From: Sulfitobacter maritimus
Lineage (GTDB): Bacteria > Pseudomonadota > Alphaproteobacteria > Rhodobacterales > Rhodobacteraceae
DNA: 64,000 bases
NCBI RefSeq assembly: GCF_013346665.1
Contig: NZ_JABVBB010000022.1
Span: 62,001 to 126,000 of the forward strand
Direction: 5' to 3'
Each line of letters starts with the position of its first letter. Position 1 is the stretch's first letter. Shown here one piece after another: positions 1-64,000 of the stretch. The notes beneath the pieces were generated by a model. That model did no database searches and was not told the DNA's origin. It worked only from the letters and a program-made list of their open reading frames with translations. The position numbers and the translations under genes are program-made.

Positions 1-624
1 CGGGTTCACGTTGCTGAGCTCCAGCGCGCCTTGGCGCACGGCGGTGCCTTCAGCCGGGCCGGGTTTGGCCGAGCCTTCGGGGGCAATCAACATGCCCCCA
101 CCAAGGCGTTTGTAGCTTTGAATTTCAGGGATATCGAAGACGCCGATTTTGCGCAGTGGGCCGGTCTCGCTGCCGGAAATCGTGCCGTCCTCAGAAATGT
201 TGATCTCGCCCAATCCTTGGGTTGGCAGTTGGATCGGCGCACCGCCGGCGTCCAGCAATTTCGCACCGGACAGGAGCGTCAGATTGCCCTGCGTATCAAT
301 GACAAAACTGCCGTCGCGGCCATAGGCCTGCTGGCCCTCTGGCGTCTGATAGCTAAACCACCCTCCGCCATGCAGCGCCACGTCCAGCGGGTTGCCAGTC
401 TGGGACAGAGCGCCGGGGCGTGTGTCGATATATGAACCGGTGTCACTGACAAAAGCCGACTGATCGTCAGCGGACATGCTGGTGTCCTGCAACAAGCTTT
501 CAAACACCACATGCTCGCCCTTGTAACCGGCAGTGCTGGCATTCGCGATGTTGTTTGCGGTGATGTCCAACTGGCGCTGCAACGAGGTCGCCAGCGACAT
601 GCTGATATGAGTGGATTCTGTCAT
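1..624 (-). CDS. flgF: Flagellar basal-body rod protein FlgF (3' part missing)
   Basis: Proximal rod component of the flagellar basal body. I translated it directly from the minus strand: the reading frame stays open for 208 codons from the ATG at 622-624 to the window edge, so the C-terminus is missing. The N-terminus carries the rod/hook family signature ITANNIANASTAGYK, followed by GNPLDVALHGGGWF and YGRDGSF, the pattern of FlgF/FlgG-type rod proteins. The fairly short N-domain and the lack of FlgE-type insertions favour FlgF over FlgG or FlgE. It diverges from the downstream periplasmic-protein/flgE operon across about 100 bases. FlgG cannot be fully excluded because the C-terminal part is not visible. 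Confidence 0.85.
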   Translation of the reverse strand, partial: MTESTHISMSLATSLQRQLDITANNIANASTAGYKGEHVVFESLLQDTSMSADDQSAFVSDTGSYIDTRPGALSQTGNPLDVALHGGGWFSYQTPEGQQAYGRDGSFVIDTQGNLTLLSGAKLLDAGGAPIQLPTQGLGEINISEDGTISGSETGPLRKIGVFDIPEIQSYKRLGGGMLIAPEGSAKPGPAEGTAVRQGALELSNVNP

Positions 625-723
625 GGCGCACCTCAAGGGTTGCAAGGATGAAGTGACTTTTTCAAGGTCACTGTGAAATAATTAATGGATTTTTACAAGA
701 ATAAAGTGCATCTATCCATTGAG

Positions 724-2505
724 ATGACGCATTTGCACAACATTGTTCTTGGTCTTTCCTTAGTGATTGCAGCACCAGTGATGGCGCAGGAGACCCCTAT
801 TTTCGCGCCGTTGCGTCTGGTCGAACAAGGGCAGCGCGATTTCCTCACCGCGCGGCAGGACCTTTCTGAACAGATGATTCAGCTCAGCGCGGCAGACGAG
901 GCTGAGGCTGGTAAGACACTGAACGCAAACCTCCTATTGGATATGGCCGAACTGCACCTCGCATGGATGTTGCGCAGGGAGGCCGGCGGCTATCTTGCGG
1001 CGCTGGACCCGGAAAGTCTGACCCCGGCCGCGCAGCGGCGGTACCGGACGCTGGACCTTGCGTTGGCGCTGTTGGATCAACAGAACTCTGCGGGCGGGCT
1101 CGGACAGGCCGTGTCGCGCTCGGTTGGTTGGGGGCAGGGGCAGGCCCTGCGTGCCGCAGCCTTTGCCCGCCTTGGCGCGACGGATGAGGCCGCGCGTTTG
1201 CTGCCCGATATTATTGCAAGCCTTAAGGCGCTGTCTCCCGCGATCGAAGCCGCGCTTTTGCCAGACCTGCTGGAAGCTGCGCTAGCGGCGGAGGACTGGG
1301 AGGCCGGGCGGGCGTTGGCTGAGCGTTTTGCCAGCCATGCGGCCCTGCGCGATGGGCCAGCCTATCGCTACCTTCTGGCGCGGGCTTCGGAGCTTTCGGG
1401 CGACTATCTGATGGCCTTTGACGGCTATGCCGAAGCCGCACAGGGCCGTGATGTCTATGCCCACCGTGCGCGGCTGGCGCTGGTGCGCATGGGGCGCGAG
1501 ACGGACAGTCTGCCGCTGGCGGATGCCGTGGCGCTGCTCAAATCTGCGCGGTGGCTGTGGAGCGGGGATGACGCGGCGCGTGAGGGTGTCATGCTTCTGG
1601 CGTCACTCGCCGAAGAAGCCGGAGACCTTGAAGCCGCGCTTTGGGCCTTGGGGCATCTGCTCCGAGACGCGTCTGACAACGAGGCAGAAGCACTCCGCGC
1701 GCGGGCGCAGGCGGTCTATGGCAGTTTTTACAGCGCTGGTGCGGCTGGTGAGATCGACCTGTCGGCTTTTCTTGAGGGCCATGCCCGGATCGCGCACCGG
1801 TGGCGCTTTGATGCGGGGTTTGCTGCGCATGCCATGGCGGTCCCGCAACGGCTGCTCGACACTGGAATGACAGCGCTTGCCGCGCGGGAGTTCCGTGCGT
1901 TGCGGGAGCTTGCCGAAGCGGGCGGGCGTTCGGGTGTGGCAGCGGCAGACCCGGACCTGATCGCGGATCTGCGGACCAAGGAAGCCCGCGCCCTGTTGGC
2001 CGGGGGGCAGGCGGATGCGGCGGTGGATTTGCTCAGCGGTTTTGCCAATGCGCAGGGGATCAATGCCGAGGCCGAAGCTCTGTTGATCGACGCCCTGGCG
2101 CAGGCCGGTCGGTCTGACGAACTCGCCACGCTGCGGGTCAAGGCGCAAGACATGGGGCTGCGGCGCAGCCGGGCTGTTGCCCTTTATGAAACTGGCAAAT
2201 GGGTGGCCGCGCGGCTGGCTTTCTTAGAGATGTGGCAGACCCATCCCGACCAATTCAGCTTTGCCGATGCGACGCGTCTGACCCTTGCTGCCTATGAAAC
2301 GGGCGACAGGGAAACCGTGGCGCGGGCGGCTTCGGCCTTTCCAACGCTGACCGAACTGCCGGGCTGGACCGAGATTGCCGCCACATTAGGCGGGGAAGCA
2401 GAGACAGGGCCACCAGGTCAAGAGATGATGCGCCTGAGTATGCGCAGTGCAGATCGCATTCTGGACGCGGTGACCAATGTCACCGACGTAAAGGAAAGCG
2501 AGTGA
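724..2505 (+). CDS. Periplasmic helical-repeat protein next to flgE (possible MotC-like)
   Basis: A 593-residue protein of unknown function. I chose the ATG at 724 because it gives a classic signal peptide (hydrophobic stretch, then AAPVMAQE) about 21 residues long; an in-frame ATG at 685 would add 13 residues and a long n-region. The mature part is rich in Ala, Leu and Glu and reads as repeated helix pairs resembling degenerate TPR or SEL-like repeats, with no catalytic motif. It lies between flgF and flgE, so a role in flagellar motor or hook assembly is likely. A MotE-like gene also occurs in the window, and in rhizobia MotE is the chaperone of the periplasmic motor protein MotC. This protein could fill the MotC role, but I see no sequence proof. 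Confidence 0.7.
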   Translation: MTHLHNIVLGLSLVIAAPVMAQETPIFAPLRLVEQGQRDFLTARQDLSEQMIQLSAADEAEAGKTLNANLLLDMAELHLAWMLRREAGGYLAALDPESLTPAAQRRYRTLDLALALLDQQNSAGGLGQAVSRSVGWGQGQALRAAAFARLGATDEAARLLPDIIASLKALSPAIEAALLPDLLEAALAAEDWEAGRALAERFASHAALRDGPAYRYLLARASELSGDYLMAFDGYAEAAQGRDVYAHRARLALVRMGRETDSLPLADAVALLKSARWLWSGDDAAREGVMLLASLAEEAGDLEAALWALGHLLRDASDNEAEALRARAQAVYGSFYSAGAAGEIDLSAFLEGHARIAHRWRFDAGFAAHAMAVPQRLLDTGMTALAAREFRALRELAEAGGRSGVAAADPDLIADLRTKEARALLAGGQADAAVDLLSGFANAQGINAEAEALLIDALAQAGRSDELATLRVKAQDMGLRRSRAVALYETGKWVAARLAFLEMWQTHPDQFSFADATRLTLAAYETGDRETVARAASAFPTLTELPGWTEIAATLGGEAETGPPGQEMMRLSMRSADRILDAVTNVTDVKESE

Positions 2506-2526
2506 TAAAATTATCAAACATAGATT

Positions 2527-2581
2527 TTATTCTTGATTTATGCATGCAAGTTGCCCCTATTCATGTATAACGCAAGAATAA
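2527..2581. promoter_or_regulatory. AT-rich inverted repeat upstream of flgE
   Basis: TTATTCTTG at 2527-2535 is matched by its reverse complement CAAGAATAA at 2573-2581. The arms extend to 11 bases with one mismatch and are separated by 37 bases. The region is far more AT-rich than its surroundings and ends 22 bases before the flgE start. It could hold the flgE promoter and a regulator site. I could not match it to a sigma-54 or CtrA consensus. Confidence 0.4.
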
Positions 2582-2603
2582 TAATAGCGAGCAGGACCAC
2601 GTC

Positions 2604-3881
2604 ATGAGCATTACAGGCGCCCTTCAGATCGGGGTCAGCGGGTTGCAGGCCAACTCCTCCCGAGTGCAGAACATTTCGAGCAACATCGCCAACGCCAACA
2701 CAGTGGGCTATCGGCGGACGTTCTCGGAGTTTGTGACTCAGAACACCGGTTCGACACAGGCGGGTGTGCTCAGCGATGTGCGCGCGGATATCTCTGCCAA
2801 CGGCAATATCATGGGGACGGGTCGTTCGACTGATTTTGCTGTGCAGGGCGACGGGTTCTTTGTCGTATCGCGTAATCCGAATGATCCGGTTGAAGCAAAT
2901 TACTACCTGACCCGCGCAGGCTCTTTCACGCCTGACCAAGACGGCAACCTGCGCAATTCAGCCGGCTATTACCTCAGCGGCTACCCCACAGACGCCACTG
3001 GGGCCACCGGCAGTGTAAGCAGCACCAGCTATACCGATCTGAGCACGGTCAATATCGCCAGCTATCAGGTGCAAGGCACGCCAAGCTCGCGGGTCGATGT
3101 CTCGGGCAATATCCCTTCGCAAGAGACCGGACAGGCGACACCCGGCGCGCCATTTGAATCGACGCTGCGCTATGTGAACCCCTTGGGCGGTTCGGATCAA
3201 GTGACCCTGTCGTGGCAGCCCAGTGCGACCGCCAATGAATGGTCGGTGAACATCCGTGACGCGAGTGGCCACGACTATGGGACAGCGACGGTCAACTTTA
3301 CCGACAGCGGCGTCGGCGCGGGCAGTCCGGCCTCCTACACGCCAGACATTGCAAACCCTTTGCCCATCGATCCGGCAACTGGGATCGTCACCCTGCCGAT
3401 CAACAACGGTGCCACGCCGCAGACATTGGAAATCAACTTCGGCGCACCTGGGACCTTTCAGGGCATGACCCAATTTGCGGGCGACTATACCCCGCCGCAA
3501 TTCACCGACGACGGCACTGAAACAGGCAGTCTTGAGCGGGCAGAGATGAGCGATACCGGCGTGCTCTTTGGTGTCTTTGACAATGGCCAGCGCCGCGCCT
3601 TGTTCCAAGTGCCACTCGCGAATGTCGCAAACCCCGATCAGATGCGCTCGGTCGATGGCAACGCCTATGTGGCCACCCGCGCCTCCGGGGCGGTGAGCCT
3701 TGGCGGGCCGATGTCTAACGGTCTGGGCAGTATCAACAGCGGTTCTCTGGAAGGGGCCAATGTCGATATCGCGCAGGAACTGACCGATCTGATCCAGACC
3801 CAACGGGCCTATTCTTCAAGCGCGAAGATCATCACCACCAGCGATGAGATGCTGGACGAAACCCTGCGTATCAAACGCTAA
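2604..3881 (+). CDS. flgE: Flagellar hook protein FlgE
   Basis: Monomer of the flagellar hook, 425 residues, exported by the flagellar type III system. The N-terminus MSITGALQIGVSGLQANS with NISSNIANANTVGYRR is the hook/rod family signature. DFAVQGDGFFVV near residue 85 and a C-terminal helix containing LTDLIQTQRAYSSSAKIIT with MLDETLRIKR are the typical D0 halves. The central insertion makes it longer than FlgF/FlgG, as expected for FlgE. It starts an operon-like run with flgK only 13 bases downstream. Confidence 0.95.
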   Translation: MSITGALQIGVSGLQANSSRVQNISSNIANANTVGYRRTFSEFVTQNTGSTQAGVLSDVRADISANGNIMGTGRSTDFAVQGDGFFVVSRNPNDPVEANYYLTRAGSFTPDQDGNLRNSAGYYLSGYPTDATGATGSVSSTSYTDLSTVNIASYQVQGTPSSRVDVSGNIPSQETGQATPGAPFESTLRYVNPLGGSDQVTLSWQPSATANEWSVNIRDASGHDYGTATVNFTDSGVGAGSPASYTPDIANPLPIDPATGIVTLPINNGATPQTLEINFGAPGTFQGMTQFAGDYTPPQFTDDGTETGSLERAEMSDTGVLFGVFDNGQRRALFQVPLANVANPDQMRSVDGNAYVATRASGAVSLGGPMSNGLGSINSGSLEGANVDIAQELTDLIQTQRAYSSSAKIITTSDEMLDETLRIKR

Positions 3882-3894
3882 AACAGGTGCCTGA

Positions 3895-5310
3895 ATGAGC
3901 ATCTCCTCTGCCTTTAACGTCGCCCGCAGTGGGCTCAGCGCCACCGAAGGGCGGGCCAATCTGGTCGCGGGCAACATCGCCCACGCCCAGACCGAAGGCT
4001 ATGCGCGGCGCGATGGCGCTCAGGTCAGCACCGGCGGGCAGGGCAGCGGTGTTGAACTGCGCATGGTGCGGCAGATGGACGAACGGCTCGCGGGATTGAC
4101 CCGCAACGCCGCCGCCGAAATGGGGCAGGCTCAGGTCGCAAATGAGGTGCTGGGCGGCTATCTGCTCACCTTGGGCAACCCCAATGACGAAATCTCCCCC
4201 GCTGCCCGCCTTGCCGAGTTTCAGGCTGGGCTGGACCTGTTGTCGAACAATCCCGCAGATCCCGCCGCGCAGAACGACCTCCTCTCTCGCGCGAAAACCT
4301 TGGTGCAGAGCCTCAACAACGCCGCGAATTCAATCGAAGACAGCCGGGTGCAGGCGGGTGAGAGCTATCTGACGAGCGTGAAAGAAACCAACAGCGCCCT
4401 GGCCGACATCGCCAAGCTGAACGAAAAGCTCCGCGTTGCAGGGCCAGACGCGGGCGCGGTCAACAGCTTGAAGGACGAAATGAACCGCCGTCTGGACGCC
4501 TTGGGCGCGCAGATGGACTTCACCAGCCGCTGGGAAACGGACGGTTCGTTGACCCTACACACCACCGGCGGCACTGAATTGGTCAATGGCGATGATGCTG
4601 TGCAACTGACCGCAGATCCTGATAGCGGTGCGCTATTTGCAGGCACGATCAATATCACCCCCGGAGCCACCGGAGCACGCGGGTCGGACAGCGGGCGGCT
4701 GGCGGGTCTGAGCCAGATCATCTCCCGCGATTTGCCGCAGATGAAACTGCAACTGGATGAACTGGCCCGCGGGTTGGTGCAGAGTTTTGAAGCCGCCGAT
4801 ATGTCGCGCGGCCCGGGCGATGCGGGGCTGTTTACTGATGCGGGCGCTGCCTTTGACCCGGCGCAGGCCGATGGTCTGGCGGGGCGTCTTGCGCTGAACG
4901 CCAGCGTCGACCCCGAGCGCGGTGGAATGCTGTCGCGCCTGCGGGACGGTGCTGCGGCAACCGTGAGCCGAGAGCCCGGCGATTCGACTCAGATTAACGC
5001 GTTCATCGACGTCTTCGACTCCGGCTTCGCCTTTGCCCCAGCCAGCGGGCTGAACGCCAATGCAACAATCGGTGATTTCGCGGCCGATATGGTGGGCCAT
5101 CAAAACATGGTCCGTGTCACAGCCGACTCGCAGGCCGAGACCGCCCGCATCCGACTTGTCACCTTCGAGGACAACCGCAGCGGTGTCGAAGGGGTTAACA
5201 TCGACACCGAACTGCAAAAGTTGATGGAAATCGAACAATCCTACGGGGCAAATTCGCAGGTGCTCAACAGCCTGACGAATATGCTCGATACCCTATTAAG
5301 CAGCGTGTGA
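3895..5310 (+). CDS. flgK: Flagellar hook-associated protein 1, FlgK
   Basis: Hook-filament junction protein, 471 residues. The N-terminus MSISSAFNVARSGLSATEGRANLVAGNIAHAQTEGYARR style matches FlgK, and the C-terminus has the family pattern GVNIDTELQKLMEIEQSYGANSQ followed by LNSLTNMLDTLL. In between are long helical stretches and a NAANSIEDSRV region. The start has an upstream CAGGTG and follows flgE by 13 bases; flgL begins 7 bases after its stop. This is the normal FlgE-FlgK-FlgL order for the Roseobacter group. Confidence 0.95.
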   Translation: MSISSAFNVARSGLSATEGRANLVAGNIAHAQTEGYARRDGAQVSTGGQGSGVELRMVRQMDERLAGLTRNAAAEMGQAQVANEVLGGYLLTLGNPNDEISPAARLAEFQAGLDLLSNNPADPAAQNDLLSRAKTLVQSLNNAANSIEDSRVQAGESYLTSVKETNSALADIAKLNEKLRVAGPDAGAVNSLKDEMNRRLDALGAQMDFTSRWETDGSLTLHTTGGTELVNGDDAVQLTADPDSGALFAGTINITPGATGARGSDSGRLAGLSQIISRDLPQMKLQLDELARGLVQSFEAADMSRGPGDAGLFTDAGAAFDPAQADGLAGRLALNASVDPERGGMLSRLRDGAAATVSREPGDSTQINAFIDVFDSGFAFAPASGLNANATIGDFAADMVGHQNMVRVTADSQAETARIRLVTFEDNRSGVEGVNIDTELQKLMEIEQSYGANSQVLNSLTNMLDTLLSSV

Positions 5311-5317
5311 GGATCAG

Positions 5318-6379
5318 ATGAGCGATATCTCTCGTACCGTCTCCACCGCGTTGCACAGCCTGCGGCAACGTGAAACCACCAGCCGGTTGACCTCGGAACT
5401 GACACAAGTGTCTCAGGAGTTGAGCACCGGGCTCAAGGCGCGGCCCTATGATGATCTGGGCCATAAATCCTCTGACGCGATTGCGATCCGCATGCAGGTC
5501 GCGCGCAATGACGGTTTTATCACCTCCAACACGCTGCTCGACCGCCGTTTTCTGGCGGTGGAAACTTCGCTCGGCGCGATCCGTGATGCGGGGCAGGCGG
5601 TGATGGAACAGGCGTTGACGGCGACGGTCTCTGGCGGGCCATCGTCAAGCTATCTTACACTGGCGGCGCGTTCGGCCCTTGATACGGTGATTCAGCGCGC
5701 AGCGGTGGGGGACAGTTCAGGCTACCTCATGGCCGGCACCCGCAGTGATGTGAACCCGCTGCAAGCTTGGGATGAGGTCAACCCCAGAACCGGTGAATCC
5801 CCTGCAGAGTCGGTTGACCACATGATCGGCGGCACCCCGCAGACAATCGCGGACGTGCAGACCGCGATCAGCAGGTTGAAAGCCGGCTTTGACGACAACG
5901 CCGGCTTCGCAGGCCACAATTTCGAGCAGACGTTCTACAACGGCGCGCCCTCCGGCAGTCCGCCGCTGACCTCGCGCACCTCAGAGACACAAACCCTGAC
6001 CCAAGGCGTGCAGGCCAACGACCCGGCGATACGCGATTTGATGCGCGGGCTGGCGATGCTGAGCGCGGTGGACGCGGGCGACATCATGGATACAGAGGCC
6101 CGTGAGGCTTGGCTCAGTGAGGCACGCAGCGCCATCGGCGCGGGGCTGGAAGGGCTCGTTGATCTTGAGACCGTCACCGGCCTGAAACGCGCGCAGTTGC
6201 AAGACACGCTCGCAGCGCAGCAAAGCCGCGGGCAGTTTCTGGACCAAGAAACGCTGAAACTCGAAGGGGCGGACCAATATGACGCCGCCACCCGGCTGAC
6301 CCAATTGCAGAACCAACTCGACTCCAGCTTTGCCGTCACCGCGCGTCTGTCGCGCCTGTCTTTCCTCAATTACCTCTGA
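5318..6379 (+). CDS. flgL: Flagellar hook-associated protein 3, FlgL
   Basis: Second hook-filament junction protein, 353 residues. The N-terminal helix MSDISRTVSTALHSLRQRE with a following ELSTGLKARPYDDLG resembles flagellin/FlgL D0-D1, where flagellins carry RISTGLKVSSGKD. The C-terminal helix ends LTARLSRLSFLNYL in place of the flagellin LSLFR ending. Position directly after flgK with a 7-base gap and a GAGGATCAG leader supports FlgL. It shares the flagellin fold but lacks the flagellin-specific ends of the three genes at 8288-11466. Confidence 0.93.
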   Translation: MSDISRTVSTALHSLRQRETTSRLTSELTQVSQELSTGLKARPYDDLGHKSSDAIAIRMQVARNDGFITSNTLLDRRFLAVETSLGAIRDAGQAVMEQALTATVSGGPSSSYLTLAARSALDTVIQRAAVGDSSGYLMAGTRSDVNPLQAWDEVNPRTGESPAESVDHMIGGTPQTIADVQTAISRLKAGFDDNAGFAGHNFEQTFYNGAPSGSPPLTSRTSETQTLTQGVQANDPAIRDLMRGLAMLSAVDAGDIMDTEAREAWLSEARSAIGAGLEGLVDLETVTGLKRAQLQDTLAAQQSRGQFLDQETLKLEGADQYDAATRLTQLQNQLDSSFAVTARLSRLSFLNYL

Positions 6380-6393
6380 CCGGACCGCCGACC

Positions 6394-7494
6394 ATGAAAA
6401 CCATGTTCAAATTCCTTCTGATCAGCCTCACATTGGCTTTGGCCGCTCCGGCCAGCGCACAGGTGCGGATCAAGGACATCGTGACGGTTGAGGGCGTGCG
6501 GGCGAACCAATTGGTGGGCTACGGGCTTGTTGTGGGCCTCAACGGTACCGGCGACAGCCTGCGCAACGCGCCTTTTACCGAACGCGCGATTGAGGGCATG
6601 TTGGAGCGGCTTGGCATTGGCAATCTGACCGAAGATCAGATGCGCACCGCCAACACGGCTGCGGTCATGGTCACCGCCTCCTTGCCGCCCTTTGCGCGGA
6701 TGGGCAGCACCATTGACGTGGTCGTCTCCTCGCTCGGCGATGCCTCCTCGCTGCGCGGCGGCACTTTGATCGTGACCCCGCTGACCGCCGCGGATGGTGA
6801 GATCTACGCCGTCGCCCAAGGCCCGATTGCCGTCGCTGGATTTGCCGCTCAGGGGCTGAACGCCTCCATCGTCGAAGGCGTGCCAACAGGCGCCCGGATC
6901 GACAATGGCGCCATCGTGGAGCGCGAGGTCGCCTTCGAGTTCAACGAGCTGAGCACCATCAAACTGGCCCTGCGCAACCCCGATTTCGTCACCGCCCAAC
7001 GGGTCGAGCGTGCCATCAACCAAGCTGTTGGCCCCGTCGCCACTGCACTGGACTCGCGCACTATTTCCGTCACCCCGTTCGGCAAAGAGTCCCTGATGGA
7101 GACCATGGCCCTGATCGAGCCGCTTCAGGTGCAGCCAGATCAGGTGGCCAAAGTGGTGATCGACGCACGTTCCGGCACCATCGTTATCGGCGCGAATGTC
7201 CGCATTGACCAAGTCGCTGTCAGTCAAGGTGGCCTGACCGTGACCGTCCGCGATGATTTCAACGTCAGCCAGCCCGAGACCCTGTCGATTGGCGGGACCA
7301 CCGTGGTCGTGCCCAACACGTCGGTCGAGGTCGAAGAGCGCGATGCCCAATTCGCCGTGATCGACGGATCGGTGAGCCTGCAACGGCTGGTCGATGGGCT
7401 TAACGCCATCGGCGTCGGCGCGACGGAAACCATTTCGATCCTGCAATCCATCAAGGCCGCGGGTGCTTTGCACGCCGACCTTGAAATCATCTGA
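6394..7494 (+). CDS. flgI: Flagellar P-ring protein FlgI
   Basis: Periplasmic P-ring subunit around the rod in the peptidoglycan layer, 366 residues. A signal peptide (about residues 1-22, ending ASAQVRIKD) precedes the highly conserved VEGVRANQLVGYGLVVGLNGTGDS. The later TAAVMVTASLPPFARMGSTID and GGTLIVTPLTAADGEIYAVAQGP-like segments and the C-terminal LVDGLNAIGVGATETISILQ are diagnostic. It is 14 bases downstream of flgL. The large minus-strand open frame over this gene is a GC-composition shadow. Confidence 0.97.
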   Translation: MKTMFKFLLISLTLALAAPASAQVRIKDIVTVEGVRANQLVGYGLVVGLNGTGDSLRNAPFTERAIEGMLERLGIGNLTEDQMRTANTAAVMVTASLPPFARMGSTIDVVVSSLGDASSLRGGTLIVTPLTAADGEIYAVAQGPIAVAGFAAQGLNASIVEGVPTGARIDNGAIVEREVAFEFNELSTIKLALRNPDFVTAQRVERAINQAVGPVATALDSRTISVTPFGKESLMETMALIEPLQVQPDQVAKVVIDARSGTIVIGANVRIDQVAVSQGGLTVTVRDDFNVSQPETLSIGGTTVVVPNTSVEVEERDAQFAVIDGSVSLQRLVDGLNAIGVGATETISILQSIKAAGALHADLEII

Positions 7495-7503
7495 GGGCTG
7501 ATC

Positions 7504-7806
7504 GTGGAATTTGCATCCCTTCCCACTCCGGCCAACGTCGCCAAAATCACTTCCGCACCGCGCACAGCCGACCCGGTGACGGCGGAATCGGCCAAGGAAT
7601 TTGAGGCGATGTTCCTCGGTCAGATGGTCGATGAAATGCTCTCCACCGTTGATGTCGGCAGTTTTGGCGGGGGCCATGCAGAAGAAACATGGCGCAGCTT
7701 TCTGTCCAACGCGATTGGCGAAAGCATCGCTGAGCAAAACAGCACCGGAATCGCGCGCAGCATTGAAACCGCCATGGCCCGCTATCAATCGGGAGCTGCG
7801 AAATGA
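7504..7806 (+). CDS. flgJ: Rod-binding protein (FlgJ N-terminal domain only)
   Basis: A 100-residue protein matching the N-terminal rod-capping domain of FlgJ: AKEFEAMFLGQMVDEMLSTVD and WRSFLSNAIGESIAEQNSTGIA are its characteristic helices. Enterobacterial FlgJ has an additional muramidase domain, absent here; the stand-alone transglycosylase at 24581-25414 may supply that activity. The start is GTG at 7504, with a GAGGG ribosome site just upstream. Its last four bases overlap the next gene as ATGA, which indicates translational coupling. Confidence 0.88.
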   Translation: MEFASLPTPANVAKITSAPRTADPVTAESAKEFEAMFLGQMVDEMLSTVDVGSFGGGHAEETWRSFLSNAIGESIAEQNSTGIARSIETAMARYQSGAAK

Positions 7807-8180
7807 GCGATCCGCGTAAAGCCCTCGCAACTGTCGACGCGCTCGGCAATCTGCTGCGCCGCGAGATTGCGGCAGTTGAGGGCGGCTCTTTCGATCAACT
7901 GGTCGGTTTCGCCAGCGAGAAAGCCCGAATCGCCGCCGAGCTTGAACACCAGCTTAGCGAGAACCCCGAAGCGGTAAGCAAAGACAAGTTACGCGATCTA
8001 AAAGACCTGATCGCGCGTGATCATCACCACCTGCAACTGGCCCGCCAAGCCACCGCAGAGATGATTAAAGAAGTTTCCCAAATCCGGGAAAAGCACAGCA
8101 TTGCAGGTATTTACGGCCGAAGCGGTGCTAAACGTGACAACCGCGCAACAGTGATGACAACGGTGGACAAAAGTTTCTGA
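7803..8180 (+). CDS. FlgN-like flagellar chaperone
   Basis: A 125-residue, all-helical, highly charged protein, overlapping the rod-binding protein gene by ATGA. The size, the coiled-coil-like pattern (LGNLLRREIAAVEGG, then LEHQLSENPEAVSKD) and location between flgI/flgJ and the flagellins fit FlgN, the export chaperone of FlgK and FlgL. The C-terminal tail ARQATAEMIKEVSQIRE then a GIYGRSGA segment also fits FlgN, where a Y-G motif is common. Similarity is structural rather than strong, so function is inferred. Confidence 0.7.
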   Translation: MSDPRKALATVDALGNLLRREIAAVEGGSFDQLVGFASEKARIAAELEHQLSENPEAVSKDKLRDLKDLIARDHHHLQLARQATAEMIKEVSQIREKHSIAGIYGRSGAKRDNRATVMTTVDKSF

Positions 8181-8223
8181 ATTGCCTCAATGTTGCCAGT
8201 TTTTCGCGTAAAAACGTAATCAA

Positions 8224-8287
8224 GCGGGTTCGCCCCGCAGTTGTCAGAACGACGACATAACGAACTAGAATAGTCTGGAGTAAGAGT
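8224..8287 (+). promoter_or_regulatory. Structured flagellin leader 1
   Basis: A GC hairpin (GCGGG at 8224-8228, TTCGC loop, CCCGC at 8234-8238) is followed by the box GTTGTCAGAACGACGACA at 8240-8257. Within the box TGTC and GACA can pair across 8 bases. CTAGAATAGTCTGGA then precedes the ATG. The same order recurs before flagellins 2 and 3, so this is most likely a conserved transcript leader. Confidence 0.65.
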
Positions 8288-9229
8288 ATGTCTTCGATCA
8301 ACACAAACACATCAGCGATGAATGCGTTGTCGACGCTGCGGAATGTCAATTCGAACCTAAACCAAACGCAAGACCGGATTTCGACGGGCCTTAAAGTTTC
8401 TTCGGGCAAAGACAATGCGTCTTACTTTGCCATTTCGGAGACGATGAAGGGTGATAGCGGTATGACGAAGGCTGTTAACGAAAGCCTTACGCTCACAAAA
8501 AACTCCATCGCTACCGCGCGTGTTGGCACCGAACAAGTCGGTGAACTTGCGAACCAATTTCTTGAAAAGCTCGCGTTTGCTCAAAACAACCAAGACGATT
8601 TCGATAAGGTTGCCGAAGAACTGACGAAGCTCGTCGCCGACATGAAGACCACGGTTTCTCAGTCGACCTTCAACGGCGACGACCTGGTCAACGCCGCCGA
8701 TACTGCGACAGCCAATGCCACAATCACGGACGAGGGGGTGATGACTGGTGATGTTGAGACAACCGCAACGCGTGATGTTGTCACTGGGGTGACGCGGAGC
8801 AGCGGTTTCGCAACTACCTCGATTTCATTCGACTCCGTGGATTTGACCGGACGTGTCGACGTTTTCGATAAAATCGCGACTGATTTTGCTACGAATGCTG
8901 CAGTGACGACGGATTCCACAGGTTCCCCCGGCACTACCAAGGGTGATTTGTATCTCCAAAACGTGCTGAAGCTTGCTGAAAAAGAAGTTGGCAACATTCT
9001 TACCGCGGAAACCAGCCTCGGCCTCGCAGAAAAATCCATCGAGAACCAGCAAGGCTTTTTGACCAAGCTCGCTGATAACCTTGATGCAGGTGTGGGCGCC
9101 ATGGTTGACGCAAACATGGAAGAAGAAGCCGCCCGTCTTCAGGCGCTTCAGGTTCAGCAGCAGCTGGCATCGCAGTCACTGTCGATCGCCAATCAGGCAC
9201 CGCAGAACATCCTAAGCCTGTTCCGCTAA
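8288..9229 (+). CDS. fliC: Flagellin 1
   Basis: Filament subunit of 313 residues. The N-terminus MSSINTNTSAMNALSTLRNV with QDRISTGLKVSSGKDNASYF and the C-terminus SIANQAPQNILSLFR are the conserved D0/D1 ends of flagellins. The central part is variable (TDEGVMTGDVETTATRDV, then TGRVDVFDKIATDFATNA) and differs from the two neighbours. The last 53 residues are essentially identical to the other two flagellins. It is the first of three tandem copies and its leader is the most divergent of the three. Confidence 0.96.
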   Translation: MSSINTNTSAMNALSTLRNVNSNLNQTQDRISTGLKVSSGKDNASYFAISETMKGDSGMTKAVNESLTLTKNSIATARVGTEQVGELANQFLEKLAFAQNNQDDFDKVAEELTKLVADMKTTVSQSTFNGDDLVNAADTATANATITDEGVMTGDVETTATRDVVTGVTRSSGFATTSISFDSVDLTGRVDVFDKIATDFATNAAVTTDSTGSPGTTKGDLYLQNVLKLAEKEVGNILTAETSLGLAEKSIENQQGFLTKLADNLDAGVGAMVDANMEEEAARLQALQVQQQLASQSLSIANQAPQNILSLFR

Positions 9230-9239
9230 AGTTAAATAT

Positions 9240-9349
9240 CTACTCGGTGCTGAACGGTGCCGGGTAGCAGTTAAAGTCTGCGGGGGAAAGAGCCCCGCCG
9301 TTGTCAGAAAGACGACAGATAGCACTGCTAGAATAGTACTGGATTTATT
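9240..9349 (+). promoter_or_regulatory. Structured flagellin leader 2 (repeated intergenic block)
   Basis: First an 11-base-pair stem (9240-9250 with 9257-9267, six-base loop TGAACG) that could end the upstream transcript. Then a GCGGGG/CCCCGC hairpin (9280-9285 with 9293-9298). Then the box GTTGTCAGAAAGACGACA at 9300-9317, and CTAGAATAGTACTGGAT before the start codon. The block is almost identical to the one at 10362-10470. Several stem positions differ between the copies while keeping pairing. Confidence 0.65.
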
Positions 9350-10351
9350 ATGTCTTCTATCAACACAAACACATCTGCGATGAACGCGCTGGCGACCTTG
9401 CGGAACGTCAACTCAAGCCTCAATCAAACACAGGACCGTATTTCCACTGGTCTGAAAGTCTCGTCTGGTAAAGACAACGCGTCTTATTTCGCGATTTCTG
9501 AAACCATGAAGGGCGATAGCGGTATGACCAAAGCGGTCAACGAAAGCCTCACTCTCACCAAAAATTCTGTGGCGACAGCGCGCGTCGGTGCGGAACAGTT
9601 TAGTGATCTGGCAACAGACTTCCGTGAGAAAATTGCTTTCGCTCAAAACAACCAAGACGATTTTGGTAAGATCGAGGATGAGCTTAAAAACCTCGTCTCC
9701 GAAATGAAAACCACGCTTTCCCAAGCGACGTTCAATGGCGACGATCTTATCAACGCTGGTGGTGCAGGTTACCAAGCTGCGGATCCCACTACTGACGAAG
9801 TCTATGCTGCAATGGACGACGCAGGGACCATTACATATCATGAGAAAGCAATTGGCACCGGTCGTGCTGGGACTGACGGCGCTTTCGCCGGAACTCCAAC
9901 TTACGGTAAAGAAAACGTTTCCCGCGAAGTGATTACCGGTGTGTCACGATCGTCAGGGAGCTTTTCCACGACTTCTATTAAGGTTGATGGCGCGGATCTC
10001 TACTCAGCCATGATGGAATTTGATGCGATCGCCGAGACTTTTGCCACAAATGCTGGAACTGGCGGCGCAGCATTCCTTGAGGCGGCTTTGACGACAGCTG
10101 ATAAGAACGTTGCTCATTTGGTCAGCGAAGAGACGAAGTTGGGTCTTGCTGAAAAATCGATTGAGAACCAGCAGAACTTTCTGACAAAGCTTGCGGACAA
10201 CCTCGACGCCGGTGTGGGCGCCATGGTTGACGCAAACATGGAAGAAGAAGCCGCCCGTCTTCAGGCGCTTCAGGTTCAGCAGCAGCTTGCATCGCAGTCC
10301 CTGTCAATCGCCAATCAGGCACCGCAGAACATTCTGAGCCTGTTCCGCTGA
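9350..10351 (+). CDS. fliC: Flagellin 2
   Basis: Filament subunit of 333 residues, same conserved ends as its neighbours (QDRISTGLKVSSGKDNASYF; QALQVQQQLASQSLSIANQA). The middle is longer than in flagellin 1 and holds a distinct segment AGGAGYQAADPTTDEVYAAM followed by REVITGVSRSSGSFSTTS. DNA identity is high at both ends and falls in the middle, suggesting gene conversion of the ends. Which of the three copies is dominant in the filament cannot be told from sequence. Confidence 0.96.
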   Translation: MSSINTNTSAMNALATLRNVNSSLNQTQDRISTGLKVSSGKDNASYFAISETMKGDSGMTKAVNESLTLTKNSVATARVGAEQFSDLATDFREKIAFAQNNQDDFGKIEDELKNLVSEMKTTLSQATFNGDDLINAGGAGYQAADPTTDEVYAAMDDAGTITYHEKAIGTGRAGTDGAFAGTPTYGKENVSREVITGVSRSSGSFSTTSIKVDGADLYSAMMEFDAIAETFATNAGTGGAAFLEAALTTADKNVAHLVSEETKLGLAEKSIENQQNFLTKLADNLDAGVGAMVDANMEEEAARLQALQVQQQLASQSLSIANQAPQNILSLFR

Positions 10352-10361
10352 AGTTAGATAA

Positions 10362-10470
10362 CTACTCGGCGCTGAACGGCGCCGGGTAGCAGTTGAAGCC
10401 TGCGGGGCGAGAGCTCCGCCGTTGTCAGAAAGACGACAGATAGCACTGCTAGAATAGTATTGGATATAAT
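10362..10470 (+). promoter_or_regulatory. Structured flagellin leader 3 (repeated intergenic block)
   Basis: Near-copy of the block at 9240-9349. Stem 10362-10372 with 10379-10389, loop TGAACG. Second hairpin GCGGGGC at 10402-10408, GAGA tetraloop, GCTCCGC at 10413-10419. Box GTTGTCAGAAAGACGACA at 10421-10438, 32 bases before the ATG, the same distance as in leader 2. The second hairpin has different loop bases from leaders 1 and 2 yet stays paired. Confidence 0.65.
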
Positions 10471-11466
10471 ATGTCTTCTATCAACACGAACACCTCTGCG
10501 ATGAACGCGCTGTCGACTTTGCGGAACGTCAACTCAAGCCTCAATCAGACACAGGACCGCATTTCCACGGGTCTGAAGGTCTCTTCCGGCAAAGATAACG
10601 CGTCTTATTTCGCGATTTCTGAGACCATGAAGGGCGATAGCGGCATGACCAAAGCGGTCAACGAAAGCCTTACGCTTACTAAAAACTCTATAGCTACGGC
10701 GCGCGTCGGTGCGGAGCAGTTCAGCGCGTTGGCGACTGAGTTTCGAGAAAAAGTCGCATTTGCTCAGAATAGCGAGAGCGGTTTCGACAAAATTCAGGAC
10801 GAGTTGACTAACCTCGTGGCCGAAATGGCGACCACCATCTCGCAATCTACTTTTAATGGTGACGATTTGGTCAATGCGGCAGGGACGGCTAAGAAAGACA
10901 ACGCGGCTACGCCCGCAGATGTGACGGTTGTACTGGATACTCAGACCGGCGCCCTAAGCTATTCAGGGACGGGAGTAATATCCGATGACGCTACAACATC
11001 GCGTGAAGTTGTCACCGGGGTTACGCGTTCGGGGTCCTTCAGTACAACATCCATTGATGTAAATTCGGTCAATCTTCACGATATGTACGAGAAATTCGAT
11101 GCTCTCGCGACGAATTTTGCCGCCTATGCAGTTGGGAATCATGACGCAGACGATGGCACGACTGCCGCCCTAGCGACCGGCCCAGCCTTTCTCAAAGGCG
11201 CTCTTGCGTCGGCTGACACGATCGTAGCGGATGCCGTTAATGCAACCACAAGTCTCGGCCTGGCGGAAAAATCCATCGAAAACCAGCAAGACTTCCTGAC
11301 CAAGCTCTCCGACAACCTCGACGCCGGTGTGGGCGCTATGGTTGACGCGAACATGGAAGAAGAAGCAGCCCGTCTTCAGGCGCTTCAGGTTCAACAACAG
11401 CTGGCATCGCAGTCACTGTCGATCGCCAATCAGGCACCGCAGAACATCCTGAGCCTGTTCCGTTAA
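10471..11466 (+). CDS. fliC: Flagellin 3
   Basis: Filament subunit of 331 residues, the last of the tandem trio. N- and C-terminal ends match the other two, whereas the central domain is different again (PADVTVVLDTQTGALSYSGT; VNSVNLHDMYEKFDALATNF). The stop is followed by a strong hairpin and then flaF, flbT. Having three intact copies with different surface domains suggests a mixed or alternately expressed filament, but expression is not visible here. Confidence 0.96.
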   Translation: MSSINTNTSAMNALSTLRNVNSSLNQTQDRISTGLKVSSGKDNASYFAISETMKGDSGMTKAVNESLTLTKNSIATARVGAEQFSALATEFREKVAFAQNSESGFDKIQDELTNLVAEMATTISQSTFNGDDLVNAAGTAKKDNAATPADVTVVLDTQTGALSYSGTGVISDDATTSREVVTGVTRSGSFSTTSIDVNSVNLHDMYEKFDALATNFAAYAVGNHDADDGTTAALATGPAFLKGALASADTIVADAVNATTSLGLAEKSIENQQDFLTKLSDNLDAGVGAMVDANMEEEAARLQALQVQQQLASQSLSIANQAPQNILSLFR

Positions 11467-11480
11467 GGGATAGTGTTTTT

Positions 11481-11507
11481 GGGGCCAGAGCCTAACGCTT
11501 TGGCCCC
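11481..11507 (+). terminator. Hairpin after flagellin 3
   Basis: GGGGCCAGAGC at 11481-11491 pairs with GCTTTGGCCCC at 11497-11507 through 11 base pairs (one G-T) with loop CTAAC. No T-run follows. A second stem, CAACCGC at 11512-11518 with GCGGTTG at 11529-11535, lies just downstream. Together they likely separate the flagellin transcript from flaF. Confidence 0.5.
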
Positions 11508-11573
11508 GTTCCAACCGCCTCAGAACTTGCGGTTGGCAGGCAGCAATATTTAGAAAAACAAGGAAGAATTCCT

Positions 11574-11978
11574 ATGGGGCTGGCAGCATACAAACGAACA
11601 ATCCGCGAAAGCGAAACCCCGCGGCAGATCGAGCGCCGCATCCTGAGCCGTGTCACACATGACCTTGCCGAAAAGGGCCAAGGCTTTGATGCGACAGACG
11701 ATAAGAGCGAGCGGTTGAACATCCTCGCCTCCGGGCTGCGCGACGCGATCTACGAAAATCAACGGTTCTGGTCGGCCCTGCGCTTTGACCTGTCCGAGCC
11801 GGAAAACAAGATGCCCGATGGGCTGAAAGCGTCGCTGATCTCCATCGCGCTTTGGGTGGACCGTCACAGCACCGCGCTGATGGCAGGTGAGGGGCGTCTG
11901 GCGGGTCTCGTTGAGATCAATGGCAACATTGCCGCAGGTTTGGCCGGGCAGACGGCACCACAGATGCAGGAGGTGTAA
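11574..11978 (+). CDS. flaF: Flagellar biosynthesis regulator FlaF
   Basis: FlaF is a small alphaproteobacterial activator of flagellin synthesis that acts opposite to FlbT; 134 residues here. The sequence MGLAAYKRTIRESETPRQIE, NILASGLRDAIYENQRFWSALRFDLS-type centre and LISIALWVDRHS are typical of the family. It has an upstream AAGGAAGAATTCCT leader. flbT starts 1 base after its stop, the usual flaF-flbT pair. Its presence immediately after the flagellins with conserved leaders makes a leader-based control likely. Confidence 0.92.
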   Translation: MGLAAYKRTIRESETPRQIERRILSRVTHDLAEKGQGFDATDDKSERLNILASGLRDAIYENQRFWSALRFDLSEPENKMPDGLKASLISIALWVDRHSTALMAGEGRLAGLVEINGNIAAGLAGQTAPQMQEV

Positions 11979-11979
11979 G

Positions 11980-12405
11980 ATGCTGAAACTTACCCTCCGC
12001 CCCCGTGAACGTGTGGTCGTGAACGGCTGCGTCATCCGCAACGGCGACCGCCGCCAAGCGCTGACGGTCGAGAACCGCGCCGACATCGTGCGCGAATCCG
12101 ATCTGCTGAAGCCGGACGCTGAATCTACGCCTGTCTCCAAGGTCTATTTCTTGGTGCAAACGGCGCTGATCCGCCCCGATACACGCGATCAAATCCTGCC
12201 GATGATCCAGCAGGGCTTGGCCGATCTGGCTTGTTGCTTTGGCGCAGATATGCGCGCACGGATCATGGAAGCGGCGAATTTCGTCTCCATGTCGGATTTC
12301 TACAAAGCGATGAGCGAACTGCGCGCGGTGCTCAAATACGAGACCGAACTGATGCAACTGCGTCCGGTTCCGCCCGCCGCGGGGCAAGAGGCCGCGCACG
12401 CATGA
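11980..12405 (+). CDS. flbT: Flagellin mRNA regulator FlbT
   Basis: FlbT binds flagellin transcript leaders in Caulobacter and controls their stability; 141 residues here. I set the start at the ATG at 11980 (MLKLTLRPRERVVVNGCVIRNG), directly after an AGGAGGTGTAAG ribosome site. A longer upstream frame exists but runs through flaF. The hallmark VENRADIVRESDLL and FLVQTALIRPDTRD segments are visible. It overlaps the DUF1217 gene by ATGA. Its probable target is the repeated flagellin leader described above. Confidence 0.94.
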   Translation: MLKLTLRPRERVVVNGCVIRNGDRRQALTVENRADIVRESDLLKPDAESTPVSKVYFLVQTALIRPDTRDQILPMIQQGLADLACCFGADMRARIMEAANFVSMSDFYKAMSELRAVLKYETELMQLRPVPPAAGQEAAHA

Positions 12406-13229
12406 TCTCGCTGGGCGGCATGAGCACTCAGGTGGCGGTCAAGCTGTTTGACGCAACGCGTGACAAGCAGATTGATCTCGCGGGCAAAAATGCTCTGAAC
12501 GCCCGGCAAATCGAAGCCTTTGAAGAACGGATCGGTTCGATCACCTCCCCCAAGGAGCTGATCGCCGATACCGAGGTTTTCACCTTCGTCATGCGCGCCT
12601 TTGATCTGGAAGATCAGATCTTTGGCAAGGCGATGATGCGCAAGGTGTTCGAAAGCGACATCACCGACAGTTCGGCGCTTGTGAACCGCCTATCTGACCC
12701 GCGCATTCGCGAGCTGTATCAGGCTCTTGGTTTTGATCCCGGTGGTGGCAGCAGCGACAACTTCGACAAACCCGATTGGCAGGCCGAAGTTGTCGAGCGG
12801 TTCAAGGAACGTGTCGTGTTGAACTCTGCCGCCGAAGACAACAGCGGCGCGGGCATTGCGCTCGAGTTCAAGGCCAAAGCCGAGAATATCGACAGTTGGC
12901 TGGATGTGCTCAAAGACGCTGAGATGGGAAAGTTTATGCGCCGAGCGCTCGGCGTACCTGACGAAGCGGTTCAGGTCGACCTCGACCGTCAGATCGCACT
13001 GTTTGAGCAGAAATACGACATTGAGAAACTGAAAGACCCGGCTGAAGTCGACAAGCTCGTCTCGCGCTTCGCCGCGATCCATGACGCGGTGGAAGGCGTC
13101 GCGTCACAGTCCAACACGGTGCTGCAATTGATGCAGGGCGCTGTGTCGATCGGGCAGGGGGGCAGTTTCGCCACTGCCACCATCAACATCCCCACGATCT
13201 CAGGCGGCGGCTATAGCGCCTACCGCTGA
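12402..13229 (+). CDS. DUF1217 flagellar protein
   Basis: A 275-residue helical protein of the DUF1217 family, which in alphaproteobacteria sits in flagellar operons (earlier noted as FlgF-proximal or basal-body proteins) but has no agreed function. ITSPKELIADTEVFTFVMRAFDLEDQ and FGKAMMRKVFESDITDSSAL are the conserved segments. Start chosen at the ATG overlapping the flbT stop. No signal peptide is visible. It ends 9 bases from the convergent fliG stop, and nothing else fits between. Confidence 0.75.
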   Translation: MISLGGMSTQVAVKLFDATRDKQIDLAGKNALNARQIEAFEERIGSITSPKELIADTEVFTFVMRAFDLEDQIFGKAMMRKVFESDITDSSALVNRLSDPRIRELYQALGFDPGGGSSDNFDKPDWQAEVVERFKERVVLNSAAEDNSGAGIALEFKAKAENIDSWLDVLKDAEMGKFMRRALGVPDEAVQVDLDRQIALFEQKYDIEKLKDPAEVDKLVSRFAAIHDAVEGVASQSNTVLQLMQGAVSIGQGGSFATATINIPTISGGGYSAYR

Positions 13230-13238
13230 GACCCGTCA

Positions 13239-14285
13239 CTATTCAATAAACTCGTCTTCGTCTGACGATGAGGGCAGTTCAATGACGCCTTCGTCGGCAA
13301 GGCTCTTGGCATATTCCACCATCGCCGCCTGCGCTGCACGCACATCGCGGCCCCGCACCGGGCCAGTGGCCGCCATTTCATCCATCAGCATCTGACGCGA
13401 CCGCTGCGGCAAACATTCCATCAGATGATCGCGCTGCTCTTTCTTGGCGCCGCGCATCGCCAGCGGCAGCGTTGCCCCATCAAGCCCTCGCATCACCTGC
13501 GCCAAATCTTGCATCGGCAGGCGGAAGAGGTCATCAAAGACAAACATCCGCTGTTTGATCGCTTGGAAGGCGTCGGGAATGCGTTTGTCGAGCTCTGAGG
13601 AAAGCTCTTCAAAGGCCTGACCGTCCAACTGGTTGAACACATCCGCCATACGCTGATGGGTCTCTACCGAGCTCGTGTGCATGGTGTTGGACAGGATGTC
13701 TTGCTTCAGCGTTTCCTCAATCTGCTGCATCATATGCAGCGGCACCGGCTCCATCGCGATCATACGCTCTGCAATATCGCGCATCCGCTCCGGACCAAGC
13801 AGGGGCAGCACTTTTGCAGCAACGGAGGTTTCCACATTGTTCAAGATCGCCGCTGCGGTCTGCTCGTGCTCGCCCTTGAGGTAATTCGCGATGACAGTCT
13901 CGTCCAGCGCCGCGAAACCGCGCCACATGGTGCTTTCGCGCTCGGTCGTCTTTAGCCCTTCTAGGATGCTGGTGACTTCATCCTCGGGCATGAATTTGCG
14001 CAGCATCGACTCTGCAGCGGACAAGGATCCAACAACCGACCCGCTGCCACTGATGACCTTTTGCGTGAACTCGCCCAAGACCATCTCCACCACCTCAGAG
14101 GGGATCGGTCCCAGACGGCTCATGGCGCTGGTGATGCGCTCAATCTGGTCGTGGCCCAGCTTTTTCATAAGCTCCGAGCCTTCCTGCTCACCCAGGCAGA
14201 GAAAGGTGATGGCCGCTTTGGTCGGTCCGGTCAGGTCAGCCGCATCGAACTTGGCGCGGCGGCTTTTGGAGGAGGACAAAGACAT
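13239..14285 (-). CDS. fliG: Flagellar motor switch protein FliG
   Basis: C-ring protein that transmits torque from stator to rotor, 348 residues. The N- and middle domains show TKAAITFLCLGEQEGSELMKKL and EHEQTAAAIL (the usual EHPQ-type motif, here EHEQ). The C-terminal domain has FDDLFRLPMQDLAQVMRGLD and GPVRGRDVRAAQ, the torque domain. It is the last gene of the minus operon fliF-fliH-fliN-fliP-fliG, with 23 bases between fliP and fliG. Confidence 0.96.
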   Translation of the reverse strand: MSLSSSKSRRAKFDAADLTGPTKAAITFLCLGEQEGSELMKKLGHDQIERITSAMSRLGPIPSEVVEMVLGEFTQKVISGSGSVVGSLSAAESMLRKFMPEDEVTSILEGLKTTERESTMWRGFAALDETVIANYLKGEHEQTAAAILNNVETSVAAKVLPLLGPERMRDIAERMIAMEPVPLHMMQQIEETLKQDILSNTMHTSSVETHQRMADVFNQLDGQAFEELSSELDKRIPDAFQAIKQRMFVFDDLFRLPMQDLAQVMRGLDGATLPLAMRGAKKEQRDHLMECLPQRSRQMLMDEMAATGPVRGRDVRAAQAAMVEYAKSLADEGVIELPSSSDEDEFIE

Positions 14286-14308
14286 TACGAATTCCTTTCA
14301 CGCGCTGG

Positions 14309-15148
14309 TCAGCCACCGGCCAGCGGCACGTAGCTTTCGATCAGCGATCCGGCCAGCATGTACCAGCCATCAATCAATACAAAGAAGATCACCTTGAACG
14401 GCAGGGAGATCAGCACCGGGGGCAGCATCATCATGCCGGCGCTCATCAGCACCGAGGCGATGATCAGGTCGATCGCCACGAAGGGCAGGTAGATCAGAAA
14501 CCCGATGGTAAAGGCACGGCGCAGTTCCGAGATCATAAAGGCCGGGACCAAATGGCGAAAGCTGGCCTCCTCAGCAGAGGCGGGCATGGCCGGAGCGGTG
14601 CCATCCTCACTCTCAGGCGCTGTGACGCGCAGGAACAGGGCATAGTCCTCTGGACGGGTGTTAACAAACATGAAGCTGCGGAAGGGGGTCGCGATGCGCT
14701 CCAGCGCCTGCTCTTCGGCAATCGCGTTGTTCAAGAGCGGCACGACCCCGCCCTCATAGGCGTCCTCAAACACCGGCTGCATGACGAAAAAGGTCATAAA
14801 CAACGCCAGTGAGGTCAGCACGATATTGGGCGGTGTCTGGTTCAACCCAAGCGCCGAGCGCAGCATCGACAGGACGATAACAAAGCGGGTGAAGCTGGTC
14901 ATCACCACCAACAACCCCGGCGCGATGCTCAGCACCGTGATCAGCGCGATGAACTGGACGATGCGCCCGGACAAGTTCGCGTTATCATCGCTGCCCGGTG
15001 CCGCGTCTCCGATCACATCCGACAGCGTGCCGAGAAAGCCACCGTCTTGCGCCATAGCCATGCCGCTGCTGGCGAGAAACACCAGCAGGGTAAGGCTCAG
15101 TCGGCCAAGCGCAGCAGGGCGCGGGGAGGGGCGGTCAGTCAGGCGCAT
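14309..15148 (-). CDS. fliP: Flagellar export gate protein FliP
   Basis: Membrane component of the flagellar type III export gate, 279 residues. After an N-terminal signal-like hydrophobic segment come the family patterns LLVVMTSFTRFVIVLSMLRS, GLNQTPPNIVLTSLALFMTF, and MILPPVLISLPFK-like residues near the C-terminus. About four transmembrane segments are visible. The start overlaps the fliN end by 14 bases. fliQ, fliR, flhA and flhB are in the other operon at 20620-25680. Confidence 0.95.
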   Translation of the reverse strand: MRLTDRPSPRPAALGRLSLTLLVFLASSGMAMAQDGGFLGTLSDVIGDAAPGSDDNANLSGRIVQFIALITVLSIAPGLLVVMTSFTRFVIVLSMLRSALGLNQTPPNIVLTSLALFMTFFVMQPVFEDAYEGGVVPLLNNAIAEEQALERIATPFRSFMFVNTRPEDYALFLRVTAPESEDGTAPAMPASAEEASFRHLVPAFMISELRRAFTIGFLIYLPFVAIDLIIASVLMSAGMMMLPPVLISLPFKVIFFVLIDGWYMLAGSLIESYVPLAGG

Positions 15149-15581
15149 AGTCCTTAACGATCTGGGTTAGCGAGACGCCCAAACGGTCTTCGCCCACCTT
15201 GACCAGATCACCACGCGCCACCAGACGGTCAGAGACCATTAGGTCAACCGGCGCGCCGATCTTGCGGTTCAACTCCACGATCGAGCCGCGAGTCAGTTCC
15301 AACAGGCGCGAGATCGGCATACGGGCTTGGCCCAGCACGATCTGCACATCAAGACCTACGTTCAGCATGGCATTGATGCCGGTGCTGCCAGCTTCGCCTC
15401 GCGGCGCCAGCGCGTTACGGGAATCCTCGGTATCAAGCTGCGGAAAGACATCCGCCTCGGCACCGCCTGGGGCTTCTGTATTGCCCAAAGCATCCGCACG
15501 GGGCTGTTCAGCCGGGGTGTTGTCAGCCTTATCGATGCTGGCGTCCGTATCCTTGGGGGATTGCAGATCAGGCTTGTCCAT
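15135..15581 (-). CDS. fliN: Flagellar motor switch protein FliN
   Basis: Small C-ring protein of the FliN/FliY family, 148 residues. The first half is acidic and disordered; the second half (VGLDVQIVLGQARMPISRLL, GSIVELNRKIGAPVDLMVSD, GVSLTQIVKDY) is the SpoA-type domain. The start overlaps fliH by 14 bases and the end overlaps fliP by 14 bases. The tight overlaps show an operon. This domain may carry part of the CheY-docking duty given the unusual FliM. Confidence 0.93.
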   Translation of the reverse strand: MDKPDLQSPKDTDASIDKADNTPAEQPRADALGNTEAPGGAEADVFPQLDTEDSRNALAPRGEAGSTGINAMLNVGLDVQIVLGQARMPISRLLELTRGSIVELNRKIGAPVDLMVSDRLVARGDLVKVGEDRLGVSLTQIVKDYAPD

Positions 15582-16236
15582 GTCCGTCCTTCTCCTTTTG
15601 AGCGTCTACCGCCCGCCTGTGTGTCTCGCGCAGTTCGGCAAGCAGGCGGTCGCAAATTTTCTTGAATCCGTAGTCGAGTGAGCCGTGGTCCCATTCCATC
15701 CGAGCATCCCCGTCAGCAATGGCCGGGTCGGCCTGCACATCAAGCACATCGTCGCATTTGTAATAGGCCGCGCGGCTTTGCAGCTCCCGGCCAATCTGCG
15801 CCAAGGTCTGGGGCGACAGCCGCACTTTGATCCGGCTTGAGCCGATGGCCATTTTCAAAGACTGGGTTACGGTTTTCTTCACCCGTTCCGTCGACAGCCG
15901 CTCAATCACCTCGGGCAACACGATTTCACAGGTTTGCAGGGTAAAGCCCACGACCTGCGCGACAAGCGCATCGGTGTGCCCCTGCATCGCGGTCGCCAGT
16001 CGGGCCAGTTCTTGCGCGAGCTTTTCGGCCATCTGCGCATGTTCGCCCTGCATCTGTTTGTGCATTTCAGCACGGCCTGCGTCGGCCCCGGCAAGGTAGC
16101 CTTCGATATGGCCTTGCTTATGCGCCTTTTTGATCTTTGCCTCGATCTCTTCGGCGGTAGGCTGATCCGGGTCGGACTGCTTGGCAGAGGGGTTGGCGTC
16201 CTCGTCGAAGTTACGCAGTTTCAGGGTGGAAATCAT
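15568..16236 (-). CDS. fliH: Flagellar assembly protein FliH
   Basis: Negative regulator and peripheral stalk of the export ATPase FliI, 222 residues. The first part is hydrophilic and helix-rich with AEEIEAKIKKAHKQGHIEGY and a GAD-A-G-rich turn, the second half resembles vacuolar/F-type ATPase E-delta subunits. Overlaps the fliF stop as ATGA. Sequence similarity in FliH is generally low, so the call leans on order (fliF-fliH-fliN-fliP) and composition. Confidence 0.82.
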   Translation of the reverse strand: MISTLKLRNFDEDANPSAKQSDPDQPTAEEIEAKIKKAHKQGHIEGYLAGADAGRAEMHKQMQGEHAQMAEKLAQELARLATAMQGHTDALVAQVVGFTLQTCEIVLPEVIERLSTERVKKTVTQSLKMAIGSSRIKVRLSPQTLAQIGRELQSRAAYYKCDDVLDVQADPAIADGDARMEWDHGSLDYGFKKICDRLLAELRETHRRAVDAQKEKDGHGQA

Positions 16237-17933
16237 GCGCTGTACTCCTCAGAGAGCCATTCACCAAAGACCCGCAACGCCCCGTCGGGGTCGTTCTGCG
16301 CCAGTTCGGCGACGGTGCGGATTTGGCTGTGTTGCACCTCCCCATCGACCGAGGCCAAATGCACCATGTCGCGCGGCGCCTCGTCCAGCGGGGCCAAGAC
16401 GGAGCCCGTCTGTGGCTCTGCCGGGGTGGGCAGGCGGTTTTGTTGCTGCGGGCTGCTTTGGTCCGAAAGCGTCTTGGTCTGCGGGCTGTCCGGCCCATCC
16501 AGCAATGCGGCATCGGCCCCCGCGCCAGCAAGGGCGGGCTGCGGCGCGACGGTATCCAACACCATGCGCAGTGGGCGCGCGCCGAACAGCATGATGATTG
16601 CCACCAGCGCCAATCCAAAGAGCGAGCGCAGGATCGTCATTGCGTTATCCGCCAGCACCGCCCCAAGACCGCGGCTCGATGGGTTGCTGAACTCGGAATC
16701 GAAATCAAGGAATTGCAGGCTGTCCACCTGCACCTGATCGCCGCGGCTTTCGTCAAAGCCAATCGCGGTGCTGACCAATTGCGTCAGACGCTGCATCTCT
16801 TCTTCGCTGCGTTCGATATAGCCTTCCGAGCCGTCGGGCAGGGTGCCGTAGCTGCCATTGACCAGCACGGCCACAGAAATGCGCTCAATATCGCCGGGCT
16901 CTCGCACCAACTCGCTTTGGACCGAGCCGATCTCGTAGTTGATGATCTCGTCGTTCTCGCTGCGGGTTGACTGGCCTACGCCACCGCCGCCTGCATCATC
17001 GCGCAGTTCATCGGGGATGTTGTTGCCCACATCCACGGTGCCATTGGCGGGGTCGGTCTCATTCGAATTGCGGGTCCGGGTTTCGATCGAACGGGCGACC
17101 TGTTGGGCTGGGTCAAAGCTGCGCGAGACGCGAACTTCGCGCTCGGTGGTCAGATCGACGCTGACCCGCACGCGGGTGTTGCCGGGGCCGACGCGGGCGT
17201 TAAGGATCGATTCAACCTTTTGCGCCAGTTGCTCTTCGATCATGCTGCGCTGGCCTTGCAGTGAATAGTCAGAACTGCCGCCATCGTCCTTGGCCAAGAT
17301 CGTCTCGCCGCTGCCTGACAGCACGGTCACATTCTGCGCGTCAAGATCGGCGACGGCAGAGGCCACCAGCGCCTGTATCGCCTGCGCCTGACGACGGGTG
17401 ATGCTGGCATTGGCCTGTGCGCGGACAATGACTGAGCCGCTGGCCTCGGGCTGGCTGCGCGAGAAGGCGGCGCGTTCGGGCAGGACCAGATGCACCCGCG
17501 CGGCCTTGATGCCGCTGATGGTCTGGATCGACCGGGCCAATTCGCCCTCAAGCGCGCGCAGCCGGTTCACCTTTTGCATGAAGGAGTTCATCCCCATGCC
17601 CGACATATTATCGAAAATCTCCCAACCCGGCACGCCTTCGCCCGGCAGACCCGCATCGGCCAGGGCCATGCGGGCACGGGCGATGTCCTCTTCGGCTACA
17701 GAAATCGTATCACCATTGCGCGACAGGTCCACCGTCAGCCCGGCCTGCTCCAAGGTCTGCATCATTTGCGATGCCGTGCCGGGGCTAAGCTGGCTGTAGA
17801 CCGGCACATAGGTCGGCGCAAAGATCGTCCGCGCCCCGATCAGGATCGCAGCGATGATCGCGATGCCGATACCGCCCAACATTGCCAGACGTTTCGGACC
17901 CAAATCCTTGAGGTTTTCGACGATCTGATTCAC
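16233..17933 (-). CDS. fliF: Flagellar MS-ring protein FliF
   Basis: Inner-membrane MS-ring protein, 566 residues. A transmembrane segment near residues 20-40 is followed by a YscJ-like domain (VPVYSQLSPGTASQMMQTLE, NRLRALEGELARSIQTI) and a second transmembrane segment near residue 435. The C-terminal tail that binds FliG contains NDPDGALRVFGEWLSE. Translation starts at GTG 17931-17933 with a GAGG site upstream. It heads the minus operon fliF-fliH-fliN-fliP-fliG. Divergent to fliL across 181 bases. Confidence 0.96.
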   Translation of the reverse strand: MNQIVENLKDLGPKRLAMLGGIGIAIIAAILIGARTIFAPTYVPVYSQLSPGTASQMMQTLEQAGLTVDLSRNGDTISVAEEDIARARMALADAGLPGEGVPGWEIFDNMSGMGMNSFMQKVNRLRALEGELARSIQTISGIKAARVHLVLPERAAFSRSQPEASGSVIVRAQANASITRRQAQAIQALVASAVADLDAQNVTVLSGSGETILAKDDGGSSDYSLQGQRSMIEEQLAQKVESILNARVGPGNTRVRVSVDLTTEREVRVSRSFDPAQQVARSIETRTRNSNETDPANGTVDVGNNIPDELRDDAGGGGVGQSTRSENDEIINYEIGSVQSELVREPGDIERISVAVLVNGSYGTLPDGSEGYIERSEEEMQRLTQLVSTAIGFDESRGDQVQVDSLQFLDFDSEFSNPSSRGLGAVLADNAMTILRSLFGLALVAIIMLFGARPLRMVLDTVAPQPALAGAGADAALLDGPDSPQTKTLSDQSSPQQQNRLPTPAEPQTGSVLAPLDEAPRDMVHLASVDGEVQHSQIRTVAELAQNDPDGALRVFGEWLSEEYSA

Positions 17934-17984
17934 GTGGCCTCACTTGGTTGACTGGACCCAGCATTCCCCGTCCGGGGGGGCTGT

Positions 17985-18010
17985 GCAAGTATATATCGAT
18001 TTATACTTGC
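17985..18010. promoter_or_regulatory. Perfect inverted repeat between fliF and fliL
   Basis: GCAAGTATA at 17985-17993 is perfectly matched by TATACTTGC at 18002-18010 around the 8-base spacer TATCGATT. It lies in the divergent fliF/fliL promoter region, 51 bases from fliF and 104 from fliL. The size and spacing suit a dimeric transcription factor; I cannot name it. It does not match a CtrA or sigma-54 site. Confidence 0.5.
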
Positions 18011-18114
18011 TCGACGTTGGAAATAAACAGGTTTCTGTTGCAATAAAGCTTGAATAGGGATGTATTTGTTCTTGTGTCTAGCGCAGGACGCGGGATCTGA
18101 GTAAGACTGAATTT

Positions 18115-18651
18115 ATGAAAAAGACTGTCGCTATCCTTGCCATTGCTCTTTTGTGCGCCGTTGCCGCCATCGGCGGTGCTGCGCTGGCCATCGGGCCATC
18201 GGTGATGATGCAAATGGTGGGCTTGGGCGGTGATGCGGCCTCCGAGGACGCTCAAAAATACGCCGAAGCCGACAAGGGCAAAGACGGTAAGGCCGACGCG
18301 CCGGGCGAGGGAGATAAGGTAAAAAAGGCCAAGCTGCCGGTGATGCCCTTCCCTGAAATCATCGTGAACGTCACCGACACTGGGCCACAGGGCGGTAAAA
18401 CCAGCCGGTTTCTTAAGCTGAATATGCTGATGGTCTATGACGATACCCTCGAAGGGGCGGACCGTTTGGTGGCGCGGGAAATCTATCTGCGCGACAGTTT
18501 TCAAGACTTCCTCCGTCAGCTACATGTCAACGATCTAAGCGGCAGCTATGGATTGGCGATGCTGAAAACCGAACTGCTGCGCCGCGCCCGCGCGGTAGCC
18601 CATACAGACGCACCGAGGGAAATATTGATTGCGGATATGGTGGTGCAATGA
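18115..18651 (+). CDS. fliL: Flagellar basal body-associated protein FliL
   Basis: Single-span inner-membrane protein that supports the stator units, 178 residues. An N-terminal transmembrane helix (about residues 5-30) leads to an Ala/Asp/Lys-rich linker and a periplasmic domain with FPEIIVNVTDTG and LNMLMVYDD. The C-terminus (REIYLRDSFQDFLRQLHVND) is typical FliL. Its stop overlaps fliM by ATGA. Position next to fliM and motE supports the call. Confidence 0.9.
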   Translation: MKKTVAILAIALLCAVAAIGGAALAIGPSVMMQMVGLGGDAASEDAQKYAEADKGKDGKADAPGEGDKVKKAKLPVMPFPEIIVNVTDTGPQGGKTSRFLKLNMLMVYDDTLEGADRLVAREIYLRDSFQDFLRQLHVNDLSGSYGLAMLKTELLRRARAVAHTDAPREILIADMVVQ

Positions 18652-19601
18652 GCACGACAACCTCCCTTCAAAGTGATGCTGTAAAGCTGGAAGAAACCAT
18701 GATCCGGCAGGCGCGGGAGAGCTTTCAGCGCTTGCCCACGCTTGAGATCGTTCTTGACCGGCTGTTGCTGGCGATGGTGCCCGATCTGAAGTCCTATTGC
18801 ACCGTCGCGCCCGAGATCGAATTGCAGTCGCTGGATTACCTCCCCTATGAGGACGCGATGGAGGCGACGCAGGCACCATCGCTTTTCGCCATTGCCGATG
18901 CGGACAATTGGAACAGCCAGATTGCCTGCGTGGTCGAGCCTGATTTGTTGTTCTCGGTCTTGGAGATCATGCTGGGCGGTCGCCGTGCGCAGCCCAATGA
19001 GTGGAAACCGCGCGGCCTGACCGCGATTGAGCAAAAACTGGGGCGGCGGCTGGCAGAACTGTCGCTCAAGGGGCTCAGCAAATGTCTCAGCGACGTCAGC
19101 CCGGTGAGCTTCAACATCGCGTCGCTCGAATCCAACCCGCGCTCTGTCATGCTGGCCGCGCCGCGCACCGCCACGGTCGCGGTCCGGCTGCACATGGCCT
19201 TTGAAGACCGCAGCGGGCATATGACTTTCATCCTACCCTACGGCAACCTTGACGAGGTAAGCGCTAAGCTCGCGCAGCCCTTCCTCGGCGGGCGCTCCCC
19301 GACCGACAGCAACGCCCGCAAGGATATGAACACCCAGATTTCCAGCACCACGGTGACCATCACCGGGGTCCTGCAAGAAATGAAAATCCCACTGCGCGAC
19401 GTCTTGGAATGGCAGCCCGGACAGGTCATCGATCTGGGCATGACCGTCGATACCCCGGTGGTCGGCATGGTCAACGCACAGCCAATGTTTCAAGCAGCCT
19501 TTGGTCAGCGTAGCAACGGCGCCTTGGCGCTGCGGGTCATTCAATCCCTGTTACCACAGGAAACCGAGGAGGAGATCGCCGATGACGTCAGCCCTGATTG
19601 A
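18648..19601 (+). CDS. fliM: Flagellar motor switch protein FliM
   Basis: C-ring protein between FliG and FliN, 317 residues. The middle CheC-like domain has VVEPDLLFSVLEIMLGGRRA (GG motif for FliG contact) and the C-terminal SpoA domain includes LRDVLEWQPGQVIDLGM. The usual FliM N-terminus contains LSQxEIDALL, which docks phosphorylated CheY; here the first 25 residues begin MSTTTSLQSDAVKLEETM and lack it. The start overlaps fliL, so an unannotated N-terminal extension is unlikely. Confidence 0.92.
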   Translation: MSTTTSLQSDAVKLEETMIRQARESFQRLPTLEIVLDRLLLAMVPDLKSYCTVAPEIELQSLDYLPYEDAMEATQAPSLFAIADADNWNSQIACVVEPDLLFSVLEIMLGGRRAQPNEWKPRGLTAIEQKLGRRLAELSLKGLSKCLSDVSPVSFNIASLESNPRSVMLAAPRTATVAVRLHMAFEDRSGHMTFILPYGNLDEVSAKLAQPFLGGRSPTDSNARKDMNTQISSTTVTITGVLQEMKIPLRDVLEWQPGQVIDLGMTVDTPVVGMVNAQPMFQAAFGQRSNGALALRVIQSLLPQETEEEIADDVSPD

Positions 19602-19983
19602 TATCATCATCATCGTGCTGCTCATCGGTACGCTGGTCTATGCTTTTGTCCTTGACCGCCGGGTGCGCAATCTGATGGCTTCGCTCAAGGATATGGAGCC
19701 GATGGTTGGCGCCTTTAGCAATGCAGTTGATCAATCCACTAAATCGGTAGAAGAACTGCGCGATCTAAGTGTTCAGGTGCGACGTCCTGAGCCGCCCGTG
19801 CAAAAGCAACCTGCCCAGCCGACAGCCCGCGGCCCGGAACCCACGATTGATGGCGAAAGCCCCGCCCAGAAACGCGCGGCGCGATTGAAAAATCGCGCAC
19901 CCGTGCGTGGGCAAACGGCGGTGCAGGGCAAATCCGAACTGGTCCGCACCTTTTTCGACATCACAAAGGAGCGCAAGGAATGA
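19582..19983 (+). CDS. DUF6468-like single-span protein between fliM and motE
   Basis: A 133-residue protein with one N-terminal transmembrane helix (SALIDIIIIVLLIGTLVYAF) and a cytoplasmic proline- and charge-rich tail. ATG at 19582, preceded by GAGGAGATCGCC, overlaps the end of fliM by 20 bases. It resembles the DUF6468 family found beside fliM in alphaproteobacteria. Caulobacter PflI, a bitopic proline-rich flagellar positioning protein, has similar features, but I cannot show homology from the sequence alone. Confidence 0.68.
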   Translation: MTSALIDIIIIVLLIGTLVYAFVLDRRVRNLMASLKDMEPMVGAFSNAVDQSTKSVEELRDLSVQVRRPEPPVQKQPAQPTARGPEPTIDGESPAQKRAARLKNRAPVRGQTAVQGKSELVRTFFDITKERKE

Positions 19984-20609
19984 GCCGCATCTCTTTGCCG
20001 AAACTCGCCCTGATGGGGTTAGGGGTTGCCGGGGTGTTGAAGCTCACGGTCGAATTCATGCCAATGACGGCGATTGCCGAAACCCCGGCGGAAACGCCGC
20101 CGGTGCCAGTCGAGCTGGCCGCAGCCCCCGCGCCCCCCAGCTATGACGCGAGCGCGCCGGGCGAAAGCGGGATGTGCGAGCCGAGCCACCTGATCGCCGA
20201 AGCCATCGCCGAAGAACGGGCCTTGCTGAAAGAGCAACGCGCCACCATCGCAGACCGGGAAGCGAAACTGGCGCTGGCCGAGCAAAGTTTGAAAGCTGAG
20301 CAGACCCGGCTGGCAGCGCTCCGCGATGAGATCGGCGCTCAGCTTAAGGTCATTGACGAGGCCAACAACCAAGACATGACCAAACTGGTCGAGCTTTACC
20401 GCAATATGAAGCCCCAAGTCGCGGCGGGCATCATGGATGAGATCGATGTTGAGACCGCCGTGCAGGTGATCGGAGCGATGCCGGAGCGTGATGCCGCGCA
20501 GATCATGGGGTCGTTCAGCCTTGTCCGAGCGCGGTTGATCACCAAAATCCTGCTGGAGCGTTCCAAACTCCCCGCCGACCGCAATCTCGAAGGGCTCAAA
20601 CTGCGCTAG
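19980..20609 (+). CDS. motE: MotE-family protein
   Basis: MotE in rhizobia is the periplasmic chaperone of the motor protein MotC. This 209-residue protein has an N-terminal hydrophobic signal-anchor, a proline-alanine linker, a coiled-coil of Glu/Ala/Leu (about residues 70-125) and a C-terminal MgtE N-domain-like part with VELYRNMKPQVAAGIMDE and INGAMPERDAAQIM-like turns. That last domain is why such proteins are sometimes labelled magnesium transporters. It overlaps the preceding gene by ATGA. Confidence 0.82.
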   Translation: MSRISLPKLALMGLGVAGVLKLTVEFMPMTAIAETPAETPPVPVELAAAPAPPSYDASAPGESGMCEPSHLIAEAIAEERALLKEQRATIADREAKLALAEQSLKAEQTRLAALRDEIGAQLKVIDEANNQDMTKLVELYRNMKPQVAAGIMDEIDVETAVQVIGAMPERDAAQIMGSFSLVRARLITKILLERSKLPADRNLEGLKLR

Positions 20610-20619
20610 GGCAAGGCGG

Positions 20620-21738
20620 TTAGTCCTCGCGCACCGATGAGCCCGCGGGCGGTTTGCGGCGCACGTTGCGGCGCAGGTCCATAACGAAGCCGATGATCTC
20701 GGCAACCGCTTGCCAGTGTTCCATCGGGATGCGTTCATCGACCTCCACCGCGGCGTGTAGCGCCCGCGCAAGGGGGCGGTTTTCGATCATCGGGATGTCA
20801 TGTTCTTTGGCCAATTCGCGGATGCGATGCGCCATGACATCGGCCCCTTTCGCCACGCAAACCGGCACGTCATCCACCCCCTGTTCATATTTCAGCGCCA
20901 CGGCGTAATGGGTCGGGTTGGTCAGGATCACGCTGGCGTTGGGGATCGCCTGTGCGATGCGCTGGCGGGCGCGGGCGCGGCGCAGTTCGGCGCGGCGGCC
21001 TTTGATCTGCGGATCGCCCTCGCTGTCTTTATGCTCATCGCGGATTTCCTTGAGGCTCATCATCTGCTTCTTCTTCCACTGCGCACGCTTCCAGATGATG
21101 TCTGCAATGGCGATGGGGACGAGGATCACGGTGGTGACCAGAAAAATCCAGCGCACTTTGTCGAGCGCTTCGGGCAGCAGGGTCTCTGGCACGAAGGCCT
21201 GTGTCTGGCCCAAAGATTGCGCGATATCGCGCACCACCCAAACGGTAAGGAAGCCGATAATCAGCACCTTGGCTGTGTTCTTTCCAAACTCCACGAAAGC
21301 TTCGGCAGAGAACAACCGTTTGAACCCCGAAAGCGGGTTGAGTTTGGACGGTTTGGGCTTGATCCGCTCGGCGGACACCACAGTCTCGCCTTGGATCAAC
21401 ACACCGAAAAGCGCGGCCAGTACCATGATGCCAACCACCGGCAACATGGCCAGCCCCAAGGTGAAGCCCAGACCTTTAAGCACCTGCCCAGCCTCGACCA
21501 CCCCGGTGCTGCCAGTGCCAATCGCGGTAAAGCCCGCCGTTGTCAGGGGGCGCTGCAGGGCGTCGACGATCTGGCCAATTGAACTTGGCAGCACGAAAAC
21601 CAGCACCATCAGCAGGGAAAACACCACCATCGCGGTCCCGGTCTCGCGCGATTGAGGCACGTCACCTTTCTTGCGCGCGTCGCGGAGCTTTTTCTCCGTC
21701 GGCTCTTCGGTCTTACTGCTCTTGTCTTCTTCCGACAT
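20620..21738 (-). CDS. flhB: Flagellar export switch protein FlhB
   Basis: Substrate-specificity switch of the flagellar export gate, 372 residues. Four transmembrane helices in the first 210 residues are followed by the cytoplasmic domain with the autocleavage motif NPTH (near residue 270) in VILTNPTHYAVALKY. The catalytic Asn and Pro are both present. The C-terminal tail after cleavage ends RKPPAGSSVRED. It is the last gene of the minus operon flgB to flhB; fliR is 3 bases upstream. Confidence 0.95.
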   Translation of the reverse strand: MSEEDKSSKTEEPTEKKLRDARKKGDVPQSRETGTAMVVFSLLMVLVFVLPSSIGQIVDALQRPLTTAGFTAIGTGSTGVVEAGQVLKGLGFTLGLAMLPVVGIMVLAALFGVLIQGETVVSAERIKPKPSKLNPLSGFKRLFSAEAFVEFGKNTAKVLIIGFLTVWVVRDIAQSLGQTQAFVPETLLPEALDKVRWIFLVTTVILVPIAIADIIWKRAQWKKKQMMSLKEIRDEHKDSEGDPQIKGRRAELRRARARQRIAQAIPNASVILTNPTHYAVALKYEQGVDDVPVCVAKGADVMAHRIRELAKEHDIPMIENRPLARALHAAVEVDERIPMEHWQAVAEIIGFVMDLRRNVRRKPPAGSSVRED

Positions 21739-21741
21739 GGC

Positions 21742-22497
21742 TCAGAATCCGTAGGTGGTGAGCCACTGCGCGAAAGGCTCCAAAAACCCGCGCATCATGG
21801 TCGGAACCGCCAACACCATCAAGGCCAGCCCGGCAGCGATCAGCAAGGGCTGCGCGATAAAGAAGACCTGAAGGCTCGCCATCATCCGGTTCGCCAACCC
21901 CATGCCGACATTGAGCACTAGCCCGGCAACATAGAAGGGTGCTGCGATCGACAGGCCAAGATAGAGGCTCACCTGCGCCGCGCGGGCGAATTGATCGGTG
22001 AGGTCCGACAGCATAAACGTCCCCGGCACAAAGACCTGATAGGACATCAGCAAGGACTCGATAATAAGGTGGTGCAAATCGGTGATGAAGATCAACGCCG
22101 TGGCAGCCGCCAGCAACATCGCCGCCATGGTGGTCGCCCCTTCGAACGCGCCGATGCTGGGTGCCAGCGCATTCGCCAGCCCTGACATCAGCGCCATCTG
22201 ATAGCCCGCGAATTGCAGCGCCGACAGCAAGGTGCGCGAGACCAGCCCGATCCACAGCCCCACGGTAATCTCTGCACCAAAGATCAGCAAAAGAGCACCG
22301 GGGCGGTCTTCTGACACCGGCCCGAGCCCCGTTGCCGGATAAAGTGCGGCGCTCAGGATCAGGCCAAAGAACAACCGATGCCGCATGGGCACAGAGGTTT
22401 CGCCAAAGCCCGGCATGAACAAAAGCGCGCTGCCGATCCTTGCGAAGACGACGAAATACCCCATCAGCGCATCTGTTAGGAAGGCGGAAAGGTCCAT
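21742..22497 (-). CDS. fliR: Flagellar export gate protein FliR
   Basis: Six-helix membrane component of the export gate, 251 residues. Segments such as YFVVFARIGSALLFMPGFGE and QFAGYQMALMSGLANALAPS are conserved in FliR. It lies between flhA and flhB with 2- and 3-base gaps. Its spacing to flhA shows operon transcription. The frame +1 shift over the same DNA is a shadow. Confidence 0.94.
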   Translation of the reverse strand: MDLSAFLTDALMGYFVVFARIGSALLFMPGFGETSVPMRHRLFFGLILSAALYPATGLGPVSEDRPGALLLIFGAEITVGLWIGLVSRTLLSALQFAGYQMALMSGLANALAPSIGAFEGATTMAAMLLAAATALIFITDLHHLIIESLLMSYQVFVPGTFMLSDLTDQFARAAQVSLYLGLSIAAPFYVAGLVLNVGMGLANRMMASLQVFFIAQPLLIAAGLALMVLAVPTMMRGFLEPFAQWLTTYGF

Positions 22498-22499
22498 GC

Positions 22500-24584
22500 C
22501 TAAGCGCCAATGGTGGCGACGGTCCGCAAGGACACCTTGCGGTGAATTTCAGCGTTGGAGATCACCGGTGTCATCGGGCTGACCCGCTCCAACATAGAGC
22601 GCACATAGGACCGCGCTTCGGGGTTCACCATCAACGCGGGCCAGGAATCCTCAGTGGCAAAGCGTTGAATTTGCTGGCGGGCTTGCAAAACGAATTCCTG
22701 CACCCGTTTGGGTGACATAACAAAGGTGCGGTCTTCGCCCACGATCTTGACCGCCTCAATAAATTCCGCCTCCCATGACGGCGACAGGGTGATGACAGGC
22801 ACGAATCCCTGTTCATCGGCCAGCCCTTGGCAAATCTGGCTCGACAAGCGGCGGCGCACGTTTTCCAGCACCAGTGCGGGCTTGCTGGTCTGGCGCGTCG
22901 CCTCGGCCATCGCCTCAACGATCAACGGCAGGTTGCGGATCGACACACGCTCCAGCAGCAACTCCTGCAAGACCTGCTGCACAAGGATCGCGGGGGAGGG
23001 AACGGGGAGGTCGGTTACCAGTTTCTGATAGTTCCGGTCCAACCCATCAATCGCCTCTTTCGCCGCACCATAGGTGAGCAGTTCGGACATGTTCTCTTTG
23101 ACCACTTCGGTCAGATGTGTGGTGATGACGCTTTCCGGGTCGACCACCGTATAGCCCTGCGCCTCGGCCTGATCGGCGACCTTGCTGTCGACCCACAGCG
23201 CGTCGAGGCCAAAGGTCGGCTCGCGCGTCGCCTCACCCGGCAGTTGCAGCGGGGCGCCTTCGGGGTTGATCACCATCATCTGATTGGCGCGGATGTCGCC
23301 CTTGGCCACGTCAACGCCGTGGATTTGGAAGGCATAGCTGTTGATCGGCAGGCTGACATCGTCCTTGATCCGCACCGAGGGCATGGGGAAGCCGAACTCT
23401 TCAGCGAAATGTTTGCGCAGGGATTTGATCTTGCTTGGCAGCACCGCGTCGGGGCGGTTGGCCAGCGCCACCAGCCCTTCGCCCAGCACCAGACGCAACT
23501 CATCAAGATGCATGGGGTTGCTCTCGGTCTCGGGCTGGTCCTGCTTTTGCTGCTCTGCCGCGTCAGCGCGGGCCTTGGCCTCAGCCGCCTCAGCCGCGCC
23601 GCGTTGGATCACCACGCCCAAGCCCACCATCGCGGCGGCCAATAGAGCGAAGACGAAGAACGGGAAGCCCGGCAACAGGCCGATGCCAAAGAGCAGCATC
23701 GCCGCCATGTAGAGCGCCTTGGGGAAGTTCGACAACTGGTCAAAGACCGCCTCATTCGCCGCACCTCGTGTGCCGCCCTTGGTTACGATCAGACCGGCGG
23801 CCAGCGACACCACCAGCGCCGGGATCTGGCTGACGAGCCCGTCGCCAATGGTGAGCGAGGTAAAGACGTCGAACGCATCGCCCACGCCCATCCCGCGCTG
23901 TACCACGCCAATGAGGATGCCGCCGATTACGTTGATCAGCGTAATGATCAGCCCCGCCACCGCATCGCCGCGCACGAATTTCGAGGCACCGTCCATGGCC
24001 CCGAAAAACGCGCTTTCGTCTTCCAGTTCTTTGCGGCGGCGGCGTGCTTCGTCCTCGTCGATCAGCCCCGCGCCCATGTCGGCGTCGATCGCCATCTGCT
24101 TGCCCGGCATCGCATCCAGCGAGAAACGCGCGGCAACCTCGGCGATACGGGTCGACCCCTTTGTAATCACGACGAAGTTGATGATGACAAGGATCGCAAA
24201 GATCACCACACCGATGACGAAGTTCCCCGCCACGATGAACTTGGAGAAGCCTTGAATCACGTCGCCCGCCGCATGCATCCCCGCATGGCCTTCGCTGAGG
24301 ATCAGCCGGGTCGAGGCGACGTTGAGCGACAGCCGCAGCATGGTGGTGACCAGCAGCAACGTCGGGAAAGAGTTGAACTGCAACGGCGACGGAATCCAAA
24401 GCGCCACCATAAAGATCAGCACCGACAGCGACAGCGACAGCGCCAGACCGAAGTCGAGCAAGATCGGCGGCAGCGGCAGAAATAGAACGGCTAGCACAAG
24501 CGCCATGCCGACGGCAAAGCTCACGTCCTTATTGGCGCCAAACATGCTCCATTGCGGCATCATGGAGTTCGGTTTCGTGCTCAT
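22500..24584 (-). CDS. flhA: Flagellar export protein FlhA
   Basis: Large membrane protein of the export gate that forms the proton-coupled nonameric ring, 694 residues. Seven or eight transmembrane segments occupy the first 330 residues (IPSPLQFNSFPTLLLVTTML; GDAVAGLIITLINVIGGIL). The FHIPEP hallmark is seen as FVSLLNV...: SRIRLILSEGH-type residues and an FSLDAMPGKQMAIDAD stretch. The cytoplasmic half carries the substrate-docking domain. Start overlaps slt by 4 bases. Confidence 0.95.
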   Translation of the reverse strand: MSTKPNSMMPQWSMFGANKDVSFAVGMALVLAVLFLPLPPILLDFGLALSLSLSVLIFMVALWIPSPLQFNSFPTLLLVTTMLRLSLNVASTRLILSEGHAGMHAAGDVIQGFSKFIVAGNFVIGVVIFAILVIINFVVITKGSTRIAEVAARFSLDAMPGKQMAIDADMGAGLIDEDEARRRRKELEDESAFFGAMDGASKFVRGDAVAGLIITLINVIGGILIGVVQRGMGVGDAFDVFTSLTIGDGLVSQIPALVVSLAAGLIVTKGGTRGAANEAVFDQLSNFPKALYMAAMLLFGIGLLPGFPFFVFALLAAAMVGLGVVIQRGAAEAAEAKARADAAEQQKQDQPETESNPMHLDELRLVLGEGLVALANRPDAVLPSKIKSLRKHFAEEFGFPMPSVRIKDDVSLPINSYAFQIHGVDVAKGDIRANQMMVINPEGAPLQLPGEATREPTFGLDALWVDSKVADQAEAQGYTVVDPESVITTHLTEVVKENMSELLTYGAAKEAIDGLDRNYQKLVTDLPVPSPAILVQQVLQELLLERVSIRNLPLIVEAMAEATRQTSKPALVLENVRRRLSSQICQGLADEQGFVPVITLSPSWEAEFIEAVKIVGEDRTFVMSPKRVQEFVLQARQQIQRFATEDSWPALMVNPEARSYVRSMLERVSPMTPVISNAEIHRKVSLRTVATIGA

Positions 24585-25414
24585 CCCGCATCCTCCGCGT
24601 GGACGGTGGTGAACTGCGGCAGCACCGGCTGCATCTCATGGGCGGAATAGAGCGACCGACGGGCGTTCTCCGCCCCGCCAATCTGTGCACCCCATGTGGC
24701 CCGAGCCGCCAGCCGGTCATAGCCGCCTTCGGGCCGCGTGGCAGGCTTACGCGGGCGTGGCGCGGCGGGGCTGGCACTCGCCAACGCCTGAAACTCCGGC
24801 AGCCGCGCATTGGCGGCCGAGATGTTCTTTTGCAGACGGTCGAGGTAGGTGTCGCGGAACTCAGGCTCAAAGGAATGATACGACCCCGCCGCTTGCATCC
24901 AACTGCCTGTGCGGCGGTGCAGCCGCTTAAGAAACCGTGCCGCGTAATCGACATTCACACGCGGGTCAAAGCCCTCGGTCACGCTGTCAAAGGCATCGGG
25001 ATGCCAGCGCATGTTGATCTGCATACAGCCCACATCGATGGAGCGGATGCCACTTGCCTGCCTCTCGGCGACCCAATTCAGCGCGGCGTTGCGGTTATCG
25101 AACAGTCGTCCTTCGCCCGCCGCATTGACCGCATAGGGCCAGACGGTGAAATGTCCGTTTCGGCGCGTCCCAGCCTCTTGCAGCCCGATGGCCAGCAGCA
25201 GGTTGTCAGGGATGCCATGACGCGTTTGCGCGGCGAGGATTTCGCGAATGCAGACCCCCTCCGGCCCGCCCTTGACTGCGAGCGTCCGGGCGGTCTTGGT
25301 CACCGCATTCTTCTGCGATGGCTCATAGAATGACCCCCAGCCCTGGGCGAGGGCAGGGGAGGCGAGCACGGCCCCCAAAAGCGCCGCGCGGGCGATATGC
25401 CAAAGCGCCCTCAC
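24581..25414 (-). CDS. Flagellar-operon lytic transglycosylase (SltF-like)
   Basis: A 277-residue secreted peptidoglycan-cleaving enzyme. A signal peptide (about residues 1-23, ASPALAQG) precedes an SLT-fold domain with the catalytic Glu in LLAIGLQEAGTRRNG, then VGCMQINMRWHPDAF and YAARFLKRL, as in transglycosylases. Rhodobacter sphaeroides uses such a protein, SltF, to open the wall for the rod. GTG start at 25412-25414. It sits between fliQ and flhA, and the window's FlgJ lacks a muramidase domain. Confidence 0.82.
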   Translation of the reverse strand: MRALWHIARAALLGAVLASPALAQGWGSFYEPSQKNAVTKTARTLAVKGGPEGVCIREILAAQTRHGIPDNLLLAIGLQEAGTRRNGHFTVWPYAVNAAGEGRLFDNRNAALNWVAERQASGIRSIDVGCMQINMRWHPDAFDSVTEGFDPRVNVDYAARFLKRLHRRTGSWMQAAGSYHSFEPEFRDTYLDRLQKNISAANARLPEFQALASASPAAPRPRKPATRPEGGYDRLAARATWGAQIGGAENARRSLYSAHEMQPVLPQFTTVHAEDAG

Positions 25415-25680
25415 AGCCCACCGCTCTGCACGAGATCGAAGACCGTGTCCGACAGGTTCTTCAACGTGGCATACATGAACGGCGTCGCGGCCAGCAGGGT
25501 GACAAAAATCATCACGATCTTGGGCACGAAGGTCAGCGTCATTTCTTGAATTTGCGTCAATGCTTGGAAAAACGCGATCACCAGACCAATCGCCAGCGCC
25601 ACCCCCAGCACCGGCCCCGAGGCCAAAAGCACGGCCCAGACGGTTGCAGAGATGATGTCATAGGTCTGGGTTTCGGTCAT
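25411..25680 (-). CDS. fliQ: Flagellar export gate protein FliQ
   Basis: Two-helix membrane subunit of the export gate, 89 residues. It has two hydrophobic helices (residues about 15-40 and 50-75) separated by LTQIQEMTLTFVPKI, a conserved family stretch. It overlaps slt by 4 bases and follows fliE by 3. Length and sequence agree with other FliQ proteins. Confidence 0.93.
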   Translation of the reverse strand: MTETQTYDIISATVWAVLLASGPVLGVALAIGLVIAFFQALTQIQEMTLTFVPKIVMIFVTLLAATPFMYATLKNLSDTVFDLVQSGGL

Positions 25681-25683
25681 GGC

Positions 25684-26016
25684 CTAGATCGGCATCCGCA
25701 AGATTTCCTGATAAGCCTCGACGAATTTGTCGCGCACCGACACGGCCACTTTCACGGTGGATTCCATCGCCAGCATGGCTTCCACAACCTGCTGCGTATC
25801 CGCCTCACCCCGCAGCCCGGCCTGAGCCACGGCCTCGCCGCCGCGTACGGTTTCCAGTGCGCTTTCAGACGCCTGCTGCACCATGCTGGTGAAGCTATTG
25901 ACGCTCGCCCCGGCCTCTTCAGCGATGCCTTCGGTCTTGGGGCCGGTCAGAGATTGCGAGGTGCGGTAAGCCCCTCGGACGGCGGCGGTAGAGATCAAGG
26001 ATGCAGGATCGCTCAT
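25684..26016 (-). CDS. fliE: Flagellar hook-basal body complex protein FliE
   Basis: Small adaptor between the MS-ring and rod, 110 residues. The C-terminal MLAMESTVKVAVSVRDKFVEAYQEILRMPI is the well-known FliE ending. The N-terminal half is poorly conserved, as usual. Located between flgC and fliQ (gaps 7 and 3 bases), it belongs to the rod-export operon. Confidence 0.92.
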   Translation of the reverse strand: MSDPASLISTAAVRGAYRTSQSLTGPKTEGIAEEAGASVNSFTSMVQQASESALETVRGGEAVAQAGLRGEADTQQVVEAMLAMESTVKVAVSVRDKFVEAYQEILRMPI

Positions 26017-26023
26017 GTCAGCC

Positions 26024-26434
26024 TCACTTCAGCAGATCGAGCATCTGGCTGCGCATCCGGCGGCCTGCTTCGAACATGTTCATATTGGCCTCATAGTTAC
26101 GCGAAGCTTCGCGCATATTGGCCATTTCGATGATCGGATCGACATTGGGCCGTTTGACATAGCCGGTCTCATCCGCGGCCGGATGCGCCGGGTCATAGTC
26201 GCGCCGGAACGGCGACTGGTCGCGGCCAATGTTGTCCACTTCGACCAGCGACCCGCCGCTGTTACGGTCGATCAATTCGGAAAAGCTGATCGTCTTACGG
26301 CGGAAGGGGTCGGCACCGGGCGTGGTGCCGGTCGACTCAGCATTGGCGACGTTTTCCGAGATCACCCGCAAGCGGGCGGTCTGCGCGGTCATGCCACTGG
26401 CGGCGATTTTTGCGATAGATTGAAGCGTGTCCAT
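26024..26434 (-). CDS. flgC: Flagellar basal-body rod protein FlgC
   Basis: Rod subunit of 136 residues. The N-terminus has MTAQTARLRVISENVANAES, and the C-terminal MANMREASRNYEANMNMFE is the FlgC signature. It is 9 bases downstream of flgB. The fragment GYVKRPNVDPIIEM is also typical. No odd features. Confidence 0.95.
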   Translation of the reverse strand: MDTLQSIAKIAASGMTAQTARLRVISENVANAESTGTTPGADPFRRKTISFSELIDRNSGGSLVEVDNIGRDQSPFRRDYDPAHPAADETGYVKRPNVDPIIEMANMREASRNYEANMNMFEAGRRMRSQMLDLLK

Positions 26435-26443
26435 GCGGTGTCC

Positions 26444-26848
26444 TTACCTGTTTCCGGTGACGGCCATGGTCAGCATGTCATAGCTTTTGCGGTAAAGCTG
26501 CGCTGCCAATCTGTATTGATCGCTGATCTCACTCGCCCGCACCGACTGCTCTTCGAGGTTCACCGTATTGCCGTCGAGCGTGGCATTGGCTGCCGTGCGG
26601 TCATCCATCGTGCGCACACCGGGGGTGACATTGGCGACGCCGGTGAGGTGTTTGTCATGGGTGGTGACAAGCCCCGTGCCACGCGACAACTCGCCGTTCA
26701 GCATGGTCTCAAAAGACGACACATCCCGCGCTTTGTAGTTTGGCGTGGCGGCATTGGCGATGTTTTCAGAAGTCACCTTTTGCCGGGCCGAGAGCCATTG
26801 CATCCGGTCCGAAGCGAGTCCAAGAATAGAAAGATTAGACAAGTTCAT
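26444..26848 (-). CDS. flgB: Flagellar basal-body rod protein FlgB
   Basis: Rod subunit of 134 residues, heading the operon flgB-flgC-fliE-fliQ-slt-flhA-fliR-flhB. I set the start at the ATG at 26846-26848 (MNLSNLSILGLASDRMQWLS), since the longer open frame overlaps fliI. KVTSENIANAATPNYKARD is the rod signature and VNLEEQSVRASEISDQYRLA the FlgB C-end. The promoter must lie in the 70-base region up to fliI. Confidence 0.94.
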   Translation of the reverse strand: MNLSNLSILGLASDRMQWLSARQKVTSENIANAATPNYKARDVSSFETMLNGELSRGTGLVTTHDKHLTGVANVTPGVRTMDDRTAANATLDGNTVNLEEQSVRASEISDQYRLAAQLYRKSYDMLTMAVTGNR

Positions 26849-26918
26849 TTTTTTGCCTATAGCCTGTTTAATCCTTGTATAGTAAATATTACCCGGCGCT
26901 CCTAGAGGAAATTTATCC
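26849..26918. promoter_or_regulatory. Divergent flgB / fliI control region
   Basis: Seventy AT-rich bases separate the start codons of flgB (minus) and fliI (plus). They must hold both promoters. A plausible fliI -10 (TATAGT near 26877-26882) and a strong ribosome site AGAGGA before fliI are seen. No CtrA or sigma-54 consensus was found. Confidence 0.4.
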
Positions 26919-28259
26919 ATGCAGACACTCTTTTCCGAGCTGACAAGCTTTGCCCGCGAGGCGGGGGAGGCTGAGATCACCGGCGAAGTGCGTGCGATCA
27001 CTGGCATCACGCTGACCGCCGTGGGGCTGGAGCGGGTGCTGGGCATCGGCGAGCGGTGCATCGTGCATGGCTCCGACGGGCCGGTCCATGCCGAGGTGGT
27101 GGGGATCGGGACGCAAGGCACCGAACTGCTCCCTTTCGGCTCATGGCGCGGGGTGGCGGCGGGCGACCGGGTTGAGGTCGCGATTGGCCGTGATGTGATC
27201 CGCCCCGACGAAAGCTGGAAGGGCCGTGTGATCAGTGCCTCTGCCGCGCCGCTCGACGGCAAGGGGCATCTCGCTGAAGGCACCCAGCCGCGCCCCCTGC
27301 GGGCAAGTCCCCCGGGCGCTTTCGATCGCAAACGCATCGGCCCGAAACTCGCGACTCATGTGCGGGCGTTGGACGTTTTCACCCCGCTCTGCCAAGGCCA
27401 GCGCCTCGGCATCTTTGCAGGCTCCGGCGTGGGGAAGTCCACGCTGATGGCCATGCTGGCACGCTATACAGAGTGTGATGTGGTGGTTATGGCGCTTGTC
27501 GGTGAACGGGGCCGCGAGGTGCAGGACTTCATCGCGTCAGACCTCGGCCCCGAAGGCATGGAGAAGGCCGTTCTCGTCGTCGCCACCGGGGATGAGCCAC
27601 CGCTCACCCGCCGCCAAGCTGCATGGACGGCCATGGCTGTAGCGGAGCATTTCCGTGATCAGGGCCAGCATGTGCTGCTGTTGATGGACAGCGTCACCCG
27701 CTTTGCCATGGCGCAGAGGGAGATCGGCCTTGCGTCACGCGAACCGCCCACCGCTAAGGGCTACCCACCTACCGTCTTTTCCGAACTGCCGCAAATGCTG
27801 GAACGCGCGGGGCCCGGCCCGGTGGGCAAGGGCGACATCACCGCGATCTTCACGGTGCTGGTGGACGGGGACGACATGAACGACCCCATCGCAGACGCCG
27901 TACGCGGCATCACCGACGGACACATCGTGCTCGACCGCCGCATCGCAGAAAAGGGGCGCTACCCGGCGATTGACCTGCTCGCCAGCGTCTCGCGGACGTT
28001 GCCGGATTGTCACAGTGATGTCGAATATACGCTGCTCACGGCGGCCCATAAGGCGCTCGCGGCGCATGCCGACATGGAAGAATTGATCCGGATCGGCGCC
28101 TACCGCAGCGGCAGCAACCCTGAGTTGGACCGCGCCATCGCCTTTGCTGGCCCCTGCGAGACGTTCCTCGGCCAGCGCAAGTCCGACCACACCCCACCCG
28201 CGACCGCATTTGCAGAGATCGCGGGCATGTTGGACCGCGCCGGGATCAGCCCCGGCTAA
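26919..28259 (+). CDS. fliI: Flagellum-specific export ATPase FliI
   Basis: ATPase that powers unloading of export substrates, 446 residues, related to F1 beta subunits. Walker A GSGVGKST lies near residue 170 and Walker B VLLLMDSVTR near 250; SLASREPPTAKGYPPTVFSELP-like conserved region follows, with IFTVLVDGDDMNDPIADAVRG further on. The start ATG follows AGAGGAAATTTATCC. Alone among the export genes it is on the plus strand, opposite flgB. Confidence 0.96.
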   Translation: MQTLFSELTSFAREAGEAEITGEVRAITGITLTAVGLERVLGIGERCIVHGSDGPVHAEVVGIGTQGTELLPFGSWRGVAAGDRVEVAIGRDVIRPDESWKGRVISASAAPLDGKGHLAEGTQPRPLRASPPGAFDRKRIGPKLATHVRALDVFTPLCQGQRLGIFAGSGVGKSTLMAMLARYTECDVVVMALVGERGREVQDFIASDLGPEGMEKAVLVVATGDEPPLTRRQAAWTAMAVAEHFRDQGQHVLLLMDSVTRFAMAQREIGLASREPPTAKGYPPTVFSELPQMLERAGPGPVGKGDITAIFTVLVDGDDMNDPIADAVRGITDGHIVLDRRIAEKGRYPAIDLLASVSRTLPDCHSDVEYTLLTAAHKALAAHADMEELIRIGAYRSGSNPELDRAIAFAGPCETFLGQRKSDHTPPATAFAEIAGMLDRAGISPG

Positions 28260-28265
28260 GCCCGG

Positions 28266-29414
28266 TCAGCGCAGGCGGCGCAGCAGGTCAATCGAAGGCT
28301 CACCCGTTGCGGGCAGGCCGACGCTCTGCTGATAGGCGCTGATTGCCTTACGGCTATTCGGCCCGATCACCCCATCGGCGCCGTCGGTGTCAAAACCGCG
28401 CGCGGTCAGGCGACGCTGCAACTCCATCCGGTCGTCCTTGGTCAGCCCATTGGCATCGGGCGGGAAGCTGCCACGCAGCGGGCCGCCTCCGGCGATCCGA
28501 TCCGCCAGATGGCCTACGCCAATCGCATAGCTGTCGGAGTTGTTGTAGCGCTTTAACGCGTTGAAATTGCGGGTCACGACGAACTTCGGCCCGCCCGGTT
28601 GCGGCTGCAGGATCGACCCCGCACTGGCCGGCATATCGCCCAACTCGCCGCCCCATTTCAGCCCCTTCTGCCAGCCATTGCGTGCCAGATAGGCGGCTGT
28701 GGACGCCAGCGCGTCAGTCGGATCATCCGACCAAATGTCGCGCCGTCCGTCACCGTTAAAATCAACCGCGAAGGCTTGGTAAGACGTCGGGATAAACTGC
28801 GTATGCCCCATTGCCCCGGCCCAAGAGCCGGTCAAGCCGCCCGCGCTCACATCGCCGTTTTGCAAAATCTTCAGCGCCGCAACTAACTGCTTTTCAAAGA
28901 ACGCCCCGCGCCGCCCGTCATAGGCCAGTGTCGAGGTGGCCGAGACCACCGGCACATTCCCACGCCGCTCGCCAAAGAAACTTTCAAGCCCCCAGACCGC
29001 CGCGACGATCTCTGCCGCCACGCCATAGCGCGCCTCAATCGCGGTGAGCGTGCTGCGGTGTCGCGCAAAAGCCGCGCGGCCCTTGGAGACTCGCTCATCA
29101 GACGCCGCAATGGCAAGATAGTCTTCGAGCGAGCGTTTGAATTCTGTCTGATTTCGGTCGCGTCTGACAACGCCGGGCAAATACCCGGCTCCGCGAAAAC
29201 CTTGCGCAAGCGTGTTGGCAGAAATGCCCTGTGCTGCTGCGCGTGATTTAAACGCCGCAACCCATGCGTCATAGCCCGCGTTTGGCACGGGCCGCAAATC
29301 GTCTGCCAATCCCGCAGCGGCGGCAGACCCCAGCACACCGCCACCTGTCGAGCAGGCCGAAGTCAGCCCGAGCGCTGCAAGTCCGAATGCGAATGTTCTG
29401 CGTGAATGTCTCAT
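28266..29414 (-). CDS. Lytic murein transglycosylase (MltB-like) with peptidoglycan-binding C-domain
   Basis: A secreted 382-residue enzyme. The start ATG at 29412-29414 gives a lipoprotein-like N-terminus ending ACS (lipobox LTSAC), the longer frame is unlikely. The catalytic Glu is in WGLESFFGERRGNVP, with GAMGHTQFIPTSYQAFAVD and GDGRRDIWSDDPTDALASTA, the MltB-type pattern. The last 60 residues form a peptidoglycan-binding motif (LTARGFDTDGADGVIGPNSR). Ends 6 bases from the fliI stop. Role: wall turnover, perhaps not flagellar. Confidence 0.85.
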   Translation of the reverse strand: MRHSRRTFAFGLAALGLTSACSTGGGVLGSAAAAGLADDLRPVPNAGYDAWVAAFKSRAAAQGISANTLAQGFRGAGYLPGVVRRDRNQTEFKRSLEDYLAIAASDERVSKGRAAFARHRSTLTAIEARYGVAAEIVAAVWGLESFFGERRGNVPVVSATSTLAYDGRRGAFFEKQLVAALKILQNGDVSAGGLTGSWAGAMGHTQFIPTSYQAFAVDFNGDGRRDIWSDDPTDALASTAAYLARNGWQKGLKWGGELGDMPASAGSILQPQPGGPKFVVTRNFNALKRYNNSDSYAIGVGHLADRIAGGGPLRGSFPPDANGLTKDDRMELQRRLTARGFDTDGADGVIGPNSRKAISAYQQSVGLPATGEPSIDLLRRLR

Positions 29415-29520
29415 GAAACCTGCCTGTGCTACGTCGTTGCGTTTTTCGCAGCATATCGCAGGCCCACCGCCCGGCAAGGCGACTTTGCAGTGATGGCGAG
29501 GCTTTGCCGAAGATTGGGCG

Positions 29521-29982
29521 TTATTGTCCGGGGGTATAAAGCGGCACGGTAGACATCGACATTTTCGCCGAACCGTCCTGCACCCGCTGGCTGTGGCTGA
29601 TATAGATCAAGGTATTGTTCTTTCGATCGAAAATTCGCTTCACCCGCAGCGTTTTGAAGATGATCGAGCGGCGCTCGCTAAAGACATTCTCGCCTTCGTC
29701 GTCCATCTCAATATCGCCGATCTCTATCGGTCCGGTTTGACGGCAAGAGATAGAGGAGTTCGACGGGTCTTCAAACCAGTTGCCCTTTTGGAACCGATCA
29801 ATCAATCCGCGCTCGAAATAGGCTAGGTGACAGGTCACGCCCTTAACCTTGGGATCAGCCACGGCTTCGACAACGATATCATTGCCCAGCCAATCAACAT
29901 CGACGTTGCCGACTTGCTCGGCAGCGGATGTGGTGGCGATCAGACTGGTGGCGAGGGCGGTGAGGGTGCGTTTCATCTTCAT
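29521..29982 (-). CDS. CreA family protein
   Basis: A 153-residue secreted protein of the CreA family. A signal peptide (about residues 1-20) precedes VDVDWLGNDIVVEAVADPKV and GVTCHLAYFERGLI, the family's hallmarks. Two cysteines, in TCHL and SCRQ, could form a disulfide. CreA is widely conserved but its function is unknown. It lies 6 bases after the SulP gene in the same direction, so may be cotranscribed with it. Confidence 0.85.
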   Translation of the reverse strand: MKMKRTLTALATSLIATTSAAEQVGNVDVDWLGNDIVVEAVADPKVKGVTCHLAYFERGLIDRFQKGNWFEDPSNSSISCRQTGPIEIGDIEMDDEGENVFSERRSIIFKTLRVKRIFDRKNNTLIYISHSQRVQDGSAKMSMSTVPLYTPGQ

Positions 29983-29988
29983 GTCAGC

Positions 29989-31764
29989 CTAACGCGCCGG
30001 GGGCGGGGCGGTTCCGGTCTTGCTTACGATATTGCCAGCCGCATCATCCTCCTTCGCCAAAGCGCAAACCGCCGCGTGCTGGCTCAGGAACACCTCGCCT
30101 GTTAGCTCATCAAGGAAATGACTGCGTTGCAGACGGTCCATAACCGGACCTTTGACCTCGCTCAGATGCAGACGAATGTCGGCATCCTTCAGCCGCGTAT
30201 TAATCGCTTCCAGCGACTCCAGCGCAGAAAGGTCGATCTCATTCACCGCCGGGAACATCAGCACGACATCCGTCAGCTCTGGTTTTTCGGCAGCGAAACG
30301 GCCCAGCTGATCTTCCAAAAAGCGGGCGTTGGGGAAATAGAGGCTCTCATCCACCCGCAGCGACAGCACATGTGGCTGGGTCTCGACCTCATGGCGCAGC
30401 ACATTGCGGAAATGCTCGGTCCCCGGCACCCGGCCCACAACCGCCATATGCGGGCGCGAGGTTTTGTAAAGATGCACAAGGATGGAGGTAATCACCCCCG
30501 CACTCACCCCCGCTTCGACACCAAAGATCAGCGTGAGGAGGATCGTCACGCTCACGGCAGCGAAATCCGCATGGCTGAACGCCCAAGCGCGTTTGAGGAT
30601 GGAGAAATCGACAAGGCTCAACACCGCGACAATGATCGTGGCGGCCAATGTTGCCTTGGGCAGGAAGTAGATCAGCGGCGTCAGAAACAGCGCAGCAAGC
30701 GCCAGCCCCACAGCGGTAAAAGCACCCGCAGCCGGTGTCTCTGCGCCCGCATCAAAGTTCACCACCGAGCGTGAAAACCCCCCGGTGACCGGGAAACCCC
30801 CGGTAAAGGCCGCGCCAAGGTTGGCGCTGCCCAACCCGATCAACTCCTGATCCGGGTCAATCCGCTGCCGTTTCTTGGCCGCCAAGGTCTGCGCGACCGA
30901 GATGCTTTCGACAAAGCCGATGATCGAGATCAGCAAAGCAGGCACGAAAAGCTGCGACAGCAGGTCGGGGGAGAAGGAGGGCAGGGTCAGCGGCGGCAGG
31001 CTTTGTGGCACTTCGCCTACAATCGCGACGCCCTTTGCGCCGAGATCGAAGGCCCAGACTGCCAGCGTCGTGCCAACAATCGCCAACACCGGCCCCATCT
31101 TGGCTCCGATATCCGCCATCCGCGGCCCCAGCCCGATACGCCTTAACAAAGGTTTCGACCCACCCCGCACCCAAAACAAAAAGCCTGTCGCAGAAACGCC
31201 CAGCAGGACGGTGATCAGATTAACCTCCCCCAGATGCTCCCAAAGGCTAGCGATGATCTGCGGCAGCGTATGCCCCTCCGCCTCGATCCCCAGTATGTGC
31301 CGCAGCTGGCTCGCGGCGATCAGAATACCGGATGCGGTGATGAAGCCTGCAATGACCGGATGCGACAGGAAGTTCGCCAAGAACCCCAACCGGAAGAGCC
31401 CCAGAGCCAGCAACATCGCGCCCGACAGGAACGCCAGTGTCAGCGCCGCCGTCACATAGCCTGCCGTGCCGCTCTCGGCGATATTGCCCACCGCAGCCGC
31501 CGTCATCAATGACACTACCGCAACCGGCCCCACCGCCAGCGCCCGACTGGTGCCAAAAATCGCATAGAGCACAATGGGCGCGATGGATGCATAAATCCCG
31601 GCCTCAGGTGGCATCCCTGCCAACAGCGCATAGGCCAGCGACTGTGGGATCAGCATGATCGTCACGATCACCGCCGCGACCATGTCGCCAGTGAACTGGC
31701 CACGGTCATAGCGCCGTCCCCAGTCAAGGATCGGCAGGTATTGCGCAAGCGGGGGCAGGGTCAT
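29989..31764 (-). CDS. SulP family anion transporter with STAS domain
   Basis: Sulfate/bicarbonate-type anion permease of 591 residues. I chose the ATG at 31764 (MTLPPLAQYLPILDWGRRY); the open frame extends upstream only through a non-ATG codon. About 10-12 transmembrane helices include LIPQSLAYALLAGMPPEAGI and FGTSRALAVGPVAVVSLM. A STAS domain occupies the last 110 residues. A terminator-like hairpin separates it from the upstream metallo-hydrolase gene. Sulfate or sulfite is a likely substrate given the neighbours; bicarbonate is possible. Confidence 0.85.
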   Translation of the reverse strand: MTLPPLAQYLPILDWGRRYDRGQFTGDMVAAVIVTIMLIPQSLAYALLAGMPPEAGIYASIAPIVLYAIFGTSRALAVGPVAVVSLMTAAAVGNIAESGTAGYVTAALTLAFLSGAMLLALGLFRLGFLANFLSHPVIAGFITASGILIAASQLRHILGIEAEGHTLPQIIASLWEHLGEVNLITVLLGVSATGFLFWVRGGSKPLLRRIGLGPRMADIGAKMGPVLAIVGTTLAVWAFDLGAKGVAIVGEVPQSLPPLTLPSFSPDLLSQLFVPALLISIIGFVESISVAQTLAAKKRQRIDPDQELIGLGSANLGAAFTGGFPVTGGFSRSVVNFDAGAETPAAGAFTAVGLALAALFLTPLIYFLPKATLAATIIVAVLSLVDFSILKRAWAFSHADFAAVSVTILLTLIFGVEAGVSAGVITSILVHLYKTSRPHMAVVGRVPGTEHFRNVLRHEVETQPHVLSLRVDESLYFPNARFLEDQLGRFAAEKPELTDVVLMFPAVNEIDLSALESLEAINTRLKDADIRLHLSEVKGPVMDRLQRSHFLDELTGEVFLSQHAAVCALAKEDDAAGNIVSKTGTAPPPAR

Positions 31765-31787
31765 GTGGGGTGTCCGTCTAACAAATT

Positions 31788-31809
31788 GGGCAGCCCCGAA
31801 GGGCCGCCC
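31788..31809 (-). terminator. Terminator between metallo-hydrolase and SulP genes
   Basis: On the minus strand GGGCGGCCC and GGGCTGCCC form a 9-base-pair stem closed by the TTCG tetraloop, followed by AATTTGTT. It lies in the 53-base gap between the metallo-hydrolase stop and the SulP start, so it probably ends the PmpA-PmpB-metallo-hydrolase transcript. Confidence 0.7.
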
Positions 31810-31817
31810 GGTCAAGC

Positions 31818-32735
31818 TCAATCGAACCGGTTAACCGGCAGCTTCAGATAGTGATGGCCGTCATCCTCTGCCGCAGGCAAGCGCCCGCCGCGCAGGTTGA
31901 TCTGCAAGGCTGCAAGGATTCGGTTCGGGAGTGATAACGTCGCATCGCGGGTCTGGCGGCGCTCGATAAAGTCCTCGCGCTGGGTGCCATCCTTCACGTG
32001 AATGTTGTTCGCCCTGTGCTCATCAACAGTGGCTTCCCACATCGGCTCTTTGCGCTCTTTGGTGCCGTAGTCGTGGCCGATATAAAGGCGCGTGTTGCCG
32101 GGCAGGGCGAGAATGTCTTGGATCGAATCCCAAAGCTCCGTCGTCTTGCCGCCGGGAAAGTCCGAGCGCGACGTGCCTGCATCTGGTTGCATCAACGTGT
32201 CATGCACAAAGGCCGCATCGCCACAAACATAGGAAATCGAGCCCAACGTGTGGCCGGGCGACAGCATCACTTTGACGTCCAACTCTCCAATCTTAAAGAC
32301 CTCGCCTTCTTCAAACAGGTGGTCGAAATCCCGATCCGGATCGAACGCATTGGGCAGATTGTAAAGATCGGCCCAAATCTTGGCGATCTGCGGCACCAAG
32401 GCGCCGATCGCATTGGGCGCGCCTGTCCGCTCTTTTAGATGGGCCGAGGCCATGACGTGATCCGCGTGGGGGTGTGTGTCCAGCACCCATTGCACAGTCA
32501 GCCCGTTATCCTCCACCAAAGCCAGCACCTGATCCATGCTTTCGGTCGAGAAGCGGTAGTTTTTAGGGTCAAAGTTCCAGACCACATCAATCAGCGCAGC
32601 CTGCTTGGTGGCAGGATCGGCGCAGACATATTGGATCGACCCGGTGTCCGGCTCGTAAATGCCCCAGACATCAGGACTGCCCGCGCCGGTGGACGGGGAA
32701 TGACGGACAATGGGAGAGTTCAGCGGATCGCTCAT
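31818..32735 (-). CDS. Metallo-beta-lactamase-fold hydrolase (persulfide dioxygenase-like)
   Basis: A 305-residue MBL-fold protein without signal peptide. Metal-binding motif THPHADHVMAS near residue 85, SPGHTLGSISYV near 160 and the later GHDY residues match the persulfide dioxygenase/Blh branch, with VLDTHPHADH the expected iron-coordinating set. Family members oxidise glutathione persulfide to sulfite. It overlaps the YeeE/YedE gene as ATGA. Blh proteins elsewhere fuse this domain to a DUF442 domain; here DUF442 is separate (34072-34536). Confidence 0.83.
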   Translation of the reverse strand: MSDPLNSPIVRHSPSTGAGSPDVWGIYEPDTGSIQYVCADPATKQAALIDVVWNFDPKNYRFSTESMDQVLALVEDNGLTVQWVLDTHPHADHVMASAHLKERTGAPNAIGALVPQIAKIWADLYNLPNAFDPDRDFDHLFEEGEVFKIGELDVKVMLSPGHTLGSISYVCGDAAFVHDTLMQPDAGTSRSDFPGGKTTELWDSIQDILALPGNTRLYIGHDYGTKERKEPMWEATVDEHRANNIHVKDGTQREDFIERRQTRDATLSLPNRILAALQINLRGGRLPAAEDDGHHYLKLPVNRFD

Positions 32736-33172
32736 GATGCGGCTCCTTTCGCGTTTGGGGTGATGTCAGGCGTATGACGCGCGGCCCACATGCCGATGAG
32801 CATGAAAGGGACGAAGATCAGCGTGCCGGTCGCCGCAACAGGCAATGAGGTCAGCGCGGGGCCGGGGCAGAAACCGCCCAACCCCCAGCCAATGCCAAAG
32901 ATGGCTGCACCGGTCAGCAGCTTCGGCTCTAGATCGGTGCGGGTCGGCACCCGGAACTTGCTGTCAAAAAGTGGCGTCTGCCGGTTGCGGAACAGCAGCG
33001 CAAAGCCGGGCGCAGTCACAGCAATGGCGCCGCCCATGACAAAGGCAAGACTTGGATCCCAAGTGCCAAAGACGTCAAGAAAGTTGAGGACCTTCGCCGG
33101 GTTTGCCATGCCTGAGACAATCAGACCAAGCCCAAAGATCAGGCCAGAGAGGAGTGCAAAAAGCTGTTTCAT
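32732..33172 (-). CDS. YeeE/YedE-family half transporter (PmpB-like)
   Basis: A 146-residue integral membrane protein of the DUF6691/YeeE-YedE type. Four hydrophobic segments and the signature GWGLGGFCPGPALT, a cysteine-glycine motif common to sulfur-transport halves. Paired with the next gene (33174-33608), the two likely form a thiosulfate or sulfur-compound channel, as in the bigR/pmp operons. Start ATG at 33170-33172 with a 1-base gap from its partner. Confidence 0.85.
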   Translation of the reverse strand: MKQLFALLSGLIFGLGLIVSGMANPAKVLNFLDVFGTWDPSLAFVMGGAIAVTAPGFALLFRNRQTPLFDSKFRVPTRTDLEPKLLTGAAIFGIGWGLGGFCPGPALTSLPVAATGTLIFVPFMLIGMWAARHTPDITPNAKGAAS

Positions 33173-33173
33173 A

Positions 33174-33608
33174 TCAAGCTCCGATCAAATGACGCATGAC
33201 GAAAACCGTGGCAAAGGCCGTCACCATAAAGGTCACAGTTGCCACGATGGACCGCGCCGAGCCACGGCTGATCCCGCAGACCCCATGGCCCGAGGTGCAG
33301 CCATTGCCATAGCTCGCGCCAAAGCCGACGAGCAGACCCGCAAGGGCCATCAAGGCCGGGCTAGACGGCACCCATTGCTCTGGCCATCCGCCTGACACCA
33401 GCAACCACAACGGCGCGGCCAAGAGTAACCCGAGCACGAAAAGGGCCGAGACACCGCGTGCCTCAGTGTCACTGCTGCGGGTAAAGATTTTGGCCGTCAG
33501 GCCGCTGATGCCCGCGATGCGTCCGTTGGTGGCCATCAGCAACACTGCCGACGCCCCGATCATCATGCCGCCGCCGAGCGACAGCCAAGGGGTAAATTCG
33601 GTTTCCAT
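33174..33608 (-). CDS. YeeE/YedE-family half transporter (PmpA-like)
   Basis: A 144-residue membrane protein, four hydrophobic helices, with [21 protein letters not shown]; the [12 protein letters not shown] cysteine motif marks this family. First gene of the minus-strand operon PmpA-PmpB-metallo-hydrolase. Its start is 101 bases from the divergent ArsR-type regulator, which probably controls it through the direct repeats in between. Confidence 0.86.
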
Positions 33609-33675
33609 TTCTCATCTCCATGATGCGCCCGTGGCATGTTTCGAGCGGGCCTTGTATGCCTCTGTCTGAAACTAT

Positions 33676-33699
33676 ATATTCAAGGTGCGTAATATTCAA
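33676..33699. promoter_or_regulatory. Direct repeat, candidate operator of the ArsR-type regulator
   Basis: ATATTCAA occurs at 33676-33683 and again at 33692-33699, separated by GGTGCGTA. The 16-base periodicity suits two protomers on one face of DNA. It lies between the divergent regulator and PmpA genes, just upstream of the regulator start at 33710. Confidence 0.5.
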
Positions 33700-33709
33700 T
33701 GGACGTAAT

Positions 33710-34015
33710 ATGAAAAACGCAGACGACTTTCTTGAAGGCGATATCGCAGCCGCTGCCGCATTGATGACCATGCTGGCCTCAGAAGCGCGTTTGCAGATCC
33801 TTTGCCGTTTGTTGGACGGGGAAAGATCAGTAGGGGACTTGGCCGAAGTCTGCGGGGTGTCGCAATCCACCATGTCGCAGCAGTTAAAAAAGCTGAAAGA
33901 GGCCGGCATGGTCGAAGGCCGCCGCGCCGGACAGACGATCTTTTACAGCATAAAGGGCCATGAGGCCGCCGCTGTGCTGGAAACGCTGCACGGTCTCTAC
34001 TGCGCTCGGCCCTGA
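33710..34015 (+). CDS. ArsR-family sulfide/persulfide regulator (BigR/SqrR-like)
   Basis: A 101-residue winged-helix repressor. The ATG at 33710 gives MKNADDFLEGDIA; the HTH is VGDLAEVCGVSQSTMSQQLK. Cys32 and Cys98 are 66 residues apart, exactly the spacing of the redox pair in SqrR (41/107) and BigR (42/108); a further Cys48 lies in the HTH. No metal-binding ArsR motif is seen. It is divergent from PmpA and convergent with the DUF442 gene, so it likely senses persulfide and controls both flanking operons. Confidence 0.85.
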   Translation: MKNADDFLEGDIAAAAALMTMLASEARLQILCRLLDGERSVGDLAEVCGVSQSTMSQQLKKLKEAGMVEGRRAGQTIFYSIKGHEAAAVLETLHGLYCARP

Positions 34016-34071
34016 AAAAGCACGTCCGGTATATCCGGACGCGCCAGAGGTGGGCCATTCGCAGCGCTCCT

Positions 34072-34536
34072 TCAGACGTTCGCCTTGTCATCCGCATAGG
34101 ATTTGACGAACTGGCCGATCTTCTCTTGTGTCAGATCAATGCCGCGTGCTTTGCCTTCCTGCAGCGCGGTCTCACCGTCCCATCCTTTGTCCGCAGCCAG
34201 CGCCATCAGCGTCATCGCGCCCGCACGTTTGCCCGAGGCACAGTGCAGAAAGACCGGTTGCGGCAGGTCGTCCAACGCGCGACGGAAATCATCAACCAAA
34301 GCTGCGTTCAGACTGTCAGCGGTCACCGGGTGATGAAGATAGTTCAGCCCCAAACGCTCTGCCTGTTGCCGTTCTTCGTCCGGGCTGAGCGCGCCTTTCT
34401 CGCCCTCGGCCTGAAAGTTCACCACAGATTTCACCCCCGCTGAGGCTGTCTGTTTCAGCGCCTCGGTATCCGGGGTGAACAGGGCGACCGTGTGGTTAGG
34501 GTCAATCGTCGCGATCTTTTGCGTATCGTCTGTCAT
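34072..34536 (-). CDS. DUF442 (TIGR01244-type) phosphatase-fold sulfurtransferase
   Basis: A 154-residue protein with the active-site loop HCASGKRAG near residue 100, the HCxxGxR pattern of dual-specificity phosphatases and DUF442 proteins. It is often fused to the metallo-hydrolase in Blh; here it stands alone, 3 bases downstream of the rhodanese fusion gene. Thought to act in sulfur transfer; substrate unknown. No secretion signal. Confidence 0.84.
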   Translation of the reverse strand: MTDDTQKIATIDPNHTVALFTPDTEALKQTASAGVKSVVNFQAEGEKGALSPDEERQQAERLGLNYLHHPVTADSLNAALVDDFRRALDDLPQPVFLHCASGKRAGAMTLMALAADKGWDGETALQEGKARGIDLTQEKIGQFVKSYADDKANV

Positions 34537-34539
34537 GGG

Positions 34540-35931
34540 TTACTCTCCTTTTTGGGCGGGATAGCCAGCGGCAGTCCAAGCCTTCCAACTGCCCGGCACG
34601 CTGCGAATGTCAGTGAAGCCATGGGCCCGCAGAAGGCTCGCCGCGATGCTGGCGCGAAACCCGCTCGCACAATAGGTGGCGTAGGGCGCAGATTTGTCGA
34701 GGGTATCCAGCTCGTCGCGCAACGCGCCCAAAAACGCATGGGTCGCGCCGGGGATATGGCCGCTCTCCCATTCATCCGGTTTGCGCACATCCAGCGGCGT
34801 GACGTCTTTCGCGTCCTTCAGGTCATGCACTGACATCTGCGGGATCTGCGCCAAACCGCGCCCGGCCTCACGCCAAGCGCCGATGCCGCCGGCAAGGTAG
34901 CCGCCAAACTTCGTGAACCCCGTCCGCCAGAGCAGGCGCAGCGCGTCATCTACCTCTGCGTCCGACTCTGTCACAAGATAGAGGGGCCGTTCCGGGTCCA
35001 ACAACCAGCCCGCCCAGACCGACAATTCGGGCCGCAGGCCGATGTTCAGGCTGCCGCTGATATGGCCGCCGCCAAACCCCATCATATCGCGCAGGTCCAA
35101 CAATTGCGCGCCGTCCTCGGCCACCTTGGCAAAGGCATCCACTGTCATCGGCGGAATGCGTGGCAGGTTGCGCAGCACCTCCGGCCCCTTTGCATTCACC
35201 TTTTTCATACGCGGGTAATGCGAGGGCACCGGCGGCGCGTCGTTCAGCATGGTGTCCTTAAATTCATCGAGGTCTTCGATCTTGGCATAGCTGTTAAATC
35301 GCCGTTCATAACCGATGGTTGAAGACATCCGGTCGCCGATATTTGGCCCACAGGCCGACCCCGCGCCATGGCAGGGGTAAATGATCACATCATCCGGCAG
35401 CGCCATGAACACATCACGCACGGTGTGGAACAACTTTTCGGTCAACTCTTCGGTCTCATCATCGCCCAACAGATCAGGCCGCCCCACGCTGTCGACGAAA
35501 AACGCATCGCCCGACAGAACACCCCAGGGCGTGTCCTTGTCGCCGTCATAGAGCATATAAGACATGTGTTCCGGCGTGTGACCGGGGGTGAAGCGCGCCT
35601 TCATTCGCATCCCGCCAAAGGTAAACTCATCCCCATCGCGCACGGCTTCGTGGTCAAACCCATACTCCGCCCTGCCCTCGGTCGAGACGTAAAGTTTAGC
35701 CTGACTACCCAAACGGTCCACCAATTCCCGCGCGCCGCTCAAGAAGTCAGCGTGGATATGGGTCTCAAACACATGGGTGATCGCCATACCAAAGCGCCGG
35801 GCGGTTTCGATATAGATGCCCACATCCGGGCGCGGATCGACAACAGCGCAGGTATGGGTGGCGTCGTCTCCGAGCAGATAGGAGCATTCGGCCACGCCAT
35901 CGGCGAGGATTTGTTCAAATCGCAGGGTCAT
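34540..35931 (-). CDS. MBL-rhodanese-rhodanese fusion (CstB-like persulfide dioxygenase/sulfurtransferase)
   Basis: A 463-residue multidomain enzyme. The ATG at 35929-35931 follows AGGAGG. The MBL domain (residues about 1-240) has ETHIHADFLSGA and TPGHTPEHMSYM. Then two rhodanese domains: the first (about 265-355) has no active cysteine, the second (about 370-463) has YCASGFRAS. The MBL + pseudo-rhodanese + active rhodanese order is that of CstB, which oxidises persulfide to thiosulfate. It leads the minus operon with the DUF442 gene. Confidence 0.88.
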   Translation of the reverse strand: MTLRFEQILADGVAECSYLLGDDATHTCAVVDPRPDVGIYIETARRFGMAITHVFETHIHADFLSGARELVDRLGSQAKLYVSTEGRAEYGFDHEAVRDGDEFTFGGMRMKARFTPGHTPEHMSYMLYDGDKDTPWGVLSGDAFFVDSVGRPDLLGDDETEELTEKLFHTVRDVFMALPDDVIIYPCHGAGSACGPNIGDRMSSTIGYERRFNSYAKIEDLDEFKDTMLNDAPPVPSHYPRMKKVNAKGPEVLRNLPRIPPMTVDAFAKVAEDGAQLLDLRDMMGFGGGHISGSLNIGLRPELSVWAGWLLDPERPLYLVTESDAEVDDALRLLWRTGFTKFGGYLAGGIGAWREAGRGLAQIPQMSVHDLKDAKDVTPLDVRKPDEWESGHIPGATHAFLGALRDELDTLDKSAPYATYCASGFRASIAASLLRAHGFTDIRSVPGSWKAWTAAGYPAQKGE

Positions 35932-36135
35932 GTCGTCCTCCTTTGCCGGGGAAACAATAGGGATGGCGTGGGAGTTCCGGCATTGCGCCGCCGCAAAGCG
36001 CATTTTCTTTTACCTGACTAATAAGGTCGGGATTGCGAAGTGCTTTTCCTTTTGTTAGGCACCCGCCATAGATTTCATACGGAGCGCACCTACCATTCCC
36101 GCGCCCCGCCTTTCGAAACGCTCAGGGAGCCACCA

Positions 36136-36579
36136 ATGTCGCATTCTCGTCTCGCCGCCCTTGTGGCTTTGCCCGTCCTGCTTGCCCAAGGCGCTTTTGC
36201 CGAAGCTGCGGTTGATGAAACGCCCGCCCCCGCAGGGCTTCAGGTCGAGTTGAACGCTGCCGAAACGACGGACGCGAACTGCACACTCACCTTTCTGATC
36301 ACCAACACGCTCGACACGCCGTTGGAAAAGGCAGTCTATGAAACCGTGCTTTTCGACCAAAACGGCACTGTTGACCGGCTGACCCTGTTCGATTTCGGCA
36401 CGCTCCCTGTGGGCCGCCCCCGCGTGCGCCAATTCGTTGTGCCGCAAACCACCTGTGAGAACTTGGGCCGCATCCTCTTTAACGGCGCACAGACCTGCGC
36501 GGGCGAGGGGGTTGACGCTGGCATCTGCGAAAGCGATTTGAGCCTGACATCCCGCACCGAGATTGAGGTGCTGGGCTAA
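36136..36579 (+). CDS. Secreted protein in front of the TonB operon
   Basis: A 147-residue protein of unknown function. The ATG at 36136, after GGGAGCCACCA, yields a signal peptide ending AFAEAA. The mature part is a beta-type domain (LNAAETTDANCTLTFLITNT) with four cysteines (DANC, QTTC, AQTC, GIC) that could form disulfides. It is the first gene of an ExbB-ExbD-ExbD-TonB operon and its stop overlaps exbB as TAATG. Such a gene appears regularly in this operon in related bacteria, so it may be an accessory subunit. Confidence 0.75.
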   Translation: MSHSRLAALVALPVLLAQGAFAEAAVDETPAPAGLQVELNAAETTDANCTLTFLITNTLDTPLEKAVYETVLFDQNGTVDRLTLFDFGTLPVGRPRVRQFVVPQTTCENLGRILFNGAQTCAGEGVDAGICESDLSLTSRTEIEVLG

Positions 36580-37232
36580 TGGATCAACTGACCGATCTGC
36601 TCGCCCCTCTGCGCGATATCGCTCAAACCGGGGGACCGGTCGTCGTCATCCTGATGGTCGTGGCAGTCCTGACCCTTGCGGTTGCGCTCTACAAAACATG
36701 GCAATTCCGCGCCGCCGCCGTGGGCCGCCACAAGGCGCTGTCGCAGGCTGTCACCGCATGGGAGCAAGGCGACAAGCCACAGGCAGAGGCCGCGTTGCGC
36801 CGCTCCAAAAGCTACCTTGTTCCAGTGGTCCGCATGGCGATGACCACCCCCGATGCCGGACAGGCCCGTCTGCAAGCCGAGGCCGAATTGCGGTTTGCCA
36901 AGCTTGAACGCGGCTTCCGCCTGCTCGATTCCGTCGCACAACTCGCCCCGCTGCTTGGCCTTTTCGGCACCGTTCTGGGCATGATCGAAGCCTTTCGCGC
37001 GCTGCAAGACGCAGGTTCCCAGGTCGATCCGTCGATCCTTGCGGGCGGCATTTGGGTGGCGCTGCTGACCACCGCCGTGGGGCTGGTCGTCGCGATGCCC
37101 ACCGCGCTGGTGCTGAGTTGGCTGGAACAGCGCATGGAAAACGAACGGGTCATCGCAGACAAAGCCATCCTGACCGTGCTGCACCCCGGCCAAACCCCCG
37201 CCGCGCCACGGGCCGAGGCTGCCCATGGCTAG
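36579..37232 (+). CDS. exbB: MotA/TolQ/ExbB proton channel family protein
   Basis: A 217-residue proton channel subunit. Three transmembrane helices (near residues 15-40, 120-145 and 155-180) with APLLGLFGTVLGMIEAFRALQ and GGIWVALLTTAVGLVVAMP, the family core. Located with two ExbD genes and a tonB gene, it powers TonB-dependent outer-membrane transport. Start overlaps the previous stop; TolQ is possible but the neighbours favour ExbB. Confidence 0.88.
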   Translation: MDQLTDLLAPLRDIAQTGGPVVVILMVVAVLTLAVALYKTWQFRAAAVGRHKALSQAVTAWEQGDKPQAEAALRRSKSYLVPVVRMAMTTPDAGQARLQAEAELRFAKLERGFRLLDSVAQLAPLLGLFGTVLGMIEAFRALQDAGSQVDPSILAGGIWVALLTTAVGLVVAMPTALVLSWLEQRMENERVIADKAILTVLHPGQTPAAPRAEAAHG

Positions 37233-37602
37233 GCCACGCCGCCGGCGCAACCGCCTGTCGATGACCTCACTAATCGACGTGATTTTCCTTTTGCTGTTGT
37301 TTTTTATGCTGACCTCGACCTTCTCCAAGTTCAGCGAGATTGAACTCACGGCGGCGACCTCTGGTGCGGGCGCGACAGCGGATACGAAACCCTATTTTAT
37401 GCAGTTGGGCGCCAACAGCCTGCGGTTGAACGGCGAGGCGCTGGCGCTGACCAATCTGACCGACAGCGCCTTGGCCGAAGCCAAAGACGGCACCCCCTTG
37501 CTGATCTCGCTCGCCGACGCTGTCGAAAGCCAGCGGCTGGCCGACCTGCTCATCGCCCTGCGCGCTTTCCCTGCGCTGCGCGTCACGGTTCTGGAGAGCT
37601 AA
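37225..37602 (+). CDS. exbD: ExbD/TolR family protein (first)
   Basis: A 125-residue single-span protein. Positive N-terminus MARPRRRRNRLSMTSLIDVIFLLLLFFML, in which the Asp of LIDVIF is the essential proton-pathway residue. A periplasmic domain follows. Overlaps exbB by 8 bases. The second ExbD gene follows 2 bases after; having two different ExbDs in one operon is common in Rhodobacterales. Confidence 0.9.
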   Translation: MARPRRRRNRLSMTSLIDVIFLLLLFFMLTSTFSKFSEIELTAATSGAGATADTKPYFMQLGANSLRLNGEALALTNLTDSALAEAKDGTPLLISLADAVESQRLADLLIALRAFPALRVTVLES

Positions 37603-37604
37603 GG

Positions 37605-37994
37605 ATGCGCCCGCTCGCCAAACGCAAAGCGCAACGCGAACCGACCATTGCGCTGATCAACATCGTCTTTCTGATGCTCGTGTTTTTCATGGTCGCAGGC
37701 ACCCTCGCGCAGCCGCTTGACCCTGACCTTAAGTTGATCGAGACCCAAGACCTCGAAGGCCGTGCGCCGCCCGATGCTTTGGTCGTGCATCCAGACGGAC
37801 GTCTGACTCATGCTGCACAGGACATCGCCAGCGCTGTCGATTTCTTGGCATCACTGGACGAAGACTCTCGCGCCGCCGTGCGCCTGCTGCCGGACCGGGC
37901 GCTGCCTGCGAAGACGCTCGTCCGGCTGACCCGCGAGTTGCGTGCTGCCGGGGCAGGGCGGGTGTTGCTGGTCACGCAAAGGGCGCTGCAATGA
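37605..37994 (+). CDS. exbD: ExbD/TolR family protein (second)
   Basis: A 129-residue single-span protein: MRPLAKRKAQREPTIALINI, then VFLMLVFFMVAG. The usual Asp at the LIDV position is replaced by Asn (ALINIVFLML), so this copy may not carry protons. It overlaps tonB as ATGA. Likely forms a mixed ExbD pair with the preceding product. Confidence 0.85.
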   Translation: MRPLAKRKAQREPTIALINIVFLMLVFFMVAGTLAQPLDPDLKLIETQDLEGRAPPDALVVHPDGRLTHAAQDIASAVDFLASLDEDSRAAVRLLPDRALPAKTLVRLTRELRAAGAGRVLLVTQRALQ

Positions 37995-38959
37995 TCCCCG
38001 GCTCGAACCTTGTGAAACTGCTCTCGCTCGGCCTTGCCGCCGGGGTGGTTCTGGGCGCGTCCCAGTGGCTACAGCCCGACAACAGCGCCAAGATCGCAGG
38101 CGGGGGCGCGCCTGCCGCCGCACAGCTTGGCACCCGGTTTGAGGATATGTCCGCCGGTACGCTCACCGCCCAGCCGGTGGAGGAGATCACGCCAACGCCC
38201 CCGGCAGAGACCACGGCGCTGAAAGCCGAAGCACCCGCGCCGCTCGCCCCGGCCCAACCGGTCGAACCCCTGCAATCCACGCAGCCCGCGCCAACCGCCG
38301 CGCCAAAGGCAGAGATCATCGCCGCCGCGCCAAAGGCAGAGGCCATCGTCGCCGCACCCCCCGCCGTGACTGCAAGCGAAACGCCCGTCCTGCCCCCCGT
38401 CACGCCACAACCAGCCCCGACAGAGACCGCCAGCGCCCCGCCCAGCGAGACGCTCACGGCCGAGCCCGAGGACACCCCCGCACCGCGCCTGTCGCAACGC
38501 CCCCAACGTCGCGATCCGGTGCGCGCTGCCGAAGCGGCTCAAAAAGCCAAACCCAAGCCTGCGCCCAAGCCAAAACCAAAACAAACCGCCCGTGGCAACG
38601 CCAAGCGCAACAACACCCAAGGCGCGCAAGCCGCCACGCGGGCGGGCAATGCCACCCAATCCGGCGCTCGGAAACAAGCCGCCGCGCCCTCGGGCAATGC
38701 AGCGGCCAGCAACTACCCCGGTCAGGTCATGGCCCGCATCGCCCGCGCGGGCAAACCCCGCGTGCGCTCGCGCGGCACTGCCGTCATTGCTTTTTCCGTG
38801 GGCAACACTGGCCAGCTTGCGCGGGCCAGCGTGGCCCGCAGTTCCGGCTCCTCGGCGCTTGATCAAGCGGCCTTGGCTTTGATCCGCAAAGCCGCACCTT
38901 TCCCGCGCCCGCCCGCCGGGGCGCAGCGCTCTTTTTCGATCCGTATCAAGGGGCGCTAG
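37991..38959 (+). CDS. tonB: Energy transducer TonB
   Basis: TonB connects ExbB/D energy to outer-membrane receptors; 322 residues. N-terminal membrane anchor (about residues 10-28) followed by a long Pro/Ala/Lys-rich periplasmic linker and a C-terminal domain beginning YPGQVMARIARAGKPRVRSRG with GQLARASVARSSGSSALDQAALALIRKAAPFPRPPAG-like pattern, the TonB_C fold. No TonB-dependent receptor is in the window. The tail ends 8 bases before the convergent aminotransferase. Confidence 0.9.
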   Translation: MIPGSNLVKLLSLGLAAGVVLGASQWLQPDNSAKIAGGGAPAAAQLGTRFEDMSAGTLTAQPVEEITPTPPAETTALKAEAPAPLAPAQPVEPLQSTQPAPTAAPKAEIIAAAPKAEAIVAAPPAVTASETPVLPPVTPQPAPTETASAPPSETLTAEPEDTPAPRLSQRPQRRDPVRAAEAAQKAKPKPAPKPKPKQTARGNAKRNNTQGAQAATRAGNATQSGARKQAAAPSGNAAASNYPGQVMARIARAGKPRVRSRGTAVIAFSVGNTGQLARASVARSSGSSALDQAALALIRKAAPFPRPPAGAQRSFSIRIKGR

Positions 38960-38967
38960 GGCAGGGG

Positions 38968-40302
38968 TCAGCCTTCTGAGATGACCTTGTCGACCGCGTC
39001 ACCCAGCATCTGCACGATCTGGTCAATCTCCTGCGGGGTTGAGGTGAAGGCCGGGGCCAACAACACATGATCCCCTGCCGTGCCATCGGCGCAGCCCTGC
39101 GACGGATAGCAGATCATCCCCGCCTGCATAGCCGCCCGCTGAACCTTGCCTGCAACATTGCGCGACACGTCAAAAGGCGTCTTCCCGTCCCGTTCGGCCA
39201 CCAACTCAATCGACCAAAAGAGCCCGCGTCCACGAATGTCACCGACATGGGGGTGCTGGCCAAACCGTGCCTGCAATGCTGCCTCCAGTTGCGCCCCGCG
39301 CTCCCGCACGGCGCCCAGCAGATCCCGCCGCTCAACCTCTTGCAAAACCGCGAGCGCTCCCGCCGTGGCCACGGCGTGCGACATATAGGTATGGCCGTTC
39401 CACAGGCTGCCACTGCCTGCCAAGATCGCATCAATCACGCGCTCGCGGGCCATCACCGCCGCGATCGGCTGATAGCCCGCGCCCAGCCCCTTGGCCATCG
39501 TGGTAATGTCTGCACAGATGCCCTCTTGTTCCAGAGCAAACAGGCTCCCCGTCCGGCCCATGCCGCACATGACTTCATCCGCGATCAGCAAGACGCCGTG
39601 GCGGTCACAGATCTCGCGCACCCGCTTGAAATAGCCTTCGGGCGCAGGTTGCGAGCCGAGCGACGCACCGACAACCGGCTCTGCCACAAAGGCCGCGACA
39701 GTCTCTGGCCCAAGCGCCAAGATCCGCGCCTCCAACTGCTCCGCCAATCGCTGCGCAAAATCTGCCTCGCTCTCCCCCGCGTGCTGGAGACGATACGCAT
39801 AGGCCGCATCGATATGCTCTACATCCATCAACATCGGCGCAAAGGGCGCCCGCCGCCCCGCATGGCCGCCCACCGCCAGCGCACCGAGCGTATTGCCGTG
39901 ATAGCTCGGCTTGCGCGCGATGATCTTTGCCCGCGCCGCATCGCCCCGTTCCAGATGATACTGCCGCGCCAGCTTCAGCGCCGCCTCCATCGCTTCCGAC
40001 CCGCTGCCCAGATACATGACCCGGCCTTCGCCTGTTCCCTCAGGAGCATGGGCAATCAGATAATCGGCCAAATCCTCGGCAGGTGGATTGGTGAACAGGC
40101 CCGTGTGTGCAAAGGCAAGCTTGTCCAGCTGCGCGGCAATCGCCTGACGCACGGCGGCATTGTCATGGCCAAGGCTCGACACAGCCGCGCCCCCGCAAGC
40201 ATCAAGATAGCGCATCCCCTTGTCATCAATAAGGTAATTTCCCTCACCTTTGACGATGACAGGCTGCGTGGCGCGCAGGTTACGGTGCAGTACATGGCTC
40301 AT
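38968..40302 (-). CDS. Class III pyridoxal-phosphate aminotransferase
   Basis: A 444-residue aminotransferase of the class III (ornithine/omega-amino acid) type. The PLP lysine lies in ITTMAKGLGAGYQPIAAVM; YLGSGSEAMEAALKLARQYH and LLIADEVMCGMGRTGSLFALE are cofactor-binding. Exact substrate unknown. It is divergent from gap, with 222 bases between, and convergent with tonB. Annotated relatives are often called aspartate aminotransferase family protein. Confidence 0.9.
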   Translation of the reverse strand: MSHVLHRNLRATQPVIVKGEGNYLIDDKGMRYLDACGGAAVSSLGHDNAAVRQAIAAQLDKLAFAHTGLFTNPPAEDLADYLIAHAPEGTGEGRVMYLGSGSEAMEAALKLARQYHLERGDAARAKIIARKPSYHGNTLGALAVGGHAGRRAPFAPMLMDVEHIDAAYAYRLQHAGESEADFAQRLAEQLEARILALGPETVAAFVAEPVVGASLGSQPAPEGYFKRVREICDRHGVLLIADEVMCGMGRTGSLFALEQEGICADITTMAKGLGAGYQPIAAVMARERVIDAILAGSGSLWNGHTYMSHAVATAGALAVLQEVERRDLLGAVRERGAQLEAALQARFGQHPHVGDIRGRGLFWSIELVAERDGKTPFDVSRNVAGKVQRAAMQAGMICYPSQGCADGTAGDHVLLAPAFTSTPQEIDQIVQMLGDAVDKVISEG

Positions 40303-40439
40303 CGAAGAATCCGATCTTTAAAGTCGTCCCAATTTACCGCCCTTCACACGAACCGCCAGCGTAATCATCAGCGTTCAGCAGAACTGCGCAATCCGCGCCC
40401 ACCATAGCCCCACTTAGCGCATAGCCCCCATATCAGCGG

Positions 40440-40467
40440 TTGATTTCTCATTAAATCACCCTATGTT
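40440..40467 (+). promoter_or_regulatory. Candidate promoter of gap
   Basis: A -35-like TTGATT at 40440-40445 and a -10-like TATGTT at 40462-40467 are 16 bases apart. They lie upstream of gap. The next palindrome (40478-40489) would overlap the transcription start region. Confidence 0.45.
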
Positions 40468-40477
40468 GCACCCATAT

Positions 40478-40489
40478 GTTAGCGCTAAC
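40478..40489. promoter_or_regulatory. LacI-family operator-like palindrome before gap
   Basis: GTTAGCGCTAAC is a perfect 12-base palindrome with the central CG typical of LacI-family operators. It is 36 bases upstream of the gap start and just after the promoter candidate, a position suited to repression. No LacI gene is in the window. Confidence 0.6.
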
Positions 40490-40524
40490 CAAGCTGCCCG
40501 TTGACCGGGCCGTCGGAGGATACA

Positions 40525-41526
40525 ATGACCACGAAAATCGCCATCAACGGCTTCGGCCGCATCGGTCGCTGCGTATTACGCGCTCTGGTGGAGAACGGCT
40601 TTGACGGTCTCGAAGTCGTTGCGATCAACGACCTCGCCGACGCGGAGAACCTGCTGCATCTTCTGAAATACGATTCCGTCCATGGCCGTCTGACGGTGGA
40701 CGCCGAGCTAAAAGACGACAGGCTGCACATTGCCGGGCAGAAAATCCGTATGACCGCCGAGCGCGACCCGGCCAAACTGCCTTGGGATGACGTTGATATC
40801 GTCTATGAATGCACCGGCTTTTTCACCGCCCGCGATGCGGCGGCCAAACATCTTGAGAACGGCAGCAAACGCGTGCTCATTTCCGCCCCCGGCAAGGGTG
40901 TCGACCGCACTGTGGTCTATGGGGTTAACCATCAAGAGCTGACCGCTGAGGATGTGATCGTTTCCAATGCCTCCTGCACCACCAACTGCCTCGCGCCGGT
41001 GGCCAAGGTGCTTGACGATACCTTCGGGATCGAGACCGGCTATATGACCACGATCCACGCCTATACCGGCGACCAGCCCACCCATGACAGCCCCCACCGC
41101 GACCCTTACCGGGGCCGGGCTGCGGCACTTTCCATGGTGCCGACTTCCACCGGTGCTGCTGCTGCGATTTCTCAGGTGATTCCGCATCTCAAAGGCCGTC
41201 TCGAAGGGTCTGCCGTGCGCGTGCCGACTGCCAATGTCTCGCTGGTGGATCTGTGCATCATGCCCGCCAAACCTGCGACAGCCGAAGCGGTGAATGGTGC
41301 GATTGCAAAGGCGGCGCAAGGTGCGCTGAAAGGCGTGTTGGCAACCGAATCCGCGCCGCTGGTTTCCAGTGATTTCAACCACGATCCTCATTCATCGATC
41401 TTTGCGCCCGATCAGACTCGCGTGACAGATGGCGGAATGATCCGCGTGGTCAGTTGGTATGACAATGAATGGGGCTTCTCAAACCGAATGAACGACACGG
41501 CCCGCGCCATGGCGGCGCTTCTCTAA
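40525..41526 (+). CDS. gap: Glyceraldehyde-3-phosphate dehydrogenase, type I
   Basis: Glycolytic/gluconeogenic enzyme, 333 residues. ATG at 40525 with a GGAGGA site. NAD-binding KIAINGFGRIGRCVLRALVE and the catalytic SNASCTTNCLAPVAK are present, with VSWYDNEWGFSNRM at the C-end. It has its own operator-like palindrome and a strong hairpin after the stop, so is a single-gene unit. Confidence 0.97.
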   Translation: MTTKIAINGFGRIGRCVLRALVENGFDGLEVVAINDLADAENLLHLLKYDSVHGRLTVDAELKDDRLHIAGQKIRMTAERDPAKLPWDDVDIVYECTGFFTARDAAAKHLENGSKRVLISAPGKGVDRTVVYGVNHQELTAEDVIVSNASCTTNCLAPVAKVLDDTFGIETGYMTTIHAYTGDQPTHDSPHRDPYRGRAAALSMVPTSTGAAAAISQVIPHLKGRLEGSAVRVPTANVSLVDLCIMPAKPATAEAVNGAIAKAAQGALKGVLATESAPLVSSDFNHDPHSSIFAPDQTRVTDGGMIRVVSWYDNEWGFSNRMNDTARAMAALL

Positions 41527-41572
41527 CCCGCTCTGGCTTCAGCCTTTTAGAGAGCGGGGCCCGCGCCCCCTT

Positions 41573-41600
41573 CGGTCGGATCGCGCAAGCGATCCGACCG
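41573..41600. terminator. Perfect 12-bp hairpin between gap and MarR gene
   Basis: CGGTCGGATCGC at 41573-41584 pairs perfectly with GCGATCCGACCG at 41589-41600 through a GCAA tetraloop. It lies between the convergent gap and MarR-like gene stops, so probably terminates both. No T-run follows in either direction. Confidence 0.6.
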
Positions 41601-41606
41601 TCGTCC

Positions 41607-42134
41607 TTACAGCGACGCCGCCGCGCGGCTCGCCTGATCATACTGCCCCGACATCGCCCTAAGCTGCGCTGCAATCCGGCGCAGTTCCTCGCCTGAGATA
41701 TCGGTGCGCGGCAGCCCGTCTAAAAAACACGCCTGCCGGATCGCGCGGTAGGCGTCGCAAAGCTCGGCCCCGGCCTCTGACGTGCGATAGAACACCTCCT
41801 TGCCGCGCTTTTCAGCCGACAGCAGTTCGGCCTTTACCAATTTGCGCAGCGCATAGTTCACCGTATGCGTGTCTTCGATGTTGAGCAGAAAACAAATGTC
41901 GGTCAGCCGCTTTTCCCGACCACGGTGATTGGCGTTGTGCAACACCAAGATTTCCAGCGGCGTCAGATCGCCATTCCCCGCCGCCGCCATGCAGCGCGAC
42001 ATCCAGCGGGTAAAAGCGTTATAGGCGATGATCATCCCGTATTCGAGTTCGGACGCCTCCCATCCTTCGCCCTCGGCCAAGTGACGGGACGAGACGATGC
42101 GCCGGGACGGGCGGGGGGTGTCGGGGTCGGACAT
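41607..42134 (-). CDS. MarR-like winged-helix transcriptional regulator
   Basis: A 175-residue DNA-binding protein. The start ATG at 42132-42134 (MSDPDTPRPSRRIVSS) is preferred over a longer upstream frame. LTPLEILVLHNANHRGREKRL, TDICFLLNIEDTHTVNYALRKL and KAELLSAEKRGKEVFYRTSE make up the winged helix. Related proteins occur in Roseobacters as predicted MarR-like regulators. Its targets are unknown; the Hint-domain gene is divergent across 207 bases. Confidence 0.8.
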   Translation of the reverse strand: MSDPDTPRPSRRIVSSRHLAEGEGWEASELEYGMIIAYNAFTRWMSRCMAAAGNGDLTPLEILVLHNANHRGREKRLTDICFLLNIEDTHTVNYALRKLVKAELLSAEKRGKEVFYRTSEAGAELCDAYRAIRQACFLDGLPRTDISGEELRRIAAQLRAMSGQYDQASRAAASL

Positions 42135-42341
42135 GGGCAGCCTCCGGCAGTTTGATGCAACAACGTTACCAAGACGCTGGCGTTTTACAAGCGTCGCGGG
42201 TCCGCACGGTGCAAATCCTCTTAATCCGGGAGCAAAATCAAATTGCAACAGATTGAAAACACGCGCTCTGCCTGTCTTCCGCGATGCCCTGTGCGCTGCT
42301 AGGTTTATGGTAATAAAAAACGTAAGGCAGGCAGAGCAAAA

Positions 42342-43421
42342 ATGAAAACGGGCTTTCGAGGCACGTTTGTCATAAGCTGGTCGCAAACAGAGATCGACGG
42401 TCTTGAGGCCGCGCCGCTCTTGGCGCTTGAGGTGGGGTCAGCTTGGGCGTGGCGCGGCGATGTCATCCGCGTGGATGGCCCGACCGACGTGTTGCGGCTG
42501 GACCAGGCAGACGAGGCCGCAGAACTGCGCAAACGCGCGGCACGTATGGTGGATCGCTTGATTGGCGCAACCTTGGAAGAGGCTGGCCATCTGTCCCCCA
42601 AGGTCCGCGCCGCGCGTGATGATATACCCTTAATGAAGAACAGCTTTCTCGTCACGGACGGGGCCTGCTCCTATACCGTGACAGTGATTGACGCAGGCCA
42701 GGGGCGTCAGCCGTATCTGATGTTCATCGACGAAATGCCGCCGCGCAATACCGACCTTTGGGTGGTACGCCATACGCTGGGCCAGTGGCCTATGGCTGGT
42801 GCGGCGCAGCCGGGAGCAGAGGCGGGGGTGATCTGTTTTACCCCCGGCACCCGCCTGCGCACGCCGCGCGGCCTTGCCCTGATCGAAGACCTGCGCGAAG
42901 GCGATTTCCTCCAGACCAAAGACAATGGGGCGCAACCGATTGATTGGATCGGTCGTCGTCATATGTCCGGCGCGCGGTTCCATGCCCTGCCGCACCTGCG
43001 TCCGGTGCGGTTCCGGGCGGGGGCCTTGGGTCATATGATTCCCGATAGCGGTCTTGTCGTCTCGCCCGAGCATCGCATTCTGCTGGGCGGGGCCAAGGCG
43101 CGGGAATTGTTCTGCACGGATGAGGTTTTGGTATCGGCCAAAGATCTGGTCAACCACAGCACGGTGACGGTGGATATGGGCTTGCGCGGGATGACCTATA
43201 TCCATGTCATGATGGACCGCCATCAGGTGATCTGGGCCAATGGGGTGGAGACAGAGAGCTTCCATCCTGCCTCCGCCCCGTTGGATGCGCTGGCCGAGCC
43301 AGACCGGCTGCGGCTATTGCGAGCCTATCCCGATCTGGCGATTGACCCCCACAGCTATGGCAGCTTTGCGCGGCGGAACTTGTCGGCGTCCGAAGCGGCG
43401 ATTTTGCAGCACGCCGCATAA
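42342..43421 (+). CDS. Hint-domain (Hedgehog/intein-type) protein
   Basis: A 359-residue protein. The N-terminal 160 residues have no clear match. Then GVICFTPGTRLRTPRGLALIEDLREGDFLQTKDNG is the start of a Hint domain with the nucleophilic Cys; GLVVSPEHRILLGG is the second conserved block. The domain is typical for Roseobacters, where it is often an autoprocessing or secreted calcium-type protein module, but no RTX repeats are here. Function unknown. Confidence 0.85.
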   Translation: MKTGFRGTFVISWSQTEIDGLEAAPLLALEVGSAWAWRGDVIRVDGPTDVLRLDQADEAAELRKRAARMVDRLIGATLEEAGHLSPKVRAARDDIPLMKNSFLVTDGACSYTVTVIDAGQGRQPYLMFIDEMPPRNTDLWVVRHTLGQWPMAGAAQPGAEAGVICFTPGTRLRTPRGLALIEDLREGDFLQTKDNGAQPIDWIGRRHMSGARFHALPHLRPVRFRAGALGHMIPDSGLVVSPEHRILLGGAKARELFCTDEVLVSAKDLVNHSTVTVDMGLRGMTYIHVMMDRHQVIWANGVETESFHPASAPLDALAEPDRLRLLRAYPDLAIDPHSYGSFARRNLSASEAAILQHAA

Positions 43422-43545
43422 GTCATCACCGCCGCTACCGACCACGATCGGCGGCGCAGACCCGCGAGCGGGCCACGCCGCAGGCATGCTTACAGCATGA
43501 CGCTGCCCGGCTTTCGGCCAAGCGGGACATTCAGGTGGGGGGAGC

Positions 43546-44115
43546 TTACCCTTCGGCCTGATCCCCAATCAGTGCAGCCACAATCGCCCGCGCACTTTCA
43601 GAATCCCATTCCGCATCCCCCTGCAACCGTGCAATCTCGCGGCCTTCCCGGTCCAGCAGCACGGTAATGGGCAGGCCAAAGATGCCCATCTGGCTGGCCA
43701 GCTTTTGCTTTGGGTCTTGGTGACGCGGCAGGCTGTCGACGCCCGCTTCTGCAAAGAACCGCTTGATCCCCTCGGGCGAGTTGCGCCCCGTCGCGATGGT
43801 CAGCACCTGAAAGTCATCGCCGCCAAATTCCTTTTGCAACGCGTTCAACTGCGGCATTTCCTTGCGGCAGGGCGCGCACCACGTGGCCCAGAAGTTGACC
43901 AGCACATATTTGCCCTCAAAGTCCGCCAGCGTCATCGGCGTGCTGTCGTCCTCACGCTCAAATGTCGCATCAGAGGTGGCTTGGGGTGCATCGTGGATCA
44001 CGAGTTTCTTCATGTCCCCGTCGCGCAGCCCGGCAATGTCAGCCGTTCCGGCAAGGGCGGGGTTTGCACCTGCGACAAGCAGCGTATAAACGAAGCCGAG
44101 CACGAGATTTTTCAT
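43546..44115 (-). CDS. TlpA-family thiol:disulfide oxidoreductase
   Basis: A secreted thioredoxin-fold protein of 189 residues. ATG at 44113-44115, preceded by GGAGG. A signal peptide (ending ANPALAG) precedes the WCAPC active site in [16 protein letters not shown] and the cis-proline GLPITVLLD. Likely involved in periplasmic disulfide reduction, for example cytochrome maturation. Divergent to argH with only 23 bases between start codons. Confidence 0.88.
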
Positions 44116-44138
44116 ACGTCCCTCCAAGGGTATTCAAC

Positions 44139-45530
44139 ATGACCGACACGACCTCGAACAAGATGTGGGGTGGCCGTTTTGCCGCCGGACCGGACGCGAT
44201 CATGGAGGCGATTAACGCCTCGATCGGGTTCGACAAACGGATGGCCGCGCAAGACATCAAAGGGTCGCGTGCCCATGCCGCCATGCTGGCAGCCACAGGC
44301 ATCCTGACTGATAGCGATGCTGAAGCCATACGGGAAGGGCTTCTCACAATCTTGTCAGAGATCGAAGAGGGCCGGTTCGAGTTCTCCGCTGCGCTGGAAG
44401 ACATCCACATGAACGTCGAAGCGCGGCTGAAAGAGCTGATCGGTGAGCCCGCAGGCCGCCTACACACGGGTCGAAGCCGCAATGACCAAGTCGCTACGGA
44501 TTTCAAACTCTGGGTGCGCGACCAGTTGGACGCCGCTGATGAGGGTCTGCAAGCGCTGATCCGCGCGCTTTTGTCTCAGGCTGAAGCGGGAGCCGATTGG
44601 GTGATGCCCGGGTTCACTCATCTGCAAACCGCCCAGCCCGTGACATGGGGCCATCACATGATGGCCTATGTCGAGATGTTTGGCCGCGACCTGTCGCGCT
44701 TCCGCGATGCGCGCAAACGGATGAACGAATGTCCCCTGGGCGCGGCGGCACTTGCTGGCACCTCCTTCCCAATTGACCGCGAGATGACGGCAGAGGCGCT
44801 CGGCTTTGACCGCCCCGCCGCGAATTCCCTCGACGCCGTGAGCGACCGCGACTTCGCGTTGGAATTCATGTCGGCGGCCAGCATCTGCGCGATGCACCTG
44901 TCGCGCTTCGCCGAAGAACTGGTGATCTGGTCGTCGGCGCAGTTCCGCTTCGTGGCGCTGTCGGACCGTTTCTCGACCGGCTCCTCGATCATGCCGCAAA
45001 AGAAAAACCCCGATGCCGCCGAGCTGATCCGCGCCAAAGTGGGCCGCATTTTTGGCGCGAACACCGCGCTGATGATGGTGATGAAGGGCTTGCCGCTGGC
45101 CTATTCCAAGGACATGCAGGAAGACAAAGAACAGGTCTTTGACGCTGCCGACAACCTGATGCTCGCGCTGGCCGCGATGACCGGGATGGTAGGCGACATG
45201 ACCGCCGAACGTGAGAACCTCGCCGCTGCGGCAGGCTCCGGTTTCTCCACCGCCACCGATCTGGCCGATTGGCTGGTACGCGTGCCGAACCTGCCCTTCC
45301 GCGACGCGCATCACGTGACCGGCACATTGGTTGCCATGGCCGAGAAGCAGGGTTGCGATCTGCCCGACCTCACGCTGAAGCAGATGCAGTCGGTCCATGG
45401 CGAGATCACTAAGGACGTTTTCGATGTGCTTGGCGTCGATAATTCGGTAAACTCGCGCATGTCTTACGGCGGCACCGCCCCTGCGCAGGTGCGTGCTCAA
45501 GTCACGCGTTGGAAGGAAATCCTGAAGTGA
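44139..45530 (+). CDS. argH: Argininosuccinate lyase
   Basis: Last step of arginine synthesis, splitting argininosuccinate to arginine and fumarate; 463 residues. The start ATG at 44139 gives [39 protein letters not shown] (signature), [13 protein letters not shown] and [15 protein letters not shown] are present. It heads an operon-like run with two small lipoprotein genes, a DUF2834 gene and lysA. Confidence 0.96.
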
Positions 45531-45706
45531 AACGCAGCCTCGCGATCCTCTCTCTGCTGACCCTCGCCGCCTGCGGAGCGGATGGCGAGCCAGTGCGGCC
45601 CACCGCCAGCACGAGCGTCACCATGTCCTCTTCTGGCGTTGCAGTTGGCACGACGCTTGGCGTGGCACGCGGTCCCTTTTCAGTCGCCTTGGGAATAGGC
45701 GGTTGA
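45527..45706 (+). CDS. Small lipoprotein after argH
   Basis: A 59-residue lipoprotein. It starts at GTG 45527-45529, overlapping the argH stop as [21 protein letters not shown] has a lipobox LAAC. The rest is small, Ser/Gly/Val-rich. Conserved position after argH in related genomes is recalled from general knowledge, not tested. Function unknown. Confidence 0.7.
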
Positions 45707-45846
45707 GAGGCACGGCGGTCCTTCTGAGCCTTTTGGTGCTGGCGGCTTGCACGCCCCCGGCGCCGCAACAGGACAGGCCCCCGGCACCTGCGCCGGGTAT
45801 TAGCCTTTCGGGCTACGCCACCGTCGGCGTGGCCAAGACATTCTGA
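45703..45846 (+). CDS. Very small lipoprotein (unrecognised, 47 residues)
   Basis: TTG start at 45703 overlaps the previous stop as TTGA. The product [20 protein letters not shown] has a lipobox LAAC, then proline-rich residues and GISLSGYATVGVAKTF. It is too short for routine gene finding. Start codon is inferred; length is 47 residues. Ends 1 base before the next gene. Confidence 0.55.
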   Translation: MRGTAVLLSLLVLAACTPPAPQQDRPPAPAPGISLSGYATVGVAKTF

Positions 45847-45847
45847 G

Positions 45848-46165
45848 ATGTCGCCGCTCCGGATGCTCTACCTCGCCCTTGCACTCTGGGGCGCGATCCA
45901 TCCGATGTATTACTTCGTCACGTGGTTCAACGCAGAGGGCTGGAGCCTGAGCACCATGGTCGATGCGTGGCATGCCAATGCCGCCGCCAGCGGGCTGGTC
46001 TGGGATCTGACCATCGCTGCCGTCACGCTCACCATTTGGATCATTGCTGAAGTCGCCGTGCGCCGCAATTTCCGCGCGCTGATTGCCATTCCCGCCACGT
46101 TCTGTATTGGGGTGAGCTGTGGCCTGCCGCTCTATCTGTTCCTGCGGACAGCGCCAATCAAATAG
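45848..46165 (+). CDS. DUF2834 membrane protein
   Basis: A 105-residue protein with three transmembrane helices (LYLALALWGAIHPMYYFV, WDLTIAAVTLTIWIIAEV and the last one). This is the DUF2834 family pattern. Its start is 1 base after the small lipoprotein stop. Function unknown; lysA follows 28 bases later. Confidence 0.82.
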   Translation: MSPLRMLYLALALWGAIHPMYYFVTWFNAEGWSLSTMVDAWHANAAASGLVWDLTIAAVTLTIWIIAEVAVRRNFRALIAIPATFCIGVSCGLPLYLFLRTAPIK

Positions 46166-46193
46166 AGCCGGGACGACATAGGGCGACGCGCAG

Positions 46194-47459
46194 ATGGATC
46201 ATTTTCTCTATAAAGACGGTGTCTTGCACGCCGAGGATGTAAGCTTGGCCGAGATCGCCGCCGCTGTCGGCACGCCGGTCTATGTCTATTCCACGGCCAC
46301 GCTGCTGCGGCATTTCCACCTGTTTGATGACGCGCTTTCGGGGATGGATCATCTGGTCTGCTACGCGATGAAGGCCAATTCTAACCAAGCCGTGTTGCGC
46401 ACGCTGGCGCAGGCCGGGGCGGGGATGGATGTCGTCTCGGGCGGGGAATACCGCCGGGCCAAAGCAGCCGGGGTGCCGGGCGACAAGATCGTTTTCTCAG
46501 GCGTGGGCAAGACCCGCGCGGAGATGGAACTGGCACTGACGGGGGGCATTCGGCAGTTCAATGTCGAAAGCGAACCGGAGATGATCCTGCTCGATCAAGT
46601 CGCGCGGGAGCTGGGCAAAGTCGCACCAATCACCATCCGTGTGAACCCGGATGTGGACGCCAAGACCCATGCAAAGATCGCCACCGGCAAGAGCGAGAAC
46701 AAGTTCGGCATCCCCATCGCCCGCGCCCGCGAGGTCTATGCCATGGCGGCTAAGCTGCCGGGGTTGGAAATCGTCGGCATCGACGTGCATATCGGTAGCC
46801 AATTGACCGATCTTGCCCCCTTTGAGCAGGCCTATACCAAAGTGGCGGAACTGACCGAGGTGCTACGCGCCGATGGGCACAACATCCGGCGGTTGGACTT
46901 GGGCGGCGGTCTGGGCATTCCTTATGAACGCTCCAATACCGCACCGCCACTGCCCACCGACTACGGCGCGATGGTCCAACGCGTGTTGGGGCATCTGGAT
47001 TGCGAGGTCGAGATTGAGCCGGGGCGTCTGATTGCTGGCAACGCAGGCGTTTTGGTGAGCGAGGTGATCTATCTCAAATCCGGCGAAGGGCGTGATTTCC
47101 TGATCCTTGATGCCGCGATGAACGATCTGATCCGGCCCGCGATGTATGATGCGTGGCATGACATCGTGCCGCTGAATGAGCCTGCACCGGGGGGCGAGCC
47201 GCGCCCGGTGGATATTGTCGGGCCGGTCTGCGAGTCGGGCGATACGTTTGCCAAACAGCGCATGATGCCAGCGCTTGGGTCCGGCGATCTGGTGGCGTTC
47301 CGCTCGGCCGGGGCCTATGGCGCGGTGATGAGCAGCGAGTATAATTCGCGGCCCCTGATCCCTGAAGTTTTGGTTAATGGCGATCAATTCGCGGTTATCC
47401 GCCCAAGGCCGAGCTTTGACGAAATGATAAACCGCGATACCATCCCTGAATGGCTCTGA
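46194..47459 (+). CDS. lysA: Diaminopimelate decarboxylase
   Basis: Final step of lysine synthesis, 421 residues, PLP-dependent. LVCYAMKANSNQAV holds the PLP lysine; HIGSQLTDL, EPGRLIAGNAGVLV and GPVCESGDTFA are family motifs. Follows argH and the small genes, in the Roseobacter arrangement. Start ATG at 46194. Confidence 0.96.
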   Translation: MDHFLYKDGVLHAEDVSLAEIAAAVGTPVYVYSTATLLRHFHLFDDALSGMDHLVCYAMKANSNQAVLRTLAQAGAGMDVVSGGEYRRAKAAGVPGDKIVFSGVGKTRAEMELALTGGIRQFNVESEPEMILLDQVARELGKVAPITIRVNPDVDAKTHAKIATGKSENKFGIPIARAREVYAMAAKLPGLEIVGIDVHIGSQLTDLAPFEQAYTKVAELTEVLRADGHNIRRLDLGGGLGIPYERSNTAPPLPTDYGAMVQRVLGHLDCEVEIEPGRLIAGNAGVLVSEVIYLKSGEGRDFLILDAAMNDLIRPAMYDAWHDIVPLNEPAPGGEPRPVDIVGPVCESGDTFAKQRMMPALGSGDLVAFRSAGAYGAVMSSEYNSRPLIPEVLVNGDQFAVIRPRPSFDEMINRDTIPEWL

Positions 47460-47494
47460 CGGCACCCCGCCGCTGGAGCGCAGGAGCGTGACCT

Positions 47495-50041
47495 ATGCGG
47501 ACATCCACTGACAGGACAGAAGGGCTGCGCGCGTTGCGTTGGCCGCTGCGGCTGACCTGGGCGGGGATGTTGGCAGAGACCTTGGTGCAGGCGTTCTGGC
47601 CGATGCTGACGCTTTGTCTGGCGGTGTTGGCGCTGCTAATGATGGGGGTGCAAGAGCGCCTCACTGGCACGCCGCTTTGGGCGGTGCTGACGCTGGTTGG
47701 TCTGTCGTTTCTTGGCACGGTGATCTTTGCGGTGCGGCGCTTTCGTGTGCCATCGCAGCAGGTGGCTTTGGCGCGGTTGGACGCCAGCCTGCCGGGGCGG
47801 CCGATCCGCGCGCTTCTGGACGATCAGGCGATTGGCGCGGGCGACGCGGCCTCTGCCGCCGTGTGGCAGGCCCATCAAAAGCGCATGGCAGAACGGGCGG
47901 CACAGGCGCAGCCGGTCAAGGGCGATCTGCGGGTGGCCAAGGCCGATCCTTATGCGCTGCGCTATGTGGCGTTGTTGGCCTTTGTCGTGGCCTTGGTTTT
48001 CGGCTCGGTCTGGCGGTTGGGGGAGGTGTCGCTGACCCCCGGCGGGACGGGCGCGGCGCTGGCCTCTGGCCCGGTCTGGGAAGGCTGGGCAGAACCGCCG
48101 CGCCATACCGGCAAACCGACGCTTTATCTGAATGACCTTGAGCCGGGACCGCTGTCGCTGCCAGCCGGAACGCTGATTACCCTGCGCCTTTATGGCGAAT
48201 TGGGCGCGTTGTCGGTGGCAGAGACTGTTTCGGGCCGTGAAACGGAAGACGCGTCGGACCCGGCGCAGGATTTCACGCTGCGCCAAAGCGGGCGGATTGC
48301 GATTGAGGGGCCGGGGGCGCGGGCGTGGCAGGTGACGATGCTGCCAGACGCAGCACCACAGGTGACGCGCATGGGACCGCCAGAGGTCACGGCCTTGGGC
48401 GAGATGAGCTTGCCGTTTCAGGCGCGGGATGATTACGGGGTCGAGGCCGGAGAAGCGCGGATCAGCCTTGATCTGGCTGCGGTGGACCGGCGCTATGGCT
48501 TGACCGTCGATCCCGAGCAGCGGGCCGAGATCGTCGTGCCGCTGCCGATGCCCATTGCTGGGGGGCGGCAGCAGTTCGACGAAGCCTTGATCGAGAATTT
48601 CTCCAAACACCCTTGGGCCAACCTGCCGGTGTCGCTGCAACTCTCGGTGCTGGATGCGGCGGAACAGCAGGGCGTGACCGAAGTCAGCCAACTGACTCTG
48701 CCGGGGCGACGGTTTTTCGACCCGGCAGCGGCTGCGGTGATTGAAATGCGGCGCGATCTGCTGTGGTCGCGTAGCAATGCGCCGCGCATTGCGCAGGTGC
48801 TGCGGGCGGTGACCTATGCGCCGGGAGAGGACCTGCGCTCGGAAGTCATGCAACTGCGGCTGCGGCAATTGATCCGGCGGTTGGAACTGCGCGCCCGCTA
48901 TGGGCTGGATGCGGAGGTGCAGGACGACATAGCCGAGGATATGTGGGGGCTGGCGATTGAACTGGAAGAGGGCGTCTTGGCCGATGCTTTGGCGCGGATG
49001 CGCCGGGCGCAGGATCGGCTGAACGAGGCGATGAAGAACGGCGCGTCGGATGCGGAGATTGCCGAGCTGATGGAAGAACTCCGCCGCGCCACCGAAGAGT
49101 ACCTTAAGCAGTTGCAGCGCCAGCAGGCGCAAGAAGGCGAGGGCGAAGGCCAGCAGCCGCAGGGCGAGTCCATGCAGATGACGCAGGATGACCTGCAGCG
49201 CATGATGGACCGTATTCAGGAACTGATGGAACAGGGCCGCATGGCCGAGGCGGAACAGGCGCTGCGCGAGCTTCAAGAATTGATGGAAAACATGCGCGTC
49301 AGCCAAGGTCAGCCGGGCGAGGGCGAAGGCTCACCGGGCGATCAGGCGATGGAGGGGCTGTCAGACACGCTGCGCGAACAGCAGGGGTTGAGCGATCAAG
49401 CGTTTCGCGATCTTCAGGAACAGTACAACCCCGGCGCGAATGCGGGTGAGAATGAGGGCAATGAGGGCCGCGATGGCGGTCAGGGCCGTGGTGAGCGGCA
49501 TGAGGGCCAGTCGGGTGCAGGCGACGCGCCGGGCGAGGAACCTGCGCCGCAGGGATTGGCGGAGCGTCAGCAAGCCCTGCGCGATGAGCTGCGCCGCCAA
49601 GAGAGCCGCTTGCCGGGGCAGGGCACGCCCGAAGGCGAGGCTGCCCGCGATGCTTTGGGGCGTGCGGGCGCGGCGATGGACCGGGCCGGAGAGGCGCTGC
49701 GGCGTGATGAATTGGCTGAGGCGATCGACAATCAGGCCCAAGCGATGGAAGCACTGCGCGAAGGAATGCGCTCCTTGGGCGAGGCGATGGAACAGGAACA
49801 ACGTGAAGGCCAGCCGGGCCAAGGCACCGCCCAAGGTGACCGGCGGGCAGAAGCGCGTGATCCTCTGGGGCGCGAGCAGGGCGGGAATGGCGCTAATAGC
49901 AGCGATGCACCCTTGGCCCAAGGACCAGACGATCAGGGCCGCGCACGGCGCTTGCTCGATGAGATCCGCCGCCGTTCGGGCGAGGCAGGGCGCCCCGAAT
50001 TAGAGCGCGATTACCTCAACCGGTTGTTGGATCGGTTTTAA
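47495..50041 (+). CDS. TIGR02302/DUF4175 family membrane protein
   Basis: An 848-residue protein with two N-terminal transmembrane helices (near 30-75) and another around residue 155, then a large domain. The C-terminal half is extremely rich in Gln, Glu and Arg, with coiled-coil repeats (QQQAQEGEGEGQQPQGE type) and ends NRLLDRF. This is the TIGR02302 family of alphaproteobacteria. Function unknown; possible envelope role. Large minus-strand frame over it is a shadow. Confidence 0.85.
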   Translation: MRTSTDRTEGLRALRWPLRLTWAGMLAETLVQAFWPMLTLCLAVLALLMMGVQERLTGTPLWAVLTLVGLSFLGTVIFAVRRFRVPSQQVALARLDASLPGRPIRALLDDQAIGAGDAASAAVWQAHQKRMAERAAQAQPVKGDLRVAKADPYALRYVALLAFVVALVFGSVWRLGEVSLTPGGTGAALASGPVWEGWAEPPRHTGKPTLYLNDLEPGPLSLPAGTLITLRLYGELGALSVAETVSGRETEDASDPAQDFTLRQSGRIAIEGPGARAWQVTMLPDAAPQVTRMGPPEVTALGEMSLPFQARDDYGVEAGEARISLDLAAVDRRYGLTVDPEQRAEIVVPLPMPIAGGRQQFDEALIENFSKHPWANLPVSLQLSVLDAAEQQGVTEVSQLTLPGRRFFDPAAAAVIEMRRDLLWSRSNAPRIAQVLRAVTYAPGEDLRSEVMQLRLRQLIRRLELRARYGLDAEVQDDIAEDMWGLAIELEEGVLADALARMRRAQDRLNEAMKNGASDAEIAELMEELRRATEEYLKQLQRQQAQEGEGEGQQPQGESMQMTQDDLQRMMDRIQELMEQGRMAEAEQALRELQELMENMRVSQGQPGEGEGSPGDQAMEGLSDTLREQQGLSDQAFRDLQEQYNPGANAGENEGNEGRDGGQGRGERHEGQSGAGDAPGEEPAPQGLAERQQALRDELRRQESRLPGQGTPEGEAARDALGRAGAAMDRAGEALRRDELAEAIDNQAQAMEALREGMRSLGEAMEQEQREGQPGQGTAQGDRRAEARDPLGREQGGNGANSSDAPLAQGPDDQGRARRLLDEIRRRSGEAGRPELERDYLNRLLDRF

Positions 50042-50047
50042 CTGCGA

Positions 50048-51004
50048 TCAGCCCTGAGACTGGGTGGCCACCGTGTCGAGCCAGACCAGCAAATCCTGCA
50101 ACTGACCGTCCAGCCAAAGCCGAGCGTCATCCATCATGGCGACATAGGACGACAGATAGGGATCGGCCTGCGGCAAAGACTGCGCAATCTGCGGCGCATA
50201 GACATAGATCAGCGACAAGACAGCCGCCAATGCTAGCATCAGGACAAAGCCGCGCATGAACCCCCCAGAGCTACGCTCCTTCTGTGGGGTGTCGAGCGCT
50301 GCGGTGGGCGTTGGTCCTGCGTTCTGGCCACGGTCATGGCGCAGGGTTGAATTGATCTCTTCGACATCAGGCAGCAACGCCCGGCGGGAGGCGGCGGGGG
50401 CTGCGGCTTCCGGGCCTGCGGGCTCAGGTTCACCGCGCATCCGGGCCATTCGCACGCGGGCTTCATGGGCGCGGCGCTCGGCCTCCGTGTCGGCGGTTGC
50501 GGTGTCCTCAGCCTGTGGCTGCTCTACCTCATCGGGCGTGGCCTGTTGCGGCGCTGGCTCTGATAGGCCATCATCTAGGCCAAGTTCAGGCTGGCTTTCC
50601 AAGGGGGCGGACTGGCGGCGGCGTGCTTCTTGCTCGGCGGCGGCCTCTTGGCGCAGGATCTCAGCCACGGCAGGGTCCAACTGGCGCCGCGCGGGGGGCG
50701 GTGTGGCAGGGGCGTCGGCCTCGGCCTTCAGATTGGGGAAGGGGTGCTCAGAAGACACATCCTCGTTTACGCCTGCAACGACATCTTCCGGCTCGTCATC
50801 TTCAAACTCATCCTCATCGCGGCTGCCCAAACTGGCCTCAAAAGCCGCTCGCTCCTCTGCGTCGTCCTCTTCGGGGGCGGTGTCGGGATGGTGCTGAAAC
50901 CACGTTTGCCCGCAATTTGAACATTGCACATCGCGACCGCTCTTTGGCATCACCTCATCGGGGACTTCGTATTGCGCGTCGCAGTTCGGGCAGATCAGCC
51001 GCAT
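50048..51004 (-). CDS. Zinc-ribbon protein with C-terminal membrane helix
   Basis: A 318-residue protein. MRLICPNCDAQYEVPDEVMP and VQCSNCGQTWF form an MJ0042-type zinc ribbon (two CxxC pairs). A long acidic, low-complexity region follows, then one transmembrane helix near residue 250 (FVLMLALAAVLSLIYVYAP). It is between the TIGR02302 gene and ftsE. The function is unknown; it resembles a membrane-anchored regulator. Confidence 0.83.
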   Translation of the reverse strand: MRLICPNCDAQYEVPDEVMPKSGRDVQCSNCGQTWFQHHPDTAPEEDDAEERAAFEASLGSRDEDEFEDDEPEDVVAGVNEDVSSEHPFPNLKAEADAPATPPPARRQLDPAVAEILRQEAAAEQEARRRQSAPLESQPELGLDDGLSEPAPQQATPDEVEQPQAEDTATADTEAERRAHEARVRMARMRGEPEPAGPEAAAPAASRRALLPDVEEINSTLRHDRGQNAGPTPTAALDTPQKERSSGGFMRGFVLMLALAAVLSLIYVYAPQIAQSLPQADPYLSSYVAMMDDARLWLDGQLQDLLVWLDTVATQSQG

Positions 51005-51181
51005 GGTACTTCCTAGGGTTGTTCGAGCCTGACAGTATTCAGGGCTTCTGGATCGTCAACAAGCAGCATATGTCCTAGAATTACGTAGGAAAAGTGATAT
51101 CTGGGCGGGGTGCCGGGTTCTGGGTGATTGAATCCTTCCCGGTGCTGAGGCACAACAGGTCGAAGTGTTTAGGATGGTGGC

Positions 51182-51859
51182 GTGATAGAGCTCGAAAATG
51201 TGGCTTACAGCTATGGCGGGGGCGAATTGCTGTCGGACATCACGCTGAAACTCGCCCCCGGTTCGTTTCATTTTCTGACCGGCCCTTCGGGCGCGGGCAA
51301 GACCACCTTGATGAAGCTTTGCTATGGGGCGCTTTTGCCCACGGCGGGGCATGTGCGCCTGTTCAACACCGATGTGCGCGAAATGGGCCGCGATGACATT
51401 GCCATGGTGCGGCGGCGCGTCGGCGTGGTGCATCAGGATGTCAAATTCCTCGACCATCTGCCGCTGACTGAGAATGTCGCCCTGCCGTTGAGCGTGGCAG
51501 GCCGTCATGCGGAAGCGGCTGGCACTGACCTCGAAGAGTTAATGTCTTGGGTCGGGCTGACCCACAGGGCAGGTGCGCTGCCGCCTGAGCTTTCGGGCGG
51601 GGAGCGGCAGCGGGCTGCCTTGGCGCGGGCCGTCATCATGTCGCCCGATGTCATCTTGGCGGACGAGCCGACGGGCAATATCGATTGGGAGATGTCTCAG
51701 CGTCTGCTGCACTTGCTGATAGAGTTGAACCGCATGGGCAAGACCGTCTTGATCGCCACCCATGATCTGGGCCTGATCCGCGCCACCAAAGCGCATGTGC
51801 AGGCGCGGGTGCTGCGCATTGCCAATCGGCGCATTCAATTGGCGGGGGCAGATCTGTGA
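51182..51859 (+). CDS. ftsE: Cell division ATP-binding protein FtsE
   Basis: ATPase of the FtsEX complex that controls peptidoglycan hydrolases at the septum, 225 residues. Walker A GPSGAGKTT, signature LSGGERQRAA and Walker B VILADEPTGNID are present. GTG start at 51182. The stop overlaps ftsX by ATGA-type coupling (4 bases). Confidence 0.95.
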   Translation: MIELENVAYSYGGGELLSDITLKLAPGSFHFLTGPSGAGKTTLMKLCYGALLPTAGHVRLFNTDVREMGRDDIAMVRRRVGVVHQDVKFLDHLPLTENVALPLSVAGRHAEAAGTDLEELMSWVGLTHRAGALPPELSGGERQRAALARAVIMSPDVILADEPTGNIDWEMSQRLLHLLIELNRMGKTVLIATHDLGLIRATKAHVQARVLRIANRRIQLAGADL

Positions 51860-52764
51860 AGCGGTTTGATCTAGGTATTCTGCGCGCGATTTTCAAAGGC
51901 GACAGGCAGGCTGACCGTGTCGTGCCACCTTCGGGTTTTACCGCGCAACTCACGCTTTTTGCGGCCGGGGCAATGGCCTTTCTGGCGGTCTTTGCTTTGG
52001 CGCTGTCGCTGGCCTCGGGCCGGTTGGCTAAGGTCTGGGGGCAGGAGTTGGCGCAATCCGCCACGGTGCGCATCGTGGCACCCTTGGACCAGCGTGCGGC
52101 ACAGACCGAAGCGGCGCTGAAGGTGTTGGAAACGACCAAAGGCGTGGCCTCGGCCCGCGCTCTGACGGACGCAGAGCAAGAGGCGCTTTTGGCGCCGTGG
52201 TTCGGTCCGGAACTGGCGATCGACAGCCTGCCCGTGCCACGCTTGATTGAAGTGGTCGAAGAAGGCGCGGGGCTGGACCCGGTAGGCCTGCGCTTGCGCC
52301 TTTCGGCCGAGGTGCCGGGGGCCGTGCTGGACGACCACAGCCGTTGGCGTGCGCCGCTGGTCGCTGCCGCGAGCCGGTTGCGCTTGCTTGGCTGGCTGTC
52401 CACGCTGCTGATCGCCACTGCCGTGGGCGCGATGGTGACACTGGCAGCACAGGCGGCTCTGGCGGCCAATGCGCAGGTGATCGCGGTGCTGCGTCTGGTC
52501 GGCGCGAAAGACGACTATATCGCGCGCGCTTTCATTCGTCGCTTTACGCTGCGGGCCTTGCTCGGCTCTGCTGTTGGGACGGTTTTGGGCATGACGGCAG
52601 TGATCCTTTTGCCCGACGCGGGTGAGGCGGGCGGCTTTTTGACGGGGTTGGGCTTTGCCGGAGCAGATTGGCTGGTGCCTCTGCTGGTGCCTGTGCTGAT
52701 CGGGGCCGTTGCCTTTATCGCCACCGGGGCCGCCGCGCGGCGTACCTTGAGGGAATTGACATGA
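51856..52764 (+). CDS. ftsX: Cell division protein FtsX
   Basis: Membrane partner of FtsE, 302 residues. Four transmembrane helices (near 30-50, 175-195, 225-245, 270-290) and the extracellular loop between the first two fit FtsX. It overlaps both ftsE and plsC by 4 bases, indicating one transcript. LRLVGAKDDYIARAFIRRF is the usual conserved cytoplasmic loop. Confidence 0.92.
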   Translation: MKRFDLGILRAIFKGDRQADRVVPPSGFTAQLTLFAAGAMAFLAVFALALSLASGRLAKVWGQELAQSATVRIVAPLDQRAAQTEAALKVLETTKGVASARALTDAEQEALLAPWFGPELAIDSLPVPRLIEVVEEGAGLDPVGLRLRLSAEVPGAVLDDHSRWRAPLVAAASRLRLLGWLSTLLIATAVGAMVTLAAQAALAANAQVIAVLRLVGAKDDYIARAFIRRFTLRALLGSAVGTVLGMTAVILLPDAGEAGGFLTGLGFAGADWLVPLLVPVLIGAVAFIATGAAARRTLRELT

Positions 52765-53510
52765 AGCTGCTGCAATGGGTCCGGTCGATCATCTACATCG
52801 TGCAGGTGACCATCGCCATGCCGCTGATCGGTCTGGTCTTCGCGCCTTGGGCGATGTTCTCCAAACGCGGGGCCTATCGGGCCTGCAAGACCTATGCCGC
52901 TTGGGCGATGTGGTCTGCGCGTTGGCTGATCGGACTGCGCTGCGAAGTGCGTGGAAAGGTGCCGCAGGGCGAGGTTTTGGTGGCGGCGAAACACCAGTCG
53001 TTTCTCGATATTCTGATGATCTTTCATGCCCTGCCGCGGGCTAAGTTCATTATGAAACGCGAAGTGTTGTGGACCCCGGTTATCGGGCAATACGCCAAAC
53101 GCATGGGCATGATCGCCGTCAACCGGGGCAAACGCGGGCAGGCGATCACCAAGATGATGGCCGATGTGCAATCCGGCCAGCGCGAGCCGGGGCAGATCGT
53201 GATCTACTCCCAAGGCACCCGCGTGGCACCCGGCCTGAGCGCGCCCTATAAGGTCGGCACGGCGGTGCTCTATGACCAGTTGGGGCAGGTTTGTGTACCA
53301 GCGGCGACCAATGCGGGCCATTTCTGGCCGCGTCGGGGGCTGTACCGTCGTCCGGGTTTGGCGGTGGTGGAGTTTTTGATGCCGATTGAGCCGGGATTGG
53401 AGAAGCGGACGTTCATGGCGCGGTTGGAGGAAGAGGTGGAGAGCCGTTCCGACGCGCTGCTGCGTGAGGCCGGGTGGCGACCTGAGAAGGCGTTGGACAG
53501 CTCACTGTAG
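52761..53510 (+). CDS. plsC: 1-acyl-sn-glycerol-3-phosphate acyltransferase
   Basis: Phospholipid synthesis enzyme converting lysophosphatidic acid to phosphatidic acid, 249 residues. The start is the ATG at 52761, overlapping the ftsX stop. The HX4D motif is in KHQSFLDILMIF, and QGTRVAPG is the second block. A hydrophobic N-terminal helix anchors it. Last gene before a 396-base gap. Confidence 0.9.
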   Translation: MKLLQWVRSIIYIVQVTIAMPLIGLVFAPWAMFSKRGAYRACKTYAAWAMWSARWLIGLRCEVRGKVPQGEVLVAAKHQSFLDILMIFHALPRAKFIMKREVLWTPVIGQYAKRMGMIAVNRGKRGQAITKMMADVQSGQREPGQIVIYSQGTRVAPGLSAPYKVGTAVLYDQLGQVCVPAATNAGHFWPRRGLYRRPGLAVVEFLMPIEPGLEKRTFMARLEEEVESRSDALLREAGWRPEKALDSSL

Positions 53511-53906
53511 TCCGCGCGGCCGCAGGCCGAGCAGCGTCATGCCAATGGCATGCCTTCGGGATGACCCGCCCCCCCCTGGGCGCCGCCTTTCAGCACCACC
53601 CCGCGAGCCGGCGCTGCCCCGCGCGTTCTATCGGCACGGCAGTTGACCGCTGAAGCCATTGCTCCGCGGATCAAAAAATTACGTATCTGGGAAGCTGCTA
53701 ATGTGGCGGCGCCGCCGTAGGGTGGTGGAAAAGACAGGCGTCACCCTGCATGTCTCTACGTATCGACATGACCCCTGAAGGGCCTCGTCTTCCGTGAATG
53801 TCGCGACGGGGGAGGTTGTAGGACGGGGGTCTTAAAACCCCCTGACCCAAACGTACGCAGCATGCGCAACGCGAAAGGGGCGGACCTTTGGCCCGCCCCG
53901 CATCGC
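53511..53906. other. 396-base intergenic region without gene
   Basis: No convincing protein-coding frame; the frames present are low-quality. Hairpin-forming repeats: CATGTC at 53749-53754 with GACATG at 53765-53770; GGGGGT at 53826-53831 with ACCCCC at 53838-53843; and the lpd terminator. The middle is not as GC-rich as the genes and may hold a small RNA or relic, but nothing decides that. Confidence 0.5.
53878..53900 (-). terminator. Rho-independent terminator of lpdA
   Basis: On the minus strand GGGGCGGGCC and GGTCCGCCCC form a 10-base-pair stem (one G-T) with loop AAA, followed by TTTCG. It lies 7 bases after the lpdA stop. Confidence 0.75.
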
Positions 53907-55295
53907 TTACATATGGATCGCACCGTCGCCGCAGGCCAGTGCGGCTTCGCGCACGGCTTCGGAATAGGTCGGGTGCGCGTGGCAGGTCATGGCGAGATCC
54001 TGCGCCGAGGCGCCGAATTCCATCGCGACGCAGACTTCGTGGATCAGGTCGCCCGCGCCGGGGCCGATGATGTGACAGCCGAGGATACGGTCGGTTTCCT
54101 TGTCAGCGATCAGTTTGACGAAACCGTCCCCGGCAAAGACCGCCTTGGCCCGCGCGTTGCCCATGAAGGAAAACTTGCCGACCTTATATTCCCGGCCCGC
54201 TTCCTTAAGCGTCGCCTCGGTCTCGCCTACGCTGGCAACCTCCGGGTGGGTGTAGATTACGCCGGGGATCACGCCGTAGTTCACATGGCCATGCTTGCCC
54301 GCGATCACCTCGGCGGCGGCCATGCCTTCATCCTCGGCCTTATGCGCCAGCATCGGACCTTCGATCACGTCACCGATGGCGTAGACGCCTTTGACAGAGG
54401 TTTCCCACTGCTCGTTCACGGCGATCTGGCCGCGTTCGGTCAGTTTCACGCCAAGGCTGTCGAGCCCCAGCCCGTTGACCACCGGCTTGCGGCCTGTGGA
54501 GACCAGCACGACATCGGCGTCCAATTCATGCTCGCTGTCGTCCTTGCGCAGCTTGTACGCAACCTTGGCCTTTTGATTGTTCACCTCAGTCTTTTGCACC
54601 GCAGCGCCCATGATGAAGTTGAACCCCTGCTTTTTCAGCATCCGCTGGAAGGTCTTTTGCACCTCAGGGTCCATGCCGGGGGTGATCTTGTCGAGGTATT
54701 CGACCACGGTGATCTCGGTCCCCAGACGCGCGTAAACGCTGCCCAGTTCCAAGCCGATGACACCTGCGCCGATCACGACCATCTTTTTCGGGATCTTGCC
54801 CAGTTCCAGCGCACCGGTGGAGGTCACCACCACCTTCTCATCAACCTCAACGCCGGGGAGGGCGGCAGGTTCGGAGCCGCTGGCAATGATGATATTCTTG
54901 GCCTCATGGACCTCATCGCCGACCTTCACCTTGCCCGCTTCCGGGATCGACCCCCAGCCCTTGAGCCAGTCGATCTTGTTCTTTTTGAACAGGAATTCGA
55001 TGCCCTTGGTGTTGGTCTCGATGGTCTTGTCCTTATAGGTCAGCATCTGTTTCCAGTCGACCGACGGGCTTTTTCCCTTCAAACCCATCTCGCCAAAGTT
55101 ATGCTCGGCTTCATGCAGCATATGCGTCGCATGCAGCAGTGCTTTGGAGGGGATACAGCCGACGTTGAGGCAGGTGCCGCCCAATGTCTCGCGGCCCTCC
55201 ACACAGGCGGTTTTCAGGCCCAGTTGCGCGCAACGGATGGCGGCAACATAGCCGCCGGGGCCGGAGCCGATCACGATGACATCATAGCTCGACAT
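53907..55295 (-). CDS. lpdA: Dihydrolipoyl dehydrogenase (E3)
   Basis: Flavoprotein reoxidising the lipoyl groups of 2-oxoacid dehydrogenases, 462 residues. FAD-binding [18 protein letters not shown], the redox disulfide [17 protein letters not shown], and the C-terminal [15 protein letters not shown] (His-Glu pair). Follows MAPEG genes in the sucA-sucB block, consistent with use in the 2-oxoglutarate complex. Confidence 0.96.
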
Positions 55296-55323
55296 GGGGG
55301 GTCTCCTTAGCAGTCGGGTGGTG

Positions 55324-55370
55324 CAGGCAAGGTAGGCGGCGCGGGTTTGAGGTGCAAGCGCCGCTGCCTG
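55324..55370. other. Long imperfect hairpin between lpdA and MAPEG genes
   Basis: CAGGCA (55324-55329) and GCGGCGC (55336-55342) pair with GCGCCGC (55358-55364) and TGCCTG (55365-55370), with a 6-base bulge on one side. It lies in the gap after the MAPEG stop and may attenuate or process the transcript into lpdA. Confidence 0.4.
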
Positions 55371-55389
55371 CGGGTGTTGGGGGAAAGGG

Positions 55390-55785
55390 TTAAACGAGGG
55401 CCGCCAGCAGCATCAGCATGGTCGCGGCAAAACCGACGATCCAAATGAGCGAGCGATGCGGGCGCAGGCCCATCGCATAGGCGGGAACATAAAGGATGCG
55501 GGCGATGAGATAGACCCAAGCGCAGGCGGCGGTGAACGCGGTGTTCTGAGCCGACATCTGCACCACGCCCACGGCGATACCGAACAGGATCAGCCCTTCG
55601 AAATGGTTGTCCAACGCGCGGCCCAGACGGGCGGTGCGGTCCGATAGGCCACGGCTCGGCTCACGGTCGCGGGCGGACATGGTATAGCCGGGGCCAAGCT
55701 CGCGGTTGGCCGGCACGGCGTAGATCACGAATTGCAGCCCTTGCAACAGCGCGGCGAGTGTCAGGACGGTGAGTTCAGCGCTCAT
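55390..55785 (-). CDS. MAPEG family protein (first)
   Basis: A 131-residue four-helix membrane protein of the MAPEG superfamily. [20 protein letters not shown] and [20 protein letters not shown] are the conserved stretches. It overlaps the next gene as ATGA. A second MAPEG gene (56057-56440) is nearby and similar, perhaps a duplication. Function in bacteria is unknown. Confidence 0.88.
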
Positions 55786-56045
55786 GCGGATTTCACGAAA
55801 TAGGCGGTGGAACGGGTCACGGTGCCCTTGTCATCGCTGCTGAGCGCATCGGAGCGGGTCAGCCATTCGTCCGCCTTTTTGCGGTCGTTGACGTCGAGCA
55901 GAACGGAGGCTTTAGTGTCGCTGTCAGCGTGTTTCCAAATTTGCAGCACCGAAAGCCCCGCGTTGCGCCGAGCCTCGGCATCGGCGTCGAATGCGTCTTT
56001 CCAAGCGGTGAAGTCGGTGACGTCGAAGTGGCAGATCATCTGCAT
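55782..56045 (-). CDS. Small ferredoxin-like-fold protein between two MAPEG genes
   Basis: An 87-residue cytosolic protein. The start ATG at 56043-56045 gives MQMICHFDVTDFTAWKDAF. The pattern, alternating beta and helix, resembles dimeric alpha/beta-barrel (ABM-like) proteins, but I am not sure. It overlaps the first MAPEG gene and is 11 bases after the second. Function unknown. Confidence 0.65.
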   Translation of the reverse strand: MQMICHFDVTDFTAWKDAFDADAEARRNAGLSVLQIWKHADSDTKASVLLDVNDRKKADEWLTRSDALSSDDKGTVTRSTAYFVKSA

Positions 56046-56056
56046 GGGAATGCCTT

Positions 56057-56440
56057 TCAGAGCGCGTGGAAATAGAGAACGGCGGTGGCGGCATAGCCTG
56101 CGAGCCACGCCACTGTGCGGATCGTCGGCACGCCGAGCGCATAGACGATGAGGTAAATGATCCGTGCCAGCAGGAAGACCTGCGCGGCCAAGAGCGTGGC
56201 GCTGTTGTTGCGGCCCAGCAGTTCGATCAGCAACACGGCGGGCGCGAAGAGCGCCAATGCAACCACGGAGTTATCGAGCGCGCGGCCCAGACGGGCGGTC
56301 ATCCCGGTGGTCGTGCGCGTCTCATCGCGCGAGGACATGAGGTAGCCCATCGAGAGCTGCCGGGTCGCGCCCAGCACTTGCAACAGGATCGTCAGCATGA
56401 CCAAGAGGCCATAGGCGGCGAGGAGGGTTGTTTCTGACAT
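56057..56440 (-). CDS. MAPEG family protein (second)
   Basis: A 127-residue four-helix membrane protein, similar to the MAPEG at 55390-55785: [20 protein letters not shown] and VFLLARIIYLIVYALG. The two probably arose by duplication. It lies between sucB and the small unknown gene. Function unknown. Confidence 0.88.
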   Translation of the reverse strand: MSETTLLAAYGLLVMLTILLQVLGATRQLSMGYLMSSRDETRTTTGMTARLGRALDNSVVALALFAPAVLLIELLGRNNSATLLAAQVFLLARIIYLIVYALGVPTIRTVAWLAGYAATAVLYFHAL

Positions 56441-56492
56441 GATCTGGCCCTTTCACTGTGGGGAAAATGCCCCATCGCTTAGCAGGTAGATA

Positions 56493-56514
56493 GGGCGGGG
56501 GTTGCCCCCCGCCC
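56493..56514 (-). terminator. Terminator-like hairpin after sucB
   Basis: On the minus strand GGGCGGGGG and CCCCCGCCC form a 9-base-pair stem with GCAA tetraloop, 6 bases after the sucB stop. The following TATCT is only a weak T-run. Confidence 0.6.
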
Positions 56515-56520
56515 ATCTTA

Positions 56521-58110
<1,590 letters not shown>

Positions 58111-58113
58111 GGT

Positions 58114-61074
58114 TTACTTTCCTTTGATGGTCAGCGCCTCGTCAACGAGGGCGGCTTGTTGTGCTTTGTGCTGGCTGGCCAGACCTGTGGCAGGCGAGGC
58201 AGAGGTGGAGCGGCCGACATAGGTCGGGCGGCCATGTTTGGCGTCGATCCGGCCCAAGACCCATTCGATGTTGGGCTCGATAAAGGACCAAGCCCCTTGG
58301 TTTTTGGGTTCTTCTTGGCACCAGATCATCTCGGCCCCTTTGAAGCGTTCCAATTCCTTCACGGCGGACTGCGCGGGGAAGGGGTAGAACTGCTCAAACC
58401 GCAGGAGGTAGATGTCGTCGATGCCGCGGGCGTCGCGCTCTTCGAGCAGGTCGTAATAAACTTTGCCCGAACACATCACCACGCGTTTGATCTTGTCATC
58501 GGCCACCAGTTTGGTGTCCGAATTGCCCTTTTGCGCGTCATCCCAGAGCACCCGGTGGAAGCTGGAACCGGTGGTGAAGTCCTCGGCCTTGTTCACCGCG
58601 AGCTTGTGACGCAACAGCGACTTCGGGGTCATCAGCATCAGGGGCTTGCGGTAGCTGCGGTGCAGCTGGCGGCGCAGGATGTGGAAATAGTTCGCGGGCG
58701 TGGTGCAGTTCGCCACGATCCAGTTGTCGCCGCCACACATGGTGAGGAACCGCTCCAGACGGGCAGAGGAGTGCTCCGGCCCCTGTCCCTCATAGCCGTG
58801 CGGCATCAGGCAAACGAGGCCCGACATGCGCAGCCACTTGCTTTCGCCCGACGAGATGAACTGGTCAAACATGATCTGCGCACCGTTGGCGAAGTCACCG
58901 AACTGCGCTTCCCAAAGCGTAAGCGCATTGGGCTCGGCCAGAGAGTAGCCGTATTCAAACCCCAGCACCGCATATTCGCTGAGCATGGAGTCGATGACTT
59001 CATACTCCGCCTGACCCTCGCGGATGTGGTTCAGCGGATAGTAGCGCTCTTCGTTCTCTTGGTTGATGAAGGCCGAATGCCGCTGGCTGAAGGTGCCGCG
59101 CGTGCTGTCTTGGCCCGACAGGCGAACCTTGTAACCCTCGGTCTGGAGTGAGCCAAAGGCCAGCGCCTCGGCGGTGGCCCAGTCAAAGCCCTCACCGCTG
59201 TCGAACATCTGTTTCTTGGCTTCCAGCAGACGGCCGATGGTCTTGTGCAGCGGGAACCCCTCGGGCGCGGTGGTGAGCGCTCGGCCGATTTCAGCCATGG
59301 TTTCCGGGGCAATGGCGGTTTTGCCGCGCTGGTAGGACTTGTTCTTCTTGTCCATGCCGGACCATTTGCCATCCAACCAGTCGGCCTTGTTGGGGCGGTA
59401 TTCTTTGCCCGCCTCAAACTCATCGTTCAAATGCTTTTGGAAGGCGGCCTTCATGTCCTCGATCTCGCCCTCGGGGATCAGGCCATCTTTGACCAAACGT
59501 TCGGTGTAGAGGCTGAGCGTGGTTTTTTGCTTCTTGATGCTCTTGTACATCACCGGGTTGGTGAACATCGGCTCGTCGCCTTCGTTGTGACCAAAGCGGC
59601 GGTAGCAGAAGATGTCGATCACCACATCCTTGTGGAACTTCTGGCGGAATTCGGTCGCGACGCGGGCGGCATGAACCACGGCCTCAGGGTCATCACCATT
59701 GACGTGGAAGATCGGCGCCTCGACAACCAGCGCGTTGTCGGTGGGATAGGGCGAAGAGCGCGAGAAATGCGGCGCGGTGGTGAAGCCGATCTGGTTGTTC
59801 ACCACGATATGCATGGTGCCCCCGGTCTTGTGACCCTTAAGCCCCGACAGCGCGAAACATTCGGCCACAACGCCTTGGCCCGCAAAGGCGGCATCGCCGT
59901 GCAGCAGGATCGGCATCACGGCGGTGCGATCGGTGTCGTTAAGCTGGTCCTGCTTTGCGCGGACCTTGCCCAGCACCACCGGGTTGACCGCTTCGAGGTG
60001 GCTGGGGTTGGCGGTCAGCGACAGGTGTACCTCATTGCCATCGAACTCACGGTCGGACGACGCGCCGAGGTGGTATTTCACATCGCCAGAGCCATCCACG
60101 TCATCAGGCTTAAAGCTGCCGCCTTGGAATTCGTTAAAGATTGCCCGGTAGGGCTTTTGCATTACATTGGCGAGCACCGACAGGCGGCCCCGGTGGGGCA
60201 TGCCGATCACGATGTCTTTCACGCCCAACTGGCCGCCGCGCTTGATGATCTGCTCCATCGCGGGAACAAGGCTTTCGCCACCATCAAGACCAAACCGCTT
60301 GGTGCCCATGTATTTGACGTGCAAGAACTTCTCAAAGCCCTCGGCCTCGACCAGCTTGCTCAGGATCGCCTTGCGGCCTTCCTTGGTAAAGGCGATTTCT
60401 TTGCCATAGCCCTCAATGCGCTCCTTCAACCAAGCCGACTGCTTGGGGTCAGAAATATGCATGTATTGCAGTGCGAAAGTGCCGCAGTAGGTGGAGCGCA
60501 CGATGTCGACGATCTGCTTCATGGTGGCCACTTCGAGGCCGAGCACATTGTCGATGAAGATCGGGCGGTCCATGTCGGCGTCGGTGAAACCGTAGGACTT
60601 GGGGTCAAGCTCAGGTTGTTCGCCCATGTCGCGCATGCCCAACGGGTCGAGATGCGCGGCCAGATGGCCCCGGATACGGTAGGCGCGGATCAGCATCAGC
60701 GCACGGATACTGTCGAGCACGGCGGCGCGGATTTGATCGTCGGAGACCGGCACGCCTTTCTCTTCGGCTTTCTTCTTGATCTTGTCGCCTGCCGCTGCGG
60801 CCTCGGCCGGTTCGGGCCAGACGCCGGTCAGCGCGCCCATCACATCACTCGCGGGGGCGGGGGGCCAGTCAGGGCGCGCCCAAGAGGGGCCAGCGGCCTC
60901 AGCCTGCGCGGTCTCGGCGTCATCGCCCATCGCTGCAAAGAAGTCCTGCCACGCCGCGTCGACCGCATTGGGGTCTTGGGCATAACGGGCATACATGGCC
61001 TCAAGATATTCCGCGTTATCGCCTTCCATAAAGGAGGACGCGTGGAACTGGTCGTTGGCGGGATGGTCGGTCAT
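58114..61074 (-). CDS. sucA: 2-oxoglutarate dehydrogenase E1 component
   Basis: Thiamine-dependent E1, 986 residues, decarboxylating 2-oxoglutarate. IGMPHRGRLSVLANVMQKP, NQIGFTTAPHFSRSSPYPTD and GDDPEAVVHAAR are conserved ThDP-binding and active-site areas; DNFVVANCTTPANYFH-like and RKPLMLMTPKSLLRH are C-terminal. Located between DUF805 gene and sucB. Large minus-strand shadows and plus-strand long frame are not genes. Confidence 0.97.
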   Translation of the reverse strand: MTDHPANDQFHASSFMEGDNAEYLEAMYARYAQDPNAVDAAWQDFFAAMGDDAETAQAEAAGPSWARPDWPPAPASDVMGALTGVWPEPAEAAAAGDKIKKKAEEKGVPVSDDQIRAAVLDSIRALMLIRAYRIRGHLAAHLDPLGMRDMGEQPELDPKSYGFTDADMDRPIFIDNVLGLEVATMKQIVDIVRSTYCGTFALQYMHISDPKQSAWLKERIEGYGKEIAFTKEGRKAILSKLVEAEGFEKFLHVKYMGTKRFGLDGGESLVPAMEQIIKRGGQLGVKDIVIGMPHRGRLSVLANVMQKPYRAIFNEFQGGSFKPDDVDGSGDVKYHLGASSDREFDGNEVHLSLTANPSHLEAVNPVVLGKVRAKQDQLNDTDRTAVMPILLHGDAAFAGQGVVAECFALSGLKGHKTGGTMHIVVNNQIGFTTAPHFSRSSPYPTDNALVVEAPIFHVNGDDPEAVVHAARVATEFRQKFHKDVVIDIFCYRRFGHNEGDEPMFTNPVMYKSIKKQKTTLSLYTERLVKDGLIPEGEIEDMKAAFQKHLNDEFEAGKEYRPNKADWLDGKWSGMDKKNKSYQRGKTAIAPETMAEIGRALTTAPEGFPLHKTIGRLLEAKKQMFDSGEGFDWATAEALAFGSLQTEGYKVRLSGQDSTRGTFSQRHSAFINQENEERYYPLNHIREGQAEYEVIDSMLSEYAVLGFEYGYSLAEPNALTLWEAQFGDFANGAQIMFDQFISSGESKWLRMSGLVCLMPHGYEGQGPEHSSARLERFLTMCGGDNWIVANCTTPANYFHILRRQLHRSYRKPLMLMTPKSLLRHKLAVNKAEDFTTGSSFHRVLWDDAQKGNSDTKLVADDKIKRVVMCSGKVYYDLLEERDARGIDDIYLLRFEQFYPFPAQSAVKELERFKGAEMIWCQEEPKNQGAWSFIEPNIEWVLGRIDAKHGRPTYVGRSTSASPATGLASQHKAQQAALVDEALTIKGK

Positions 61075-61134
61075 TTGGGCACCTTTGTTCGGCGGGGCAG
61101 ACGGGTCGGCGTCAGAATCAGGATAGGTCTATAG

Positions 61135-61620
61135 TCAGGCCGCAGGCGGAGGGCCATAGGCATTGGGCGCGGGGTCAGAGGGGCGGGTCAGCCACCAAAG
61201 GAAGACCAGCGAAACAACGAGTTGGATCAGGCCAAGAACGGCAAAAAACGCCATGCCGCCCATGTTCCCCATCATCGCATCCATGTTCTCCATCTGGGCC
61301 GTAGGGTCGCTGCCCATCATCGCGTCAGGATCGGGCATGGCGGGGGTGAAAAAGCCCATCAACAGGCTAAGGGCTGCGGGAATGACAATATACCAGCCGG
61401 GCCTGCCAGTGTCTTGCAAGCGGCGCGCACCGGCGGCGACCATCGGCACGATCACGGCAAGGGTAAAGACAAGGTTCAGCGGCCACCAGATCAGCGAAGT
61501 CACAATGCCGCCGATCACTACGGCCAGAAAAAACCACCAATATTCAGAGCGCGAGGCGCGGCCTTGAAAGCGGGCGTATTTCTCTGTCAGGCAGGTTTTG
61601 ATCGAAGTTTGAAAATCCAT
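61135..61620 (-). CDS. DUF805 membrane protein
   Basis: A 161-residue membrane protein. It starts MDFQTSIKTCLTEKYARFQG with GRASRSEYWWFFLAV, and LQDTGRPGWYIVI later, the DUF805 pattern, with four hydrophobic segments. Inserted between sucD and sucA; function unknown. Confidence 0.86.
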   Translation of the reverse strand: MDFQTSIKTCLTEKYARFQGRASRSEYWWFFLAVVIGGIVTSLIWWPLNLVFTLAVIVPMVAAGARRLQDTGRPGWYIVIPAALSLLMGFFTPAMPDPDAMMGSDPTAQMENMDAMMGNMGGMAFFAVLGLIQLVVSLVFLWWLTRPSDPAPNAYGPPPAA

Positions 61621-61668
61621 CGTGCCCTCCTTGGTCGGCTGATCTGCCGCGTCATCTGTGGTCGTCTA

Positions 61669-61691
61669 CCGCGGAGGATAGCCCTCCGCGG
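61669..61691 (-). terminator. Perfect hairpin between sucD and DUF805 gene
   Basis: CCGCGGAGG at 61669-61677 pairs perfectly with CCTCCGCGG at 61683-61691 across five bases. It follows the sucD stop by 40 bases on the minus strand. No T-run follows in that direction, so termination is a guess. Confidence 0.5.
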
Positions 61692-61731
61692 CAAATTTCA
61701 AAGGGGCAGGCGCGGGGCCAACCCCAAGGGC

Positions 61732-62619
61732 TTAACCCTTGTCGATCGCTTCTTTGACCGCTTCGCCCAGTGTCGCGGGGCTGTCGGCCACAACGATCCC
61801 GGCGGCTTTCATCGCTTCGATCTTGCTCTCCGCGTCGCCTTTGCCACCGGCGACAATCGCGCCTGCATGGCCCATGCGGCGGCCAGGAGGGGCCGTGCGA
61901 CCAGCGATGAAGCCAGCGGTGGGCTTCCAGCGGCCTTTCTTCTTCTCATCGGCGAGGAACTGCGCCGCTTCCTCTTCGGCGGATCCGCCGATTTCACCGA
62001 TCATGATGATGGACTGTGTCTCGTCATCGGCTAGGAACATTTCCAAAACGTCAATGTGCTCGGTCCCTTTGATCGGGTCGCCACCGATGCCGACAGCGGA
62101 GGACTGGCCAAGGCCCATGTCGGTGGTCTGCTTGACCGCCTCATAGGTCAGCGTGCCGGAGCGGGACACAACGCCGACGGAGCCGCGACGGTGGATGTGG
62201 CCCGGCATGATGCCGATTTTGCAGGCGTCGGGCGTGATGACGCCGGGGCAGTTCGGGCCGATCAGGCGCGATTTGGAGCCTTCGAGCGCGCGGGCAACGC
62301 GGGCCATGTCGAGCACCGGGATGCCTTCGGTGATGCAGACGATCAGTTCCATCTCGGCGTCGATCGCCTCAAGGATCGAATCTGCCGCGAAGGGGGGCGG
62401 CACGTAGATCACCGACGCGTTCGCCTCGGTCACATGTTTGGCTTCGTGGACGGAGTTGAACACCGGCAGGTCCAGATGCGTCTGACCGCCTTTGCCGGGG
62501 GTTACGCCGCCGACCATCTTGGTGCCATAGGCAATGGCCTGTTCGGTGTGGAACGTCCCCTGCGAGCCGGTCAGACCCTGACAGATGACTTTGGTGTTTT
62601 CGTTGACTAGTACGGCCAT
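61732..62619 (-). CDS. sucD: Succinyl-CoA synthetase alpha subunit
   Basis: Alpha subunit of succinyl-CoA synthetase, 295 residues, the site of the phosphohistidine. CoA-binding [42 protein letters not shown], and the active-site His in [13 protein letters not shown]. Separated from sucC by two small genes. Standard length. Confidence 0.97.
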
Positions 62620-62670
62620 GATTTCTTCCTTGGTCGGTGATATTTGATCCCGGGTTTGGCCCCGGGGGCG

Positions 62671-63357
62671 TCAGGCGCGTTGCGCCCGGTTGGTAGGATG
62701 CGCTGCGTCCGGCGGCGCGCCGGGCCACAGCAGGATGGCGGCGAGGAACATGACCGGGATGCCAAGCTCCCCGATCTCCTCGACGACGAAAGCAGTGCGT
62801 TCGGCATCAGCGGAAATCTCGACCCCGAGGGGCGCGAGTTTGCGCGCGATGCCGTCGAGCAGTTTGTAAGCGACGGTGAAGCCGATCCCGAGCAGGACCG
62901 CCCCGGCCCAAGCCCGCCCGCGTAAAAGTGCGGTCATGAAGGGCCGGGTGTGACGCCAAAGCATGAGCAGGATCGCGGTAACGATCAGCGCAAGGATCAG
63001 CCCCGCGATCAGCCGTTCGCCCAGCGGGACATTATCGCCGGTATATTGCCGCGCCTTGAACAGGCCACGGGTAAAGAGGGACTTATCAAGGTCCAACTCA
63101 CGCCCCGCCATCACAGCCAGCACCAACAGTAGATACCAGACCCGCAAGATGGCACTGCGCAGAGTCCACACCAGTGCTGCGATGCACAGCAGGTAGCCCA
63201 GAACCGAGAGACTTTCGTAAAAGCCGCCTTCGGCCAGCAGAGTGGTCTGCGTGGCAGCGGGCAGGGCGTTCACGATTCCCATCTGCACTGCGAAGAAGGC
63301 GAGCAAACCCAGAAGCAGCGCCCAGCCCATGCGCCGAGAAGCGAAGACCCGCGTCAT
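62671..63357 (-). CDS. Hypothetical membrane protein between sucC and sucD
   Basis: A 228-residue protein with about six hydrophobic segments (WALLLGLLAFFAVQMG; LIAGLILALIVTAILLML; IPVMFLAAILLWPG). No family recognised. It lies between the small protein and sucD, same strand. ATG at 63355-63357. Confidence 0.72.
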   Translation of the reverse strand: MTRVFASRRMGWALLLGLLAFFAVQMGIVNALPAATQTTLLAEGGFYESLSVLGYLLCIAALVWTLRSAILRVWYLLLVLAVMAGRELDLDKSLFTRGLFKARQYTGDNVPLGERLIAGLILALIVTAILLMLWRHTRPFMTALLRGRAWAGAVLLGIGFTVAYKLLDGIARKLAPLGVEISADAERTAFVVEEIGELGIPVMFLAAILLWPGAPPDAAHPTNRAQRA

Positions 63358-63424
63358 AGGCCCCCCTTTCGCGGGGCGCTGTCGCGCTTGGCCGCTGGGG
63401 TGGTATGGAGCGAGAGGCGGGACA

Positions 63425-63718
63425 TCAGTAGAGCGCCTCGTCCTGATCGACCAGCAGGTCCAAAAGCCGCAGGGCGAGCAGACCGCCGCCCATGATCATC
63501 AGGCTGCGCCCGATGGAACCGGTGAGGTTCGAGGGCAGCAGCATCGCCAACCCGTCCCGCGATTTGCGTGCCGCGCGGCGTAGGCCACGGTCCCGGCGGT
63601 GCTTGTTTTCGGGCTCGGGCAGACGCAGAGCGTCCGGCTGCCATTGGCGGATCAACAGCCCCGCGCCCAGAAGGGCGATCCCCGCGAGAACGGGAGAGGA
63701 TTTGGGAGATTGATCCAT
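63425..63718 (-). CDS. Small membrane-associated hypothetical protein
   Basis: A 97-residue protein. Start ATG at 63716-63718 ([20 protein letters not shown]); two hydrophobic segments (about 8-26, 70-90) with an Arg-rich middle ([17 protein letters not shown]). No family recognised. Lies just after sucC. Confidence 0.6.
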
Positions 63719-63832
63719 GCTGACCTCGTTGCATCCTTGGCTTGCTGCAGCGTCGCTTTTGCCCCTGCCGCAAGGCGGCAAAGACGGTGGCAGGCCACCC
63801 CCGACGTGGGTCGGAAGTGGCCGGGGAGGGGC

Positions 63833-64000
63833 TTATCCCTTCACCGCTTTCACGATTTTCTGCGCGCCATCTTTCAGGTCGTCTGCGGCAATCACATCCA
63901 AACCGGAGTTGTTGATGATCGCTTTGCCTTCTTCGACGTTGGTGCCTTCAAGGCGCACAACCAGCGGCACTTTCAGACCGACTTCTTTCACCGCGGCGAC
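63833..64000 (-). CDS. sucC: Succinyl-CoA synthetase beta subunit (C-terminal end only)
   Basis: Only the last 55 codons are in the window; stop TAA at 63833-63835. The translation reads [20 protein letters not shown], then [22 protein letters not shown] and [13 protein letters not shown], the known SucC C-terminus (ATP-grasp beta subunit, LEGTN and NSGL motifs). The rest is beyond the edge. Two small genes separate it from sucD. Confidence 0.92.

Follow-up and report, generated by a model that had tools for sequence, protein, structure and literature searches.

The window analysed here, a stretch of 64,000 nucleotides from Sulfitobacter maritimus, contains three tandem flagellin genes followed by flaF and flbT, as identified with Pfam. 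A leader with three hairpins (SL1, SL2 and SL3) precedes each flagellin gene. The features of the array, all on the forward (+) strand, are as follows.

8224..8238, +: SL1 of leader 1, GCGGG[UUCGC]CCCGC, from the predicted fold; an AGAA-loop hairpin lies at the same place in Palleronia (L008)
8240..8256, +: SL2 of leader 1, GUUGUC[AGAAC]GACGAC, the box of an earlier reading; from box search, fold and covariation
8264..8274, +: SL3 of leader 1, ACU[AGAAU]AGU, adjoining the Shine-Dalgarno sequence; absent from the minimum-energy fold
8275-8280, +: Shine-Dalgarno sequence of flagellin 1, CTGGAG, directly after SL3
8288..9229, +: flagellin 1 (PF00669/PF00700)
9240..9267, +: 12-bp hairpin 3′ of the flagellin 1 stop codon, without a T run; from sequence and fold
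9280..9298, +: SL1 of leader 2, GCGGGG[GAAAGAG]CCCCGC, from the predicted fold
9300..9316, +: SL2 of leader 2, GUUGUC[AGAAA]GACGAC, from box search and fold
9326..9338, +: SL3 of leader 2, UGCU[AGAAU]AGUA, immediately 5′ of CTGGA; from comparison with relatives
9350..10351, +: flagellin 2 (Pfam)
10362..10389, +: 12-bp hairpin 3′ of the flagellin 2 stop codon, without a T run; from sequence and fold
10402..10419, +: SL1 of leader 3, GCGGGGC[GAGA]GCUCCGC, from the predicted fold
10421..10437, +: SL2 of leader 3, GUUGUC[AGAAA]GACGAC, from box search and fold
10447..10459, +: SL3 of leader 3, UGCU[AGAAU]AGUA, from relatives; absent from the minimum-energy fold
10471..11466, +: flagellin 3 (Pfam)
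11574..11978, +: flaF (PF07309, E 3.5e-25)
11980..12405, +: flbT, the likely trans-acting partner (PF07378, E 5.8e-33; AlphaFold models)

A sequence-only reading of this DNA had described, before each of the three flagellins, a GC hairpin, a TGTC/GACA box, then CTAGAATAGT and a start codon 30-32 bases after the box, with FlbT encoded just downstream. All of this is as described: the box, GTTGTCAGAA[C/A]GACGACA, lies at 8240-8257, 9300-9317 and 10421-10438 and is followed by CTAGAATAGT, the ATG codons at 8288, 9350 and 10471 are 30-32 bases 3′ of it, and the PF07378 gene at 11980-12405 is preceded by flaF. The box is itself the second hairpin, with a GUUGUC/GACGAC stem and an AGAAN loop. CTAGAATAGT corresponds to the third, weaker hairpin, ACU[AGAAU]AGU or UGCU[AGAAU]AGUA, which abuts the Shine-Dalgarno sequence, and SL1 is the GC hairpin, whose loop differs in each leader. 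Each leader's predicted fold contains SL1 and SL2, while the pairing of SL3 is too weak for certainty from folding energy. Compared with shuffled sequences, the leaders show a modest gain in folding only (z −2.8, −2.3 and −2.2), and z is −0.9 when leader 1 is extended by 40 upstream bases. Allowing up to three mismatches, the box has three matches in the window, a number that none of 100 shuffles reached, and allowing up to two mismatches there are three copies in the whole genome, each before a flagellin, with none on the other strand and none for a reversed control pattern.

Beside these leaders, the strong hairpins at 9240-9267 and 10362-10389 could take part in mRNA processing or 3′-end protection between the tandem flagellins. 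A small open reading frame before the first flagellin (7803-8180) has a FliT match under the Pfam cut-off (E 3.6e-4); a flgN-like gene is reported to adjoin fliC in Phaeobacter.

The same leader design was found in 59 named loci, mostly from Rhodobacterales. In the 30 near-type leaders, which resemble those of the window, SL2 is located at −47 to −35, and 28 of them have a second AGAA at −27 to −13; Palleronia (L008) has three tandem AGAA hairpins, the first of them where the window has SL1. The far, or fla1, type is represented by 57 leaders with a single AGAA at −92 to −68, within a four-hairpin leader. The window's genome carries both a near-type and a fla1-type flagellin system, each with its own flbT.

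We scanned the leaders with each of the 256 possible 4-mers as the loop of a stem of at least 4 base pairs. Flagellin calls shorter than 100 amino acids, with an E-value above 1e-8 or with less than 110 nt upstream were dropped, and near-duplicates were removed (242 to 208 leaders); the window's third leader was among those lost to filtering, and two further leaders, which belong to a second flagellar system, were kept out of the scan. The scan sets consist of 100 Rhodobacterales-set leaders, 75 (52 loci) of other genomes in the class that have flbT, and 31 (30 loci) of genomes that lack it; the named and unnamed locus sets overlap in part, and the last scan set takes the best flagellin match of each of 30 FlbT-less genomes rather than all flagellins. 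The Rhodobacterales set takes in every named locus as well as the order loci, some of them filed under other names (L032, L039), and includes seven anchor-less leaders of Rhizobium, Mesorhizobium, Caldovatus and Acidiphilium (three at L036, two at L037, and L059 and L060).

AGAA ranks first of 256 in the Rhodobacterales set (61 of 100 leaders; mean over 4-mers 1.5) and in the other FlbT-bearing alphaproteobacterial genomes (22 of 75; mean 1.0), and third in the FlbT-less leaders (4 of 31, where the top 4-mer has 5). The runner-up in each of the two FlbT sets is AAAA (27 and 17 leaders), so the loop could more generally be A[AG]AA. An AGAA hairpin occurs in 2.3% of random windows of the same loci for the Rhodobacterales set and in 1.7% for the other FlbT-bearing genomes, and on the reverse complement of the leaders it occurs in 0 of 100, 1 of 75 and 1 of 31 for the Rhodobacterales, other FlbT-bearing and FlbT-less sets. 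When AGAA falls within −48 to −34, it is enclosed by a stem of at least 4 base pairs in 31 of 31 cases in the Rhodobacterales set, 19 of 23 in the G385 family and 8 of 15 in the other FlbT-bearing genomes, and other 4-mers in this zone have such a stem in 3-5% of cases. None of the 31 FlbT-less leaders has AGAA in this zone; six of them do have it at some point before the Shine-Dalgarno sequence. A form that overlaps the Shine-Dalgarno sequence, YC/CT-AGAA(N)-GG, is found in 24 of the 75 FlbT-bearing versus 1 of the 31 FlbT-less class leaders, and in 0 of 100 in the Rhodobacterales set, where SL3 merely abuts the Shine-Dalgarno sequence. In the G385 family (40 leaders, 30 loci, with G385 itself the only member tested for flbT), 21 leaders have an AGAA hairpin upstream of −27, 13 have a Shine-Dalgarno hairpin, and 11 have both.

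The sequence-only reading had also stated that pairing is kept though the hairpins differ. Within the window this is near trivial, as the three box stems are identical and the GC hairpin varies mainly in loop and length. Because the box stem is the same in all three copies, covariation has to be looked for in relatives, and there pairing is indeed kept with compensation. Alignment A3 is 95% paired, and 4 of its 6 pairs are changed on both sides; in alignment A8, 16 of 20 pairs are changed on both sides, which none of 500 shuffles equalled, although RNAalifold recovered only the last hairpin of A8, and the other helices were picked by eye and then counted, so that the count favours them. By alignment counts, compensatory stem changes exceed those in shuffles and in slid controls. 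With the mixed alignment A2, RNAalifold gave no pairs, which we attribute to 4-nt and 5-nt loops being misaligned by one base. The fla1-type AGAA hairpin is a short one whose sequence is for the most part conserved; double-sided changes are seen in 1 of its 4 pairs, and 9 of 57 fla1-type AGAA anchors do not have 3 base pairs. We also pooled 58 AGAA hairpins at the position of the window's SL2 from three sources, chosen for a stem of at least 4; among these, 41 distinct 5′ arms occur, and 54 of the 58 are closed by a C-G pair. (The class set used for this pool is without six leaders of L184, L208, L246 and L247, because their family was sampled anew.)

The position of the hairpins within the transcript can be estimated in some relatives from predicted promoters. 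A sigma54-like site (TGGCN7TTGY) is present in 31 of the 75 FlbT-bearing class leaders and in none of the 100 Rhodobacterales-set leaders. As a rule of thumb, transcription starts 11 nt after such a site. The first A[AG]AA hairpin begins within 3 nt of this predicted start in 7 of the 31 leaders; ten others have an AGAA hairpin, and the predicted start is upstream of one in 8 of these, while two leaders of L207 have their sole AGAA hairpin upstream of the predicted start. Of the 14 FlbT-less leaders that carry such a site, one (L235) has an AAAA hairpin no more than 3 nt from the start so predicted. The near-type leaders contain CtrA-like boxes (TTAA-N6-8-TTAA) in 10 of 30 cases (L014, L016, L017, L018, L022, L025, L026, L029, L030 and L074), where 0.5 would be expected from shuffles, compared with 3 of 57 far-type leaders. 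These boxes are upstream of SL2, and the window's two leaders in that set do not have one. None of the 87 near- and far-type leaders shows a sigma28-like pattern.

The possibility that TGTC-N8-GACA is instead a DNA operator of a transcription factor, with the hairpins incidental, gains something from the box being an inverted repeat in DNA as well, and from the report that the fliC transcript of Phaeobacter is 64-fold lower in CtrA-phosphorelay mutants. However, the arms of the hairpin change freely with compensation, and it is the asymmetric AGAA loop alone that is kept, on the coding strand only; such one-strand conservation with changing stems indicates RNA rather than duplex DNA. The distance to the ATG is moreover kept for the second and third genes of the array, and of the near-type CtrA-like boxes, nine end no closer to the gene than −78, while that of L017 ends at −57. 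We thus consider a DNA operator very unlikely. An attenuator or terminator between the tandem flagellin genes seems more improbable still: there are strong GC hairpins between the genes, but neither the hairpins of the three leaders nor the two hairpins after the stop codons are followed by a T run, and the same element also precedes first genes. In contrast, the strand-specific loop, the compensatory stem changes, the place before flagellin starts and the sigma54-predicted starts in some relatives strongly support the interpretation of the box and hairpins as an RNA element of the mRNA leader at flagellin genes.

A covariance-model search of Rhodobacterales, which the sequence-only reading had proposed, was conducted on 292 genomes with two models, R1 (17 leaders, one helix) and R2 (38 fla1-type leaders, four helices); the sequences used for building the models lie among the searched genomes, so recall is partly by construction. 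R1 finds 18 sites in 12 genomes, all before flagellins and all in genomes with flbT (12 of 12): a flagellin start is directly behind 17 loci, and the remaining one, L063, is by its coordinates the window's third leader. R2 matches 218 of the 292 genomes. For 29 of the best 30 R2 loci a flagellin start lies behind the match, one of these (L252, in G176) being a 46-codon stub only; the exception, L265 (G123), is in a genome without flbT. No Rfam family matches the window or 14 relative loci at gathering score. Overall, the leader is a real and widespread RNA element at alphaproteobacterial flagellin genes without an Rfam match.

The earlier proposal that the element may be an FlbT/FlaF-responsive RNA target is partly supported: the RNA leader element is borne out, and its co-occurrence with flbT is partial. 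In the class sample, the motif is found in 34 of 75 leaders from FlbT-bearing genomes versus 3 of 31 from FlbT-less genomes (Fisher p 0.0003, which is not corrected for phylogeny, and the FlbT-less leaders belong to other flagellin lineages), and is thus missing, as defined, in 41 of the 75. In the order sample, 196 of 243 flbT-bearing genomes have an R1 or R2 match, versus 27 of 49 flbT-less genomes; 47 of the 243 have neither, and the 27 flbT-less genomes retain an R2 match. We inspected the leader locus in 14 of these 27, and in 13 there is no intact flagellin behind the leader. In seven of the 13, the first 46-54 fliC codons remain and run into the end of flgE on the other strand; in five, the end of the leader is joined to the antisense of the motB start; and L293 has neither junction. 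No flaF match or longer flagellin match was found elsewhere in these 13 genomes. The simplest reading is that the orphan leaders are relics that remained after loss of the flagellin, flaF and flbT, though their scores of up to 91 bits are surprising for relics. The two types of junction recur across several genera among fla1-type clusters (L281-L283, L285-L292 and L294), an observation that points to recurrent loss or rearrangement. The fourteenth genome, G038, is a plain exception: it has six intact flagellins of 282 amino acids (L331-L334), five of them preceded by a 3-4 bp hairpin of the type GTC[AGAAT]GRC at −71 to −84, and searches of the genome and of the surroundings of its flagellins found no flbT and no flaF. 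Unless the assembly misses flbT and flaF, this counts against FlbT as the sole reader of the element, and it slightly lowered our estimate for an FlbT operator and slightly raised that for another reader.

With these exceptions taken into account, we lean towards the view that the AGAA-hairpin leader is a translational operator that FlbT would bind, thereby repressing flagellin production. This link to FlbT draws on the leader binding published for Caulobacter, the class sample and the gene neighbourhood. According to such a model, the 5′ leader of the flagellin mRNA would fold into consecutive hairpins with AGAA(N) loops, and these loops would be bound by FlbT, probably aided by a co-repressor of the flagellin type such as has been reported in Caulobacter; FlaF may have a part as well. 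The upstream hairpin would be the strong FlbT site, and the last hairpin would abut or contain the Shine-Dalgarno sequence. Once bound, FlbT would keep ribosomes from entering, with mRNA decay as a possible further effect, until export of the co-repressor.

Hairpins at the 5′ end of a transcript are also a usual means of mRNA protection. The hairpins could be read by something other than FlbT, such as an RNase, the ribosome or another RNA-binding protein, or could mainly stabilise a very abundant mRNA. The 27 of 49 flbT-less genomes of the order that keep the leader, G038 with its intact flagellins among them, favour this alternative. On the other hand, plain stabilisers need neither one particular loop out of 256 nor a copy at the Shine-Dalgarno sequence, and only 3 of the 31 FlbT-less class leaders carry the motif. 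We regard this alternative as rather unlikely, though one to be taken seriously.

In the AlphaFold model of FlbT (mean pLDDT 85.6), five short strands form the N-terminal domain and four helices form a bundle; modelled alone, the N-terminal part (pLDDT 83.8) again gives five short strands, then a helix. By eye, it resembles CsrA in the order of its strands and in its first 15 residues. However, kinship with CsrA found no support in profile comparison or fold search: hhalign gave a probability of 0.4% (E 0.15) against a CsrA alignment that had little diversity, the 17 Pfam families listed at E 10 for 43 FlbT proteins do not include CsrA, and no CsrA chain is among the Foldseek or VIA-align matches listed for the FlbT model. 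Such gaps in the lists do not prove that the two proteins are unrelated. The best structural neighbours of the helical bundle are FliS-flagellin complexes, within the chance range for helical bundles, and a sequence search found no solved FlbT relative. It is a doubtful idea that FlbT might combine a CsrA-like beta domain, reading AGAA loops, with a FliS-like flagellin-binding bundle, sensing unexported flagellin, and that its RNA code, conserved throughout the class, might be a tandem array of C[AGAA(N)]G hairpins that finishes with one at the Shine-Dalgarno sequence. If true, FlbT would be an alphaproteobacterial counterpart of the CsrA-FliW-FliS circuit.

The flg-Rhizobiales motif is likewise located upstream of flagellin genes. 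This alphaproteobacterial candidate RNA (Rfam RF01736; PMC2864571) does not match the window or the 14 relative loci at gathering score, and does not appear among the matches to 7800-10700 when E-values of up to 10 are allowed; the Rhizobiales loci L036 and L037 have neither an AGAA hairpin nor an Rfam match at E 1. FlbT itself has been described as a post-transcriptional regulator of flagellin since at least 2000, and passages of reviews state that it binds Caulobacter flagellin mRNA leaders, the fljK leader of Caulobacter crescentus being FlbT-regulated (Anderson and Gober 2000, cited in PMC3930126 and PMC4347634). The window shares with the fljK system an FlbT-bearing alphaproteobacterium and a flagellin 5′ leader as target, a proposed one in the window, whereas it is from genomes other than Caulobacter that the AGAA element is characterised here, both in its loop and in its range. 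In the available passage of a review table (PMC4347634), which does not include the column header, the mechanism of FlbT is given as unresolved, and the third column, which for Hfq holds a recognition sequence, has only a slash. FlbT and FlaF have been called possibly analogous to the CsrA-FliW-flagellin loop of Bacillus and Campylobacter (PMC4894983). That loop has an RNA-binding repressor of flagellin mRNA, the role proposed here for FlbT, but the RNA loop is AGAA here and GGA for CsrA, and the tools used showed no CsrA-FlbT kinship. Listings of open-licence literature on FlbT with flagellin, CsrA, FljJ and fljK, and on structured RNAs, contain no description of this element. The R1 and R2 covariance models are a means to seek such leaders in other alphaproteobacteria, and with a defined loop-and-stem code before the flagellin genes of many families, the question of whether FlbT reads it becomes simply testable by binding or reporter assays.
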